Below are positions 1 to 50,193 of a stretch of DNA of 50,193 bases, piece by piece. The stretch lies in assembly GCA_016183775.1 (NCBI GenBank), contig JACPDY010000066.1, positions 1 to 50,193 of the forward strand. Direction: 5' to 3'. Numbering within the stretch: the first letter of the stretch is position 1; each line of letters begins with the position of its first letter. Below the pieces are notes generated by a model that saw only the letters and a program-made list of their open reading frames with translations, ran no database searches and was not told the DNA's origin. The position numbers were made by a program, and so were the translations under genes. Source of the stretch: Bacteroidota bacterium. Its GTDB lineage: Bacteria > Bacteroidota > Bacteroidia > JABDFU01.

Positions 1-1
1 A

Positions 2-103
2 TATGCAAACGAAGATGTAATTCAACAGTATATTCACAATCAAGGCAATGAAAAAAATGTTTATAAAAGGTTTCATAAAAATCAATTAAGCTTGTTCGAG
101 TAA
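2..103 (+). CDS. tnpA: IS200/IS605-type transposase TnpA, C-terminal end only (runs off the left edge)
   Basis: An open frame enters from the left edge and stops at a TAA at 101-103, leaving 33 residues. They contain EDVIQQYIHNQ, which matches the helix of the HUH transposases of the IS200/IS605 family that carries the catalytic tyrosine (pattern V-[IV]-x-x-Y-I-x-x-Q); the tyrosine here would be the nucleophile. The HUH motif itself lies outside the window. A hairpin starts eight bases after the stop, as expected for the right end of such elements, which are cut next to subterminal hairpins. The short basic tail ending in SLFE is variable in the family. A REP-associated transposase (RAYT) is the main alternative and cannot be told apart from the tail alone. 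Confidence 0.7.
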   Translation, partial: YANEDVIQQYIHNQGNEKNVYKRFHKNQLSLFE

Positions 104-110
104 CGCGATA

Positions 111-131
111 CCTCGAGGCTCTGCCTCGGGG
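111..131. repeat. Hairpin at the probable right end of the IS200-like element
   Basis: Two 9-base arms around the loop TCT, with one mismatch (position 113), followed by GGTTATTCATT. It lies eight bases after the transposase stop. A second hairpin with the same loop and nearly the same 3' flank occurs at 622-642, so the pair looks like one repeat family with covarying stems. Confidence 0.7.
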
Positions 132-611
132 TTATTCATTTGCGCCTAAAGTACCATCATTAAGCAACACCAACAATCCGTATAAATACCTAATTTTAAA
201 TAATCATTTAGGCATTTTAATTAAGTATTATGCGCAATTTTAGGGTAATGTCTTTTAATCAAAGCAGGGATACGCTTTAATTCTTCCCGGGCTTCTGCAC
301 AAATATTCCAATGATTAAGGATACCGGTTCTTAGTCAATTTAAGGCTTTTTCATAAGCCAAACCTGCCTGACCGGCAGTCAGGTTGGCTTAGAACGGGAT
401 ATGCTGAGCATCAAAATCCCCGTCCGAACGGAGTTCATCCGGGCGGGTTTAAAAATCAAGTTCCTTCGGTATAAACAGAAAAGGCAGCCAGGATATTCTA
501 GTGTCAGGTTAATTTTAAAATGACATATAAAATCAGGGATGACATCACTTCAAGTGCAATGTCATTAAGTTCTATATTATATTGCTCTTTCAAATTATAC
601 TTAACTTAACA
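132..611. other. Intergenic stretch without a recognisable gene
   Basis: No convincing coding frame is seen. It holds an imperfect palindrome of the CCTGCC family at 361-385 (AACCTGCCTGACC against GGCAGTCAGGTT) and a GC-richer patch around 418-447. The remainder is AT-rich and may be a decayed insertion. Confidence 0.5.
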
Positions 612-1559
612 CTAGTGAATTCCCCGATGCTCTGCATCGGGGTTACTCATTGTAAGCCACTCTTTTATTATTTTTTGAATATTCCCTGGATCAATGCCTG
701 ATTGTGTTTGATGATAATTCTGGTCGCCATATAAACCGTTCGGGTAACCGAGCGCGTGCAAAGATTTAAATTTATTTAAATGGATATTATTATTCATTAA
801 ACTTAAAGCGAGGTGTTCCGCAATACCTCCCCTGGCGATATGTTCCTCAACCACAAGTAGTTTTTTTGTGTTTGTAACGCTCTGCAAAAATGCAGCATTT
901 AAATTTTCAAAAGGGAGCTTAACGGCAGAGAATAAATTCACCTTGTCTTTATATCCCGCATTTTCAATAGCTGCAATTACATTATTGATGACCGGCCCAA
1001 GAGCGAGGATAGTTATTTTTGCTTCGGGAGAAGAAGATACTGTGTTGACTGACTCCGGTTTTGTTTGTTTGATCAGACTTTTTTTTCCAAGTCCTAAACG
1101 TAAATAAGCCGGCGCACCTGATTCAAGAATTTTCAAAACTGAAGTTTCCACCTCTTCAACAAATGAAGGAACATAACAAGTCATCCCCGGCATACTGCTC
1201 ATGCAGGCAATGTCTTCGATGGAATGATGAGTTGCGCCCATGATGCCATATCCATATCCGCCCCCATTGCCTACAATAAACACAGGAAGCTTATGAAAAC
1301 AAACATCTATCCTTATCTGCTCTAAACAACGATATGTTATAAAAGGTGCGATACTGTAACAAAAAACTTTATATCCTTTGTGCGCGAGGCCGGCGGCTAC
1401 GCCTATCATATTTTGTTCGGCCACACCGGTATTGATGAACCTGTCCTTCATACTTTCCTGTATATTTTCAAAGGCATTAAAGCCAAGATCACCTGTGATG
1501 AAAATAACCTTTTCATCTTCGGCAACCTTACTTATTATGTTTGAAAAAGCCTTACGCAC
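612..1559 (-). CDS. Transketolase, C-terminal half (pyrimidine-binding and C-terminal domains)
   Basis: This is the second subunit of a split transketolase, a thiamine-diphosphate enzyme that moves two-carbon ketol units between sugar phosphates. The 315 residues start with the Pyr domain (MRKAFSNII, then FITGDLGFN and NTGVAEQNMIGVAAGLA, where the Glu is the one that activates the cofactor in the family) and continue into the transketolase C-terminal domain (LVVEEHIARGGIAEHLA). Its start overlaps the end of the N-terminal-half gene by 8 bases, so the two are probably translated together. The last 11 residues, SNPDAEHRGIH, and the stop codon are read entirely from the hairpin repeat at 622-642 and its flanks, so the original C-terminus probably ended near EWLT. 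A 1-deoxyxylulose-5-phosphate synthase is less likely because of the split and the length. Confidence 0.9.
   Translation of the reverse strand: MRKAFSNIISKVAEDEKVIFITGDLGFNAFENIQESMKDRFINTGVAEQNMIGVAAGLAHKGYKVFCYSIAPFITYRCLEQIRIDVCFHKLPVFIVGNGGGYGYGIMGATHHSIEDIACMSSMPGMTCYVPSFVEEVETSVLKILESGAPAYLRLGLGKKSLIKQTKPESVNTVSSSPEAKITILALGPVINNVIAAIENAGYKDKVNLFSAVKLPFENLNAAFLQSVTNTKKLLVVEEHIARGGIAEHLALSLMNNNIHLNKFKSLHALGYPNGLYGDQNYHQTQSGIDPGNIQKIIKEWLTMSNPDAEHRGIH
622..642. repeat. Lone copy of the IS200-end-like hairpin, at the 3' end of the transketolase gene
   Basis: A perfect palindrome with 9-base arms (CCCCGATGC / GCATCGGGG) around the loop TCT, followed by TTACTCATT. It has the same loop and 3' flank as the hairpin at 111-131 but a changed stem that still pairs. 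It is translated as the tail of the transketolase subunit on the minus strand. Confidence 0.75.
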
Positions 1560-2367
1560 TATATTGTTTTTTTATATCATTGATTGCCTGCTGATATAAT
1601 CTGGGATCTAACGGAAGATAATGCCATTTCATTTCATTTTCCATGAAACTAACTCCTTTGCCTTTAACAGTATTCCCGATAATAACTTTTGGTTTACTGT
1701 TTTTCGATTTCTTTAATTTATCAATCCCGTTTATTATTTGTTCAAGATCATGGCCGTTTATACTTAATACTTCAAAGCCCAATGTCTGCCATTTTTCTTC
1801 ACTGGCGGTATCTCCCAAAATATCTTTTGTATTGCCAAAGCCTTGTAGTCCGTTCTTATCTATGAGCACAATTAAATTATCGAGTTTATGCATTACGGAA
1901 AAATGGGCTGCTTCCCATGTTGTCCCCTCGTTCGTTTCTCCATCCGACATTAATACATAAGAATAGGCAGTATTCTTTTTTAATTTGTTGGCTTTTGCTA
2001 TTCCTGCCGCAATAGGAAATCCGTGACCCAAAGACCCGAGGGCGAAAGGTATCCCGCTAAATTTATTTGCTGCCGGGTGAGCCGGTAATTTGGTTCCGTT
2101 TTTATAAAATGTGTTTAATTCCTCGTTAGAAATTTCGCCTGTGTGATTTAGGCAAACATAAAGCGAAGCTGCCGCATGGCCCTTTGATAAAATAAAAGAG
2201 TCCTCCTCCTTTTTATGATGAATCAGAGAGCCTATCATCAGGTCAATGCAGCTGAGTGAACAGCCAATATGACCGGCATTGGCTGAATGATACATTTCAA
2301 TAAGCTGCAGTCGTAAATTGCCCTGTAATGAATATATTGATTGATCTATCATTGTTTTTTCCGGCAT
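1552..2367 (-). CDS. Transketolase, N-terminal half (thiamine-diphosphate-binding domain)
   Basis: First subunit of the split transketolase, 271 residues. Visible family motifs are the SxGHxxAxLY region (SKGHAAASLY), the GSLGHGFPIAAGIA loop, and the diphosphate/metal-binding motif SDGETNEGTTWEAA with the distal Asn (IDKNGLQ). The start is the ATG at 2365-2367; a second in-frame Met (MIDQS) lies four codons inside. The gene is followed by the C-terminal half with an 8-base overlap. Split transketolases occur in central metabolism of many bacteria and archaea and also in sugar-modification clusters. With a GT2 glycosyltransferase nearby either is possible, and the sequence does not decide. Confidence 0.9.
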   Translation of the reverse strand: MPEKTMIDQSIYSLQGNLRLQLIEMYHSANAGHIGCSLSCIDLMIGSLIHHKKEEDSFILSKGHAAASLYVCLNHTGEISNEELNTFYKNGTKLPAHPAANKFSGIPFALGSLGHGFPIAAGIAKANKLKKNTAYSYVLMSDGETNEGTTWEAAHFSVMHKLDNLIVLIDKNGLQGFGNTKDILGDTASEEKWQTLGFEVLSINGHDLEQIINGIDKLKKSKNSKPKVIIGNTVKGKGVSFMENEMKWHYLPLDPRLYQQAINDIKKQYSA

Positions 2368-2567
2368 TACAAAAGAGCAATAAAAATTTTAGACCTGATC
2401 TCTATGACGAACAAGCCTAAATTTAGCTGGTTTTTGTTAAAATACAATGGAAATTATAAAGAGCACTCTGATGAGAATGGATCACTTCAGCTCAAAAATT
2501 CTAAACTTTACCACACCGATCTTCTACCTGATTATTATTAAGGCACTGAACCATTTCTTTGAATTCG

Positions 2568-2771
2568 CTACAGATCTCCATCTTGTTCAGACAATTTCTT
2601 TATGGTAACAATTTTTGCCATTTTAAGAGGAATATTTTTAAAGTAGCAATAATCAATTACCAGTTTAGTAAGTGCGGCAATGCGTTGTTGGGGAGTTTTA
2701 GAAAGCCAATAGTCTATATCAGCATCATCTGATTGTTCACGAAAAGAGGTAATTCGAACAACTTTTTCCAT
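2568..2771 (-). CDS. Small protein, orphan relative of nucleotidyltransferase-partner proteins
   Basis: A 67-residue frame beginning MEKVVRITSF, with a central segment WLSKTPQQRIAALTKL. Small proteins of this type (short basic strand, then a helix with xLSxxxxRxxAL) commonly sit directly upstream of a minimal nucleotidyltransferase gene in Bacteroidota and other phyla. The gene at 18415 has a similar segment (LSPVERLKKAF) and does have such a partner. Here none follows: downstream on the minus strand is a 200-base gap and then transketolase. It may be the remnant of a lost toxin-antitoxin-like pair or a free-standing regulator. The family assignment comes from the motif and is not certain. 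Confidence 0.6.
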   Translation of the reverse strand: MEKVVRITSFREQSDDADIDYWLSKTPQQRIAALTKLVIDYCYFKNIPLKMAKIVTIKKLSEQDGDL

Positions 2772-2839
2772 TTAAAATGTTTTTATGAAGTTAACGAAAA
2801 ACGACCAATCTGCCAAGTGCTCCCTGATGCTAAATTACC

Positions 2840-2921
2840 AATGTTTATTCAATGTTGTTTAGTTAAGGATTTGGTCGTTCGTATTTTTCTTTTTAGTGGG
2901 ATTTGGTGCTTTAGTGCTTTG
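2840..2921. repeat. 82-bp direct repeat, copy 1
   Basis: Identical to 3013-3094 except for one base (C at 2889, A at 3062); the offset is 173 bases. It contains the word TGGTGCTTTAGTGCTTTG, a motif also seen around 4083-4120. Copy 1 is intergenic; copy 2 forms the end of the GT2 gene. Confidence 0.95.
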
Positions 2922-2952
2922 GTGGCGAGTTGATTTTTGTCACCAAAACTCC

Positions 2953-2979
2953 AAACCTGCTTGTCGGTCAGGCAGGTTT
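2953..2979. repeat. CCTGCC-family palindrome between the two direct repeats
   Basis: Imperfect palindrome AAACCTGC...GGCAGGTTT. Relatives occur at 361-385, 11752-11771 and 31855-31878. Confidence 0.65.
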
Positions 2980-3012
2980 TCACCAAAATACTCTCTTAAC
3001 TAAACAACATTA

Positions 3013-3094
3013 AATGTTTATTCAATGTTGTTTAGTTAAGGATTTGGTCGTTCGTATTTTTATTTTTAGTGGGATTTGGTGCTTTAGTGCTTTG
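3013..3094. repeat. 82-bp direct repeat, copy 2 (encodes the tail of the GT2 protein)
   Basis: One mismatch to 2840-2921. Positions 3032-3094 are translated on the minus strand as the last 20 residues of the glycosyltransferase and its stop codon. Confidence 0.95.
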
Positions 3095-3784
3095 AAATGA
3101 CACCCATAACACACCCAGTCCATATACTGCGCTGCGCTTGAAATTTATTGATGACGCTTCTTTAAAATATTTGGTTGGACAAGTGACTTCGGCAATTTCA
3201 AAGCCGGCATAAAACACCTGGGCTGCCATTTGGTTGTCGAATACAAAATCGTCGGAGTTAGCGTGGTAGTTGATCTTTTCCAATACCTGCTTTGAGAATG
3301 CACGATAGCCGGTATGATATTCGGAAAGTTTCTGATTCATTAATATATTTTGCGATAAAGTAAGCATGCGGTTAAAAATAAATTTGTAAAGAGGCATGCC
3401 GCCTTTTAAGGCCCCCTTGCCAAGTATGCGTGATCCGAATACAGCATCGTACAACCCCTGTGCAACAATATTTGCCATGGAAGGAATAAGTTTGGGAGTA
3501 TACTGATAATCCGGGTGCAGCATGATCACAATATCGGCTCCTAATGCCAGCGCTTTGTCGTAACAACTTTTTTGGTTGCCTCCGTACCCTTTGTTCTTCT
3601 CATGCGAAATGATGTGTTTAATGCCGATCTGTTTTGCCACTTCAACGGTGTTGTCTTTACTTGCGTCATCAACAAGGATCACCTCGTCCACTATATCAAA
3701 AGGAATTTCGCTATAAGTCTGTTGAAGGGTAAGACCGGCATTATAGGCCGGAAGAACGATCACAAGTTTTTTGCCTAATATCAT
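3032..3784 (-). CDS. Family 2 glycosyltransferase (dolichol-phosphate mannosyltransferase-like)
   Basis: A cytoplasmic or membrane-associated GT-A glycosyltransferase of 250 residues. It shows the nucleotide-binding start VIVLPAYNAGLTL, the metal-binding LVDDASKDNT, GYGGNQ, and the acceptor-side HPDYQY, as in polyprenyl-phosphate sugar transferases. No C-terminal membrane helices follow, so it resembles soluble DPM1-like enzymes. Its likely role is making a lipid-linked sugar donor or extending an envelope glycan; the membrane glycosyltransferases at 4163 and 15306 could use such donors. The C-terminal 20 residues (from QSTKAPNPTK) come from the 82-bp repeat at 3013-3094, so the ancestral protein probably ended around VLWVSF. 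A CAAAGTTA (TAACTTTG on the minus strand) lies 8 bases before the start, but the spacing makes it a weak promoter candidate. Confidence 0.88.
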   Translation of the reverse strand: MILGKKLVIVLPAYNAGLTLQQTYSEIPFDIVDEVILVDDASKDNTVEVAKQIGIKHIISHEKNKGYGGNQKSCYDKALALGADIVIMLHPDYQYTPKLIPSMANIVAQGLYDAVFGSRILGKGALKGGMPLYKFIFNRMLTLSQNILMNQKLSEYHTGYRAFSKQVLEKINYHANSDDFVFDNQMAAQVFYAGFEIAEVTCPTKYFKEASSINFKRSAVYGLGVLWVSFQSTKAPNPTKNKNTNDQILN

Positions 3785-4162
3785 AATGTCACAAAGTTAA
3801 AATTTAGATCCAAATATTAGAAGCCATCTCAAAAATGAATTTTTTAATAAATGCAGTGCACGTGGTCAGATTGAGCTTGTTGAAATGTAGCGTTGGCTGG
3901 CTTTCCCACAGGTTTCGACGGAACTCAACCTGACTCGGCACACAATGAGTACTATTTTTGAGATAACTTAAAATAGAATGCAAATTATTAGGTTCATTGT
4001 GATTTGTTATGAGGATTGATCCGCATTCATTGGTCTCATTCGTTAGTTGAAACCCTTGCCGGCAGGAAGGGTTAGAGCTTTCGTGCTTTGGTGGCCAAAA
4101 TCCAATTGCCACTAAAGCACAAAAACACTAAAACCCACAAAAAAATTTATTCGATATAAACT
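3785..4162. other. Intergenic stretch built of three hairpin repeats
   Basis: No gene is supported. From left to right there are three inverted repeats. The first has arms GTCAGATTGAGCTTG at 3865-3879 and a complement around 3917-3934. The second is a compact palindrome, AACCCTT...AAGGGTT, at 4051-4073. The third has arms GTGCTTTGGTGGC at 4083-4095 and GCCACTAAAGCAC at 4108-4120. The last shares its word with the 82-bp direct repeats. One of them may end transcription of the upstream minus-strand gene. Confidence 0.65.
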
Positions 4163-5596
4163 CTATTTTCTTTTAAAAATATAGATCTCGAATAGGCTTT
4201 TATCGTCCGGAGTTTTAGCTGGATCTGCTTTAAATGTATTCAGTAACTCAAAATTTGAATTTTCGGTCAATAGACTTAACGGTAATTTGGCTTCATTCGG
4301 GCTAAAATGACTATCCCAGATCACTATTGATCCTGCTGAAAGATTTTCTGTCTGCATTGACCAAAGGGGTGTGTAGTGATCGCTGTCAAACGGGTCCAGA
4401 TTGAGAAAAACGGACAAGTAAGGATATTGATAGCAATACATTGAGGCAGCCGTCTGGCCTTGTTTTATCCAATCGGCTGCCTGTTTCACCACTTCATCTT
4501 CATAACCCAATGAACGGGGAAATTGATGCTGTTTGAAGGGCATCCATATAATAAGAGCAATAATAATTGATAGAACAGTTGTTTGTAAGAAGGGGAATTT
4601 GTTCAACAATTTGATGCGCGAAAGAAATTCCATTAAGGTGTTTGTTCCTTTTAATGCCAATAATCCCGCTAAAGGTGTTACGCCCGCCATCACCCGTATC
4701 AAACCCAAAGAGCTATACAGGCCTTTCCACCAAAAAACAGAATGAGCGGCGAGATAAATGAAAAATATTCCGGGGATGAGGAACAGTTCGGTAAGTGAAG
4801 TTTTTCTTTTAGACATTACATAGTTGAAAATACCGAGCACAAATAAAATAACAAGCGGCGTTCCGAGAATAAATTCGTTTTTGCCAATAAAGTGAAACAA
4901 GCTGCCGCGTCCGTAAATATCTTCAGCGCCTTTATAAGGGTTCTCATTCCATATCCAGAATAATGAATGGTAATGAAACCAGCCGGCCACGGAATAAATG
5001 ATCGTACCGGTAAGCAGCACCAGGCAAAGACTATATTTTCGCTGAGTAACAAATACAAGCGCGAACAGGGGCAGCAATAAAAATCCTTCTGTACGGATAA
5101 AGGGCAGAAAGGAAACAATTATACCTGCAATTAAAAAATTTTGTTTCAAACAAAAATAAATTCCGGTGATTAAAACCAATGCAAACAATGGTTCTGTTAA
5201 TCCTGAAATAAGTGTGACGTAATAGATAGGGGCAAACAGGACAAAAACGGGAGCGAGCCAGGGTCTTCGGGGTTCGATCAGGCTGGCTGTTTTATAAGCA
5301 ACAAGCCCGGTTGCTGTGGCGCAAGAGATGTTGAATAAACAAATGCCGAAAAACCCGAATTGGGCGAATGAGCTGGCAAGCAATGTGAAAAGGGGTTTTC
5401 CCCAGTGATCGAAAAATAATTCAGGATGTTTAAACGAGTAGCGTGCAATTAAATAATGCTGTATGCTGTCCCCGCTTTCATAGGTGCCGGTAGAGAACCA
5501 GGCCAGGAGGGAAGTGACAAAAAATATAATGAACAAAATAATGTAAACGATCCGCTTCTCATGTAAAGGAGTAAGGTTGTCCTGAACTTCCTGCAA
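4163..5596 (-). CDS. Multi-pass membrane glycosyltransferase-like protein (GT-C fold)
   Basis: A 477-residue integral membrane protein. About ten hydrophobic segments are visible, starting with IVYIILFIIFFVTSLLAWF. The first periplasmic loop carries acidic residues (TYESGDSIQHYL) where GT-C enzymes such as the GT39, GT83 and GT87 types hold their catalytic or metal-binding Asp/Glu. The C-terminal 120 residues are soluble. The expected job is transfer of a sugar from a polyprenyl-phosphate donor to a glycan, lipid or protein at the outer face of the inner membrane. It starts 21 bases after the end of the ABC gene and is probably cotranscribed with it, although the two have no obvious functional link. 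The exact acceptor cannot be read from sequence. Confidence 0.7.
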   Translation of the reverse strand: MQEVQDNLTPLHEKRIVYIILFIIFFVTSLLAWFSTGTYESGDSIQHYLIARYSFKHPELFFDHWGKPLFTLLASSFAQFGFFGICLFNISCATATGLVAYKTASLIEPRRPWLAPVFVLFAPIYYVTLISGLTEPLFALVLITGIYFCLKQNFLIAGIIVSFLPFIRTEGFLLLPLFALVFVTQRKYSLCLVLLTGTIIYSVAGWFHYHSLFWIWNENPYKGAEDIYGRGSLFHFIGKNEFILGTPLVILFVLGIFNYVMSKRKTSLTELFLIPGIFFIYLAAHSVFWWKGLYSSLGLIRVMAGVTPLAGLLALKGTNTLMEFLSRIKLLNKFPFLQTTVLSIIIALIIWMPFKQHQFPRSLGYEDEVVKQAADWIKQGQTAASMYCYQYPYLSVFLNLDPFDSDHYTPLWSMQTENLSAGSIVIWDSHFSPNEAKLPLSLLTENSNFELLNTFKADPAKTPDDKSLFEIYIFKRK

Positions 5597-5617
5597 GTAT
5601 ATTATTATTTATTGTTA

Positions 5618-7453
5618 CTAAATGCCGCTATCTCCCGGTACTTTTTCTGTTTCTGGCTGTTTCCAGCTTTTTTTCTTTTCAATGGCGGCCTCAATATCGG
5701 CCAGTTCGCCTTTTGGTATGGCGTTAATAAGATTTTGAGTGTATTGAGTTTGAGGATTCAGGTAAATGTCATCGGCATCTCCTATTTCAGCAACTTTTCC
5801 GTGACTCATTACAACCATGCGATCGCTCATGAATTTTACAACCGACAAATCGTGTGAAATAAAAATGTACGAAAACAAAAATTCTTTTTTTAATTCATTC
5901 AACAGGTTAAGCACCTGTGCCTGCACCGAAACGTCAAGCGCTGATACGGACTCATCGCAAATGATAAATTGCGGGTTAAGTGCCAGCGCGCGTGCTATAC
6001 AAATACGTTGCCGCTGCCCGCCGGAAAATTCATGGGGGTAGCGATAGAAATGTGACTCATTCATGTTAACCCTGTTGAGGAGTTCGATCACTTTTTCTTT
6101 TCGCATTTTGTTATTGTCGTGAATTTTATGAACCTGCATGGGTTCCATAATAGCTTCACCGATTGTAATACGGGGGTTGAGCGATGAATAGGGATCCTGG
6201 AAAATAATCTGGATGTCTTTGCGCAAAGCGCGCATCTCCCGTGTTGAAATGTGTGTGATATTTTGTCCGCGGAAAATGATCTCTCCTTCGCTGGGTTCTA
6301 TCAAACGTAAAATGGTACGGCCCAATGTGGTTTTCCCGCAGCCTGATTCACCCACCAATCCGAGTGTTTCGCCCGGATATACGTTAAAACTCACATCATC
6401 AACCGCTTTTACGTATGAAGTTGCTTTCCCGAACATCCCTTTACGGATGGGGAAATACGTTTTGATATTTTTTAACTCTAGCAGGGGTTCTTTGGCGTAA
6501 ATTATTTTGTGATGCTGCTTGCGTTCCTCCCCGGTGATAATAAGTTTTTCTGTAACCTCCTGGATCGATTTAGTGCTCTCGTACATCACTCCGGCGTCAT
6601 CCGTTTGCATAAAATCCGAAACGGTGGGAAGCCAGTGCAGGCGCTTGTTTAGGGGTGGCCTGCAGGCAAGCAGCCCTTTGGTATAAGGATGTTGCGGATC
6701 AGAAAAAATATCAAGCGTAGCCCCCTGTTCAACGATCTTTCCTTTGTACATCACCACAATATGATCAGCCAGTTCGGCGATCACGCCAAGATCATGAGTG
6801 ATAAATAAAATACCCATGTGATGTTCCTGCTGCAGCTTTTGCATCAGTTCAAGAATTGTTTTTTGAACGGTAACATCCAGGGCTGTCGTTGGTTCATCCG
6901 CGATCAAAATGGAAGGGTTACACGACATCGCCATGGCGATCATCACCCGCTGCTTTTGTCCGCCTGATAATTGGTGGGGATAGCTGTCGAATATGGTTTC
7001 CGGGCGGGGCAGTTGAACCTCTTTGAACAGGCTTATCGTTTTTATTTTCGCTTCTTTTTTGGAAATTTTCTGATGCAGCACAATGGCTTCCATCACCTGA
7101 TCCCCGCATGTAAAAACAGGGTTCAGCGATGTCATGGGCTCCTGGAAGATCATGGCGATCTCATTCCCCCGGAATTTCCGCATGTTTTTTTCGGTAATTT
7201 TTAACAGGTCAACAGGGCCCGACTCTTTGGAATGGTAGATGATCTCTCCTCCAACGACGCGGCCGGGAGGATTGGCTATAAGCCGCATAACCGATAAAGC
7301 GGTTACCGATTTTCCTGATCCCGATTCTCCAACGATCCCAATGGTTTTGCCTTTACGTAAGGAGAATGAAATATTATCAACCGCCCTGATCGTTTCGTCT
7401 TCTGTACGAAATTCGGTGACTAAATTCTTTACTTCAAGCAGAATGTCGTTCAT
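5618..7453 (-). CDS. Peptide-type ABC transporter, two ATPase domains fused (DppD-DppF / YejF-like)
   Basis: A 611-residue protein with two complete ABC ATPase domains. Domain 1 has Walker A GESGSGKS (42-49), signature LSGGQ (162-166) and Walker B LIADEP (183-188). Domain 2 has Walker A GESGCGKT (368-375), signature FSGGQ (476-480) and Walker B IICDES (497-502). The piece after domain 1 ([16 protein letters not shown]) is the oligopeptide/dipeptide-transporter C-terminal extension. Such fusions energise peptide, nickel or glutathione importers. No permease or binding-protein gene lies nearby, so the membrane partners must be encoded elsewhere. In domain 2 the usual DEP is DES; the catalytic Glu is kept, so activity is expected. 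An 83-base gap separates it from the upstream lipoprotein gene. Confidence 0.92.
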
Positions 7454-7536
7454 AGCTGATCAACTGGTTTGCTAATTTAAGTTTTTGGCAACAAACTTCA
7501 TAAATATCGGGAAGTTAATTATGGTCCTGCGTCTGG

Positions 7537-8079
7537 TCAATCTTTCGCGTTATGTATGACCAATGTTAATTTGCCGCGTTTATAGGTGGGGCTTTCATCG
7601 GCAAGCGCAATGCGGGCCTTTCCGGAACCCGTTTCGGCGATCCAGAGTAAGAAGTCGCCCTCGGTTTCAGGCTTTCCGTATTTTTTTTCAAAATAAGTCT
7701 TAAAAGAAGTAAACAGCTCCGCTGCCTGCGGTTCATTTAACAAATAAATGTCGGCCTCAATATTGTTTAGTCGGTTATCGGGGCAATAATAAGCAATGGT
7801 ATAGCTTGTAGTTGAATCAATGCCCAGCTCATAGAACAGGTAGTCGATGCCGTCGTTGCTGTCTTCCTCTTTGAGACCTATTGGTTCAGACTTCGCGATT
7901 TGTTCTTTGGATACACCAAGCGTAAGCCCCCTGAATAGGCCGGTATCCGATCGCATCACTTTTTCAAATGATTCTCCATATTGCGCCAATGGCGACTTGC
8001 CGCATGAGCATGCGAAGAGCATACATAGCAGGATAAAAACACCAGCCCGGTTCAATACCTTATTTATTGCTGGAGTCAC
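7537..8079 (-). CDS. Hypothetical lipoprotein
   Basis: 180 residues starting at a GTG (8077-8079) that overlaps the pdxA stop by four bases (GTGA), so it is translationally coupled to pdxA. The N-terminus is a lipoprotein signal: hydrophobic VFILLCMLFAC with the lipobox cysteine at residue 24 (LFAC). The mature part is about 155 residues, with a segment GLTLGVSKEQIAKSEP that resembles short repeats in small envelope lipoproteins. I do not recognise a family and assign no function. Confidence 0.75.
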   Translation of the reverse strand: MTPAINKVLNRAGVFILLCMLFACSCGKSPLAQYGESFEKVMRSDTGLFRGLTLGVSKEQIAKSEPIGLKEEDSNDGIDYLFYELGIDSTTSYTIAYYCPDNRLNNIEADIYLLNEPQAAELFTSFKTYFEKKYGKPETEGDFLLWIAETGSGKARIALADESPTYKRGKLTLVIHNAKD

Positions 8080-9131
8080 TCCTTACGTAATGGTGTTGAT
8101 TTAAGGGGATTGGCAGAGATCTGCTTGTATTCATTTCGTTTCCTGAAAATATCGAGGGCTGTGTAAATGGCTTTACGAAAGGATTCTTCGGAGGCTATGT
8201 TCTTGCCTGCGATCGCGTATGCGGTACCATGATCGGGTGAAGTGCGGACCACAGGCAATCCCGCGGTATAATTTACACCATTGTTAAATGCTATTGTTTT
8301 AAATGGAATCAATCCCTGGTCGTGGTACATGGCTAACACAGCGTCAAACTGAAGATAAGTCGAATTCCCAAAAAAGCCGTCAGCCGGATAAGGCCCGTAT
8401 GCAAGGATACTTTCGTCTTTCGCTTTATTAATTGCTGTTGTGATCACCTGTATGTCTTCATTGCCAATTGTCCCATTGTCTCCTGCATGGGGGTTAAGTC
8501 CCAATACAGCAATTCTGGGCTTACGCACTCCAAAATCCTCTATCAGTGTACGATTCAGAGTTTTGATGCGTTTAATTATTTTTTCAACCGAAACAGATCC
8601 CGCTACTTTTTCAACCGGGATATGACCGGTAACCAGGCCCACTTTTAGTGTGTCGGATACCATCAACATTAATGCTTCATCTTTTCCACCGGCAAATTTT
8701 TGATCAAGATATTCGGTATGTCCTTTGAACTGAAATTCCTCCGATTGTATATTGTGTTTGTTGATGGGGGCAGTAACCAGCACATCAATTTTGTTAGTGG
8801 CTAATGCATTGCAGGCCGTTTCAAGCGATTTAAAAGCATACTTACCCCCTGAAGGAGTTGACTTCCCCAATTCAAAATTCACTTCTTCTTCATAAAGGTT
8901 CAGCAGATTGGGTTTTTTAGGATTTGCCTGATCAATATCACGGATAATATTGAAGCTGAAATCCTCAACTCCCATAGCTTTACGGTGATAGGAGGCTGTT
9001 TTTTGTGAACTAAAAAGAATAGGGATGCATAACTCCTCCATTGCAGGATCAACAAAGGTTTTAATAATAACCTCCAGGCCGATCCCGTTAATATCACCCT
9101 GGCTTATTCCTACACGTATTTTACCCGACAT
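8076..9131 (-). CDS. pdxA: 4-hydroxythreonine-4-phosphate dehydrogenase
   Basis: PdxA oxidises 4-phosphohydroxy-L-threonine with NAD in the DXP-dependent route to pyridoxal 5'-phosphate; the enzyme is a cytoplasmic, metal-dependent dimer. The 351 residues show the family's GDINGIGLEV (12-21), TAPINKHNI (120-128), GHTEYL (137-142) and the three metal-binding histidines in TGHIP (H170), LNPHAGDNG (H215) and MYHDQGLIPFK (H270). Length and motifs are normal. The GTGA overlap couples the lipoprotein gene downstream. PdxA-like enzymes of other pathways (PdxA2) exist, but the generic motif set and Bacteroidota gene content favour vitamin B6 synthesis. Confidence 0.95.
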   Translation of the reverse strand: MSGKIRVGISQGDINGIGLEVIIKTFVDPAMEELCIPILFSSQKTASYHRKAMGVEDFSFNIIRDIDQANPKKPNLLNLYEEEVNFELGKSTPSGGKYAFKSLETACNALATNKIDVLVTAPINKHNIQSEEFQFKGHTEYLDQKFAGGKDEALMLMVSDTLKVGLVTGHIPVEKVAGSVSVEKIIKRIKTLNRTLIEDFGVRKPRIAVLGLNPHAGDNGTIGNEDIQVITTAINKAKDESILAYGPYPADGFFGNSTYLQFDAVLAMYHDQGLIPFKTIAFNNGVNYTAGLPVVRTSPDHGTAYAIAGKNIASEESFRKAIYTALDIFRKRNEYKQISANPLKSTPLRKE

Positions 9132-9180
9132 GGTTGTATTGTTAATAATGCGCTAAATTAAACAAAATAAGTATGGCTCT

Positions 9181-9276
9181 CCTGCGAATTACGAATAGAC
9201 CGAATTTGCGAATCTGGAATAGTATCTGATTATGCTAAAGGATTCGTAAATTCGTCTTTTATTCGTAATTCGCAGG
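9181..9276. repeat. Long inverted repeat between pdxA and mqnC
   Basis: The outer arms CCTGCGAATTACGAATA (9181-9197) and TATTCGTAATTCGCAGG (9260-9276) are perfect complements of 17 bases. Further inside, GAATTTGCGAATC and GATTCGTAAATTC pair less well. The right arm ends three bases before the mqnC start codon. Confidence 0.9.
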
Positions 9277-9279
9277 TGC

Positions 9280-10404
9280 ATGATCATTGATTCACTTTTA
9301 AAGCGGGCATTGAATTTTGAACATCTTTCTATTGAGGAAGGTGTGTTTCTGTTCAGGAATGCGCCGACTGCTGAATTGATGTTTGTGGGAAATGAACTCC
9401 GTAAGATCCAAAAGCCGGATAACAAAGTAACCTGGATCATTGATCGCAACGTTAATACCACGAATGTATGTATTGCTAATTGTAAGTTCTGCAATTTTTA
9501 CCGTATCCCCGGGCATAAAGAAGCTTATATCACCGATATTGAAACATATAAACGTAAAATTGAAGAGACATTCCGCCTGGGAGGAGAGCAACTTTTGCTT
9601 CAGGGCGGCCATCACCCCGATCTGGGCTTGAAATTTTATGTTGACCTGTTCAGGCAGCTAAAGACTTTATATCCTGATCTGAAACTTCATTCACTCGGCC
9701 CTCCTGAAATAGCGCACATTGCAAAACTCGAAAAATTAACGCATACAGAAGTGTTGAAAGCATTGATCGATGCAGGGCTTGATTCACTGCCCGGTGCCGG
9801 TGCCGAAATCCTGAACGACAGGGTGAGGCGCCTGATCTCAAAGGGAAAATGCGGAGGTCGTGAATGGCTGGATGTAATGCGTGCAGCGCACAGGCTTAAT
9901 CTGACCACATCCGCGACGATGATGTTCGGGCATATTGAAACTATTGAAGAGCGTTTTGAGCATTTGGTGCTTTTGCGCCAGGTACAGGATGAAAAACCGG
10001 CAACTGCCAAAGGATTTCTTGCATTTATTCCATGGCCATTTCAGGACGATGGCACTTTGTTGAAACGTCATAAAGGAATTTCAAATAATGTTACCGGCGA
10101 TGAATATGTGCGTATGATCGCGATGAGCCGCATTATGCTGCCGAATATTAAGAATATACAAGCCAGTTGGCTGACCGTAGGTAAACAGGTAGCCCAATTG
10201 TGTTTACATGCCGGGGCGAATGATTTTGGTTCAATTATGATCGAGGAGAATGTAGTTTCCGCGGCCGGTGCGCCCCACCGGTTTACTTCGAAAGGCATAC
10301 AGGATGCGATACGCGAAGCTGGTTTTGAGCCACAATTGCGTACGCAGCAATATGAGTATCGTGAGTTGCCGGTTAACACGGTACAGCAGGTAATTAATTA
10401 TTGA
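9280..10404 (+). CDS. mqnC: Cyclic dehypoxanthinyl futalosine synthase
   Basis: MqnC is a radical-SAM enzyme that cyclises dehypoxanthine futalosine in the futalosine route to menaquinone. The 374 residues contain the iron-sulfur motif CIANCKFC with cysteines at 64, 68 and 71, preceded by WIIDRNVNTTN, and the family stretches LLQGGHHPDLGL and HSLGPPEI. MqnE, its close relative, differs in these stretches. The ATG at 9280 fits the family start, but it stands three bases after a long inverted repeat, so there is no room for a normal ribosome-binding site unless the hairpin presents it. The neighbours are not menaquinone genes. Confidence 0.95.
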   Translation: MIIDSLLKRALNFEHLSIEEGVFLFRNAPTAELMFVGNELRKIQKPDNKVTWIIDRNVNTTNVCIANCKFCNFYRIPGHKEAYITDIETYKRKIEETFRLGGEQLLLQGGHHPDLGLKFYVDLFRQLKTLYPDLKLHSLGPPEIAHIAKLEKLTHTEVLKALIDAGLDSLPGAGAEILNDRVRRLISKGKCGGREWLDVMRAAHRLNLTTSATMMFGHIETIEERFEHLVLLRQVQDEKPATAKGFLAFIPWPFQDDGTLLKRHKGISNNVTGDEYVRMIAMSRIMLPNIKNIQASWLTVGKQVAQLCLHAGANDFGSIMIEENVVSAAGAPHRFTSKGIQDAIREAGFEPQLRTQQYEYRELPVNTVQQVINY

Positions 10405-10428
10405 TACTGCAATGTTTCATTATGATTA

Positions 10429-11508
10429 TTATCTTTTCCCTTTCACAGCTTTAATAAATTCCATCAATGAATTCTTTACCTGCCGGGCGATAAATAATAT
10501 ATAAGCCGTGCTTCCTTTTTGCGTTTGAACTTTCTCAAGCGCATCATAATATGCAAAACGGCTTTTATTGTCACCCGGTATAATGGCGATTGTGTAGCCA
10601 TTTTGCAATAAGATCAAATTCATTATAAGTCGCGCTGTACGGCCATTTCCATCAATAAAGGGATGAATGGTAACGAGCTTTTCATGCATGTTAGCGGCCA
10701 GTAATACGGGGTGCATTTTTTTTGACCGTTTATAATAACTAAAATAGCCATGCATCAATTCAGGCAGCTTATAATATTCGGATGGCACATGCCGGCTGCC
10801 GGATATGCGCACATTCACATTGCGGTATCTGCCGGCATTCTCATTGTCAATCCCCCTTAGAACAAGTGAGTGAATATCTTTTACCAACCGTTCATCAAAT
10901 TTATATTTTGAACGTATGATGTCTTTTATGTAATCGATCGCATGTTGGTGATTAATGGCTTCCAGGTGTTCACGCATGGAACGTCCGCCAATGGTTATGC
11001 CTTTGTTCACCACGAGGGCGGTTTCCTGCATGGTAAGGGTATTTCCTTCTATGCGGTTACTTTCATAGGTATATGCAATATCAAAGTACTCTCCCAGGTT
11101 GTGCAATTGTGCTTTTGAAAGCGGTTTAATGGTTTCCCATTCCGCTTTCAGCATATCAATCTTATCCAACAGCAGCCTGATTTCGGGATCTGGTCCCGTT
11201 GTTTTCATTTCTTCTTCTTTTTTGCCGTAGCCTGTCCTTTGCTCAGCTACCAGTAATCCATCCAGAAAATAAGGATCCTCACCATATTCAGCTAATATTT
11301 TATCGCTTATGTATTGAGCGATCACTTCTTTTTCGTTTAAGCCAAATAGTTTCACCAGTTTATTTACCTGTGGCCTGCTTGCCAGCCTTTTGCCACTTTC
11401 GATCTTCGACAATAAACCCTGATCCATTTCAAGCTTATGGGCCGCTTCCATCATGGTCATGTTTTTGGCTACACGTGCTTCTTTAATTATTGTGGGAAAG
11501 GTTTTCAT
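10429..11508 (-). CDS. Fic-domain protein with N-terminal XRE-type HTH
   Basis: Fic enzymes transfer AMP or another nucleotide part to hydroxyl side chains of target proteins. Residues 4-70 form a helix-turn-helix of the XRE/Cro type (MTMMEAAHKLEMDQGLLSKIESG). Residue 140 onward is the Fic part: the inhibitory helix motif SNRIEG (150-155) places it in class II, where the inhibitory helix lies N-terminal in the same chain, and the active-site motif is HPFIDGNGR (282-290) with catalytic His282. All key residues are present, so it should be an autoinhibited AMPylator. The HTH suggests it also binds DNA, perhaps its own promoter, where a 17-base palindrome is found at 11527-11543. It is convergent with mqnC, 24 bases apart. 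Confidence 0.9.
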   Translation of the reverse strand: MKTFPTIIKEARVAKNMTMMEAAHKLEMDQGLLSKIESGKRLASRPQVNKLVKLFGLNEKEVIAQYISDKILAEYGEDPYFLDGLLVAEQRTGYGKKEEEMKTTGPDPEIRLLLDKIDMLKAEWETIKPLSKAQLHNLGEYFDIAYTYESNRIEGNTLTMQETALVVNKGITIGGRSMREHLEAINHQHAIDYIKDIIRSKYKFDERLVKDIHSLVLRGIDNENAGRYRNVNVRISGSRHVPSEYYKLPELMHGYFSYYKRSKKMHPVLLAANMHEKLVTIHPFIDGNGRTARLIMNLILLQNGYTIAIIPGDNKSRFAYYDALEKVQTQKGSTAYILFIARQVKNSLMEFIKAVKGKR

Positions 11509-11526
11509 TTTATGAATATTTTATAC

Positions 11527-11543
11527 ATGACAAATATAGTCAT
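11527..11543 (-). promoter_or_regulatory. Palindrome overlapping the -7 element upstream of the Fic gene
   Basis: On the minus strand, ATGACTATATTTGTCAT has 5-base arms (ATGAC/GTCAT). The spacer includes TATATTTG, an exact match to the Bacteroidota -7 consensus TAnnTTTG (11531-11538 on the plus strand as CAAATATA). It lies about 22 bases before the ATG. A weak TTTC stands about 21 bases upstream where a -33 TTG/TTTG is expected. An operator for the protein's own HTH is a reasonable inference. Confidence 0.6.
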
Positions 11544-11844
11544 AATTATTTAATGGATGAAACGAGCATGTGTAATTTATACTAGAGCCATAATAAGCAT
11601 AAAATGCGGGTTCCAGGTCTGTCCAGTTTGGCTCCGCTGAAGCTTTGCGAAAGCGATGCAAGCAGGCACTTGAACTTCAGTATCATATAAAATATGTTCA
11701 GGGGAATTAATCATGAGTTTTTGATAAACAGTAAGAATATGTGGCACGTTCCCTGTCTACTGACAGGCAGGCTTCTGACAATAGGAACGTAAAAAATATA
11801 CAAATGAATTACTTTGCAATTATTAGTCTGTAGTTATATAAAGC
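11544..11844. other. Intergenic stretch without a gene
   Basis: No coding frame is supported. It contains a CCTGCC-family palindrome at 11752-11771 and a patch at 11629-11660 (GGCTCCGCTGAAGC, GCGAAAGC) of the same style as other intergenic repeats here. Confidence 0.5.
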
Positions 11845-11876
11845 AAAACGGAGATGTTTTTAGCATCCCCGTTTTT
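11845..11876 (-). terminator. Intrinsic terminator of the LamG/T9SS gene
   Basis: CGGAGATG at 11849-11856 pairs with CATCCCCG at 11864-11871 (one mismatch), with A runs and T runs outside the stem. Read on the minus strand this is a stem-loop followed by TTTT, 23 bases after the stop codon at 11899. The T run on the other side would let it work in both directions. Confidence 0.75.
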
Positions 11877-11898
11877 AGCACAAATAGAAAAAATTTGT

Positions 11899-14460
11899 TT
11901 ACTCCGCAAAAACAACCTTTTCTATCCTTCTTCCGGAATTATTTTGTAACATCAGGGTGTATATCCCGTCACTTATAACTCCCGATAAATTAACGGATAA
12001 TAATTTATTACCGGGCAGTATATTTTTGGAATAAACAACCTCGCCCAGTGTATTGAATATTGTCACCGTCATACGTTCATTTAGTGCAGAACCGAAATCA
12101 ATATTCAGGTAGCCATCCGAAGGATTTGGATATATATTTATATACGCATCCGGCAAGCTCAGATTATTTATTCCTGTTAACGTAAAATTTAAAATGGTTG
12201 AAGTAGAGGAGCAGCCGAACCCATTTGTTACAGTCACTGAATAAAAGCCTGAAACGGTTGGAGTATAAAACTGACCTGTCGCACCGCCTATAGGACTGCC
12301 ATTTAGGTTCCATTGATTTCCGGTTGAAGCTGATGATGCGAGCAAGCTCCCGTTTTGCAATATTGTTGGAACAGGTGGAACAGGATTAACTGTTATTGTT
12401 TGTGTGGCAGTGGCCGTACAGCTGTTGCTGCCTGTTACCGTTAAAGTATAGGTAGTTGTTGCACCTGGTGATACCATAATTGAACTTGTTGTTTCAGCAG
12501 TGGACCAGGTATAAGTACCATCCCCCGTGCCATTTAAATTTGTGGACTGACCATTGCAAATGGTGTTGTTTGCCGCATTAACTCCTGCTGTTGGTTTAGG
12601 TAAGACTGTTACAGAAGCAAGATTTGAAATAGCGGTACATCCGTTGGCATCCGTCTTCTTTAAAGTGTAAAATCCGGTTTGTGTCGGATAATAATTTTGC
12701 GCTGTTGCGCCGGTAATCGGATTTCCATTAAAGAGCCATTGGTTCCCGGATGAATAATTGGAGCTTAAGCTGCCCGTGCCGGAACAAAAAGTATTTCCCC
12801 CATTAACAGTTATGGAAGGTGTAGGCGGAGATAAAACCGTAATGTATTTTTTATAAGTTATTGTATCAATCCCAACAGAATCAGTTACAATTAAAACTAC
12901 ATCATAAGAACCTGCAGCCGGATAAGAGATTTTTGGATTTTTCAGTGCTGAAGTAGAAGGGTTGCCGCCTGAAAAAGTCCATTTCCAGTTTGTGGGGTTT
13001 TTCTTGTTATTATCGGTGAACTGAACCGAATCGCCTTGGCAAACACTGGTTGGCGAGGCAGAAAAGGCAGAACTGCAAGTATAGCCTTTGTAAATTTGAT
13101 CAATTTCTGAAGCTGTAATTGCACGATTATAAATGAGTATATCATCTATATAACCAGTAAAATGAATGTCTCCCAAGCTGGCATCAGTTCCCCCACCTAT
13201 CAACAATGTTTTATTTCTGTTAATCAAAGAAGATGTATAAGCTGTGCTACTTACTACACTATCATTTTTGTATATTTTTTTAATGCCTTTAGATTGACTA
13301 ATAATAAAAACATAGTGATCCCAAGCTGATTTATAAGTAATGCCATTTATCATCGTTCTGCCATTATTAAAGATGTCGCCATAGTCAAAAAAGATTGCAG
13401 ATGGCGAAGCTATATATTGTACAGCTCCAACTAAACGGTCGGCAGTATTGTCAGGGGAAAGCATAAAAACCGCATTTGATGTTAATGAGGTGGCTTTCGC
13501 CCAAAGACTAATGGAAAGTTCATTTTGTGAAATAAGATTATTGAAATTATTTACTGCTATATTATCAGAAGATCCGTTGAATAAATAAGCGCTATTTGAG
13601 TTGCCAAATCTATCAGGAGCTAAGGATGCACCGTTGACTACCCCATTACGATTATTTCCGCTATAATCATTTGCATCCCCTTTAAAAGGGAAACAAGCAA
13701 CCAATCCGCTATCTAATTTGTTTGCAGTCGGGATACAACTATTCGCCGGATAATTAAATAATTCATCAACTTCAGAAGCGGTGATTGCACGATCAAAAAT
13801 AAGAATATCATCTAAATAACCTGTGAAGCCTATGTCTCCCCCACTGGCATCAGTGCCTCCGCCTATAAAAAGTGTTCGATTTTTGTTAGTCAACGAGGAA
13901 GTATAAGCAGTACTACTTATTTGGACATTGTTTTTAAATACTTTTTTAATATTTTTTGATTGGCTGACAATGAATACATAATGATCCCATTTTGATTGAT
14001 ATGTAATTCCATCAATAAATGTTCGTCCTCCACTAAATATATTGCCATAATCCCAGATAACAGCAGATGGAGAAGCTACATATTGAACACATGCAACGCA
14101 GCGATCAGAAGAAGCATCAGGAGACAGTAAAATAGGACAATTTGATGTCAGTGAGGTAGCCTTTGCCCAAAGGCTAATAGTTAGTTCGTTTTTTGAAATA
14201 AGGTTATTAAAATTGCTTATAGCAATATGGTCGGTTGAACCATTGAACAGATATGCACTATTTGAATTGCCGAATCTATCAGAAGCCAAAGTAGCGCCAG
14301 TTACCACCCCATTATTATTGTTTCCGCTGTGATCATTCGCATCACCCTTAAAGGTATAGCATGCAACTAATCCGCTATCCAGGTTTGCCTGGCCAAATGT
14401 TTTAGTAAAAGCAGAAATTAAGAGTAAGAACATCAGTAATCGGAAGTACTTTGTTTCCAT
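11899..14460 (-). CDS. Secreted T9SS protein: two LamG domains, PKD, Ig-like repeats, type A sorting domain
   Basis: 853 residues from the ATG at 14458-14460. A start 23 codons further out is open but unlikely, because the signal peptide METKYFRLLMFLLLISAFTKTFGQA begins here. Two concanavalin-A/LamG-like domains follow (about 27-240 and 249-460). They are a direct duplication with a 222-residue period and share long stretches such as DRFGNSNSAYLFNGS and ELxISLWAKATSLTS. Then come a PKD domain (SVQFTDNNKK...WKWTFSGG), three Ig-like repeats, and a T9SS type A sorting domain with IYPNPSDGYLNI and ending in KVVFAE. The protein should be exported across the outer membrane and kept on the surface or released, possibly binding glycans through LamG. 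The FkbM, membrane-GT and methyltransferase genes lie upstream on the same strand. Confidence 0.9.
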   Translation of the reverse strand: METKYFRLLMFLLLISAFTKTFGQANLDSGLVACYTFKGDANDHSGNNNNGVVTGATLASDRFGNSNSAYLFNGSTDHIAISNFNNLISKNELTISLWAKATSLTSNCPILLSPDASSDRCVACVQYVASPSAVIWDYGNIFSGGRTFIDGITYQSKWDHYVFIVSQSKNIKKVFKNNVQISSTAYTSSLTNKNRTLFIGGGTDASGGDIGFTGYLDDILIFDRAITASEVDELFNYPANSCIPTANKLDSGLVACFPFKGDANDYSGNNRNGVVNGASLAPDRFGNSNSAYLFNGSSDNIAVNNFNNLISQNELSISLWAKATSLTSNAVFMLSPDNTADRLVGAVQYIASPSAIFFDYGDIFNNGRTMINGITYKSAWDHYVFIISQSKGIKKIYKNDSVVSSTAYTSSLINRNKTLLIGGGTDASLGDIHFTGYIDDILIYNRAITASEIDQIYKGYTCSSAFSASPTSVCQGDSVQFTDNNKKNPTNWKWTFSGGNPSTSALKNPKISYPAAGSYDVVLIVTDSVGIDTITYKKYITVLSPPTPSITVNGGNTFCSGTGSLSSNYSSGNQWLFNGNPITGATAQNYYPTQTGFYTLKKTDANGCTAISNLASVTVLPKPTAGVNAANNTICNGQSTNLNGTGDGTYTWSTAETTSSIMVSPGATTTYTLTVTGSNSCTATATQTITVNPVPPVPTILQNGSLLASSASTGNQWNLNGSPIGGATGQFYTPTVSGFYSVTVTNGFGCSSTSTILNFTLTGINNLSLPDAYINIYPNPSDGYLNIDFGSALNERMTVTIFNTLGEVVYSKNILPGNKLLSVNLSGVISDGIYTLMLQNNSGRRIEKVVFAE

Positions 14461-14544
14461 AGAATTTTTTTTAATTGAACAAGTAAATTTAATCCATTTT
14501 AGCTGAAAATCAATAATTTGTCTTTGCAAATGAAAGAAAATAGA

Positions 14545-15306
14545 CTAATTAACTGTTTTTTCTAAAACTATAGTTTCAAACAACCCAATTTGGCGTAATA
14601 TTGGGGAAAGGAGCCATTCAATTCCTTTAAAGGCGCTATAACTCCAATCTGGTACCAGTGACTTTCTCGAAACGCCTCCGCTTAAAACGTAACGAATTGG
14701 TGTATGGTACTCAATCGTTTTTAACCTAAGTTTTGGGTAGGTATCCTGAAATTTTTTAATATCCCGTTCAAAATAAATATACGGCAAAGCCTGGTTAGAT
14801 CCTGAAAGGGGACCTGAAGATTGAATTTCCCACGAACCTTTTTCATCAAAAGGTTCGTGATGATAGTTTTTATAAATAAAACGACTTATGATACTATTTG
14901 CAGGTTCGATCATAATAATTTTTCCACCCTTTTTAAGTGTACGTTGCGCTTCAGCGAGAAATAAGTATGGTTTTGGTATGTGATGAAAGACATTGATCAT
15001 AAAGATTGCACTTAACTCACAATCTTTAAATGGAATTTCTTCGGCTGAAAAAGTCATGTCGCAATGATTAAGGGGCATAATGTCTGATGTAATAACTGAA
15101 GGAATAACTTCCTTAATAAAGCCGCCTCCGGAACCAATTTCGAGAAGTTTGCCCTCCGGCACTTCAGCAAGGTGTCTTTTAAAAATCAAATACCAATCAA
15201 TGTAAATTTGTTTCAAAAATGGCTTTGATAAAATGATCTCACGATGCAGCAAAGTTGTTTGGGGGTCGTCAAGATGCGTTTCTATTTTATATTTTAAAAA
15301 GCTCAT
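14545..15306 (-). CDS. SAM-dependent methyltransferase (type 11 class I)
   Basis: 253 residues with class I motif I LLEIGSGGG (54-62), followed by the TSDIMPL acidic strand and FHHIPKPYLFLAEAQRTLKKGGKIIMIEP, typical of Methyltransf_11 proteins acting on small molecules or lipids. Its ATG overlaps the stop of the upstream membrane glycosyltransferase by one base (TGATG), so translation is coupled. With FkbM and GT39-like genes in the same operon, an envelope-glycan substrate is plausible but not shown. Confidence 0.85.
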   Translation of the reverse strand: MSFLKYKIETHLDDPQTTLLHREIILSKPFLKQIYIDWYLIFKRHLAEVPEGKLLEIGSGGGFIKEVIPSVITSDIMPLNHCDMTFSAEEIPFKDCELSAIFMINVFHHIPKPYLFLAEAQRTLKKGGKIIMIEPANSIISRFIYKNYHHEPFDEKGSWEIQSSGPLSGSNQALPYIYFERDIKKFQDTYPKLRLKTIEYHTPIRYVLSGGVSRKSLVPDWSYSAFKGIEWLLSPILRQIGLFETIVLEKTVN

Positions 15307-17021
15307 CAGTAATTAATTTGATAAAGAAAAGCAGGCTCGATCTGAGATTCCACAGGAGAAGGTATCTGATGAATCAATTTAATTTTTTCGGGATATTTTT
15401 TTGCAATTGGTTCCATCATGCGGTGTAGAGTGTTAATTACATTGCCATCTGCTTTAGCCGGATCACGGCGCAGGCTCGCCAGAACTACATGCGTTACTTT
15501 ATTCCTCCTAAAGTACGCCAGGACAGAATCGGGATTTGAATATCCTGTTGTTGTGTCAAGTGCAAAAACCTTATATACAGGAAAAAACTTTTTTCCATTC
15601 CCGTAAATAAAGGACATAGAAGCTTTTCGACTCGCAACTAATGCAGTATCTGGTAAATTGCCAGAACACCACTCACTCATTTTAAAAAAGTTTTTCCAGT
15701 CAGGAGTGTAACCAAAATACTTATCTCCTTTCAGATTCTTTATAACAATTGGGATATTGTTTGCCGATTTTTTAAATGAAGAAATAAAGCTTGAGGACAG
15801 TATGATTAAGCATATCAATACAAACAAATTTTGAGCGTATGGAGAATTTTTTACCCATTGAAATATTCCATATAAAATGGTAATAAGCATGATAGGCATA
15901 TGAATCATGATCAGTCTGGGTTGATCCCACCTGGCTTGAAGCATTATAAATGTAAGCGCAACAAGAGATGACATATACAGAACAGCAAAGAATAGCACTC
16001 TATTATTTGATCGCAGTGCCTTAATGAAGCCAATAACAATTAAAGCAATAACTACGATAGCCCATGTTAAATTTACTTCATTATAATTTTCGGAGAAAAA
16101 TCCTAGTACTTGAAAAAAGCGTTTAGATAAATACAGCTGAATATTGTCAAAAAAGCGTGAAACAAAACCTAATAAATCATCCTCGCCTTTATTAGGCATA
16201 TATGGATCTTTCAATTTCAGAATACTAAATTGAGAACTAAACTGATCTTTTTGTTTCCAAAGAAAAGAATGAATGATTTCATAAGGAATTTTGAACACAA
16301 GAAATGAGCCAATTGCCCATAAAATATATTTATGTTTCTTTATAAAAATAAAAAAGAGAATAATAGCTGGAATCGCTGCTACAGCAGCATTGCGTGCCAT
16401 TATCAGTAAAAAGAGAAGTCCTCCAATGTTTAACCATAATCCAAGGTGTTTTCTTTTCGTCAGATCCTCGCCCTTCTCGTTTTTGTCAAGTAGTCTGAAA
16501 AAATAGTAAAGGAAAATAAACTGCAATGCTAAAAATAAAGATTCCGTATATGTCTGGCTGGCGAAATATTGGAAATAACTATTTATAGCAACGGTAAAGC
16601 AAACTGTAAATAAAATAATATAAGGGACGCGACCCTTAAAAGATTTATATAAGAATACAACACCCAAAAAGTTAAAAAGAACTGAAAAAAGTTTGAAAGC
16701 AATAAGGTTAATGCCAAATAATACAGTTAACCCACCAAGAAAAAGCGGATACATCGGCGCATTCGCTGTATAAGAATAATTTGAAAAATTATGCGCGTAA
16801 TTATATCCGGCTTCAATGTAAAGGGAATCGTCATTACCTTCACTTACGCGGGCATTAAATAAAAAAAAGCTGAACAATAAACACAGAAAACATAAAGTAT
16901 AGAAAATTAAACGCTCATTATTAAGTAAACGCCGCTCGATTCTGGGCAGTAAAAAGTTGCCATCGGTGCTTTTGCTTTTATGTTTAACGGCATTTGTATT
17001 CTGTCCCTTATTTTGCTTCAT
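15306..17021 (-). CDS. GT39-like multi-pass membrane glycosyltransferase
   Basis: 571 residues. A basic cytoplasmic N-terminus (MKQNKGQNTNAVKHKSK) precedes a first membrane helix around residues 40-57 (FYTLCFLCLLFSFFLF), and about ten more helices follow. The loop after helix 1 has EGNDDSLYIEAGYNYAHN, the acidic pair expected of ArnT/PMT-type GT-C enzymes that use polyprenyl-phosphate sugars. A soluble C-terminal domain of about 130 residues lies on the periplasmic side. It sits between FkbM (2-base gap) and the methyltransferase (1-base overlap), so the three form one tight operon. The function is likely glycan or lipid glycosylation; the acceptor is unknown. Confidence 0.8.
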   Translation of the reverse strand: MKQNKGQNTNAVKHKSKSTDGNFLLPRIERRLLNNERLIFYTLCFLCLLFSFFLFNARVSEGNDDSLYIEAGYNYAHNFSNYSYTANAPMYPLFLGGLTVLFGINLIAFKLFSVLFNFLGVVFLYKSFKGRVPYIILFTVCFTVAINSYFQYFASQTYTESLFLALQFIFLYYFFRLLDKNEKGEDLTKRKHLGLWLNIGGLLFLLIMARNAAVAAIPAIILFFIFIKKHKYILWAIGSFLVFKIPYEIIHSFLWKQKDQFSSQFSILKLKDPYMPNKGEDDLLGFVSRFFDNIQLYLSKRFFQVLGFFSENYNEVNLTWAIVVIALIVIGFIKALRSNNRVLFFAVLYMSSLVALTFIMLQARWDQPRLIMIHMPIMLITILYGIFQWVKNSPYAQNLFVLICLIILSSSFISSFKKSANNIPIVIKNLKGDKYFGYTPDWKNFFKMSEWCSGNLPDTALVASRKASMSFIYGNGKKFFPVYKVFALDTTTGYSNPDSVLAYFRRNKVTHVVLASLRRDPAKADGNVINTLHRMMEPIAKKYPEKIKLIHQIPSPVESQIEPAFLYQINY

Positions 17022-17022
17022 C

Positions 17023-17901
17023 TTATTTATTGGATATCAAGATATTAAAATAATATTCTTTTGAATAAGAAAAATCGTGTTTCAATTCACTTCCATTGTA
17101 CGGAGTTAAGTCAATTCCATTTAAGGCGTATAATTTTAATTTCAGGGTTCTAAAAAAGGAGAAGAATTCATCAAATGAGGTACCCGATTTTTGCAATCCA
17201 TGTGGCCATAATTCCATAATTATTTTTAGATCGGGATTTAGTGAAATTGTTTTAACCATGCCCTTCAATGCTGTCAGCTCAAACCCCTGTATATCCATCT
17301 TGATAAAATCAACTTTAAATACGTCGTTTACAAAATCATCAATGCTCACAGCATCGATCGTTAGCTCTTTCTCGTATTCATCTACCTTATAAGTGCGGTG
17401 GTCCACATTTAGTAATTTGGAAGTATACAGTTTTAATGTTTTTGTTTGATCGGCAACCGCTTTGTTAACAGGGACAATATTTGTTAAGCTGTTGGTGTTT
17501 TTCAGAAAGTAATTGAAATTCACTTTGTCGGGTTCAAAGCTATATACCTTACCCGATGCTCCAACCAGGCCTGACAGAATTTTACTGTAAAAGCCAATAT
17601 TGGCGCCAATATCAAGAACAACATCTCCTTTTTTAACTGTACGTTTTAGGAACTCTATTTCGTCAGCATCCTGCCTGTATTTAAAAAGCGGGTAAATAAT
17701 ATTATAGACCGGAAAAAAATGTCTGAACAGCAGGTTGCCAATTGAAATTGAAAGTTGTTGCGCTATTTTGTTACTGGTAACCAATATTTTGAGCGATTTT
17801 GGAATGCCAAAGATATAACAACAATGGAAGCTAAAGATGGAAGATGGAAAATGTGCTTTTATCCTGAATTTTAAACTTCTTTTCATTATTTCAAACATCA
17901 T
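17023..17901 (-). CDS. FkbM-family methyltransferase
   Basis: 292 residues. Motif I is VLDIGANIGFYS (95-106), followed by VYSFEPDKVNF and the family's later motif DFIKMDIQGFE (198-208), where most members have DxEGxE. FkbM-type enzymes O-methylate sugars or polyketides, and in bacteria they often modify surface polysaccharides. Start: two adjacent ATGs (17896-17901), with an AAAGGGAAAA patch upstream; MKRSLKF at 17886 is a possible later start. It is the first gene of the four-gene minus-strand group and is divergent from the suf operon. Confidence 0.87.
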   Translation of the reverse strand: MMFEIMKRSLKFRIKAHFPSSIFSFHCCYIFGIPKSLKILVTSNKIAQQLSISIGNLLFRHFFPVYNIIYPLFKYRQDADEIEFLKRTVKKGDVVLDIGANIGFYSKILSGLVGASGKVYSFEPDKVNFNYFLKNTNSLTNIVPVNKAVADQTKTLKLYTSKLLNVDHRTYKVDEYEKELTIDAVSIDDFVNDVFKVDFIKMDIQGFELTALKGMVKTISLNPDLKIIMELWPHGLQKSGTSFDEFFSFFRTLKLKLYALNGIDLTPYNGSELKHDFSYSKEYYFNILISNK

Positions 17902-17931
17902 TTGCAGCCCACCATTTTCCCTTTAAATTTC

Positions 17932-17962
17932 TTGGCCATCTACCCACTTTTAGGTATTTTTG
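17932..17962 (+). promoter_or_regulatory. Predicted promoter of the suf operon
   Basis: TTG at 17932-17934 (-33 element), then a 20-base spacer, then TATTTTTG at 17955-17962, an exact TAnnTTTG -7 element of the Bacteroidota housekeeping sigma factor. Transcription would begin near 17967-17970, about 50 bases before the sufA start. Confidence 0.65.
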
Positions 17963-17969
17963 CATTGTG

Positions 17970-17986
17970 TTTAGAATTATTCTAAA
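17970..17986. promoter_or_regulatory. Perfect palindrome at the predicted suf start point, Fur/PerR-type box
   Basis: TTTAGAAT T ATTCTAAA has 8-base perfect arms around one base. The inner TTAGAAT-n-ATTCTAA has the 7-1-7 form of Fur-superfamily boxes (PerR box TTATAATnATTATAA, Fur core GATAATnATTATC). It lies directly after the predicted promoter, where a bound protein would block transcription. Which regulator binds is inference. Confidence 0.6.
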
Positions 17987-18019
17987 TAAGGATACGTAGT
18001 TATATAATTGATAATCAAA

Positions 18020-18346
18020 ATGATAACAGTTTCGGAACAAGCAAAAGAAAGAGCTCTTCATCTCATGAAAGAGGAGAATAAGCCGGGTGATGCATTTATC
18101 CGTGTAGGTGTTGAAGGGGGAGGTTGCTCTGGTCTGTCGTATAAACTGGAGTTTGACAACGTGATCAAAGAAGGCGACCAGGTATTTGAAGATAAAGGAA
18201 TAAAAGTGGTGGTAGATAAAAAAAGTTTCCTGTACCTCGTGGGGACTGAACTGGATTACACAGGCGGACTTAACGGAAAAGGATTTGTATTTATTAATCC
18301 GAATGCAAGCAGGACTTGTGGATGTGGGGAAAGTTTTTCGGTATAA
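18020..18346 (+). CDS. sufA: A-type iron-sulfur carrier protein (SufA/IscA type)
   Basis: 108 residues from the ATG at 18020; a TTG at 18008 is in frame but less likely. A-type carriers take Fe-S clusters from the SufBCD scaffold to target proteins. The three conserved cysteines are present: GGGCSG (C36) and TCGCGES (C100, C102). It opens the suf operon just after the predicted promoter and palindrome. ErpA or IscA naming is possible; the position in a suf operon favours SufA. Confidence 0.93.
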   Translation: MITVSEQAKERALHLMKEENKPGDAFIRVGVEGGGCSGLSYKLEFDNVIKEGDQVFEDKGIKVVVDKKSFLYLVGTELDYTGGLNGKGFVFINPNASRTCGCGESFSV

Positions 18347-18353
18347 GAAAAAA

Positions 18354-18392
18354 GGTTTCAAGTTTCAGGTTTCAAGTTGTTTAACCTGAAAC
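18354..18392. repeat. GTTTCA-word repeat between sufA and the nucleotidyltransferase cassette
   Basis: Alternating words GGTTTCAAG/TTTCAGG, then TTAACCTGAAAC, which can pair with the first half. The same words flank the four-helix-bundle gene at 20551-20575 and 21045-21076. Confidence 0.8.
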
Positions 18393-18414
18393 AAATACAG
18401 AATTTTATGTGTAC

Positions 18415-18609
18415 ATGAGCAAAGTTATTTTTCATACTAAAACAAGTAGGGAGGCTATTGCCGAGAATAGATTATTTGAAAATCTGAAGCTCAGTCCTGT
18501 TGAACGTCTTAAAAAAGCATTTACACTTATGGGGTTGGCTGCTTTGTTTAAAAAGGGGCCTATAAAAATTCCTCAAGGATTGGGGGTTGTATTAAAAAGA
18601 AAAGCGTGA
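18415..18609 (+). CDS. Small partner protein of the following nucleotidyltransferase
   Basis: 64 residues from the ATG at 18415; a GTG two codons earlier is in frame. It has a basic N-terminus, a central LSPVERLKKAFTLMGL and a basic C-terminus. Its stop overlaps the GTG start of the nucleotidyltransferase by four bases (GTGA), so the two are a coupled pair of the kind seen in toxin-antitoxin-like modules. The 67-residue orphan at 2568 has a related central motif. No named domain is recognised. Confidence 0.7.
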   Translation: MSKVIFHTKTSREAIAENRLFENLKLSPVERLKKAFTLMGLAALFKKGPIKIPQGLGVVLKRKA

Positions 18610-19079
18610 ATCTTTTTGACGAAGAAATATTATCGTTCCTTGCCATATTAAACCAATATAATGTAAGGTACATCTTAGTTGGTGGCTTAGCTGTTAACTA
18701 TTATGGTTATTCACGTGCAACCGGCGATGTTGATATTTGGGTAGACGATTCGATTACTAACCGGGAACAATTAGTAAATGCCCTGAAAGCATTTGGAGTG
18801 GAAGGAGCCGAAGCATTTTTAACTTATCCGCTCATGGCCGGATATGCAGAAATACTATTAGACTCGGGAATTTATATTGATTTGATGGCCGATATGGTAT
18901 TGTTAAAACAGGTGGATTTTGCAGAATGCTATCAATTATCAGAAAGTTTTTCAATAAATGAAACCGCATCCGTGAAAGTTTTACATATTAATAAGCTAAT
19001 TGATGAAAAAGAAAGATCAGATAGATCAAAAGATCGTGATGATGCAGAGAAATTGCGAAAGTTGAGAACAAAAAAATAA
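18606..19079 (+). CDS. Nucleotidyltransferase-fold protein (AbiEii/MNT-like)
   Basis: 157 residues starting at a GTG. The N-terminus has the polymerase-beta-type nucleotidyltransferase motif: GGLAVNYYGY followed by ATGDVDIWVDD, with Asp41 and Asp43 as the metal-binding DxD pair. These minimal nucleotidyltransferases resemble AbiEii toxins and MNT antitoxins and often come with a small gene upstream, as here. It ends six bases before sufB, so it is transcribed within the suf operon, but there is no known role for it in Fe-S assembly; insertion of a mobile two-gene module is more likely. Confidence 0.8.
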   Translation: MNLFDEEILSFLAILNQYNVRYILVGGLAVNYYGYSRATGDVDIWVDDSITNREQLVNALKAFGVEGAEAFLTYPLMAGYAEILLDSGIYIDLMADMVLLKQVDFAECYQLSESFSINETASVKVLHINKLIDEKERSDRSKDRDDAEKLRKLRTKK

Positions 19080-19085
19080 TTATCC

Positions 19086-20546
19086 GTGTCAGATTCAAAT
19101 CAAATATTAGAGGAAGTTACCGGCAGCGAGTACAAATACGGTTGGTCGAGTGATATTGATATGGATACAGCTCCCAAAGGGCTGAGTGAGGATATTGTCC
19201 GTTTTATTTCAAAGAAAAAGAATGAACCCGAATGGATGCTTGATTTACGTTTAAAGGCATACCGGTATTGGCTTAAAATGGAAGAGCCCCGGCATTGGGC
19301 ACATATACACTACCCCAAAATTGATTTCCAGGATATTATTTATTACGCGGCGCCAAAGCAAAAAAAAGAATTAAAAAGTCTTGATGAGGTTGACCCTGAA
19401 CTTTTGAAAACATTTGAGAAGCTGGGTATTTCGCTGGAAGAACAAAAGCGCTTAAGCGGGGTTGAAAGTAAAATTGCTGTTGATGCTGTGATTGACAGTA
19501 TATCTGTTAAAACAACTTTCAAAGAAGTGCTTGCTGAAAAGGGAATTATTTTTTGTTCTTTCAGTGAAGCGGTACAGGAACATCCTGAATTGATCAAACG
19601 TTATATGGGTTCCGTAGTTCCCTACAACGATAATTTTTACGCTGCTCTTAACGCGGCTGTATTCAGCGATGGTTCATTCTGTTATATCCCTAAAGGGGTG
19701 CGCTGTCCGATGGAGCTCTCTACCTATTTTCGCATCAATACAGCAGGAACGGGCCAGTTTGAACGCACGCTTATTGTAGCTGATGAAGGAGCGTATGTTA
19801 GTTACCTCGAAGGCTGTACTGCTCCCATGCGTGATGAAAACCAGTTACACGCCGCCGTTGTTGAAATTGTCGCACACAAAGACGCAGAAGTAAAATACAG
19901 TACCGTGCAAAACTGGTACCCCGGTGATAAAGAGGGTAAAGGCGGCATTTTCAACTTTGTTACCAAGCGAGGCATCTGTTTGGGTGATCATTCAAAAATA
20001 TCATGGACGCAGGTGGAAACAGGTTCCGCGATAACATGGAAATATCCATCAGTAATATTAAAAGGAAATAATTCAACCGGCGAATTTTATTCTGTGGCCG
20101 TTACCAATAATATGCAGCAAGCCGATACCGGTACAAAAATGACCCACATCGGAAAAAATACAAAGAGTACCATCATTTCAAAAGGGATATCAGCCGGTAA
20201 AAGCAATAATAGTTATCGTGGGCTTGTTCGTATTATGAAAGGAGCAAGTAACGCGCGCAACTTTTCACAATGCGACTCGTTGTTGATGGGCGATAAGTGC
20301 GGAGCACATACGTTTCCATACATCGAGATAAAAGATAAAACAGCCATCGTTGAACACGAAGCTACCACATCAAAAATCGGTGAGGATCAGCTTTTTTATT
20401 GCAACCAACGCGGCATTGAAACGGAGAAAGCGATCGGATTGATTGTCAATGGATATTGTAAAGAAGTATTGAACCAGTTACCAATGGAGTTTGCTGTGGA
20501 AGCGCAAAAGCTTTTAGCGGTAAGCCTGGAAGGGAGTGTTGGTTGA
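19086..20546 (+). CDS. sufB: Fe-S cluster scaffold protein SufB
   Basis: SufB forms the SufBC2D scaffold on which clusters are built. The 486 residues from the GTG at 19086 cover the full family length. Motifs are [41 protein letters not shown], and near the C-terminus [17 protein letters not shown] (the Cys in QCDS is the essential scaffold cysteine in E. coli) and [12 protein letters not shown]. The start follows the nucleotidyltransferase stop by six bases. Confidence 0.97.
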
Positions 20547-20550
20547 AAAA

Positions 20551-20575
20551 GGTTTCAGGTTTCAAGTTTCAGGTT
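20551..20575. repeat. GTTTCA-word inverted repeat, left of the four-helix-bundle gene
   Basis: Begins four bases after the sufB stop. Its last 20 bases (CAGGTTTCAAGTTTCAGGTT) are exactly complementary to part of 21045-21076, so the gene between is bracketed by inverted repeats. Confidence 0.85.
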
Positions 20576-20592
20576 TTTTGAACTTAGAACTT

Positions 20593-20620
20593 AACCCCGA
20601 ATTTTAAAAATCAGGGTTTT
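20593..20620 (+). terminator. Stem-loop followed by TTTT between sufB and the four-helix-bundle gene
   Basis: AACCCCGA...TTTT pairs with AAAA...TCAGGGTTTT; the stem is about 12 bases with mismatches and runs into T bases. It could weaken read-through from sufB or be part of the inserted cassette. Confidence 0.4.
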
Positions 20621-20632
20621 AAAATATAGTTA

Positions 20633-21058
20633 ATGGCAACCATAAAACGATTTGAGGATATTGAAGCCTGGCAACAGGCCAGAGTGTTATGTAGTGAAGT
20701 CTACAAAATCACTAATGAAGGTCCGTTTGTTAAGGATTATAAACTGCGTGACCAGATCAACGGATCGTCCGGGTCAGTCATGGATAATATTGCCGAAGGT
20801 TATGAACGGGATGGCCGGAAGGAGTTTATCCAGTTTTTATCGATAGCAAAAGCTTCCTGTGGGGAGGTGAGATCACAATTATACCGGGCTATTGACAGAA
20901 ATTACATTACAAAAGAAAGATTCGAAGACTTATATAATATGTCTAACAAAATAGGTAAAATGATTTCAGGTCTAATGACTTATTTAAAGGGTAGTGATTA
21001 TTCGGGAACAAAATTTAATGAACCAATAGTTCCGTACGCTAACCAACCTGAAACTTGA
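20633..21058 (+). CDS. Four-helix-bundle protein (23S rRNA intervening-sequence protein family)
   Basis: 141 residues: FEDIEAWQQARVL, then SSGSVMDNIAEGYERDGRKEFIQFLSIAKASCGEVRSQLYRA, the recognisable core of the S23/four-helix-bundle family. In some bacteria members are encoded within 23S rRNA intervening sequences; most are stand-alone and of unknown function. Here the gene interrupts the suf operon between sufB and sufC and is bracketed by inverted repeats at 20551-20575 and 21045-21076. Its last residues (NQPET) and stop codon are read from the right repeat. This fits a cassette inserted together with its repeats. Confidence 0.9.
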   Translation: MATIKRFEDIEAWQQARVLCSEVYKITNEGPFVKDYKLRDQINGSSGSVMDNIAEGYERDGRKEFIQFLSIAKASCGEVRSQLYRAIDRNYITKERFEDLYNMSNKIGKMISGLMTYLKGSDYSGTKFNEPIVPYANQPET

Positions 21059-21076
21059 AACCTGAAACTTGAAACC
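21045..21076. repeat. GTTTCA-word inverted repeat, right of the four-helix-bundle gene
   Basis: Four words, AACCTGAAACTTG twice over, reading as the complement of the left repeat. It supplies the end of the four-helix-bundle gene and stops five bases before the sufC ATG. Confidence 0.85.
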
Positions 21077-21080
21077 AATT

Positions 21081-21842
21081 ATGTTAAGCATAAAAAATCT
21101 GAAAGCCGGTATTGAAGGAAAGGAAATCCTGAAAGGGATTAACCTGGAAGTGAAGCCCGGTGAAGTTCATGCCATCATGGGTCCTAATGGCTCAGGCAAA
21201 AGTACATTGAGTAATGTGTTAGCCGGCCGCGAGAATTATGTTGTAACGGAAGGCGAAATAAAATTTAAGGGAAAAGATCTCCTCGAATTTTCTCCTGAAG
21301 ACCGCGCACGCGAAGGATTGTTTCTTGCATTCCAATATCCTGTGGAAATTCCAGGAGTTAGCAATGTTAATTTTTTAAAAACAGCTATAGCTGAGATCCG
21401 TCAATACAAAGGACTCCCGCCGTTGGAAGCAAAAGACTTTTTGAAATTGTTAAAAGAAAAACAAGCTTTGGTTGAATTACAAGGCACGCTCGCTAATCGT
21501 TCTGTGAATGAAGGATTTTCCGGTGGCGAAAAAAAACGAAATGAAATTTTTCAAATGGCAATGTTAGAGCCAACGCTTGCTGTGCTTGATGAAACTGATT
21601 CCGGGCTTGACATTGATGCGCTTCGTATTGTTGCCAATGGTGTAAATAAGCTACGTTCAAAAGACAGGTCGTTTATTGTCATTACTCACTACCAGCGCTT
21701 ACTTGAATATATAATCCCCGATTTTGTGCATGTATTATATAATGGACGCATTGTAAAATCAGGCACAAAAGAATTAGCATTGGAACTTGAAGAAAAGGGA
21801 TATGATTGGATCAAAGACCTTAGCCCTGTTCTCCCCTCTTGA
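21081..21842 (+). CDS. sufC: Fe-S assembly ATPase SufC
   Basis: SufC is the ABC-type ATPase of the SufBCD scaffold. 253 residues from the ATG at 21081; an in-frame TTG at 21069 lies inside the repeat and is unlikely. Walker A is GPNGSGKST (34-42), signature FSGGEKKR, Walker [13 protein letters not shown], and the His of the switch is in VITHYQR. The C-terminal LSPVLPS and stop are read from the start of the next hairpin repeat (21831 onward), so the tail may be repeat-derived. Confidence 0.97.
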
Positions 21843-21902
21843 GACCCGTGTTGAGCGGAGCCGAAACAGTGGTGCGACGGGTAGTGTGTGGAGAGGGGTG
21901 TG
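21831..21902. repeat. Hairpin repeat between sufC and sufD
   Basis: Outer arms CCCCTCT (21834-21840) and AGAGGGG, and inner arms ACCCGT and ACGGGT, flank GTTGAGCGGAGCCGAAACAG. The GAGCGGAGCCGAAAC word is related to other intergenic palindromes in this window (3865-3934). Confidence 0.8.
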
Positions 21903-21914
21903 TAAATAAAAAAA

Positions 21915-23246
21915 ATGAACACAACAGCAGAAAAAATAAAAGCAGAAGATAAATTGGCAGTGGCGTTCGAAAAGCAACGGCCACAACTGCCTGGCAATGC
22001 TGCATTACAGGATATCCGTCAAAAGGCGATAAACGCATTTCTTGATAGGGGGATCCCTAATCGTAAAAGCGAAGAGTATAAATATTCCAATCCTGAAAAG
22101 TTATTTAAAGCAGACTATTTGATCTTAACTGCTGCACGGAATACTACGCTAACGGCAGATTCTGTCAAGCAATTCGAGATTGGGGGTATCAGTGACAACC
22201 ATATTGTATTGCTGAATGGCTTTTACTCAAAACAATTATCATCTGTAACTAAATTGCCCAAAGGAGTTATTGTTACTGATCTTGCGGGTGCCTTTTTAAA
22301 CCATCCGGATTTAATAGAAGACCATTTTTCAAAATATGCTGATGTAAATACGGATTCTTTCATTGCTTTAAACACATCTTTTGCTTCAGACGGATTATTT
22401 ATTTATGTGCCCGATAAAGTTGTAATGGAGCACCCGCTGCACATCATTAATATTGTTTTTGTAAAAGAAGCCGCTTTGATTCAGCCGCGAAATTTATTTA
22501 TTGTTGGCAAAAACGCTGAAGTAAAAATTGTTGAATCGTTTAATACACATCAGCTGAATGTAAAAACGACTGTCAATGCGGTTACAGAAGTCAATGTGGC
22601 CGAAAATGCAAAGGTCCAATACTACAAGCTTCAGAATAATTGTGAAAATATTTACCTGGTCAATACAACACAAGTTCATCAACAGGCCAGGTCACATTTC
22701 GATACAAATACGGTTACTTTAAATGGTGAATGGGTACGCAATAATTTGAATATAGTTGCAGACGCAGAGAACTGTGAAACGCACCTCAATGGATTATTCA
22801 TTACAAGGGATAATCAGCACGTGGATAACCATACATTGGTTGATCACCAAAAGCCGAATTGTGAAAGCATCCAGTTGTACAAAGGGATTCTTGATAACAA
22901 GTCCACGGGCGTATTTAATGGGAAAATTTACGTTCGTCGGGATGCGCAGAAAATAAATGCGTACCAAAGCTCTAAAAATATTTTGCTGAGTGATGACGCA
23001 ACGATCAATACTAAGCCTCAGTTGGAAATATATGCCAATGACGTAAAATGCTCGCATGGTTCATCAACCGGGCATTTGAATGAAGATGCCTTATTTTATC
23101 TTCGCTCACGGGGATTGGGAACAGAAAGCGCCAGGCGGATGTTGTTGTATGCTTTTGCGGCTGATGCTATAAATACTATACGTATTGAGCCGTTGAGAGT
23201 GTATGTGGATGCGTTGATTGAGAAAAGATTAAGTAATCCAAAATAA
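21915..23246 (+). CDS. sufD: Fe-S assembly protein SufD
   Basis: SufD is the SufB paralogue of the SufBC2D scaffold. 443 residues: a helical N-terminal part with GIPNRKSEEYKYSNPEKLF, then the beta-helix core, then the conserved C-terminal block LEIYANDVKCSHGSSTGHLNEDALFYLRSRG. The His and Cys of KCSHGS are typical. The ATG follows the sufC hairpin. Confidence 0.96.
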   Translation: MNTTAEKIKAEDKLAVAFEKQRPQLPGNAALQDIRQKAINAFLDRGIPNRKSEEYKYSNPEKLFKADYLILTAARNTTLTADSVKQFEIGGISDNHIVLLNGFYSKQLSSVTKLPKGVIVTDLAGAFLNHPDLIEDHFSKYADVNTDSFIALNTSFASDGLFIYVPDKVVMEHPLHIINIVFVKEAALIQPRNLFIVGKNAEVKIVESFNTHQLNVKTTVNAVTEVNVAENAKVQYYKLQNNCENIYLVNTTQVHQQARSHFDTNTVTLNGEWVRNNLNIVADAENCETHLNGLFITRDNQHVDNHTLVDHQKPNCESIQLYKGILDNKSTGVFNGKIYVRRDAQKINAYQSSKNILLSDDATINTKPQLEIYANDVKCSHGSSTGHLNEDALFYLRSRGLGTESARRMLLYAFAADAINTIRIEPLRVYVDALIEKRLSNPK

Positions 23247-23257
23247 GAATTAAAAGG

Positions 23258-23388
23258 ATTACACAGAGAAAAAAGGAGTAGTCACAGAGTTTCGCTGAGA
23301 AAAAAATATTATGATTGAATTATATCAAAAAAATGAACGCAACATACTCTGTGGTCCTCTGTGTAATTCTCTGTGGCTCTCTGTGTCC
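23258..23388. repeat. ACACAGAG-word inverted repeat between sufD and sufS
   Basis: ATTACACAGAG (23258-23268) pairs with CTCTGTGTAAT (23357-23367). Further CTCTGTG words at 23370-23388 face CACAGAG at 23281-23288. The gap of 150 bases holds nothing else. Confidence 0.85.
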
Positions 23389-23396
23389 CAAAATAA

Positions 23397-24668
23397 ATGA
23401 AAACGGCAGTAGAACATAAAATGAAATTTGATCAGGCGAAAATTCGTTCGGACTTTCCTATTCTATCGCGCGAGGTTAATAACAAGCCACTTATTTATTT
23501 CGACAGTGCTGCCACTGCCCAAAAACCACAAGTGGTAATTGACGCATTAAAAAAATATTATGAGTACGATAATGCCAATATTCATCGCGGCGTACACCGT
23601 TTGAGCCAGGATATTACCATTGAATATGAAGCAGCCCGTGTAACTATTCAAAAGCATTTGAATGCTGAATTTGTACATGAAATAATATTTACCAAAGGAA
23701 CTACGGAATCTATCAGCCTTGTCGCCGCATCATTCGGAAAAAAATTTATTAAAGCCGGAGATGAGATCATTGTGAGTGAAATGGAGCACCATAGCAATAT
23801 TTTGCCCTGGCAGTTATTGTGTGAAGAAAAAGGTGTAACATTAAAAGTGATTCCCATCAATGATAAGGGGGAACTTATTTTGGAAGAGTTTAAAAAAATG
23901 TTGAACTCCAAAACCAAAATGGTTGCTGTAACCCACGTATCAAATACTCTAGGTACAATAAACCCTGTAAAAGAAATAGTTCGCCTTGTGCGTGAGATGA
24001 ACCCTTCCCAACGGGGAGGGCTGGGTGGAGCTTGTATTCTGATAGATGGAGCGCAGGCTGTACCACACATGAACGTTGACGTACAGGGCCTTGATTGTGA
24101 CTTTTATTGTTTCAGCGGGCATAAGGTTTACGGGCCAACAGGTGTTGGTATATTATACGGGAAAGAAAAATGGCTTAATGATATGCCTCCATACCAGGGT
24201 GGGGGAGGAACAATTAAAACTGTAACATTCGCTAAAACAACCTATGCCGACCTGCCTTTAAAATTTGAAGCAGGAACTCCTCATATTGAAGGGGGAGTTG
24301 GTTTGGCTGTCGCGATTAATTATATTGATAATATTGGTTTGGATAATATTGCTGCTTATGAGCATGGATTGTTGGAATATGCGACCGAAAGGTTAATGCA
24401 TATAAGCGGCTTGCGGATCATCGGGAATGCAAAAAGTAAAGCAAGTGTTATCTCATTTGTAATTGATGGATTACATCCCTTGGATATCGGAACAATATTG
24501 GATAAGCAGGGAATAGCTGTTCGTACAGGCCACCACTGCACACAGCCGTTGATGGAGCACTATGGTATTCCCGGAACGATCCGTGCTTCTTTCGCGTTTT
24601 ATAATACAAAGGAAGAAATAGATAAATTGGCAGAAGGAATAGAGAAAGCGATAAAGATGTTAAAGTAA
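23397..24668 (+). CDS. sufS: Cysteine desulfurase SufS
   Basis: SufS takes sulfur from L-cysteine with PLP and passes it to SufE. 423 residues: FDSAATAQKP, MEHHSNILPWQ, DGAQAVPHM, the PLP lysine in SGHKVYGPTG (K243) and the persulfide-forming cysteine in RTGHHCTQP (C381). The family is usually about 405-415 residues. The excess includes about ten residues at 202-211 (NPSQRGGLGG), placed just before the ILIDGAQ strand and encoded by an in-frame palindromic repeat at 24002-24029. The insert sits in a surface turn of known structures and need not abolish activity. The start could also be MKFDQ eight codons in. Confidence 0.95.
   Translation: MKTAVEHKMKFDQAKIRSDFPILSREVNNKPLIYFDSAATAQKPQVVIDALKKYYEYDNANIHRGVHRLSQDITIEYEAARVTIQKHLNAEFVHEIIFTKGTTESISLVAASFGKKFIKAGDEIIVSEMEHHSNILPWQLLCEEKGVTLKVIPINDKGELILEEFKKMLNSKTKMVAVTHVSNTLGTINPVKEIVRLVREMNPSQRGGLGGACILIDGAQAVPHMNVDVQGLDCDFYCFSGHKVYGPTGVGILYGKEKWLNDMPPYQGGGGTIKTVTFAKTTYADLPLKFEAGTPHIEGGVGLAVAINYIDNIGLDNIAAYEHGLLEYATERLMHISGLRIIGNAKSKASVISFVIDGLHPLDIGTILDKQGIAVRTGHHCTQPLMEHYGIPGTIRASFAFYNTKEEIDKLAEGIEKAIKMLK
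24002..24029. repeat. Palindromic repeat inserted in frame in sufS
   Basis: CCCTTCCC AAC GGGGAGGG, then CTGGGTGGA. It is translated as PSQRGGLGG, at a point where SufS relatives have only a short turn. Confidence 0.7.
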
Positions 24669-24671
24669 GAA

Positions 24672-24703
24672 GGTTCAAGGTTCTGTGTTCAAAGTTCAAG
24701 GTT
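24672..24703. repeat. GTTCAAGG-word repeat between sufS and sufE
   Basis: Three near-copies of GTTCAAGGTT in direct order. The same word forms the hairpin at 25152-25204. Confidence 0.8.
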
Positions 24704-24725
24704 AAAAAGGATCAAGAAAATAAGC

Positions 24726-25148
24726 ATGAAAATTGAAGAAATTGAACGGGAAATAATTGAAGAATTCGAATTGTTTGAAAACAATTGGGAAGGAAAATAC
24801 GAACATTTAATTGAGCTGGGAAAATCCTTACCATTGATTGATGCAAAATATAAAACAGAAGATAAGCTTATTAAGGGATGTCAAAGCAGAGTCTGGCTTC
24901 ATTCAGAATTGAAAAATGGGAAAGTAATTTACACGGCCGACAGTGATGCGATCATTACAAAAGGGTTGGTAGCATTGATTGTTAGAGTATTAGCAGATCA
25001 CACTCCTGATGAGATTATTGACGCGAAAATGGATTTCATTGATAAGATCGGATTAAAAGAACATTTGTCACCAACGCGTGCGAATGGTTTGGTGAGTATG
25101 ATCAAACAAATGAAAATGGATGCTCTCGCCTTTAAGACGAGAGGTTAA
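24726..25148 (+). CDS. sufE: Sulfur acceptor protein SufE
   Basis: SufE accepts persulfide sulfur from SufS and activates it. 140 residues with the acceptor cysteine in IKGCQSRVW (C52) and the family stretch ITKGLVALIVRVL. The position directly after sufS is the usual one. Confidence 0.95.
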   Translation: MKIEEIEREIIEEFELFENNWEGKYEHLIELGKSLPLIDAKYKTEDKLIKGCQSRVWLHSELKNGKVIYTADSDAIITKGLVALIVRVLADHTPDEIIDAKMDFIDKIGLKEHLSPTRANGLVSMIKQMKMDALAFKTRG

Positions 25149-25151
25149 AAA

Positions 25152-25204
25152 GTTCAAGGTTCCGGGTTCAAGGTTAAAACAACTTTGAACACGGAACCTT
25201 GAAC
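25152..25204. repeat. GTTCAAGG-word hairpin between sufE and sufT
   Basis: GTTCAAGGTTCCG (25152-25164) is perfectly complementary to CGGAACCTTGAAC (25192-25204), with further pairing inside. It nearly fills the 69-base gap. Confidence 0.9.
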
Positions 25205-25217
25205 CTTGAACTAAACT

Positions 25218-25547
25218 ATGGGTGCAATAATTATATCAAAAAACACAGAGCTGACTCAAAGGGTCATCGACATGATTAAAACGTGCTATGATCCGGAGAT
25301 ACCTGTTGATATATGGGAACTCGGATTGATATACGAGATCAGGCTTGATGATGAAAATAACCTCGAAGTAAAAATGACATTAACTTCACCATCATGTCCG
25401 GTCGCAGAAACGCTGCCGCCCGAAGTTGAACAAAAATTAAGAGGAGTTGAAGGAATTAAATCAGCAAAAATTGAACTTACGTTTGAGCCGCCCTGGGATA
25501 AAAGCATGATGACCGAGGTGGCGCAGGTGGAGCTAGGGTTTATGTAA
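25218..25547 (+). CDS. sufT: SUF-associated DUF59/MIP18-family protein (SufT type)
   Basis: 109 residues. The family motif DPEIPVDIWELGLIY (25-39) and TSPSCP with Cys60 are intact. Proteins of this family help mature Fe-S proteins, and SufT is the member encoded in suf operons. PaaD-like proteins have an extra C-terminal zinc motif that is absent here. Confidence 0.9.
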   Translation: MGAIIISKNTELTQRVIDMIKTCYDPEIPVDIWELGLIYEIRLDDENNLEVKMTLTSPSCPVAETLPPEVEQKLRGVEGIKSAKIELTFEPPWDKSMMTEVAQVELGFM

Positions 25548-25553
25548 GGCAGA

Positions 25554-25612
25554 TATGAGATGTGAGATATGAGTATTGAGACTCTCATATCTCATATTTC
25601 AATACTCACATC
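25554..25612. repeat. GAGATATGAG-word palindromic repeat before the DUF2480 gene
   Basis: GATGTGAG (25559-25566) pairs with CTCACATC (25605-25612), and ATATGAG and AGTATTGA words pair within. It ends two bases before the next ATG. Confidence 0.8.
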
Positions 25613-25614
25613 CA

Positions 25615-26112
25615 ATGATAGTAAATAAAGTAGCGCAAAGCGGCCTGGTTGAGTTTAACCTGGAGGATCATTATCCTGAAGGAGAACGCGTGTTGCTGGA
25701 CGTGAAAGAACATTTGTTCCAGGGTTTGATATTAAGAGAAAAGGAGTTCCGCGAGTTTGTGAAAAATGAAGATTGGAGCAAATACAGGGATAAATATGTA
25801 GCTATTGTTTGTTCGGCGGATGCCATAGTTCCAACCTGGGCGTATATGCTGCTGGTAACAGTTATAGAGCCTTTTGCAAAAAAAGTAGTGTTCGGTGATC
25901 TGAAAACGCTGGAAACAATTTTATATAACGAAGCGCTTTCTAAAATAAACCCTGCTGATTATGCCGATCAACGAATAGTTATTAAAGGCTGCAGCAACCT
26001 GCCTGTGCCGGAATCAGCTTATGTGGAAATTACCCGCATCCTTCGTCCGGTTGCCAAAAGCATTATGTATGGTGAGCCGTGTTCAACAGTCCCACTTTAT
26101 AAAAAGAAATAA
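25615..26112 (+). CDS. DUF2480 family protein
   Basis: 165 residues from the ATG at 25615; an upstream in-frame start would lie inside the repeat. The sequence (IVNKVAQSGLVEFNLEDHYP, IVCSADAIVPTWAYM, IKGCSNLPVPESAYVEI) matches the DUF2480 family, found in Bacteroidota and often next to suf genes, so a role around Fe-S assembly is suspected but not shown. Two conserved-looking cysteines occur (CSAD, GCSN). Confidence 0.85.
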   Translation: MIVNKVAQSGLVEFNLEDHYPEGERVLLDVKEHLFQGLILREKEFREFVKNEDWSKYRDKYVAIVCSADAIVPTWAYMLLVTVIEPFAKKVVFGDLKTLETILYNEALSKINPADYADQRIVIKGCSNLPVPESAYVEITRILRPVAKSIMYGEPCSTVPLYKKK

Positions 26113-26127
26113 TTTTTTTACTTTTTT

Positions 26128-26154
26128 GTCCCTCGACCCTTTCCCTCGTCCCTG
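26128..26154. repeat. CCCTCG-word repeat between convergent genes
   Basis: TCCCTCGACCCT then TCCCTCGTCCCT, a low-complexity word repeat after a T run, between the DUF2480 stop and the convergent gene. Confidence 0.6.
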
Positions 26155-26156
26155 CT

Positions 26157-28058
26157 TTAATAAGCCCTCACATTCTTCCCTTCCATAAAATTGATGAAAG
26201 CTCGGTTCACTACTTTGTTCCCGCCGGGAGTAGGATAGTCACCCGTAAAATACCAGTCGCCTTTGTGGTTAGGACATGATTGGTGCAGACCCTTGATTGA
26301 TTGAAAAATGATCTCAAGTTCAGCATTAAGACCCTCAGGACGAAGCAAGTCGGATATTTTAGCAGAGATCTGGTCATATTTGAAAAGAGCATAAATCTCC
26401 TTCACTATATTTTTAATTTTTTCCTTTGGCAGATCTTCCTGCGCTTTGGCACGCTCATACAATTCTTCAATGAAATTTTCTTTATAATTCTCTTTCAGGA
26501 GTTTGATTGCCGCTTCAAAAGCAACGAACTCGGCCATTTTCGACATATTGATGCCATAACAGTCGGGGTATCGTATTTGCGGTGCTGAAGAAACAACAAC
26601 AATTTTCTTTGGTTCAAGACGGTCCAGGATACGTATGATACTTTGCTTTAAAGTGGTGCCTCGTACAATAGAATCATCAAGTACCACGAGGCTGTCAACT
26701 CCGCGTTTCACAACACCGTATGTTGTATCATAAACGTGGGCAACCATGTCGTCGCGTGCACTGTCATTGGTGATGAATGTACGCAACTTGGCATCTTTGA
26801 TCGGTATTTTTTCTATGCGAAGCCGTTGAGATAAAATCTTTTTTAGTTGCTCATCACTCAGCTTGCCATTTGCTGCTTTTATTTTTTTTATTTTGAGATC
26901 GTTCAGGTAATTGTTGACTCCATCAACGAGCCCGATAAAAGCTACCTCGGCGGTATTCGGAATATATGAAAATACTGTATTCTCAATATTGTGATCTACT
27001 GAAGCAAGCACACGGTCAGCCAGGTTGTAACCAAGACTTTTACGCTCTTCGTAAATAGATGCATCACTCCCGCGTGAAAAATAAATCCGTTCAAAAGAGC
27101 AGGCTTTTTTCATGCCCTCTTTTATGATCTTATGCTCGCCTACCTCACCATTCTTTCTGATGATCAGCGCGTGTCCCGGGGTTAACTCTTTTATTTTTTC
27201 AATGGAAACATTAAATGCCGTTTGAATTACAGGACGTTCAGAAGTGACAACTGCTACTTCATCGTCAATATAATAAAATACAGGGCGGATGCCATTTGGA
27301 TCACGTAAAACAAAGGCGTCACCATGACCAAACATCCCTGCCATTGCATAGCCGCCATCCCATTTCTTACTGGAGTCCTTTAATATTTTTACTATATCAA
27401 TATTCTGAGCAATAAGTTCTGAAATGGCAGCTTTACTATTACCCTGCTTTTTGAATTGTTTGAAAAGGCGTTCATTTTCTTCATCCAAAAAATGCCCGAT
27501 CTTTTCCATCACTGTAACTGTATCTGTCTTTTCACGGGGATGTTGTCCGAGATCAACGAGCTGATTAAAAAGCTCGTCCACATTGGTGAGATTGAAGTTC
27601 CCGGCGACAACAAGGTTGCGGGTCTTCCAGTTATTCTGCCGAAGAAAAGGATGGCAGTTTTCAATACTATTGCCTCCATAAGTCGCATAACGCAAATGGC
27701 CGAGTAATAATTCACCGGCAAAGTCAATATTTTTTTTGAGCCATTCTGTATCGCCGGCACGTTCGGGTTTGTTTTTAAAAACACTATTGAACGGGGCATT
27801 TATCTTTGAAAAAATTTCCTGTATGGCCCGGCTGGATGATGAACGATGACGGTTGATGTAAGCGGTTCCGGGTTTAGTATCCAGTTTAATAGAAGCTACT
27901 CCCGCGCCGTCCTGGCCACGGTTGTGTTGTTTTTCCATTAAAAGGCACAACTTATTTATCCCGTAAAGAGCTGTTCCGTATTTGTCGTAGTAATATTGGA
28001 GAGGTTTTAGTAACCTGATAACTGCTATCCCACACTCGTGCTTTATTTGATCGCTCAT
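26157..28058 (-). CDS. Amidophosphoribosyltransferase-like protein (class II glutamine amidotransferase + PRTase)
   Basis: 633 residues from the ATG at 28056-28058 (MSDQIKHECGIAVIR); the open frame extends further upstream without a better start. Residues from CGIAVIR, with EKQHNRGQDGAG, form the class II glutamine amidotransferase domain; the nucleophile Cys is not N-terminal until a 9-residue leader is removed. The PRPP-binding motif LVVLDDSIVRGTTL is present. Canonical PurF, the first committed step of purine synthesis, is about 470-510 residues. This longer form is common in Bacteroidota and may be a PurF paralogue. It is convergent with the suf operon. Confidence 0.85.
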   Translation of the reverse strand: MSDQIKHECGIAVIRLLKPLQYYYDKYGTALYGINKLCLLMEKQHNRGQDGAGVASIKLDTKPGTAYINRHRSSSSRAIQEIFSKINAPFNSVFKNKPERAGDTEWLKKNIDFAGELLLGHLRYATYGGNSIENCHPFLRQNNWKTRNLVVAGNFNLTNVDELFNQLVDLGQHPREKTDTVTVMEKIGHFLDEENERLFKQFKKQGNSKAAISELIAQNIDIVKILKDSSKKWDGGYAMAGMFGHGDAFVLRDPNGIRPVFYYIDDEVAVVTSERPVIQTAFNVSIEKIKELTPGHALIIRKNGEVGEHKIIKEGMKKACSFERIYFSRGSDASIYEERKSLGYNLADRVLASVDHNIENTVFSYIPNTAEVAFIGLVDGVNNYLNDLKIKKIKAANGKLSDEQLKKILSQRLRIEKIPIKDAKLRTFITNDSARDDMVAHVYDTTYGVVKRGVDSLVVLDDSIVRGTTLKQSIIRILDRLEPKKIVVVSSAPQIRYPDCYGINMSKMAEFVAFEAAIKLLKENYKENFIEELYERAKAQEDLPKEKIKNIVKEIYALFKYDQISAKISDLLRPEGLNAELEIIFQSIKGLHQSCPNHKGDWYFTGDYPTPGGNKVVNRAFINFMEGKNVRAY

Positions 28059-28150
28059 GTACAGTGCAAATTTAGCTCTTTTTGACGAGAGTAAAGCGGA
28101 GATATCGCAGAACTTTTTAAGTAAAAAAGTTGGAGAGTAAGACCAACAAT

Positions 28151-29158
28151 TTAGATGAAATTCTCCTTTTTCTGCCCTATCCATTCCAGGGCGGCTCCGC
28201 TTAAAAGCAATTCTTTAACATCTTTGCTAAATGTGGAATTTCGGATCAGTTTACCCGGTTCATTTTCGCCTAACGGGAAAGGATAGTCGCTGCCAAGTGC
28301 AATTCGTTTAGCTCCAATAAGATCAACAATATAAGTAAGCATTAAGGGGTCATGAACAAGACTATCAAGCCAGAATTTGCCCAGGTAATTTCGTGGATTC
28401 ACTTTATTGTCCACAGCCACCAGGTCGGGACGCGATTCAAATCCATGTTCAATGCGGCCTATGGTGGAAGGGAAAGAACCTCCGCCATGCGCGAAAGCTA
28501 CACGTAGTTTTGGTAAACGTTCAAATACTCCTCCAAATATCATTGAGCATATGGCAAGAGATGTTTCGGCAGGCATGCCAACCAACCAGGGCAGCCAGTA
28601 CTTTTGCATTTTACTTTGACCCATCATATCCCAGGGATGTACAAATACAGGCATGTTTAATTCCTGGCAAGCCTGAAAAACAGGAAATATTGCCGGTTCA
28701 TTTAAGTTCCAATCATTAACGTGAGAACCGATCTGAACTCCCGCAAGACCAATTTTTTTGCAGCGTTCAAGTTCTTTGATCGCCAGGTCAGGAGCCTGCA
28801 GTGGTATTGTCCCCAGGCCAATGAAACGCTTAGGATATTTCTGAACAATACCGGCTATGTGGTTATTCAGAAACATGGACAACTCAAGACAATCCTGCGG
28901 TTTGGCCCAATAGCTGAACATGACCGGGATGGTAGACAGAACCTGTACATCTACATGATGATGGTCGCATTCATGAATTCTTTTTGTTGGATCCCAGCAG
29001 TTATCCTCTACTTCACGAAAAAATTTATTATCCACCATCATTCGTGCGCAGCAGGGTCTTGTATGTTCGAGTTGAACAAAGCCTCCATAACCAAATTTCT
29101 CTTTCCAGTTGGGAATATGTTCAGGAAGTATATGCGTATGAATGTCTATCGTGAACAT
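28151..29158 (-). CDS. 2-amino-3-carboxymuconate-6-semialdehyde decarboxylase (ACMSD)
   Basis: ACMSD is a zinc amidohydrolase-fold decarboxylase that acts on the product of 3-hydroxyanthranilate dioxygenase and diverts the kynurenine pathway away from quinolinate/NAD. The 335 residues match the family length. Zinc ligands are at the family positions: H7 and H9 (DIHTHI), H174 (FVHPWD), H224 (AFAHGGG) and D291 (LGSDYPF). It lies on the same strand as the dioxygenase gene at 31265, eight bases after the TPR gene, so one operon makes both consecutive steps. Confidence 0.93.
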   Translation of the reverse strand: MFTIDIHTHILPEHIPNWKEKFGYGGFVQLEHTRPCCARMMVDNKFFREVEDNCWDPTKRIHECDHHHVDVQVLSTIPVMFSYWAKPQDCLELSMFLNNHIAGIVQKYPKRFIGLGTIPLQAPDLAIKELERCKKIGLAGVQIGSHVNDWNLNEPAIFPVFQACQELNMPVFVHPWDMMGQSKMQKYWLPWLVGMPAETSLAICSMIFGGVFERLPKLRVAFAHGGGSFPSTIGRIEHGFESRPDLVAVDNKVNPRNYLGKFWLDSLVHDPLMLTYIVDLIGAKRIALGSDYPFPLGENEPGKLIRNSTFSKDVKELLLSGAALEWIGQKKENFI

Positions 29159-29166
29159 AATTTAAT

Positions 29167-31149
29167 TTAGTTATAGCCTGGGTTTAATTTTTTGGCAACG
29201 TTAATATAATATTGTGCGTTGGTCTCATCGCCAATATTCCGGTAGGTTAGACCCATCATGTAAAATGCACTGGCATTGCCGGGGTCAAATTCAATGCATT
29301 TTTTGAAATATATAATAGCTGTTTCAAAATTTTTGCGGGCCTCTTCAGGCTTATTTTGGGCAGCCAATTGCTGTCCTGCGGTACCGTAAACACTTGCAAT
29401 ATTACTATAAGCGTCGGGTTGATTAGGGTTTGTTTGCAGGGAAAGTTCAAATTGTTTTTTGGCTTCTTCCAGATGACCCGTATTATACAGCACAGTGCCA
29501 TAATTATTAAGGTACATTGAATTGCCGGGATTAAATGACAAAGCCTTTTTGTAATAAAAGGCAGCACTGTCATATTGTTGTTGTACGAGGTAGATCTTAC
29601 CTATTTTATGGAATGCGTCAGCATACGTTGGATATATTTCAATGGTTCTGCGCATTTCTTTTAACGCAATATCCAGTGTGTTTTTTTTCTCAACAGGGTC
29701 TTTGATCTTTGCGAGGTATTCATCCTGTGTAATAATATTCCCATAGTAATAATGGGCACGTGCGCTGTTGAGCGAAAGTACTACATCCGTTGAATGAAGG
29801 GTGTAATTACTTTCCCAGGCCTTATTGCGGGAATATGTTTTAAGAGAAAAGAGTAAAATAACTCCTGCGATAAGTAAAACCAATTTGCTGTTTTGTTTTA
29901 AAAATAAATTCAATGATCCCGGCGTATTTTCATCAACCTTGAATAAATGGATAAGTAATGCACTTATTGCTATGCAAAAGCCGGCAGATGGCGCATACAT
30001 TAACCGCTCTCCGAATGAGGTGCCAATTAAGATCACAACATTTGATATTAATGATGCCGTAATAAAAAAGTAGAGAATCCCAAACGCCCATATGTTTTTT
30101 TGCCGGAAGCGCATTAATGCAAATGCACCTGCTCCAGTATAAATGATAAAGGACAGAAGGAATTTCCAGTCGGTTATTCCAACGATCGGAATCTGATTGA
30201 ATGAATAATCCGATACCAGCGGATGGGGTATAAATAAAAGTTTTAAGTAGATCCCCATAATATAAATGGCGGTTGTTATTTGCGAAAGTTTGTCGGGTGC
30301 TCCGACGAGCAGGTTGTCTGACAGTGCCTGGGCCGTCACAGGGCCTGTGCCCAATACGTTCATCCGTATCACAAAAAACAAAGCCGTTACACTTCCTAAT
30401 ACAACAAGTGCAATAATCTGTTTTTTGGTATCCGTATTGGTGAAAAAATACAGCATAAGCGGAATGACAGCGATAAATGTAACCGCGGATTCTTTTGAAA
30501 GAAGGCCGAGGAAAAAGCTCATGCCCGCAAATGCCAGCCAGATAAAACTATTTTTTTGAATGTACCTCAATGTAAATAATGCGGTTAAAAGAAACAGCAG
30601 GAAGCACAATATTTCATCCCTGCTTTTTATGTTGGCTACAACCTCCGTGTGTATTGGGTGCGCAATAAACAATAATGATGCAATAGCGCAAAGCCAGATG
30701 TGCTGAGGGAGGTATAACACTAGTACGTAAAACAAAAGAAACCCGGTAAGTGCATATAAAATAACATTAATCCAATGTGATAATGCCGGTTTATCAGGGG
30801 AAAGTTCCCATTCAATAGCGAACATGGCTTTTGATAATGGGCGATACACATCCTCTCCTGCGGCAAAATAACCGGAACGATAACCGCCTGTAAAAATGTC
30901 TTTTAAAGCTGCAGTTCCCTTTTTAGTTTGAAAATTTTCTTTTATAAGAGAGTAATCATCCAGTACATATTCATGGCCGAGCGTGTTCGCATAAAGTAAA
31001 AACCCCAGAACGGCAATAATAAGACCTATGCTGAACCTGGTCTTTTTTAATTGGTCTCCCTTGAGAACTGTTTTTTGAGATTCGGCCTTAACAGAAGAGG
31101 TCTGTTGCTGAAGTGCATTTTTTTCTTTTCGCGTCAGTTTTTTTGACAT
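29167..31149 (-). CDS. Membrane protein with TPR repeats (TMTC / DUF1736-like)
   Basis: 660 residues. The N-terminal 45 residues are basic and cytoplasmic. They are followed by about ten membrane helices with the TMTC-type motifs YVLDDYSLI (acidic pair after helix 1), YRPLSKAMF, HPIHTEVVANIKSRDEIL and LSKESAV. From about residue 460 there are roughly five TPR units (for example AYSNIASVYGTAGQ, AFYMMGLTYRNIGD). In animals TMTC proteins are O-mannosyltransferases; bacterial members are presumed GT-C glycosyltransferases with a periplasmic TPR part. It is inserted between two kynurenine genes, with no known metabolic link to them. Confidence 0.82.
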   Translation of the reverse strand: MSKKLTRKEKNALQQQTSSVKAESQKTVLKGDQLKKTRFSIGLIIAVLGFLLYANTLGHEYVLDDYSLIKENFQTKKGTAALKDIFTGGYRSGYFAAGEDVYRPLSKAMFAIEWELSPDKPALSHWINVILYALTGFLLFYVLVLYLPQHIWLCAIASLLFIAHPIHTEVVANIKSRDEILCFLLFLLTALFTLRYIQKNSFIWLAFAGMSFFLGLLSKESAVTFIAVIPLMLYFFTNTDTKKQIIALVVLGSVTALFFVIRMNVLGTGPVTAQALSDNLLVGAPDKLSQITTAIYIMGIYLKLLFIPHPLVSDYSFNQIPIVGITDWKFLLSFIIYTGAGAFALMRFRQKNIWAFGILYFFITASLISNVVILIGTSFGERLMYAPSAGFCIAISALLIHLFKVDENTPGSLNLFLKQNSKLVLLIAGVILLFSLKTYSRNKAWESNYTLHSTDVVLSLNSARAHYYYGNIITQDEYLAKIKDPVEKKNTLDIALKEMRRTIEIYPTYADAFHKIGKIYLVQQQYDSAAFYYKKALSFNPGNSMYLNNYGTVLYNTGHLEEAKKQFELSLQTNPNQPDAYSNIASVYGTAGQQLAAQNKPEEARKNFETAIIYFKKCIEFDPGNASAFYMMGLTYRNIGDETNAQYYINVAKKLNPGYN

Positions 31150-31264
31150 ACGACTACACTTGATAGTTTTTAAACACTAGGGAGGTCGATTAAGTGAAAA
31201 TAATGGATTTCCCTATTGGCATCATTTTGCTTTTGCAGCATACGTCACAATAAATACAGACTCA

Positions 31265-31786
31265 TCAAACAGGTTTGGCAGGCGGCCCCATAACGTGCCC
31301 GCATTTTTTGCAGGTACGCAATTCTTCACTGCCGTAATATTTTGCAAATACAGTTTGAAACTGCTGTTCAATGTTTGTCAGTACAAAATATTCTTCGTAT
31401 AATTTATTGTTGCATTTTTCACAGAACCAGAGGAGACCGTCCTTAATTCCCGGACCGCGCCTGTATTCAATTACCAGGCCCACTGTATTCGGCCCTCTTC
31501 TCGGCTGATGAGGTTCTTTGGCCGGCAATAAAAATATCTCTCCTTGTTTAATCGGCAGATCAACAGCCTTGCCATTTTCCTGTATGCCAACCACAATATC
31601 GCCTTCCAGCTGGTAATAAAATTCTTCACTTTCATTGTAGTGATAATCCTTGCGGGAATTTGGACCGCCAACAATCATGATAATAAAATCGGTGTCTTTA
31701 TAAACAACTTTATTACTTACAGGCGGTTTTAACAAATGGCGGTTCTCATCTATCCATTTTAAGATATTTAAGGGACGTGTTATCAT
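31265..31786 (-). CDS. nbaC: 3-hydroxyanthranilate 3,4-dioxygenase
   Basis: Opens the ring of 3-hydroxyanthranilate with O2 and a non-heme Fe(II). 173 residues of cupin fold: iron ligands H49, E55 and H93 (YHYNESEEFYY, EPHQPRR), and substrate-binding arginines near 45 and 97. The C-terminal rubredoxin-like site has CEKC (122, 125) and CKKC (159, 162), as in the bacterial enzymes. It is the first gene of the operon with ACMSD. Kynureninase and other upstream genes are not in the window. Confidence 0.95.
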   Translation of the reverse strand: MITRPLNILKWIDENRHLLKPPVSNKVVYKDTDFIIMIVGGPNSRKDYHYNESEEFYYQLEGDIVVGIQENGKAVDLPIKQGEIFLLPAKEPHQPRRGPNTVGLVIEYRRGPGIKDGLLWFCEKCNNKLYEEYFVLTNIEQQFQTVFAKYYGSEELRTCKKCGHVMGPPAKPV

Positions 31787-31854
31787 GGTTTAATAGAATA
31801 GGTTAAGGAATATTACTGAATCTTAGCAGGTTTATGGTTGCTTGTGCGAAACAA

Positions 31855-31878
31855 CCTGCTTGCCTGCCTGCGGGCAGG
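31855..31878. repeat. CCTGCC-family palindrome upstream of dprA and the dioxygenase gene
   Basis: CCTGCTTGCCTGCCTGCGGGCAGG, with arms CCTGCC and GGGCAGG; it lies in the divergent gap and has relatives at 361, 2953 and 11752. Confidence 0.7.
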
Positions 31879-32001
31879 AATTCAGTTATACCGCATTCAC
31901 ATTTCTTAAACTTACAAGAGCGGTATAAATGTAGAAATAATTTCAGGGTTTTGACAGTCCTAAATAGCTTGAAAATTCATATTTTTCGTTTTTGATTTAA
32001 T

Positions 32002-33102
32002 ATGAATGAGTTGCTTAAATATAAAATAGGGATTACTCTTATCCCGGGGATAGGTGATGTGCTGGCTAAAAATTTAATATCGTACTGCGGGAGTATTGAG
32101 GGCGTGTTTAAAGAAAAGAAAGCAAAACTACAGAAGATACCCGGCATTGGCCTTGTCCTTGCTGATGCCATTCGTAATCACAATGTATTGGAAAGGGCAG
32201 AACAGGAAATAAGATTCATTGAAAAATATAAAATAGCGCCGCTTTTCTACCTTGATGATGATTATCCACAACGTCTGAAGCATTGTCATGATTCGCCTGT
32301 AATGCTTTATTATAAAGGCAAAGCCGATTTAAACACTAAGAGAGTTGTAGGTGTTGTAGGAACGCGGAATGCTACTTTATATGGAAAAAAAATATGCCAG
32401 GACCTGGTAAGTGGACTTGCTGATCATGATGTACTTATTGTGAGCGGACTTGCATATGGTGTGGACATATGCGCGCATAAGGCAGCCCTGACAAATGATT
32501 TGCCGACAATTGGTGTTTTGGCACATGGCCTTGATAAAATTTATCCGGCGGCACATCGTTCAACGGCCGAGAAGATGCTTGCGAAAGGAGGGTTGCTAAC
32601 AGAATTTCTGAGTCAGACGCAGCCCGACCGTGAAAACTTTCCAAAGCGGAACCGTATTGTTGCCGGTATGGCTGATGCGACCATTGTAATAGAATCGAAG
32701 GATGAAGGCGGGTCCCTTATAACTGCTGATATTGCTAATTCCTATAACCGCGATGTGTTTGCCTTTCCCGGCAAGGTAGACGATGAATATTCAGTTGGCT
32801 GCAACCAATTAATAAAAAACAACAAAGCGGCGCTGATCGAATCGGCAGCGGATGTTTTGCGGTTGATGGGTTGGGAAAAACAGAAGCAGAAGAAAAAAAC
32901 GGTACAACAGAGAAGTTTATTTCACAATCTTAGTCCGGAAGAGGAAGCAGTGGTTGCAATACTGCGTGAAAAGCCCGTAGGTATTGATGAATTATGTTTA
33001 ACCGCGAAGTTAAATATGAGTAAAGTTTCCATGTTATTGCTTAACCTGGAACTTACCGGTGTGGTGAGGTCGCTGCCGGGAAAAGTGTATAGCCTTAACT
33101 AA
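32002..33102 (+). CDS. dprA: DNA-processing protein DprA
   Basis: DprA protects incoming single-stranded DNA and loads RecA during natural transformation. 366 residues: helix-hairpin-helix-like start (LIPGIGDVLAKNL, KIPGIGLVLADAI), the Rossmann core GVVGTRNATLYGKK (usually GSR), VSGLAYGVDICAH, AHGLDKIYPAAH, NFPKRNRIVAGMADATIVIE, and a C-terminal winged-helix part (EKPVGIDELC). It is convergent with gltX and overlaps its end by eight bases. Confidence 0.96.
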   Translation: MNELLKYKIGITLIPGIGDVLAKNLISYCGSIEGVFKEKKAKLQKIPGIGLVLADAIRNHNVLERAEQEIRFIEKYKIAPLFYLDDDYPQRLKHCHDSPVMLYYKGKADLNTKRVVGVVGTRNATLYGKKICQDLVSGLADHDVLIVSGLAYGVDICAHKAALTNDLPTIGVLAHGLDKIYPAAHRSTAEKMLAKGGLLTEFLSQTQPDRENFPKRNRIVAGMADATIVIESKDEGGSLITADIANSYNRDVFAFPGKVDDEYSVGCNQLIKNNKAALIESAADVLRLMGWEKQKQKKKTVQQRSLFHNLSPEEEAVVAILREKPVGIDELCLTAKLNMSKVSMLLLNLELTGVVRSLPGKVYSLN

Positions 33103-34651
33103 AGTTAATAGTATTTGCTGCCTTCTCCAATCTTTTCACTACTTCGTCTTTCCCAAGCAATTCAACCATTTCAAACAAAGCCGGGCCGCCGCCTGAACCG
33201 CTTATACATACACGGAACAATTGCATTACCTGCCCGGGGTTGATCCCCAGCCTTTCGGCGGTTGCTTTAAATGTTTTTTCTGTTTCGGTCGTTGAAAATG
33301 GAGTAAGTATTTTGAAAGCTTCCGCTACCTCCTTAATACATTTCGCGGTATTCTCATTCCACCTCTTTTTGATCACATCGGCATCATATTTTTCAGGGGC
33401 AACAAAAAAGAAACTTCCCAGCGACCAGAACTCATGCAAAAAATTCCCCTTCTCTTTTATTAATTTACAAACAGCAGTTACGTATTGCAAATTTGCCAAC
33501 TGCACATTGCCATTTGCCAACTGAGCGTTTTCTTTTACAACAGGGAGAAATAATTTTGCTAATTCTTCATCACTTCTTTTGCGCAGGTATTGCTGGTTGA
33601 ACCATTTTGCTTTTTCAGGATCGAACTTAGCGCCGGCTTTGCTTACCCGGTCAAGTGAAAACTCATTCACAAGTTGTTCAAGTGTGTATAATTCTTCATT
33701 GCCGCTGGAGTGCCAGCCCAGCAAAGCAAGTATATTAATAAACGCATCAGGGAAATATCCTTTTTCACGGTAGCCGGATGAAATTTCTTTTGTAACCGGA
33801 TCCTGCCATTCCAAAGGAAATACAGGGAATCCTAATCTGTCCCCGTCTCGTTTACTTAATTTGCCATTGCCATCGGGTTTCAATAATAATGGTAAATGAG
33901 CGAATTGGGGCATTATATTTTCCCACCCCAGATACCTGTATAATAATAAATGCAGGGGTGCCGATGGCAGCCACTCTTCTCCCCTTATCACATGTGTGAT
34001 CTGCATAGTGTAATCATCCACCACATTTGCCAGGTGATAGGTTGGCATCCCATCCGATTTAAACAATACTTTATCATCCATCTGTGAACTATGGACTACC
34101 ACCCATCCTCGTATCAGGTCCTGAACCCGTATCTCTTCATTGCGTGGAATTTTGATCCTGATGACATAAGCCTCTCCTGAATCCAATCGTTGCTTTACTT
34201 CATCTTCGGCAAGCGTAAGTGAGTTCTTCATCGACTGCCTTGTAATTGCGTTATATGCGGATGTTCCGCCGGCGGCCTCCATGCGTTTACGCATTTCATC
34301 CAACTCTTCTTTCGTATCAAATGCATAATAGGCATTTCCGCTTTCCACTAATTGTTCAGCGTACTGGCGGTACATGGGTTTGCGTTCACTCTGCCGATAA
34401 GGTGCATGAGGGCCATCCCCAAATCCAACCCCTTCGTTCGGGCAGATCCCGCACCATTTCAGTGATTCAATAATGTATTGTTCGGCTCCAGGGACAAAGC
34501 GCTCCTGGTCGGTATCTTCAATGCGGAGCAAAAAATCTCCGTTATGTTTTTTAGCAAACAAATAATTGTATAGCGCTGTACGCACTCCTCCCATATGTAA
34601 AGGCCCGGTCGGACTTGGGGCAAAACGAACTCTCACTCTCCTGTTTTCCAT
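33095..34651 (-). CDS. gltX: Glutamyl-tRNA synthetase
   Basis: Class I synthetase that charges tRNA-Glu. 518 residues with the HIGH-type motif PSPTGPLHMGGVRTALYNY near the N-terminus and the KMSKS-type motif GKLSKRDGD. In the C-terminal anticodon-binding part the chain reads VVKENAQLANGNVQLANLQ, a short insertion encoded by the repeated word TTTGCCAACTG at 33485-33525, between LFLPVVKE and YVTAVCKLIKEK where relatives have about six fewer residues. The reading frame is intact, and the enzyme must be functional if it is the only copy. Confidence 0.96.
   Translation of the reverse strand: MENRRVRVRFAPSPTGPLHMGGVRTALYNYLFAKKHNGDFLLRIEDTDQERFVPGAEQYIIESLKWCGICPNEGVGFGDGPHAPYRQSERKPMYRQYAEQLVESGNAYYAFDTKEELDEMRKRMEAAGGTSAYNAITRQSMKNSLTLAEDEVKQRLDSGEAYVIRIKIPRNEEIRVQDLIRGWVVVHSSQMDDKVLFKSDGMPTYHLANVVDDYTMQITHVIRGEEWLPSAPLHLLLYRYLGWENIMPQFAHLPLLLKPDGNGKLSKRDGDRLGFPVFPLEWQDPVTKEISSGYREKGYFPDAFINILALLGWHSSGNEELYTLEQLVNEFSLDRVSKAGAKFDPEKAKWFNQQYLRKRSDEELAKLFLPVVKENAQLANGNVQLANLQYVTAVCKLIKEKGNFLHEFWSLGSFFFVAPEKYDADVIKKRWNENTAKCIKEVAEAFKILTPFSTTETEKTFKATAERLGINPGQVMQLFRVCISGSGGGPALFEMVELLGKDEVVKRLEKAANTINFS
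33485..33525. repeat. TTTGCCAACTG word repeat in frame inside gltX
   Basis: ATTTGCCAACTG occurs twice, 22 bases apart, separated by CACATTGCC. Read on the minus strand it gives QLANGNVQLAN. Confidence 0.7.
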
Positions 34652-34710
34652 AGTTATTTTTTATTCGGTGTAAAGATATTATTCTCCCTTGTAAATCGTA
34701 AATTCGCCGC

Positions 34711-35658
34711 ATGCAATTATTAACTCCCGATAACTGGTCCGACTACGAGTTGCTTGATTGCGGCGAATTTGAAAAGCTGGAGCGTTTTGGTCAATACATC
34801 GTGGTTCGCCCTGAGCCACAGGCTGTATGGGATAAAAACCTTTCGGATAAAGAATGGGAGCGTATGGCACATGTGCGGTTTGTGCCTAAATCGAGCTCGG
34901 CAGGGGAGTGGAAGAAGTTTAAACAAATGCCGGATAGGTGGGGAATCAGTTATCGGTTGTCAGTTGTCGGGAAACAACCGGAGACAAATAACCAACAACC
35001 AACAACCAACAACGTACTTAATTTTCGTTTGGCTTTAACTTCATTTAAACATGTTGGCATTTTCCCCGAGCAAGGTGTTAATTGGGAATATATTTACAAT
35101 ACAATAATTACTATGAAAAACAATACCCTCTCCGAAGGAGAGGGCCGACGGGAGGACAAACCCCGTTTCCTCAATTTATTTGCATACACCGGTGGTGCCT
35201 CGTTGGCCGCGAAAGCGGCAGGGGCTGATGTTACACATGTTGACTCCATTAAACAGGTTGTTACCTGGGCACGTGAAAATATGGAACTATCCAGGCTTGA
35301 TAATATCCGCTGGGTGGTTGAAGATGCGTTGAAATTTGTGAAGCGTGAAGAGAAACGCGGCAACAAGTATAATGGCATTATTCTCGACCCTCCTGCCTAT
35401 GGACATGGCCCGGCAGGTGAAAAATGGAAACTGGAAGACAATATCAATGAAATGATAAAAGGGGTATTGAATCTCCTTGATGAAAAGCAGCATTTCCTTA
35501 TCCTGAATGCATACTCACTTGGGTTTTCATCCATGATCATTGAAAATCTTTTAAAAGAAAAGGCCAAACATAATCTCCAGACAGGAGAATTATATCTGCA
35601 AGCCGATTCCGGCCACAAATTACCTCTGGGAGTTTTCGGACGATTTAAAAACTTTTGA
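34711..35658 (+). CDS. Class I SAM methyltransferase, RlmI/RlmK-like (rRNA large-subunit type), with two in-frame repeat insertions
   Basis: 315 residues. The core motifs are LNLFAYTGGASLAAKAAGADVTHVDS (motif I and acidic strand), VEDALKFVKRE and the catalytic-type ILDPPAYGHGP (DPPxY). This resembles the COG1092 group, where RlmI and RlmK methylate 23S rRNA, but the N-terminal PUA domain is absent, as in many Bacteroidota members; the substrate is therefore unproven. Two stretches look foreign: about 20 residues around VVGKQPETNNQQPTTNN (repeat 34955-35013), and about 12 residues NNTLSEGEGRRED (palindrome 35126-35144). Removing both leaves a continuous family sequence. It is divergent from gltX, 59 bases apart. 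Confidence 0.88.
   Translation: MQLLTPDNWSDYELLDCGEFEKLERFGQYIVVRPEPQAVWDKNLSDKEWERMAHVRFVPKSSSAGEWKKFKQMPDRWGISYRLSVVGKQPETNNQQPTTNNVLNFRLALTSFKHVGIFPEQGVNWEYIYNTIITMKNNTLSEGEGRREDKPRFLNLFAYTGGASLAAKAAGADVTHVDSIKQVVTWARENMELSRLDNIRWVVEDALKFVKREEKRGNKYNGIILDPPAYGHGPAGEKWKLEDNINEMIKGVLNLLDEKQHFLILNAYSLGFSSMIIENLLKEKAKHNLQTGELYLQADSGHKLPLGVFGRFKNF
34955..35013. repeat. AACAACC word repeat inserted in frame in the methyltransferase gene
   Basis: GGTTGTCAGTTGTC at the left and repeated ACCAACAACCAACAACC at the right are roughly complementary, giving a hairpin-forming insert translated as low-complexity residues rich in N, Q and T. Confidence 0.75.
35126..35144. repeat. Perfect palindrome inserted in frame in the methyltransferase gene
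   Basis: CCCTCTCC GAA GGAGAGGG has 8-base perfect arms and a 3-base loop, translated as TLSEGEG. Its style matches the sufS insert. Confidence 0.85.
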
Positions 35659-36020
35659 CATATACCGTTCTCTGCATTATTTCAGCTTTCCCGGCATTTT
35701 TGGATTGAAGCAAAATTTTGATGCAACTTTTTTTCAAGAATCAAGAAATTTCAAAAAACTTACATATCTATTGTCTAATACTTTTTGTGGGGAAACAAAC
35801 TATTATAATTGAAATGGCTCGGATATTACGAGGTTTATTTGTTTTTCTACGCGAAAAAAGTGTATTAAATGAGGCATAATTTTGAGCACAAAGAGGTTTT
35901 GCTTAGAAGACAGTATATTCTACATTTATATAGCAGATATATGTTGGAAATTAACAAAACTGCCACTTATTTCCGAGGAATTTTGTCCTATTCCCCGATT
36001 GATATAAATTGATTTACCCT
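35659..36020. other. Intergenic stretch upstream of the large SprB-repeat gene
   Basis: AT-rich, with no repeat of the families described and no supported gene. It presumably holds the promoter of the large gene; a TAATACTTTTTG near 35779 resembles the -7 consensus with one extra base, which is weak. Confidence 0.4.
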
Positions 36021-39000
36021 GTGAACACACACACAAAGCTACTTGCCGGCATATTATTTCTTTTCCTGGGTTTCAATGTAAAAGCGGATCATACAGCTGC
36101 CATGGAACTGTCATATCGCTGCCTGGGTGGCGGCAAGTATGAGATCAAACTTCACTTTTACCGCGATTGTTCAGGGGCTCCTATGATAAGTTCATATAGT
36201 TCATTTTTGAACCAATATTTTGGTGTGGGCGCTGAGCAAGACATTACCTGGACATCCTCTTGTGGCTCAGGGTCAATTAGGTTTCCAAAACCTACAAATG
36301 TCGATGCAAGTACCAATTATGTAGGGCCGGAAGTTACTTTTCTTTGTCCTACCGGTAAATCAACTTGCAACGGAGGTACTACCCCCGGGTTTCAATATTA
36401 TGAATATGTGGACACCATTACGCTGGCCGGTACATGTAATAATATTACATTCGGTTACGGTAAATGCAATCGCAGTTGTTCAATAAACACCATTATTCTT
36501 CCGTGCTCTTCCTGTGCCTATGTTGATGCATTGCTTAATAATACTCTTGGATGTAACAGCTCGCCTACGTTTTCAAACATCCCGCTTCCGGTAGCTTGTG
36601 TGGGGCAAAAATTTTGTTTTAACCCGGGAGCCATTGATCCGGATGGCGATTCTTTGGTTTATTCATTGATCCCCGCAAGAGGTGGGACTTCCTCTACTCC
36701 CTATTCTAATGTTGTAACATATTCACCTCCTTATTCAGGAACCAATCCTATTGCAACATCGTCCGGCGTAACTATTGATAAAGTTACAGGTGATATTTGT
36801 TTTACTCCTACAACCCAACAAATTGGGGTAATAGCAATCAGGGTGGATGAATACAGGAACAAAGTACTTGTCGGTAATGTTGTCCGTGATATGCAGATAT
36901 ATGTTAAGGCATGTACAAATAATATTCCTACTCTTTCAGGAGTCAACAATACCAGTAGTTATTCAATAACAGCTTGTAAGGGCAGTCCGCTTTGCTTCGA
37001 TATTTTCAGTACAGATGCTGATGCAAGTCAGAACCTGACAATAACCTGGAACAATGGTATTCCGGCCGGCACGTTTACCTCAAGCGGAGGCCCGCGTCCT
37101 ACCGGGACTTTTTGCTGGACCCCTACTGCTACAGATGTAAGAACAGCACCCTATATATTTACTGTGAATGTAAAGGATGATAATTGTCCCGGTGTTGGTA
37201 TCCAGACATTTTCTTATAAGGTCTATGTCAGCAATTGTGTAGGCCCTCAGGTAAGCGTTGCCGGCAGTTCGGTTTGCAGCGGCGGATGTACAAATTTGAC
37301 TGCAACGACCAGTTCTGGGGTCAGTCCGTATACTTTTAACTGGAGTTCCGGGGGTGGAACTCCTACAATAAACGTTTGCCCTGTAGCGGCCACTGCATAC
37401 ACTGTAACTGTAACTGACAATACGGGAGCCACGAAAACCGGCGTAGTGAATGTCAGCATTAACCCAACAACCACTTTAACAACAACTATAACAAACGTAG
37501 GTTGCCCCGGAGGAACAAACGGAACCGCCACAGGGATTGCTACAGGGGGAACGGCTCCTTATTCATATTCATGGAGTTCAGGATCCACCTCAGCTACCGC
37601 TTCAAACCTTGTTCCGGGTACATATACCGTAACCAGTACCGATTCGAAGGGCTGTATCAAAACCGCGACAGCTATGGTGGATCAGCCAACGGCTATAACA
37701 CTTACTCCCAATTCCGGAGCTGCCGGCTGCGGAACTTCAAATGGCAGCGCAAGTATAGCTGTCAGCGGCGGAACGGGTCCGTTTACATATACCTGGAGTA
37801 ATGGTGGTGCTGCACAAACTATCAGTGGCGCGGGAGCGGGCTCTTATACTGTTACGGTTATTGATTCAAAAGGGTGTACAAAGTCAGCTGTGGCTGCGGT
37901 AAGCAACAGCCCCTCTCCTGCAATAAATAGTTTGACAGGAAACGCTTTGCAATGCAGCAGCGGAAGTAATGGTTCCTCATCAGTAGCAGCATCCGGCGGA
38001 ACGGGACTGTTGACTTACAACTGGAGCAATGGAGTTTCTGGCACAACCACAATAACAGGATTAACTGCCGGAACCTACGTTGTAACAGTAACGGATGCAA
38101 ATGGCTGCCTTGCAGTAAGTACAGTTGCCATTACAAGTCCTCCGGCGATGGTTACAAACCTTGTTCCTGTTTCCGCTGCATGCGGGTCATCGAACGGAAA
38201 AGTGAGTGTATCTGTTAGTAGTGGCGGTACAGGCCCATTTACATATAACTGGAACAATGGAGGAACTGCACAAACTGTTTCGGGACTTGCACCTGCAATA
38301 TATACTCTAACTGTTACTGATGCTAATGGCTGTACTAAAACGGATGCCGTTACAGTAAATAACATTACCGGTGGAACAGTAAGTGCGACTGCACAAGCGA
38401 ACGTAAGCTGTAATGGAGGTAGTAATGGAAGTATCACAGCAACCGTTTCAGGAGGAACGCCTAATTATTCTTACTCATGGAGTAATACCTCGACAACTCA
38501 GACTGCAAATAACTTAACTGCCGGAACATATACGGTTACAACAACGGATGCCAGTGGCTGCAGTTCAACAAGCAGTGTTACTATTACTGAACCCATTGCT
38601 TTAACGGCGAATACATCTTCTTCCCCTGCTACCTGTGGTACTGCCAATGGAAGTGCCAGTGTTACAGCCGGTGGCGGTAGCGGTTCGTTTCAATTCAACT
38701 GGACAGGCGGTTTCACGGGACAGGTTGCTTCGGGATTAATTGCCGGTTCATATACAGTTACAATTGCCGATGCCGGAAATTGTACAATAACAGCTGTGGC
38801 GATAATCAGCAATACCGGCACAGGGAATGTTACAACAGCCGTGCAGTCTAATATAAGCTGTAGTGGAGGAAATAATGGAAGTGCAACTGCAAGTATTACC
38901 GGAGGAACACCAGGTTTCACGTACTCATGGAGCAGTGGCGGAACAGGTCAAACCGCTGATAATCTTATAAAAGGAATTTTTACAGTAACAGTTACTGATG

Positions 39001-41189
39001 CCAGCAGCTGCCAGGTAATAAGCACAGTGGAGATCACTGAGCCAACAAGTATAACAGCTAATGTTACTCCTGTGCCAGCTTCATGCGGATTGTCCAATGG
39101 CAGTGCAAGCGTTAATCCGGGTGGTGGTACCGGAACGTTCTCATACAGCTGGTCTGCTCCCGGTGGGACCGGACAAACCATTTCGGGACTTGCTCCGGCA
39201 ATATATACCGTTACAGTTACCGATGCAAATAGTTGCTCGTTAACAACAACAGTAACGATCATCAGCAATGCCTCTCCTTCAATCACCAACTTGTCGGGCA
39301 CCAACCTGTTGTGCAATGGAAACAGCAGCGGCTCCGTTACAGTAACTGCGTCCGGAGGCACCGGAACACTGACCTATTCATGGAGCAATACGTCATCAGG
39401 AGGTACTTCCATTACAGGCCTTGCTGCAGGAACATATAGTGTTATCGTTGCTGATGCCAATGGTTGTACTGCTATAAGTGCAGTTGCTATTACGGAACCT
39501 CCGGTATTAAACCCGCCGACATTTACAACAACCAATGCCAATTGCGGCGTAAATGATGGGTCGGCCACTGCAACTGTTTTGGGCGGGACGGGAAGTTTAA
39601 CTTATAATTGGAGCAATAGTTCAACAACTGCTGCGGTAAATAACCTCGCAACAGGAAGCTATACGTTGACTGTTACTGATGCAAATGGATGTACAAATTC
39701 TTCTGTTGCAAATGTTAGTAATAGCGGAGGTCCAACCATAACATCGGTCACCCCCACTGATCTGTTATGCAATGGAGGAGGAACAGGTTCGGCAGTGGTA
39801 ATAATCAGTAATGGCACAGCTCCGTATACATACAGATGGAGTACAGGAGCGACATCTGTTACAACAGGTACCCAATCTGGTATCAGTAATTTACAATCCG
39901 CCACTTATACTGTAACAGTGAAAGATGCTAAAAATTGTCAGATCATAACAACCGTTGCAATTACCGAGCCTACTGCAATAACCACTACATTTATAACCAG
40001 TGATGCAGCCTGTGGACAAAGTAATGGTTCCATTACGGCAACTTCAACCGGTGGCACAGGATCATTGATCTATTCGTGGAGTAATGGAAGCACCGGGCAA
40101 ACTGCAAATAATCTGATTGCCGCTACATATACAGTGGTTGTGACCGATGCGAACAATTGTGCCCGATCGGCGGTTGCAAGTGTAGTTAATGTTGGCGCCC
40201 CAACGGCTAATACTTCTGTTGTGTCATCAATAAACTGCAATGGAGATACCGGCTCTGTAAATGTAACTGTAAGTGGCGGAACTGGTCCTTATACATACAG
40301 TTGGAGCAATGGCAGCAGTTCTGTTACCTCAGCTTTGCAATCTACGATCAGCGGGGTGCAAGCGGCAAGTTATACTGTAACAGTAACAGACAGTAAAAAC
40401 TGTATTACTATTGCCTCCGAAATCCTTACAGAACCGTCGATACTTGACATAACTACATCAAGTACTCCTGCCGAGTGCGGGAAGAATAACGGTTCAGTTT
40501 CGGTTATTGCAACAGGTGGAAGTGGTGGATATACCTATATCTGGTCCTCCCCGGCCGGACCGGGTCAGACAATAAATAGCCTGGTTTCTGCAATTTATAC
40601 TGTAACAGTAACTGACAGCAAAGGCTGCACTACGAGCTCTGTTTCAACGGTTGGTGATTCAACTTTTACCATTCTCACCAATATTCCTGCAAAACAAACT
40701 ATTACGGCCGGAGCAAGTATATACATGCTTGTAAGCGGAGGGGTAACTTATACCTGGACCCCTTCAGGGGGTCTTTCGTGTACAAATTGTCCTAACCCTG
40801 TAGCGACCCCTATGACATCCACTATTTACACGCTTTCAGCTACTGATGCAGGAGGATGCACTGTAGTGGTTATGTTCAGCATAACTGTTACACCGCCTTG
40901 TGTAGGCGATGATGCAGATGTATTTGTGGCAAACATATTTTCGCCAAACAATGATGGGAAGAACGACGTATTATATATTCAGGGCAATAGCCTTGCAAAT
41001 ATTTATTGGGCTATATATGACCGTTGGGGAAATCTGTTATTTGAGGCTTTTGATCAGGCGCATGGATGGGATGGAACCAAAAAAGGTAACGCAATGGATG
41101 CCGGTACTTATGTCTACTACCTGAAAGCCACCTGCTCAAAAACCAATACTGAAGTGAAACTTAAGGGGAATGTGACTATTTTGAAGTGA
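36021..41189 (+). CDS. Large cell-surface protein with 14 SprB-type repeats and a gliding-associated C-terminal domain
   Basis: 1722 residues from the GTG at 36021 (MNTHTKLLAGILFLFLGFNVKADH, a signal peptide); a TTG four codons earlier is the alternative. Residues about 25-420 form a cysteine-rich N-terminal region and Ig-like parts. From about 490 to 1545 lie 14 repeats of the SprB type (NGSxxxxxxGGTxxYxYxWSNG... TYTVTVTDxxGC). They alternate strictly between an A form (CNGGxxGS, usually ending ITEP) and a B form (CGxxNGS, ending without ITEP), so the real unit is about 150 residues, seven times over. The end, from about 1631 (VANIFSPNNDGKND, IYDRWGNLLFE, GTYVYYLKA), is the T9SS type B C-terminal domain. 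It is expected at the cell surface as an adhesin or gliding component. Confidence 0.92.
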   Translation: MNTHTKLLAGILFLFLGFNVKADHTAAMELSYRCLGGGKYEIKLHFYRDCSGAPMISSYSSFLNQYFGVGAEQDITWTSSCGSGSIRFPKPTNVDASTNYVGPEVTFLCPTGKSTCNGGTTPGFQYYEYVDTITLAGTCNNITFGYGKCNRSCSINTIILPCSSCAYVDALLNNTLGCNSSPTFSNIPLPVACVGQKFCFNPGAIDPDGDSLVYSLIPARGGTSSTPYSNVVTYSPPYSGTNPIATSSGVTIDKVTGDICFTPTTQQIGVIAIRVDEYRNKVLVGNVVRDMQIYVKACTNNIPTLSGVNNTSSYSITACKGSPLCFDIFSTDADASQNLTITWNNGIPAGTFTSSGGPRPTGTFCWTPTATDVRTAPYIFTVNVKDDNCPGVGIQTFSYKVYVSNCVGPQVSVAGSSVCSGGCTNLTATTSSGVSPYTFNWSSGGGTPTINVCPVAATAYTVTVTDNTGATKTGVVNVSINPTTTLTTTITNVGCPGGTNGTATGIATGGTAPYSYSWSSGSTSATASNLVPGTYTVTSTDSKGCIKTATAMVDQPTAITLTPNSGAAGCGTSNGSASIAVSGGTGPFTYTWSNGGAAQTISGAGAGSYTVTVIDSKGCTKSAVAAVSNSPSPAINSLTGNALQCSSGSNGSSSVAASGGTGLLTYNWSNGVSGTTTITGLTAGTYVVTVTDANGCLAVSTVAITSPPAMVTNLVPVSAACGSSNGKVSVSVSSGGTGPFTYNWNNGGTAQTVSGLAPAIYTLTVTDANGCTKTDAVTVNNITGGTVSATAQANVSCNGGSNGSITATVSGGTPNYSYSWSNTSTTQTANNLTAGTYTVTTTDASGCSSTSSVTITEPIALTANTSSSPATCGTANGSASVTAGGGSGSFQFNWTGGFTGQVASGLIAGSYTVTIADAGNCTITAVAIISNTGTGNVTTAVQSNISCSGGNNGSATASITGGTPGFTYSWSSGGTGQTADNLIKGIFTVTVTDASSCQVISTVEITEPTSITANVTPVPASCGLSNGSASVNPGGGTGTFSYSWSAPGGTGQTISGLAPAIYTVTVTDANSCSLTTTVTIISNASPSITNLSGTNLLCNGNSSGSVTVTASGGTGTLTYSWSNTSSGGTSITGLAAGTYSVIVADANGCTAISAVAITEPPVLNPPTFTTTNANCGVNDGSATATVLGGTGSLTYNWSNSSTTAAVNNLATGSYTLTVTDANGCTNSSVANVSNSGGPTITSVTPTDLLCNGGGTGSAVVIISNGTAPYTYRWSTGATSVTTGTQSGISNLQSATYTVTVKDAKNCQIITTVAITEPTAITTTFITSDAACGQSNGSITATSTGGTGSLIYSWSNGSTGQTANNLIAATYTVVVTDANNCARSAVASVVNVGAPTANTSVVSSINCNGDTGSVNVTVSGGTGPYTYSWSNGSSSVTSALQSTISGVQAASYTVTVTDSKNCITIASEILTEPSILDITTSSTPAECGKNNGSVSVIATGGSGGYTYIWSSPAGPGQTINSLVSAIYTVTVTDSKGCTTSSVSTVGDSTFTILTNIPAKQTITAGASIYMLVSGGVTYTWTPSGGLSCTNCPNPVATPMTSTIYTLSATDAGGCTVVVMFSITVTPPCVGDDADVFVANIFSPNNDGKNDVLYIQGNSLANIYWAIYDRWGNLLFEAFDQAHGWDGTKKGNAMDAGTYVYYLKATCSKTNTEVKLKGNVTILK

Positions 41190-41259
41190 TAGCAAAGAAC
41201 ACTTCGTTTCCATTTCTATAACGATTAGTAACGAGTATTCTTGCCCCTCGGGAAAACCT

Positions 41260-44200
41260 CTAATCAATAACTACCTTTTTAACTGAGCGGTAATTATTGC
41301 TTCGTACTTCAGCAAAGTACAAGCCTGCTGCAAGGCTGGAAATATTAAATGTAATTTTCTGTTGATTCTTTTCCGGCGTAAATTTCATAATATCCATGCC
41401 AAGGTAATTTCTAATGGCTACATATGGTTGATCAGCAGCTAACAATTCCGACCATTCAATATTCAAATCAGAGTTAGCTGGGTTTGGATATACTTTAACG
41501 GCACCATTAGCTTCGTGCTCCTTAATACCAATAATGGCAGGAAGATTATCTTTAATATTGCTTCGTGAGTTATTAACAGTTTTGGTAGTAAACAACTCGA
41601 TGTTATTTTCTTTCCCTTTTGTTACAAAAGTAGGAGTGCATACAATCCCCCATTGAGTTGCCACGCGCCATTTCCCGTTCGGATAACTTGCGTGAGCCGG
41701 ATCAACCAATGTATTTTGTGTACCGCTGATGCTTGCAATCGAGTTCCAGCTGCCTGTGCCGTTGTCATCCCGCAATAATAAATAATTACTTACAGGATTG
41801 GCAGTTGATTCAATCGTATATCCCGGATTCCACGAAAACTGGCCATTCCCATTATAAACAATGTAAATAGTATTATGGTAATGACTTAACTGGCTATATC
41901 CGCCGCAAGTGTCTTTGTATTGGATCTTGTAACGATATGTGCCTTTGTTGGGGTCGCCGTTAGCTAATGGGATCGTATACCTGGTTCTGACTGTATCAAC
42001 AAAAAAACTTGAATCCGTATAAGCAAGGGTTGCAATAGTTTTATATGTGTTAGTTGATACTTCCCTGTAAACAATGAATGAATCTACAATCCCTCCGGCA
42101 AAAGGAGTTTTGTCCCAATAAATGACATTGTATTGAGAGAGACTGTCCGTAGTCACCAAACATATTTGGGGCGGTCCGAATGGAGAGCATGAAGTCGTCA
42201 CATTCTTGCATATTTTATCATCACCGCAGGAGTTGGTAACATTCAGGCAAACATTATAAGTTCCGGGAGTATTGTATTTAATGGAAGGACTTATCTGGTT
42301 TGATGCATATCCGTTTCCGAAAGTCCAGTAAAAGCGGTCGCCATTCAGGCTGGAATTAATAAAATTAGCAGTCAATAAAGAGTCATAAAAAATAAAGTCG
42401 GCTGTTGGAGCAACACATACACTCACTTCTTCGCAAATGCTGTCTTTCCCGCAACCATTGGTCGCTACCAGGCAAACAGTATAAACATCGGTTACAGGAA
42501 ATTTATGAGTAGGATTTTTAAGTAAGCTGGTTTTGCCATCGCCAAAATTCCACTTATAGGAGATAGCGCTGGTAGAATTATTCTCAAATTGAACAGATAA
42601 CCCATCAGCATTAAAGCTGTAGGAAGGCACAGGTAATGCGCAGGCTATAGTTAAAGAATGAGTGATAGAGTCTTTCCCGCAGGCATTACTTACAACCAGT
42701 TTAACAGTATACGTTCCCGATGCGTTATAGGTGTAATTAGGAGACTGTTGATTAGAAATCCCGCCATCGCCAAAATACCAGTTAACATTCGCTGCATTTG
42801 TACTTTGATTGTTAAAATAAGCGGTTAATCCGTTTAATGATGAAGAAAACTGTGCATAAGGGATAGCGCAGGTAACATTCACGGTACTGCAATAGCTGCT
42901 GCTGCCGCAACCATTATTTGCGGTTACACATACTGTATAAATACCGGTAGCGTAATAAGTATGTTGCGGTGCGGTGCCGGTTGAAGTAAAGCCATCTCCA
43001 AAATCCCAGGAATATGTAGTGGCTCCGGACGAGTAATTGTTTACACCAACCGTTAATTGGTTTATAGATGGGGTAAAGTAGGCCGAAGGAGGCGTGCAGC
43101 TGAAATTAATTGTCTTGTATACAGTGTCATTTCCGCAAGGGTTATAGGCAATCAGGCATATATTAAAAATGCCGCCGTATGCATAAGTGTGGGATGTATC
43201 TTTACTTGTACTGGTGCTATCATCGCCAAATCTCCATAAGTAGCCATAGGCATTTGTAGAAGAGTTGGTAACTGTAACAGTATTGCCGCTTACACTGGCA
43301 GTAAAGCCAGCAACAGCAGGAGCATTACAAACATCAAATTTTCGTGTTTCATTCAGTCCCCATACATTTTTGCTGTCTTTTACACGTATGGTAAGTTTAT
43401 GTGTCTGCCCGGCTGTTAGTCCGGAGGCAACAATTATGTTTTTTATAGTTGTGCTGTCGCCGGGTGTAAAACCAAGAATTGCGGTAGCTTTCCCAACACC
43501 GGGATCCGTATCATTGAAAAAATATTCGGCTGCAACAACCTGTGCATTTGCCGGAGTAACCGGAGAAGCAATATAGAATGACCGGGCTTCATTCATGCTC
43601 CATTTACCATTATCATCACGAAAACGATAATACAGGATATGAAAACCCTGTGTTAAAGCGACAGGGATAGTTGTAATTATAGAAGCCGAATCTCCGGCAG
43701 TGATAGTGGCGACCGTGGCATTACCTTGTCCGGGATCAGTATCAAAAAAATATTCGGCTTTAGTTACTTGTGTTGCAGGAGCCTGGGGAAGAGCGGAAAT
43801 ATAAAATGCCCGTGCCTCATTTAAACTCCACACATTATTGTCGTCGCGAAAACGGGTTATAAGCTTATGAAAACCAGCTGATAAGGAACCTGTAGGAACA
43901 GTTGATGAAAGAGTTGTGGAATCGCCAGGGGTGATGCTAAGCACTGTGCCGTTACCCTTTCCGGGGTCGGTATCAAAAAAGTACTCGGCCGCGTTGACTA
44001 TAGTGGCGCTGGGAGTTGGCGAAGAACTTACATAAAATGCCCGTGCTTCATTCAGACTCCATACCCCGGTAGTATAACGAAAGCGCATACCCAGTTTGTG
44101 AAATCCCGCTGATAGACTGTTTATTGGAATTGCTGAACTCAGCATAACAGAGTCGCCTGTTGTTACGCTAATACTTGTAGCATTGCCCTGGCCGGGATCC

Positions 44201-44292
44201 GTATCAAAAAAGTATTCACCGCTGGTTATTTGCTGAGAAAAAAGGCAAACCGAAAAACTAAATAATGCAATGGTGTATATAATTCGTTTCAT
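41260..44292 (-). CDS. Secreted T9SS protein with four N-terminal repeats and about five PKD domains
   Basis: 1010 residues. A signal peptide ends near residue 20. Residues 26-322 are four copies, about 77 residues each, of a unit that begins EYFFDTDPGxGNxT and ends with W-[SG]-[LM]-NEARxFYI; I do not know a named domain for it. About 326-690 are five PKD domains (YLWRFGDDS, YSWDFGDG, VNWYFGDGG, YKWNFGDG, FYWTFGNG). An FN3-like region and a T9SS type A sorting domain (VYPNPANSDLNIEW, AGLYFAEV) follow. It should be exported over the outer membrane. Its 3' end faces the SprB-repeat gene. Confidence 0.9.
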   Translation of the reverse strand: MKRIIYTIALFSFSVCLFSQQITSGEYFFDTDPGQGNATSISVTTGDSVMLSSAIPINSLSAGFHKLGMRFRYTTGVWSLNEARAFYVSSSPTPSATIVNAAEYFFDTDPGKGNGTVLSITPGDSTTLSSTVPTGSLSAGFHKLITRFRDDNNVWSLNEARAFYISALPQAPATQVTKAEYFFDTDPGQGNATVATITAGDSASIITTIPVALTQGFHILYYRFRDDNGKWSMNEARSFYIASPVTPANAQVVAAEYFFNDTDPGVGKATAILGFTPGDSTTIKNIIVASGLTAGQTHKLTIRVKDSKNVWGLNETRKFDVCNAPAVAGFTASVSGNTVTVTNSSTNAYGYLWRFGDDSTSTSKDTSHTYAYGGIFNICLIAYNPCGNDTVYKTINFSCTPPSAYFTPSINQLTVGVNNYSSGATTYSWDFGDGFTSTGTAPQHTYYATGIYTVCVTANNGCGSSSYCSTVNVTCAIPYAQFSSSLNGLTAYFNNQSTNAANVNWYFGDGGISNQQSPNYTYNASGTYTVKLVVSNACGKDSITHSLTIACALPVPSYSFNADGLSVQFENNSTSAISYKWNFGDGKTSLLKNPTHKFPVTDVYTVCLVATNGCGKDSICEEVSVCVAPTADFIFYDSLLTANFINSSLNGDRFYWTFGNGYASNQISPSIKYNTPGTYNVCLNVTNSCGDDKICKNVTTSCSPFGPPQICLVTTDSLSQYNVIYWDKTPFAGGIVDSFIVYREVSTNTYKTIATLAYTDSSFFVDTVRTRYTIPLANGDPNKGTYRYKIQYKDTCGGYSQLSHYHNTIYIVYNGNGQFSWNPGYTIESTANPVSNYLLLRDDNGTGSWNSIASISGTQNTLVDPAHASYPNGKWRVATQWGIVCTPTFVTKGKENNIELFTTKTVNNSRSNIKDNLPAIIGIKEHEANGAVKVYPNPANSDLNIEWSELLAADQPYVAIRNYLGMDIMKFTPEKNQQKITFNISSLAAGLYFAEVRSNNYRSVKKVVID

Positions 44293-44402
44293 CAGTCTTG
44301 TTTTAAATACAATATTAATGTAAGAGAACGCTTTTAACTAAGCATCTGCCGTAAATCAACAATTTAAAAATCAGAATAAAGCATGCTGCTTTATTTATTC
44401 TA

Positions 44403-45473
44403 TTAATTATGCCTTTTAGCTTTCACATCAATATTAATATTTCCACCTGCCGGAACCACTCCTGAAATATTCATGTGTTTAATATAAGGCATGGCACCCA
44501 TCCCCGTATTGTCGACCCATGGGAAAGCCCCTGCATATAAACCGATCTCACCTCCACTGGCCGATGCTGTTAATGCAGGAGAGCCGCTTTGAAGTTTGAA
44601 ATCCCAGTCCAGGGTTAAGTTTGTAGTAGCAGTAAGTGTTACGCTGGTTTCAAAGTTGAACATCGGATCCTGATCCTGAATATTTCCTGATCCGGTATTA
44701 TTGGTTGTAGGAAGAGCTTCACCGCTCCCGGTGATCCCAAAAATGCTATAGGTAAGGTTGTTATTCATATTGTTGAGTGTAACATTGGCGGAAACAGTAA
44801 GTGCCGTTCCTACTAAAATGTTGTTCGCAATTGTTGCCTGGGTAATATTGCTGTAAAAAACATTGCCCCCTCTGTAGAAAAGATTGTTTGCTATCAGCAC
44901 ATTCGATTTATCGCTGTTTGTTATATATGACTGATCGAAAATGTTATTTGAGATAACTGTTGAGCTGTGGTCTTCAATATTAAGCCAGCCGGTGATAACG
45001 TTATTGTTGATAGTCCAATTGTTTCCGGTAACATCAAGGTATGAAATATCACATCTTGAAATAACAACATTATTATTTTTTCCAGCGGGGGCTCCTCCCC
45101 AGTTTGGGCCAACATAAACTCCATAAATTTCAAATCCAATCAATTTTGTGCCCCTGCCGGTCTGGTTGTTTCCGGTAGTATCAAGATATACATAGTTAAG
45201 CTTGGTTGACAAAGGATTTTCCTTTGTAGGTTTATATCCCGCACCGATAAATGTGAGGTTTATTTTATTTACCGTGAAATTCGGATATTGTGTGGCCGAA
45301 CCATGAATATATATTGTGTCACCTGCAGCTGAAGCGGTAATTGCCGCTGCGACTGTTGTATATTGCGCCGGAGTTGCGGCATCCTGGCTTACTGTTCTTA
45401 CTTTCGCCCAGGAATAAGTGAAAAATAGGGCAGATAGCGCTAATGTAAAAATCGACTTTTTCATTTTTTTCAT
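44403..45473 (-). CDS. Secreted protein with a probable right-handed beta-helix
   Basis: 356 residues with a signal peptide (MKKMKKSIFTLALSALFFTYSWA). The body has many short N-rich turns (NNVVISRCDIS, NNWTINNNVITG, NVLIANNLFYRG, TIANNILVG) spaced as in parallel beta-helix proteins of the pectate-lyase/DUF1565 kind. No T9SS domain is seen at the C-terminus (it ends DVKAKRHN), so it may be periplasmic. No catalytic motif is clear, and no substrate is assigned. Confidence 0.75.
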   Translation of the reverse strand: MKKMKKSIFTLALSALFFTYSWAKVRTVSQDAATPAQYTTVAAAITASAAGDTIYIHGSATQYPNFTVNKINLTFIGAGYKPTKENPLSTKLNYVYLDTTGNNQTGRGTKLIGFEIYGVYVGPNWGGAPAGKNNNVVISRCDISYLDVTGNNWTINNNVITGWLNIEDHSSTVISNNIFDQSYITNSDKSNVLIANNLFYRGGNVFYSNITQATIANNILVGTALTVSANVTLNNMNNNLTYSIFGITGSGEALPTTNNTGSGNIQDQDPMFNFETSVTLTATTNLTLDWDFKLQSGSPALTASASGGEIGLYAGAFPWVDNTGMGAMPYIKHMNISGVVPAGGNINIDVKAKRHN

Positions 45474-45708
45474 TTTTATAATTGTTAATTTTTTCGTTTT
45501 CAGCAGCCATTAATAACGGCATGCACAATCGTTGTTTTCCTAAATTATAGTTTCAAAACAAGTTCTTAGTATAAAAGGCAGCTAATATACTTCAAAAATC
45601 AAATAATAGCATAAATATTATGTGGAAAAATAGTAAACAAAGCCAAAATAAAGTAATTGAAAAGAGGTCAGCCATATTCATATTTAAATGTGTTAATGCC
45701 AGTCAATT

Positions 45709-48700
45709 ATGAGAAATTACCAGGAAGATTTGAATAACCTTTTGTACTTTAGAGCCACTATTGCAGCATATATTATGAAAGCAATTTTCTGCATTCACTC
45801 TTTACTTCACAGGCTTCAAAAATTCTTTGGGAATACGAAGATGCCGGAATTTGGCAACCTGGGTAGCAAGCGGACAATTGTTTCCGGATTTCTGTTTCGC
45901 TGTTCACTCTTTCTGAGTTTATTTATTTTTTCGGCGTATGGTCAAACCGGGAATTACTATATCAGCAATTTTTCTCCTTCAGATTATGGCGCTACCGATC
46001 AAAATTGGTGTAGTGTTCAGGATGAATATGGCAGAATATACATTGCCAACAATTTTGCAGTATTGTTAAATGATGGCGGAAAGGAGTGGATAACGGTAAA
46101 GCTGAGAAATCAAAGCCGTTGTATCTCATTGGATAAAGACAAGAACAATAGAATATTTGTAGGGGGTGAAAACGAATTTGGTTATTTAACAACCTTGCCA
46201 AACGGGCAGATCGTATACCAATCTCTTTCTAAAGAACTACCATTGATGGATCAGGAATTTGGTTATGTATGGGCCACACGGTGTATAAATGATGAAGTAT
46301 TCTTTGGCTCCAACGCAAAACTGTTTTGGTATAAAAATGGGAAGGTCCGTTCGTTCTCTCCCGATTCGGAAGGGTTTCATACATTTTTCACAGTTGGAGA
46401 CCATTTGTTTATACGCGAAAAGGGAGTGGGATTTAAGGTTTTCGTAGATGGTAAGCTTAAAATGGTGGAGAACACTGAAAATTTTGCCGATCAACGCGTT
46501 GATTTTATTATGCCATATAAAAGGCAAACTTTTTGGGTCGGAACACGGAATGACGGGATGCACCTTTTGGTATATGATCTGGAGTTTCCATGGAAATCTG
46601 TTTTTTCAAAAATAAGAACTGCAGTTGATGATTGGCTGGCAAAAAATGACTTGTATTGCGGCGCAAAAATAAATGAACAAACATATGCACTGGGCAGTTT
46701 GAAGGGAGGTGTGTTGCTGGTGGATAAAAATTTCAAAACATATAAAAGCATTTCTGATAAAGACGGGTTGTTAGACAATAGCGTAAAAAATATTTTTGTT
46801 GATTGGAATGAGAACATTTGGCTTTCGTTGAACTTCGGAATGTCGTTCATTGAATTTAATACTCCTATAACACATTGGACGAAGAATAACGGCATAAAAG
46901 GAGTTATAGAATCATCTGCAAAATTTGAAGGGCACTTGTATATAGCAACCGACAAAGGGTTGCAGGTGTTGAATAAAGAACAAAACAGATTTACAGATAC
47001 CGAAATTGGTGATCGGTCAATTGCCCTTTTGGTTAAAAACAAAAGTTTACTTGTGGGAACAGCTAATGGTTTATACAGCCTGGCCAGAGGTAAAGTTGAA
47101 CGGTTGTTTGATCTTACTGTTTACAGTATTTTATCCGACCCCAGCGATACCACTATTTTGTATTTGGGGACTGACAAAGGAATGACAATAGTAAGATATT
47201 CTAAAGGTGGGATTACAAAAGTAAAAAGCTTCGATGAATGGGGAGATGTGAGGTCGGCTGCTAAAAACAAAGAGGGCCTTATTGGGTTTGGCACTTCAAG
47301 CAATGGAGTATTTGTTCTGAATGTAAATAAAAGTTATAGCTATCAGCACCTGACCGAAAAAGAGGGATTACCTTCTTTGATCGAAAATTACATATTTAGC
47401 TATGAAGGAGAGCTTTTGGTCGGAACAGAAAAAGGTCTGTATAAAATAATAAATAGCACAACAGTGCCGCAGTGTTTGAAGATCAATAGCCTTGCTTCAT
47501 TGCAATTGGAAAATTTAACAATTACAAATGCAAAACAAATAGACAATGAAATATGGTTTCATGGCAAAATGCTTGCGGATAACCAGACACAGACCGATGT
47601 GTTGAGGTCTGTTAAGTTTGATGCAAATGGTGTTACGGAGAAACATCGCATGTTGCGCCGGATCAAAGGGGTTAATGCAAGAAATTTTTTAAATGATTCA
47701 AGTCGGGTTTATATCTCTACAAATGTCGGGCTTTATTGTTATGATAACGGGTCGTCTCCGAAGCAAAATCCTTTTCACACATTTATTTCAAAACTTGAGT
47801 TTAAAGATGACACAATATCTGTTTTGAATAATCTGTCAGGCAGCGGTACATATCCTGATCTGGAAATACCCTATCGTTCAAATGAGATCATGGTGGTGCC
47901 GGCCGCGGCCGACTATTACGATAAGAATGAATTGAAATTTGCCTACTACCTGGAAGGTAAAGAAGAAAAGTATGGCAATTGGACAAAGACCTCTGGCATA
48001 ACATATAACAATTTGCGGGAAGGCAGTTATGTATTTCACCTTAAGGCGCGTAATGTGATGGGGCAAGAAGGGAATCCCGTTACTGTTACGTTTACCATTT
48101 TGCCTCCATGGTATCGCACAATGTGGGCATATGTGCTTTATGGAATTCTTACAGCCTCCCTGATCTGGCTGATCGTGAAGCTAAATATTAAAAGACTAAA
48201 GGAGCAGAATATAAGACTTGAAAAGGTCATTACCGAACGAACCAAAACAATAGCGCACCAGAAGGAAGAGATCGAACACAAGAACCAGGAGATCACCGAT
48301 AGTATAAACTATGCCAAACGAATACAGGATGCGATACTCCCATCGGTCAGGGAAATTAAAAAAACATGGAATGATCTTTTTGTATTCTTTCAGCCAAAGG
48401 CAATTGTGTCCGGGGATTTTTACTGGTATCACAAGATCAGTGACGATGAATTTTTGCTGGGCGCTGCCGATTGTACAGGACATGGCGTTCCGGGCGGGTT
48501 CATGAGCATGATATGCTCGGATAAATTAAATGAGGCCGCAAATATTTCCCAGGTGCCTTCAGAAATTTTACATTATGCCAACAATGAAATAAAAATTGCC
48601 CTGAAGCAAAGTGAGGATGAAAATACCACAAAGGACGGGATGGAAATTGCATTGTTGCGTATCAATACAAAAACACGCAGGGTTTGGTATACCGGGGCGT

Positions 48701-49044
48701 ACCGTTCCCTGTGGATCGTTAAAAAGGGAAGTAATGACCTGGAAGAGATAAAGCCTACAAAGGCCAGCGTAGCAAGCAATACAGTGCACGACTTTAAGTA
48801 CAAATTACACGAAATGCAATTATCCGAAGGAGATAGATTATATATGACCAGTGACGGATACCCCGATCAGTTCGGTGGGCCGCAAGGAAAAAAATATATG
48901 ACGGCCAATTTCAAAAAATTCATCCTTTCCATAAAGGATATGCCGATTCAAAAGCAACTTGCTCTTGTGGAGGGTAACATCAATGGCTGGATGAAAGGAT
49001 TTGAACAGGTGGATGATCTGCTGGTGATAGGAATAAAATTATGA
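45709..49044 (+). CDS. Membrane sensor: beta-propeller + Y_Y_Y domain + SpoIIE-type PP2C phosphatase
   Basis: 1111 residues from the ATG at 45709; a later start at 45841 (MPEFGNL) would put the signal anchor GFLFRCSLFLSLFIFSAYG nearer the N-terminus. Residues about 80-690 are propeller-type repeats (VGGENEFG, VGTRNDGMHLL, VGTANGLYSL, LGTDKGMTIV, VGTEKGLYKI) of the two-component-regulator propeller kind. The Y_Y_Y domain (about 720-798) and one membrane helix (about 805-825) come next, then a coiled coil (LKEQNIRLEKV...EIEHKNQEI), and then the SpoIIE/PP2C domain with AIVSGDFYW, GAADCTGHGVPGGFMSM and YMTSDGYPDQFGG. It should dephosphorylate a serine/threonine on a partner, probably an anti-sigma antagonist, in response to an extracytoplasmic signal. 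The upstream gap of 235 bases (45474-45708) is AT-rich with nothing recognised. Confidence 0.9.
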   Translation: MRNYQEDLNNLLYFRATIAAYIMKAIFCIHSLLHRLQKFFGNTKMPEFGNLGSKRTIVSGFLFRCSLFLSLFIFSAYGQTGNYYISNFSPSDYGATDQNWCSVQDEYGRIYIANNFAVLLNDGGKEWITVKLRNQSRCISLDKDKNNRIFVGGENEFGYLTTLPNGQIVYQSLSKELPLMDQEFGYVWATRCINDEVFFGSNAKLFWYKNGKVRSFSPDSEGFHTFFTVGDHLFIREKGVGFKVFVDGKLKMVENTENFADQRVDFIMPYKRQTFWVGTRNDGMHLLVYDLEFPWKSVFSKIRTAVDDWLAKNDLYCGAKINEQTYALGSLKGGVLLVDKNFKTYKSISDKDGLLDNSVKNIFVDWNENIWLSLNFGMSFIEFNTPITHWTKNNGIKGVIESSAKFEGHLYIATDKGLQVLNKEQNRFTDTEIGDRSIALLVKNKSLLVGTANGLYSLARGKVERLFDLTVYSILSDPSDTTILYLGTDKGMTIVRYSKGGITKVKSFDEWGDVRSAAKNKEGLIGFGTSSNGVFVLNVNKSYSYQHLTEKEGLPSLIENYIFSYEGELLVGTEKGLYKIINSTTVPQCLKINSLASLQLENLTITNAKQIDNEIWFHGKMLADNQTQTDVLRSVKFDANGVTEKHRMLRRIKGVNARNFLNDSSRVYISTNVGLYCYDNGSSPKQNPFHTFISKLEFKDDTISVLNNLSGSGTYPDLEIPYRSNEIMVVPAAADYYDKNELKFAYYLEGKEEKYGNWTKTSGITYNNLREGSYVFHLKARNVMGQEGNPVTVTFTILPPWYRTMWAYVLYGILTASLIWLIVKLNIKRLKEQNIRLEKVITERTKTIAHQKEEIEHKNQEITDSINYAKRIQDAILPSVREIKKTWNDLFVFFQPKAIVSGDFYWYHKISDDEFLLGAADCTGHGVPGGFMSMICSDKLNEAANISQVPSEILHYANNEIKIALKQSEDENTTKDGMEIALLRINTKTRRVWYTGAYRSLWIVKKGSNDLEEIKPTKASVASNTVHDFKYKLHEMQLSEGDRLYMTSDGYPDQFGGPQGKKYMTANFKKFILSIKDMPIQKQLALVEGNINGWMKGFEQVDDLLVIGIKL

Positions 49045-49079
49045 GGCCTCCCTTAAATTAAAAACACCTTATAGCATCA

Positions 49080-49841
49080 TTAATGCCCGAAAAGCGAGAA
49101 TTTATGCTTTCTTCCACAGCTTGATGATACAATATACCCAAGGTCAAAATCAAGGCTAAGGTGAATACCAACAGTAGCGGTATTGGTAGGTTTATATGAT
49201 TGAGCTGTTGCTGTTGCTCCGTCAGCCAAGGGATAATAACTTTTCCCTTTTCCTCCGAGGTCGCTAACTATATCAGTTAATCCATAAGTGAAACGAACCC
49301 CCAGAGAAAGCATCAATCCTCCATCCCCCATGAGGTTTGTACCCCAGCCAAATACAATAGCGGTATTTGACGGGTTAAGATTGTCTTTAATATCTTTTAC
49401 ATCATAATCAAGTTTGGGATATTTTTCATTTGCATATGATCCATTAGCGCCAATCAACTGTCCAAATAATATTCCTCCTTCAATATATTTGAAGTTCCAC
49501 TCAGCTCTGAACAGTATAGGGAACTCCAGATAGGTAAGAGTGGTAGAACTTGTCCAGGGTAAGCTGTCAACGGCACTTTTAAGCTTCTGACTATATATGG
49601 AATACAATCCTTCTACATTTATTGATCCCCAGTCATTGAAGTGAAACCCGATCATTGCACCACCGCTTCCACCTATAGCGAAATTGTGCTTTAAGCCCTT
49701 GTCTTTATATTCATTTGAGTTGATCAGAAAGGGTCCGGTAACAGTGCCCCTGGCACCAATGGTAAACCACTTGTCACTATTGCCTGCAAATACATGAATT
49801 GAAAAAAATAAAAAAAAGATCAGGGATAGAGTTGATTTCAT
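49080..49841 (-). CDS. Outer-membrane beta-barrel protein
   Basis: 253 residues with a signal peptide (MKSTLSLIFFLFFSIHVFAG). Alternating amphipathic strands end in aromatic residues (GGAMIGFHFNDWGSINVEGLYSIY, TLTYLEFPILFRAEWNFKYIEGG, GLMLSLGVRFTYGLTDI), typical of Bacteroidota OmpA/PorT-like barrels. The C-terminal SSCGRKHKFSLFGH lies beyond the last strand and is unusual. The function is unknown; a T9SS role (PorT-like) is only a possibility. Confidence 0.75.
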   Translation of the reverse strand: MKSTLSLIFFLFFSIHVFAGNSDKWFTIGARGTVTGPFLINSNEYKDKGLKHNFAIGGSGGAMIGFHFNDWGSINVEGLYSIYSQKLKSAVDSLPWTSSTTLTYLEFPILFRAEWNFKYIEGGILFGQLIGANGSYANEKYPKLDYDVKDIKDNLNPSNTAIVFGWGTNLMGDGGLMLSLGVRFTYGLTDIVSDLGGKGKSYYPLADGATATAQSYKPTNTATVGIHLSLDFDLGYIVSSSCGRKHKFSLFGH

Positions 49842-50193
49842 GGGTAAAAATTTTTTGATGAAGAGTTTGGTTTATAAAAAGCAAGACCAATATACTTGAA
49901 AATAATAATAATACCAAAGAGAAATACTATACAGATCTGCACAACAAATTTCCATTTTTGTCGCATCCAAAGGAGAAGGAGGCTTGGATGGAAAATCTGT
50001 CGTATACCCGATCCGGACGTATTTATAAGGGGACTGAAATTTGATATTTTATTTAACGTGAGCTATGGATTAAATTGACAACAAACGGTTGATAATAAAA
50101 AAGTTAAGATTAAAAAGATAAGGACTTGAGGTGAAAATTAGAGGAAAAAAATAAACCTCTACAACCCCAAGTCCTATGTTACTTACCGACACA
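49842..50193. other. Right-edge intergenic stretch with one long inverted repeat
   Basis: AT-rich, with no supported gene. It holds the inverted repeat 50121-50175. On the minus strand a stop (TAA) would lie just right of it, so an unseen leftward gene may end near 50180. Confidence 0.45.
50121..50175. repeat. Imperfect inverted repeat, terminator or insertion-sequence end
   Basis: AGGACTTGAGGT (50121-50132) pairs with ACCCCAAGTCCT (50164-50175) with one mismatch, and AGAGG pairs with CCTCT inside, around an A/T-rich loop. A run of T follows on the minus strand, which would suit a leftward terminator. Confidence 0.55.

Follow-up and report, generated by a model that had tools for sequence, protein, structure and literature searches.

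In Escherichia coli, sufABCDSE is repressed by Fur, with IscR, OxyR and IHF also acting on the operon. IscR, SufR and RisR are known suf regulators. Operators of the 7-1-7/8-1-8 form are common to PerR and Fur, and the Irr box (ICE) of alphaproteobacteria has the sequence TTTAGAAnnnTTCTAAA. Control of suf in Bacteroidota is poorly described. A Fur box, ATTTAGAATTATTCTAAAT, has been published for Riemerella anatipestifer (PMC5609570). There, Fur shifted four promoters by EMSA, suf not being among them; suf was raised under iron restriction in both the wild type and the delta-fur mutant (Table 3), the Fur genes of Tables 4-5 do not include suf, and the hmu genes also remain iron-responsive in delta-fur (PMC5609570). 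Such behavior of suf and hmu points either to a further iron input in R. anatipestifer or to a mutant that was not clean.

We analyzed a 50,193-nucleotide stretch of Bacteroidota DNA (the window) that carries a suf operon on its forward strand. The promoter is of the Bacteroidota type, with TTG (17932-17934) as the -33 element and, after a spacing of 20 bases, TATTTTTG (17955-17962) as the -7 element, for which the consensus is TAnnTTTG; among 53 aligned suf promoters, TTTG is kept about 20 bp before TAnnTTTG. A predicted Fur box, TTTAGAATTATTCTAAA, forms a perfect palindrome at the predicted start point (17970-17986) and is identified by its conservation and by the published Fur box. The sequence-only reading had correctly described this promoter and recognized a perfect palindrome of the Fur-family type beside it, but had placed the palindrome immediately after TATTTTTG, from which it is separated by the 7 bases cattgtg, and had given its symmetry as 7-1-7 when the actual extent is 8-1-8. 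The TAA that flanks the box (17987-17989) is likewise conserved, as seen in the alignment of relatives and in motif enrichment, giving the flank-extended motif TTTAGAWTNAWTCTAAATAA (17970-17989). Moreover, a proposed second operator, TACC-N8-GGTA (TACCCACTTTTAGGTA, 17941-17956), is marked by its conserved exact spacing, and the right half of this dyad overlaps the -7 element (GGTATTTTTG).

Downstream of these elements lies sufA (18020-18346), an A-type Fe-S carrier of the HesB/IscA family (PF01521, TIGR00049), for which the ATG at 18020 was chosen as the start by means of the conserved MITVSE. It is followed by sufB (19086-20546; TIGR01980, PRK11814), a sufC-like ABC ATPase (21069-21842; PF00005) placed between sufB and sufD, sufD itself (21915-23246; PF01458/PF19295), the cysteine desulfurase sufS (23397-24668; PF00266), sufE (24726-25148; PF02657), a SUF-associated PF01883 protein (25218-25547; Pfam) and a DUF2480 protein (25576-26112; PF10652), with which the operon probably ends. 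All of these genes are on the forward strand. One of two additional genes inside the operon (18606-19079) encodes a small protein with no Pfam match, and the other (20633-21058) a 23S-intervening-sequence protein, a four-helix bundle. A four-helix bundle gene is also listed between the SufA and SufB locus numbers of R. anatipestifer (PMC5609570).

The exact palindrome has one match in the 50-kb window, and three matches are found when up to 3 mismatches are allowed, compared with 0.99 expected from shuffles. The 15-mer TTAGAATNATTCTAA is present as a single exact copy in the 4.54-Mb genome, and with up to 2 mismatches it shows no genome-wide enrichment there (35 matches versus 34 for the reversed control); as a result, the flank-extended motif was adopted for our searches. 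TTTAGAWTNAWTCTAAATAA yields 5 strand matches in the same genome versus 1 for the control, and 197 matches (103 forward and 94 reverse) in 60 genomes versus 5 for the reversed control, at least one match being present in 49 of the 60. Loss of the palindrome in relatives, which the sequence-only reading had named as counting against it, is not what we observe: the box stays in the same position, just after TAnnTTTG, across many families. Of 54 genomes of the class for which the sufA upstream region was available, 35 have the core there with no more than 2 mismatches and 19 have no suf box. The core also precedes sufA at 37 of 80 named loci retrieved with SufA, versus 42 of 1600 dinucleotide shuffles. 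Of 63 boxed promoters obtained from 110 upstream regions, 53 have TAnnTTTG within 60 bp upstream of the box, and in most of these 53, 7-8 or 14-19 bp separate TAnnTTTG from TTAGA. Several of the box-less loci (of the Pedobacter and Mucilaginibacter types) seem to have another gene immediately before sufA. Conservation upstream of sufA, together with enrichment of the extended motif, indicates from these comparisons that the palindrome is a genuine element and not a product of chance.

The Fur box itself is already known: the window sequence agrees with the published ATTTAGAATTATTCTAAAT in 18 of 19 bases (PMC5609570). That report lists no box for R. anatipestifer suf, whereas suf is boxed here in many families, and the only Riemerella locus in our set, from R. 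columbipharyngis (L225), has sufA without an upstream box. Given this box-less locus, the R. anatipestifer data are not a direct test of the suf box. Within the window genome, four places carry the box, namely suf, an imelysin-type DUF4856 operon, an alternative complex III operon, and the gene for an orphan response regulator. Box neighbors in relatives include HmuY-type proteins, FeoA/FeoB, TonB receptors, haem oxygenase, FTR1, IscU, ApbC and sufB, along with some that have no evident link to iron. These names come from reading translated ORFs, and Pfam scans of 10 such proteins upheld the regulators, the cytochrome, the haem oxygenase and DUF4856; the HmuY assignment scored above the cut-off for L112 and L143 and below it for L103, and the scan of L141 returned no match. 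The set overlaps with the reported R. anatipestifer Fur targets, which include HmuY/HmuR, TonB receptors and an imelysin (PMC5609570).

Only one Fur-family protein is encoded in the genome (PF01475, 92.3 bits, above the cut-off), and it is very likely that this protein reads the box, as judged from sequence comparison. The protein falls below every curated equivalog cut-off for Fur, PerR, Zur and Irr, the top Fur models giving 71.9 of 220 bits and 66.9 of 146 bits and the Irr models about 30 of 150-170 bits, so that we regard it as a divergent member of the family. Irr was rejected as the reader on this basis; although the Irr box TTTAGAAnnnTTCTAAA is nearly identical as DNA to the box in the window, the protein here misses every Irr cut-off and goes with targets of the Fur type. 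When 296 genomes were compared, 226 of the 279 with a strong Fur match carried the box, as did 2 of the 17 that lack Fur or possess only a weak paralogue, strong and weak being divided at E ~1e-15, a threshold set after the values were seen (Fisher 6.5e-9, with relatedness ignored). Among these genomes, G089 has one box site and only a weak Fur paralogue. Another genome, G033 (99% complete; L014, L302), has the suf box, the dyad and the response regulator but no Fur-family match, perhaps implying either a missing contig or a different reader of the box. At L005 (1064-1411), a small STAS-domain-like ORF comes after the fur gene, and a RelA/SpoT-like gene adjoins, both named by reading.

Were the box a PerR site, suf would answer peroxide and not iron. 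The form of the palindrome fits PerR as well as Fur, and the alignment of the Fur-like protein with Bacillus subtilis PerR is of much the same quality as its alignment with Fur proteins. Relative to B. subtilis PerR, however, the histidines are kept while Glu stands at the positions of both Asp85 and Asp104, Glu111 being the residue at the latter. These replacements hold in all 29 of the aligned orthologues (29 proteins from 31 loci), in which the metal-ligand positions of the regulatory site, H42, E90, H98, H100 and E111, are invariant. In addition, the co-targets of the box are iron and haem genes, and weaker Fur-family paralogues do not follow the box, which is absent from 9 of the 10 genomes that have only these. 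A PerR site is therefore very unlikely. Control by iron through Fur is favored, given the iron and haem co-targets, the Glu at the PerR Asp104 position and the essentially identical published box of R. anatipestifer (PMC5609570). The sequence-only reading had offered both iron and peroxide as options for a Fur-family site, and only its iron/Fur side is borne out by the co-targets, Glu111 and that box.

In contrast to its place at suf, the box before the alternative complex III operon lies upstream of the -7 element. This operon opens with a multihaem cytochrome c gene, followed by one for an ActB-like protein (named by reading), and its box is found in 18 genomes (L096 plus 17 loci; contig C14, 85917, in the window genome). 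A -7 element is within reach in 16 of the 18 promoters; the box center precedes it by 65-66 bp in 10, by 54-55 bp in 4 and by 44 bp in 1, and in the remaining promoter the center is 32 bp before one -7 element and 54 bp before a second. The distances step by 11 bp, which suggests action from one helix face in the manner of an activator, unlike the situation at suf. It thus looks as if Fur may activate the haem- and Fe-S-rich alternative complex III. A literature search returned nothing on Fur control of complex III, which does not prove that no such report exists.

As in E. coli, suf would here be under direct Fur control from an operator on the promoter, although the E. coli Fur box has a different sequence and the partner that we propose in this system is a response regulator with three conserved cysteines. 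The location of the box at the predicted start point makes it likely that Fur represses suf. The dyad would bring a second suf-directed layer beside Fur, as IscR, SufR and RisR do elsewhere, but these belong to protein families unrelated to our candidate. TACC-N8-GGTA of this kind occurs in the window only at 17941-17956. Among the 53 boxed suf promoters with a -7 element, 30 have the exact N8 spacing, whereas other spacings occur 0 times, or once for N12; the dyad is seen in 1 of 21 boxed promoters with a -7 element that do not belong to suf. The composite of dyad, -7 element and TTAGA is found in 60 of 296 genomes, and 27 of 30 composite loci that were fetched lie directly before sufA. The reversed composite gives about 11 matches, so that part of the 60 may have arisen by chance. 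Both the box and the dyad are present at suf in Salibacter halophilus (L206), a cultured relative. We consider with high confidence, on the strength of this conservation, that the dyad is a real operator.

At other promoters some 21-23 nt separate the dyad from the -7 element downstream of it, an example being the DUF4856 promoter of the window genome. Its position over the core promoter at suf suggests a repressor-like role, and its upstream position suggests that the regulator may activate the DUF4856 and regulator promoters from about -40. These arrangements also bear on whether the palindrome and dyad might be RNA or promoter-strength features of suf rather than operators. Both are predicted sites close to the transcription start, as such features would be. 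The box, however, accompanies numerous unrelated iron genes, where it appears in either orientation and also in upstream positions, and the dyad recurs upstream of -33 in other promoters, making this explanation highly improbable.

The response regulator gene of the window genome has its own Fur box. Its product combines a PF00072 receiver with a PF00196 LuxR helix-turn-helix domain, both above cut-off, and therefore has the same domain order as NarL/FixJ (LuxR-type) regulators. NarL-type regulators bind 7-2-7 heptamer sites, and TACC-N8-GGTA is compatible with inverted heptamers of the NarL/FixJ type that are separated by a 2-bp gap. In contrast to NarL/FixJ, the protein has three invariant cysteines, an altered acidic pocket and a Fur box at its own gene. 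In a first set of orthologues (30 loci), all three cysteines are invariant in 28 of 28 proteins, and Asp58 is kept in 26 and replaced by Asn in 2. A second, overlapping set, for which proteins were obtained for 56 of 63 loci, has the triad in 33 of 34 orthologues, the exception (G032) having lost the Asp too, compared with 0 of 22 ordinary paralogues. The three cysteine columns are retained throughout a wider set of 59 orthologues (from 75 loci), in which a Fur box lies within 200 bp upstream of the regulator gene in 43 cases, versus 1.4% of shuffles, and exact dyads are present in 4 promoters, versus 0.17% of shuffles.

Presence of the regulator also tracks the dyad. When up to 1 mismatch is allowed, in-register suf dyads are present in 20 genomes; a verified three-cysteine protein is encoded in 19 of them and a protein called by score in the other (G045). 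They are found in 0 of 23 genomes that lack the regulator, a group in which G059 has a single out-of-register dyad and G005 is just 56% complete. In the set of 296 genomes, with presence called at E 1e-50, 55 of the 60 composites fall in the 140 genomes with the regulator and 5 in the 156 without it (Fisher p 8.7e-16, relatedness ignored); 85 of the 140 have no exact composite. At E 1e-60 the regulator extends over 30 families, 16 of which also have the composite. Family f45 (3 genomes) has no Fur-family match, and yet all three genomes have an exact dyad, with differing inner bases, before the regulator gene, 21-23 nt upstream of TAnnTTTG (spacing judged by eye); in L175, the one genome of this family examined, no dyad precedes sufA. 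Co-occurrence and the Fur-less family both lead us to propose that the three-cysteine regulator reads the dyad, an assignment that we judge fairly probable from these sequence patterns.

Two other candidates for this role deserve comment. Rrf2 proteins govern suf and isc in other bacteria, and the window genome itself encodes one Rrf2 protein, so that an IscR-type reader might be imagined. Exact suf dyads, however, are present in G024, G033 and G034, none of which has a PF02082 match, and in G050, where the match is below cut-off; an Rrf2 protein is thus missing from genomes that possess the dyad. As a result, Rrf2/IscR was rejected as a common reader, and we regard it as quite improbable. Operators of the MerR type sit between the promoter elements, where the suf dyad is also located, and the MerR-like iron regulator MliR, whose operators would lie between -33 and -7, could be considered for this reason. 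In Bizionia argentinensis, iron and Fe-S assembly genes are expressed at a lower level when mliR is deleted (PMC9478572). The dyad of other promoters, however, which stands about 21-23 nt before the -7 element, is unlike MerR operators. Moreover, the 7-2-7 heptamer form suits NarL-type regulators, and MliR, although kept as a rival, is an unlikely reader of the dyad.

With the three-cysteine regulator as the preferred reader of the dyad, a two-operator, iron-controlled suf promoter that employs this protein and Fur seems rather probable from the arrangement of sites. In such a scheme, metal-loaded Fur bound at the start point would block initiation when iron is plentiful, keeping suf expression low. 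When iron is short, Fur would leave suf, which would then be made, and would also leave the regulator gene. The regulator would then act through the dyad, probably trimming suf output in response to redox or Fe-S status. Sequence evidence gives good support to the Fur step. The sign of the regulator's effect at suf is suggested to be repression by its position over the -7 element, and the signal that it senses, putatively Fe-S status, is guessed from its cysteines. More tentatively, and with somewhat less than even expectation, many members of the class might share a two-layer suf circuit in which a counterpart of IscR is built on a response-regulator scaffold with cysteine-based sensing. This wider proposal includes the cysteines acting as metal, Fe-S or thiol ligands and not within an ordinary phosphorelay alone, and a Fur-controlled regulator that binds TACC-N8-GGTA at suf and at other iron promoters.

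Our literature searches did not find the broad placement of the box at suf, the dyad or the candidate regulator, nor anything on this regulator or on suf control in Bacteroidetes, which does not prove absence. The present analysis supplies a concrete, widely conserved candidate Fur operator for suf and names one Fur protein as its expected binder. It also defines a directly testable, undescribed family of regulators having three invariant cysteines, a Fur box of their own and a dyad of their own; if the cysteines hold a cluster, a response regulator would have been converted into an Fe-S sensor. Viral contigs contain only distant relatives of the regulator. A second three-cysteine LuxR-type regulator, with no Fur box, is encoded elsewhere in the window genome (G000, contig C98, 43757-44398; L347) and could be an alternative reader of the dyad.

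Follow-up and report, generated by a model that had tools for sequence, protein, structure and literature searches.

Here we show that a core methyltransferase gene of a Bacteroidota bacterium carries two in-frame inserts of repeat DNA, the first of which belongs to a class of period-7 repeats dispersed over the genome, and that the same loop of the enzyme holds different repeat words in other lineages. Recurrent, nearly neutral entry of repeat DNA into tolerant loops is, in our judgement, the probable overall explanation. The gene lies in a stretch of 50,193 nucleotides (the window), with the following features.

34711..35658, plus strand: host open reading frame, a 315 aa class I SAM-dependent methyltransferase with an RlmI/RlmK-like Rossmann core, 2IGT-like.
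34946-35013, plus strand: site 1 as a whole, a 68-base period-7 GTTRTYR/AACAACC repeat, in frame.
34946..34970, plus strand: left (G-rich) arm of site 1, heptads GTTATCG GTTGTCA GTTGTCG; TCAGTTATCGGTTGTCAGTTGTCGG.
34971..34986, plus strand: spacer between the arms of site 1, not common to other copies.
34987..35013, plus strand: right (C-rich) arm of site 1, AACAACC heptads; ATAACCAACAACCAACAACCAACAAC; translated NNQQPTTNN.
35126..35155, plus strand: site 2, REP-like palindrome CCCTCTCCGAAGGAGAGGG with a CCGACGGGAGG tail; translated TLSEGEGRRE; full sequence CCCTCTCCGAAGGAGAGGGCCGACGGGAGG.

The reading frame of the host gene is uninterrupted despite the two in-frame inserts. The methyltransferase core is conserved, as judged by a match to PF10672; the best solved relative is 2IGT_A (E=3e-50), and the motifs LNLFAYTG and DPPAYG are unbroken, thereby confirming the first-pass annotation in its view of an open gene with a conserved enzyme core. 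The AlphaFold2 model (mean pLDDT 90.4) placed both sites in loops of low pLDDT: site 1 follows strand 76-82 and precedes strand 102-108 (pLDDT 54, per block of ten), and site 2 connects helix 119-140 with strand 152-156 (pLDDT 64, per block of ten). A neighbouring gene, at 36009-41189 of the window, encodes a very long, repeat-rich, secreted-looking protein.

The site 1 insert comprises about residues 83-101 of the enzyme, and its peptide, SVVGKQPETNNQQPTTNN, is polar and probably disordered. The repeat had been placed at 34955-35013; it is indeed present and in frame there, with a slightly longer extent (34946-35013), and both arms have period 7. The longest exact period-7 match run in the gene was 17, as against a maximum of 10 in 2000 dinucleotide-preserving shuffles. 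The hairpin attributed to the repeat was recovered on the antisense strand, where 22 bp with G-U pairs are formed (-31.2 kcal/mol, z -5.2, 0/200 shuffles), whereas the sense (mRNA) strand showed no structure at site 1 on folding (z -0.5). A hairpin in the mRNA is thus ruled out, and we count it against our preferred explanation that pairing of the window copy is GU-only and antisense-only.

Comparison with orthologues revealed what had been gained. Between the site 1 anchors there are 23 residues in the window protein as against 10 in L010 (genome G005) and 6 in L012 (genome G003), and at site 2 the corresponding numbers are 24, 15 and 13; the alignment with 2IGT_A has gaps at both sites. Among three orthologues from the same genus, two are free of any repeat-like insert at site 1 and one carries a heptad of another word there. 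The first-pass annotation had named the same residues in other genera as evidence against an inserted repeat, and no orthologue, of the same genus or from outside it, carries the site 1 residues of the window. It had also expected an alignment gap matching the insert exactly. Gaps are found at the insert, but relatives are shorter there by 39-51 nt net, against a repeat of about 68 nt, so that either the old loop was partly overwritten or the array grew from the loop; an exact insertion with a clean empty site is unsupported.

When 81 orthologues were compared, all six strong period-7 arrays, defined as at least 12 consecutive matches, lay at site 1, with almost nothing comparable at periods other than 7. 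The units are AACCAAC in the window, AAAGTTC in L019, L028 and L030, AATCTCA in L024 and AAGTCAA in L039, and represent at least four independent events, perhaps five. The arrays of L028 and L030 also form hairpins, and that of L024 probably does too. L040 has GTCATTGCGAGCGGAGCGAAGCAATCTC at site 1, a repeat with 14 copies in its own genome. Inserted words tend to be those that the host genome has elsewhere: 14 copies of CATTGCGAG are present in G010, AAAAGTC arrays occur in G009 and G010 only, and AATCTCA occurs in G007. The match in repertoire is not universal, as no other exact AAAGTTC array was found in G008. The methyltransferase loop is variable in general, and its ordinary divergence, repetitive by chance, was weighed as an explanation; it is ruled out by the shuffles and by the placement of every strong array at one site, the same class of unit recurs across the genome, and we give it practically no credence.

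Site 2 lies 110 nt downstream of site 1 and was absent from the earlier annotation. It belongs to a dispersed family with the consensus CCCTCTCCnnnGGAGAGGG-nn-GGGGTGAGG. A strict pattern matched 9 copies in this genome and 5 to 27 in three genomes outside the genus (G006, G009 and G010), and none in three partial genomes from within it. The palindrome CCCTCTCC..GGAGAGGG of the window is reversed in L039, where site 2 reads CCCTCTCCACCGGGAGAGGG with the CCTCACCCC side leading; the GC-rich inserts of L020 and L040 at site 2 look related. The element has the size of a REP palindrome (20-40 bp), but its tail, GGGGTGAGG, is neither GTAG nor CGTC. It is probably a mobile REP-like element, separate from the heptads.

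Site 1 is best read as one member of a genome-wide period-7 class, built of a G-rich arm, an unrelated spacer and a C-rich arm, or sometimes of one arm only. The core methyltransferase has taken it up in frame, in a surface loop that connects two beta strands. The inserted peptide would be tolerated rather than functional, with purifying selection leaving only in-frame, stop-free, polar, loop-placed insertions. The two methyltransferase loops are recurrent acceptor sites, for which reason different lineages hold different repeat families there. We infer neutrality of the inserted peptides from the finding that unrelated words stand at the same site and that relatives manage without them. The contrary possibility, that the insert functions as an antisense hairpin RNA or as a selected peptide tuning the enzyme, is in keeping with a strong hairpin confined to the antisense strand. 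It is nevertheless very improbable, because the site in relatives is either without an insert or filled with unrelated words, the same peptides occur in unrelated enzymes, and an Rfam search gave no convincing match (only mir-1992 at 22.3 bits, below the cutoff of 70 and taken as chance).

The genome was surveyed over 1.07 Mb (the window and 60 further stretches, 89% coding). Since 40 of the 60 stretches had been picked mostly for repeat or transposase matches, a separate unselected subset of 321 kb was also counted. Genes in the stretches were called by a simple hexamer-scored ORF picker, and N-terminal genic cases may therefore be annotation artefacts. Exact tandem arrays numbered 39 at period 7 and 0-5 at other periods, except 14; in the unselected subset there were 8 at period 7 and 0-3 at others, except for 5 at period 14. 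Period-7 arrays were about ten times denser between genes than within them. The first-pass annotation had likened site 1 to intergenic repeats of the window and had proposed a genome-wide count of its word. GTTRTYR x3 gave 128 matches genome-wide compared to 31 for a reversed control; within the window the likeness is one of style (heptads) and not of word, as the exact site 1 word forms an array nowhere else in it. The intergenic heptad repeats of the window are as follows.

18352..18379: GTTTCAR intergenic heptad array.
20548..20577: GTTTCAR intergenic heptad array.
24670..24690: GTTCAAG intergenic heptad array.
25149..25214: GTTCAAG intergenic heptad hairpin with the G-rich arm leading; it occupies almost all of the space between one gene's stop codon and the start codon of the next.
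25550..25603: GAGATRT / ATCTCAT heptad hairpin on a gene boundary, again with the G-rich arm leading.

Long AACAACC arrays were also observed at contig ends (G000 C39:1-130 and C115:1-115), so arrays probably break assemblies and are under-counted. Other repeats of the window are two 82-nt copies at 2840-2921 and 3013-3094, 99% identical and 173 nt apart with inverted pieces between them, which are a recent small duplication, and two related GC-rich palindromes, AACCTGCCTGACCGGCAGTCAGGTT at 361-385 and AAACCTGCTTGTCGGTCAGGCAGGTTT at 2953-2979, which probably constitute a further repeat family.

Where arms are paired, the G-rich arm comes first, in 24/24 cases for GTTRTYR and in 35/35 when several families were counted; at a looser threshold one C-first pair appeared among about 30. 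The few cases from other lineages have a polarity of the same sign. As an inverted repeat reads alike from both strands, this polarity is a real property of the elements. Single arrays followed no clear orientation rule relative to neighbouring genes. The polarity bears directly on how the repeats arise. Local polymerase slippage in 7-nt steps, combined with fold-back (template-switch) copying and with the frame kept in genic cases, accounts for the prominence of period 7 among many unrelated words and for hairpin spacers that are all different and share no sequence; the site 1 array partly overlaps the codons of a semi-conserved ISY, as if grown from it, and heptanucleotide slippage has been proposed before, going by its citation in PMC4679880. 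Both processes are strand-neutral, though, and should yield C-rich-first pairs equally often, so that the observed 35:0 is not what they predict; nor do they fit arms of different words within one element, as in RNase R and in PriA of the sibling genome described below. We regard slippage as possible but doubtful.

Inverted-repeat arms, fixed polarity and dispersed copies could also be read as signs that the heptads are mobile units of the MITE/REP type which a transposase has dispersed, for instance one of the Y1 (RAYT) enzymes of this genome. There are eight Y1_Tnp matches in it, and site 2 moreover has a defined body that is dispersed in several genomes. For the heptads, dispersal of this kind is rather unlikely: their copies have no conserved body or spacer and their arms exchange words independently. 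Around the Y1_Tnp genes examined, no CCCTCTCC palindrome, no strict-pattern copy of site 2 and no heptad hairpin was found adjoining, and the flanks bear other palindromes, so that RAYT linkage is unsupported for either of the two elements. One other palindrome, ACCTCGAGGCTCTGCCTCGGGGT at 110-132 of the window, is identical to L103 1415-1437, about 80 bases upstream of a Y1 match on contig C146, and with that RAYT-like Y1 transposase it is likely a REP/RAYT pair in this genome.

Entry of heptads into coding sequence is not confined to the methyltransferase. In-frame arrays were found over the 1.07 Mb in MurC, RNase R, PriA, LipB, BioA, a UbiD-like enzyme, a TrmH-like methylase, CtaA and others. 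Those of MurC, RNase R, PriA and LipB coincide with gaps or breaks when the proteins are aligned to PDB chains. The arrays of BioA and TrmH showed no net gap against PDB relatives and that of the UbiD-like enzyme lies in a C-terminal extension; these three were left out of the count of clean inserts. The copies in MurC and LipB are single unpaired arrays, and palindromy is therefore not a defining property of the heptad elements. The CtaA-like gene (L184 2569-3663) has three different in-frame heptad arrays in succession, AAAGTTC, GAAGACC and AATCTCA. All five interior genic AACAACC cases (the window gene, MurC, RNase R, LipB and the secreted protein of L174) give, in the sense direction, a polar peptide of the NNQQPTT type. 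This points to selection for peptides that a loop can accept.

A sibling genome (G004), with 91-96% identity in these proteins, shows how the inserts turn over. Its MurC insert is almost identical to that of this genome. Its RNase R loop has AGTCGGA units as against GAGGGAC units here. The two genomes share the right arm of the PriA element, CCCTCGT, but the left arm in G004 is AGTCGGA-like. Hence one arm is replaced without the other, and the two need not be complementary. The MurC loop is also occupied by a long insert, not of heptads, in a further species of the genus (G003, L221); that non-repeat insertions also enter these loops weighs against our preferred explanation.

Period 7 is dominant among the STRR heptanucleotides of cyanobacteria. 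It is also dominant, as here, among long simple sequence repeats (Mrazek 2007, going by its citation in PMC4679880). We found no description of either LSSR or STRR in which arms are paired with a fixed polarity, or in which loops of core enzymes repeatedly acquire in-frame copies. TAACTGA direct repeats are known from Beggiatoaceae, cyanobacteria and five Bacteroidetes, mainly between genes and with ORF copies mostly at protein ends, and related heptamers are rarely repeated in the main genome of that study (PMC4679880). The repeats described here are, similarly, tandem direct 7-nt units and mostly intergenic, and the left arm of site 1 has the reverse complement TCAGTTA and close variants. 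They are not TAACTGA repeats as such, however, since GTTRTYR and many other units occur in the same genome, words vary widely and core loops are struck.

In-frame palindromes are known in Rickettsia, where RPEs were about 150 bp as first reported (PMC10969869), and a resemblance of site 1 to them had been noted. Like RPEs (RPE-1, RPE-4, RPE-6 and others; Ogata, Claverie), the heptads lie between genes as well as in frame within unrelated, otherwise conserved proteins, in loops, and are apparently structurally tolerated. The resemblance stops there, and site 1 does not belong to the RPEs: these are defined families with a conserved body, whereas the heptads are tandem, have no body common to copies, differ in spacers and words, are often single-armed and turn over arm by arm. 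Intragenic GTAG/CGTC REPs have been reported from several bacteria other than Rickettsia, where they lie in frame within core genes; Bacteroidetes are listed with CGTC repeats (PMC3733652). The CATTGCGAG insert of L040 is of the same general kind, as is site 2, although the tail of site 2 corresponds to neither tag; site 1, made of tandem heptads without a GTAG/CGTC tag, is no REP. Tandem repeats of Borgs are described (PMC9879509) as fast-evolving and as creating new disordered protein regions, much as the heptads do, but Borgs are archaea-associated and extrachromosomal and their repeats direct, as against 7-nt units with inverted arms on a bacterial chromosome. The published intragenic REPs and the heptads of five Bacteroidetes weaken the earlier suggestion that such inserts may be undescribed for Bacteroidota. 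What survives of it is narrower: in the open-licence literature we found no description of recurrent heptad capture by core-enzyme loops, of arm turnover or of fixed polarity.

As to origin, we offer tentatively the conjecture that G-rich heptads were added to the 3' ends on both sides of a break, which were then joined. Such addition would predict the observed polarity; slippage with fold-back copying and 3'-end addition at a break seem to us about equally likely. There is some chance that the arm polarity points to an undescribed process. A break-linked, telomerase-like activity of Bacteroidota, adding short G-rich heptads to 3' ends before joining, is a quite unlikely form of it; if real, it would leave G-rich-left/C-rich-right scars wherever these are tolerated, including loops of essential enzymes, and would change words fast between sibling species. 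The fixed polarity, which extends across heptad families, offers a clue, both simple and strong, to the formation of such repeats.

The data suggest that short repeat DNA repeatedly supplies new peptide loops to essential proteins. One loop with different words per lineage, and arms replaced between siblings, are natural replicates, through which the entry of palindromic repeats into proteins can be tested by comparison. For annotation, it should be borne in mind that NNQQPTTNN, SSKFKVQ and SQKSEVR in these proteins derive from repeat DNA. Beyond Rickettsia-like parasites, core enzymes of Bacteroidota would be actively supplied with new peptide segments by repeat DNA of the intergenic type.
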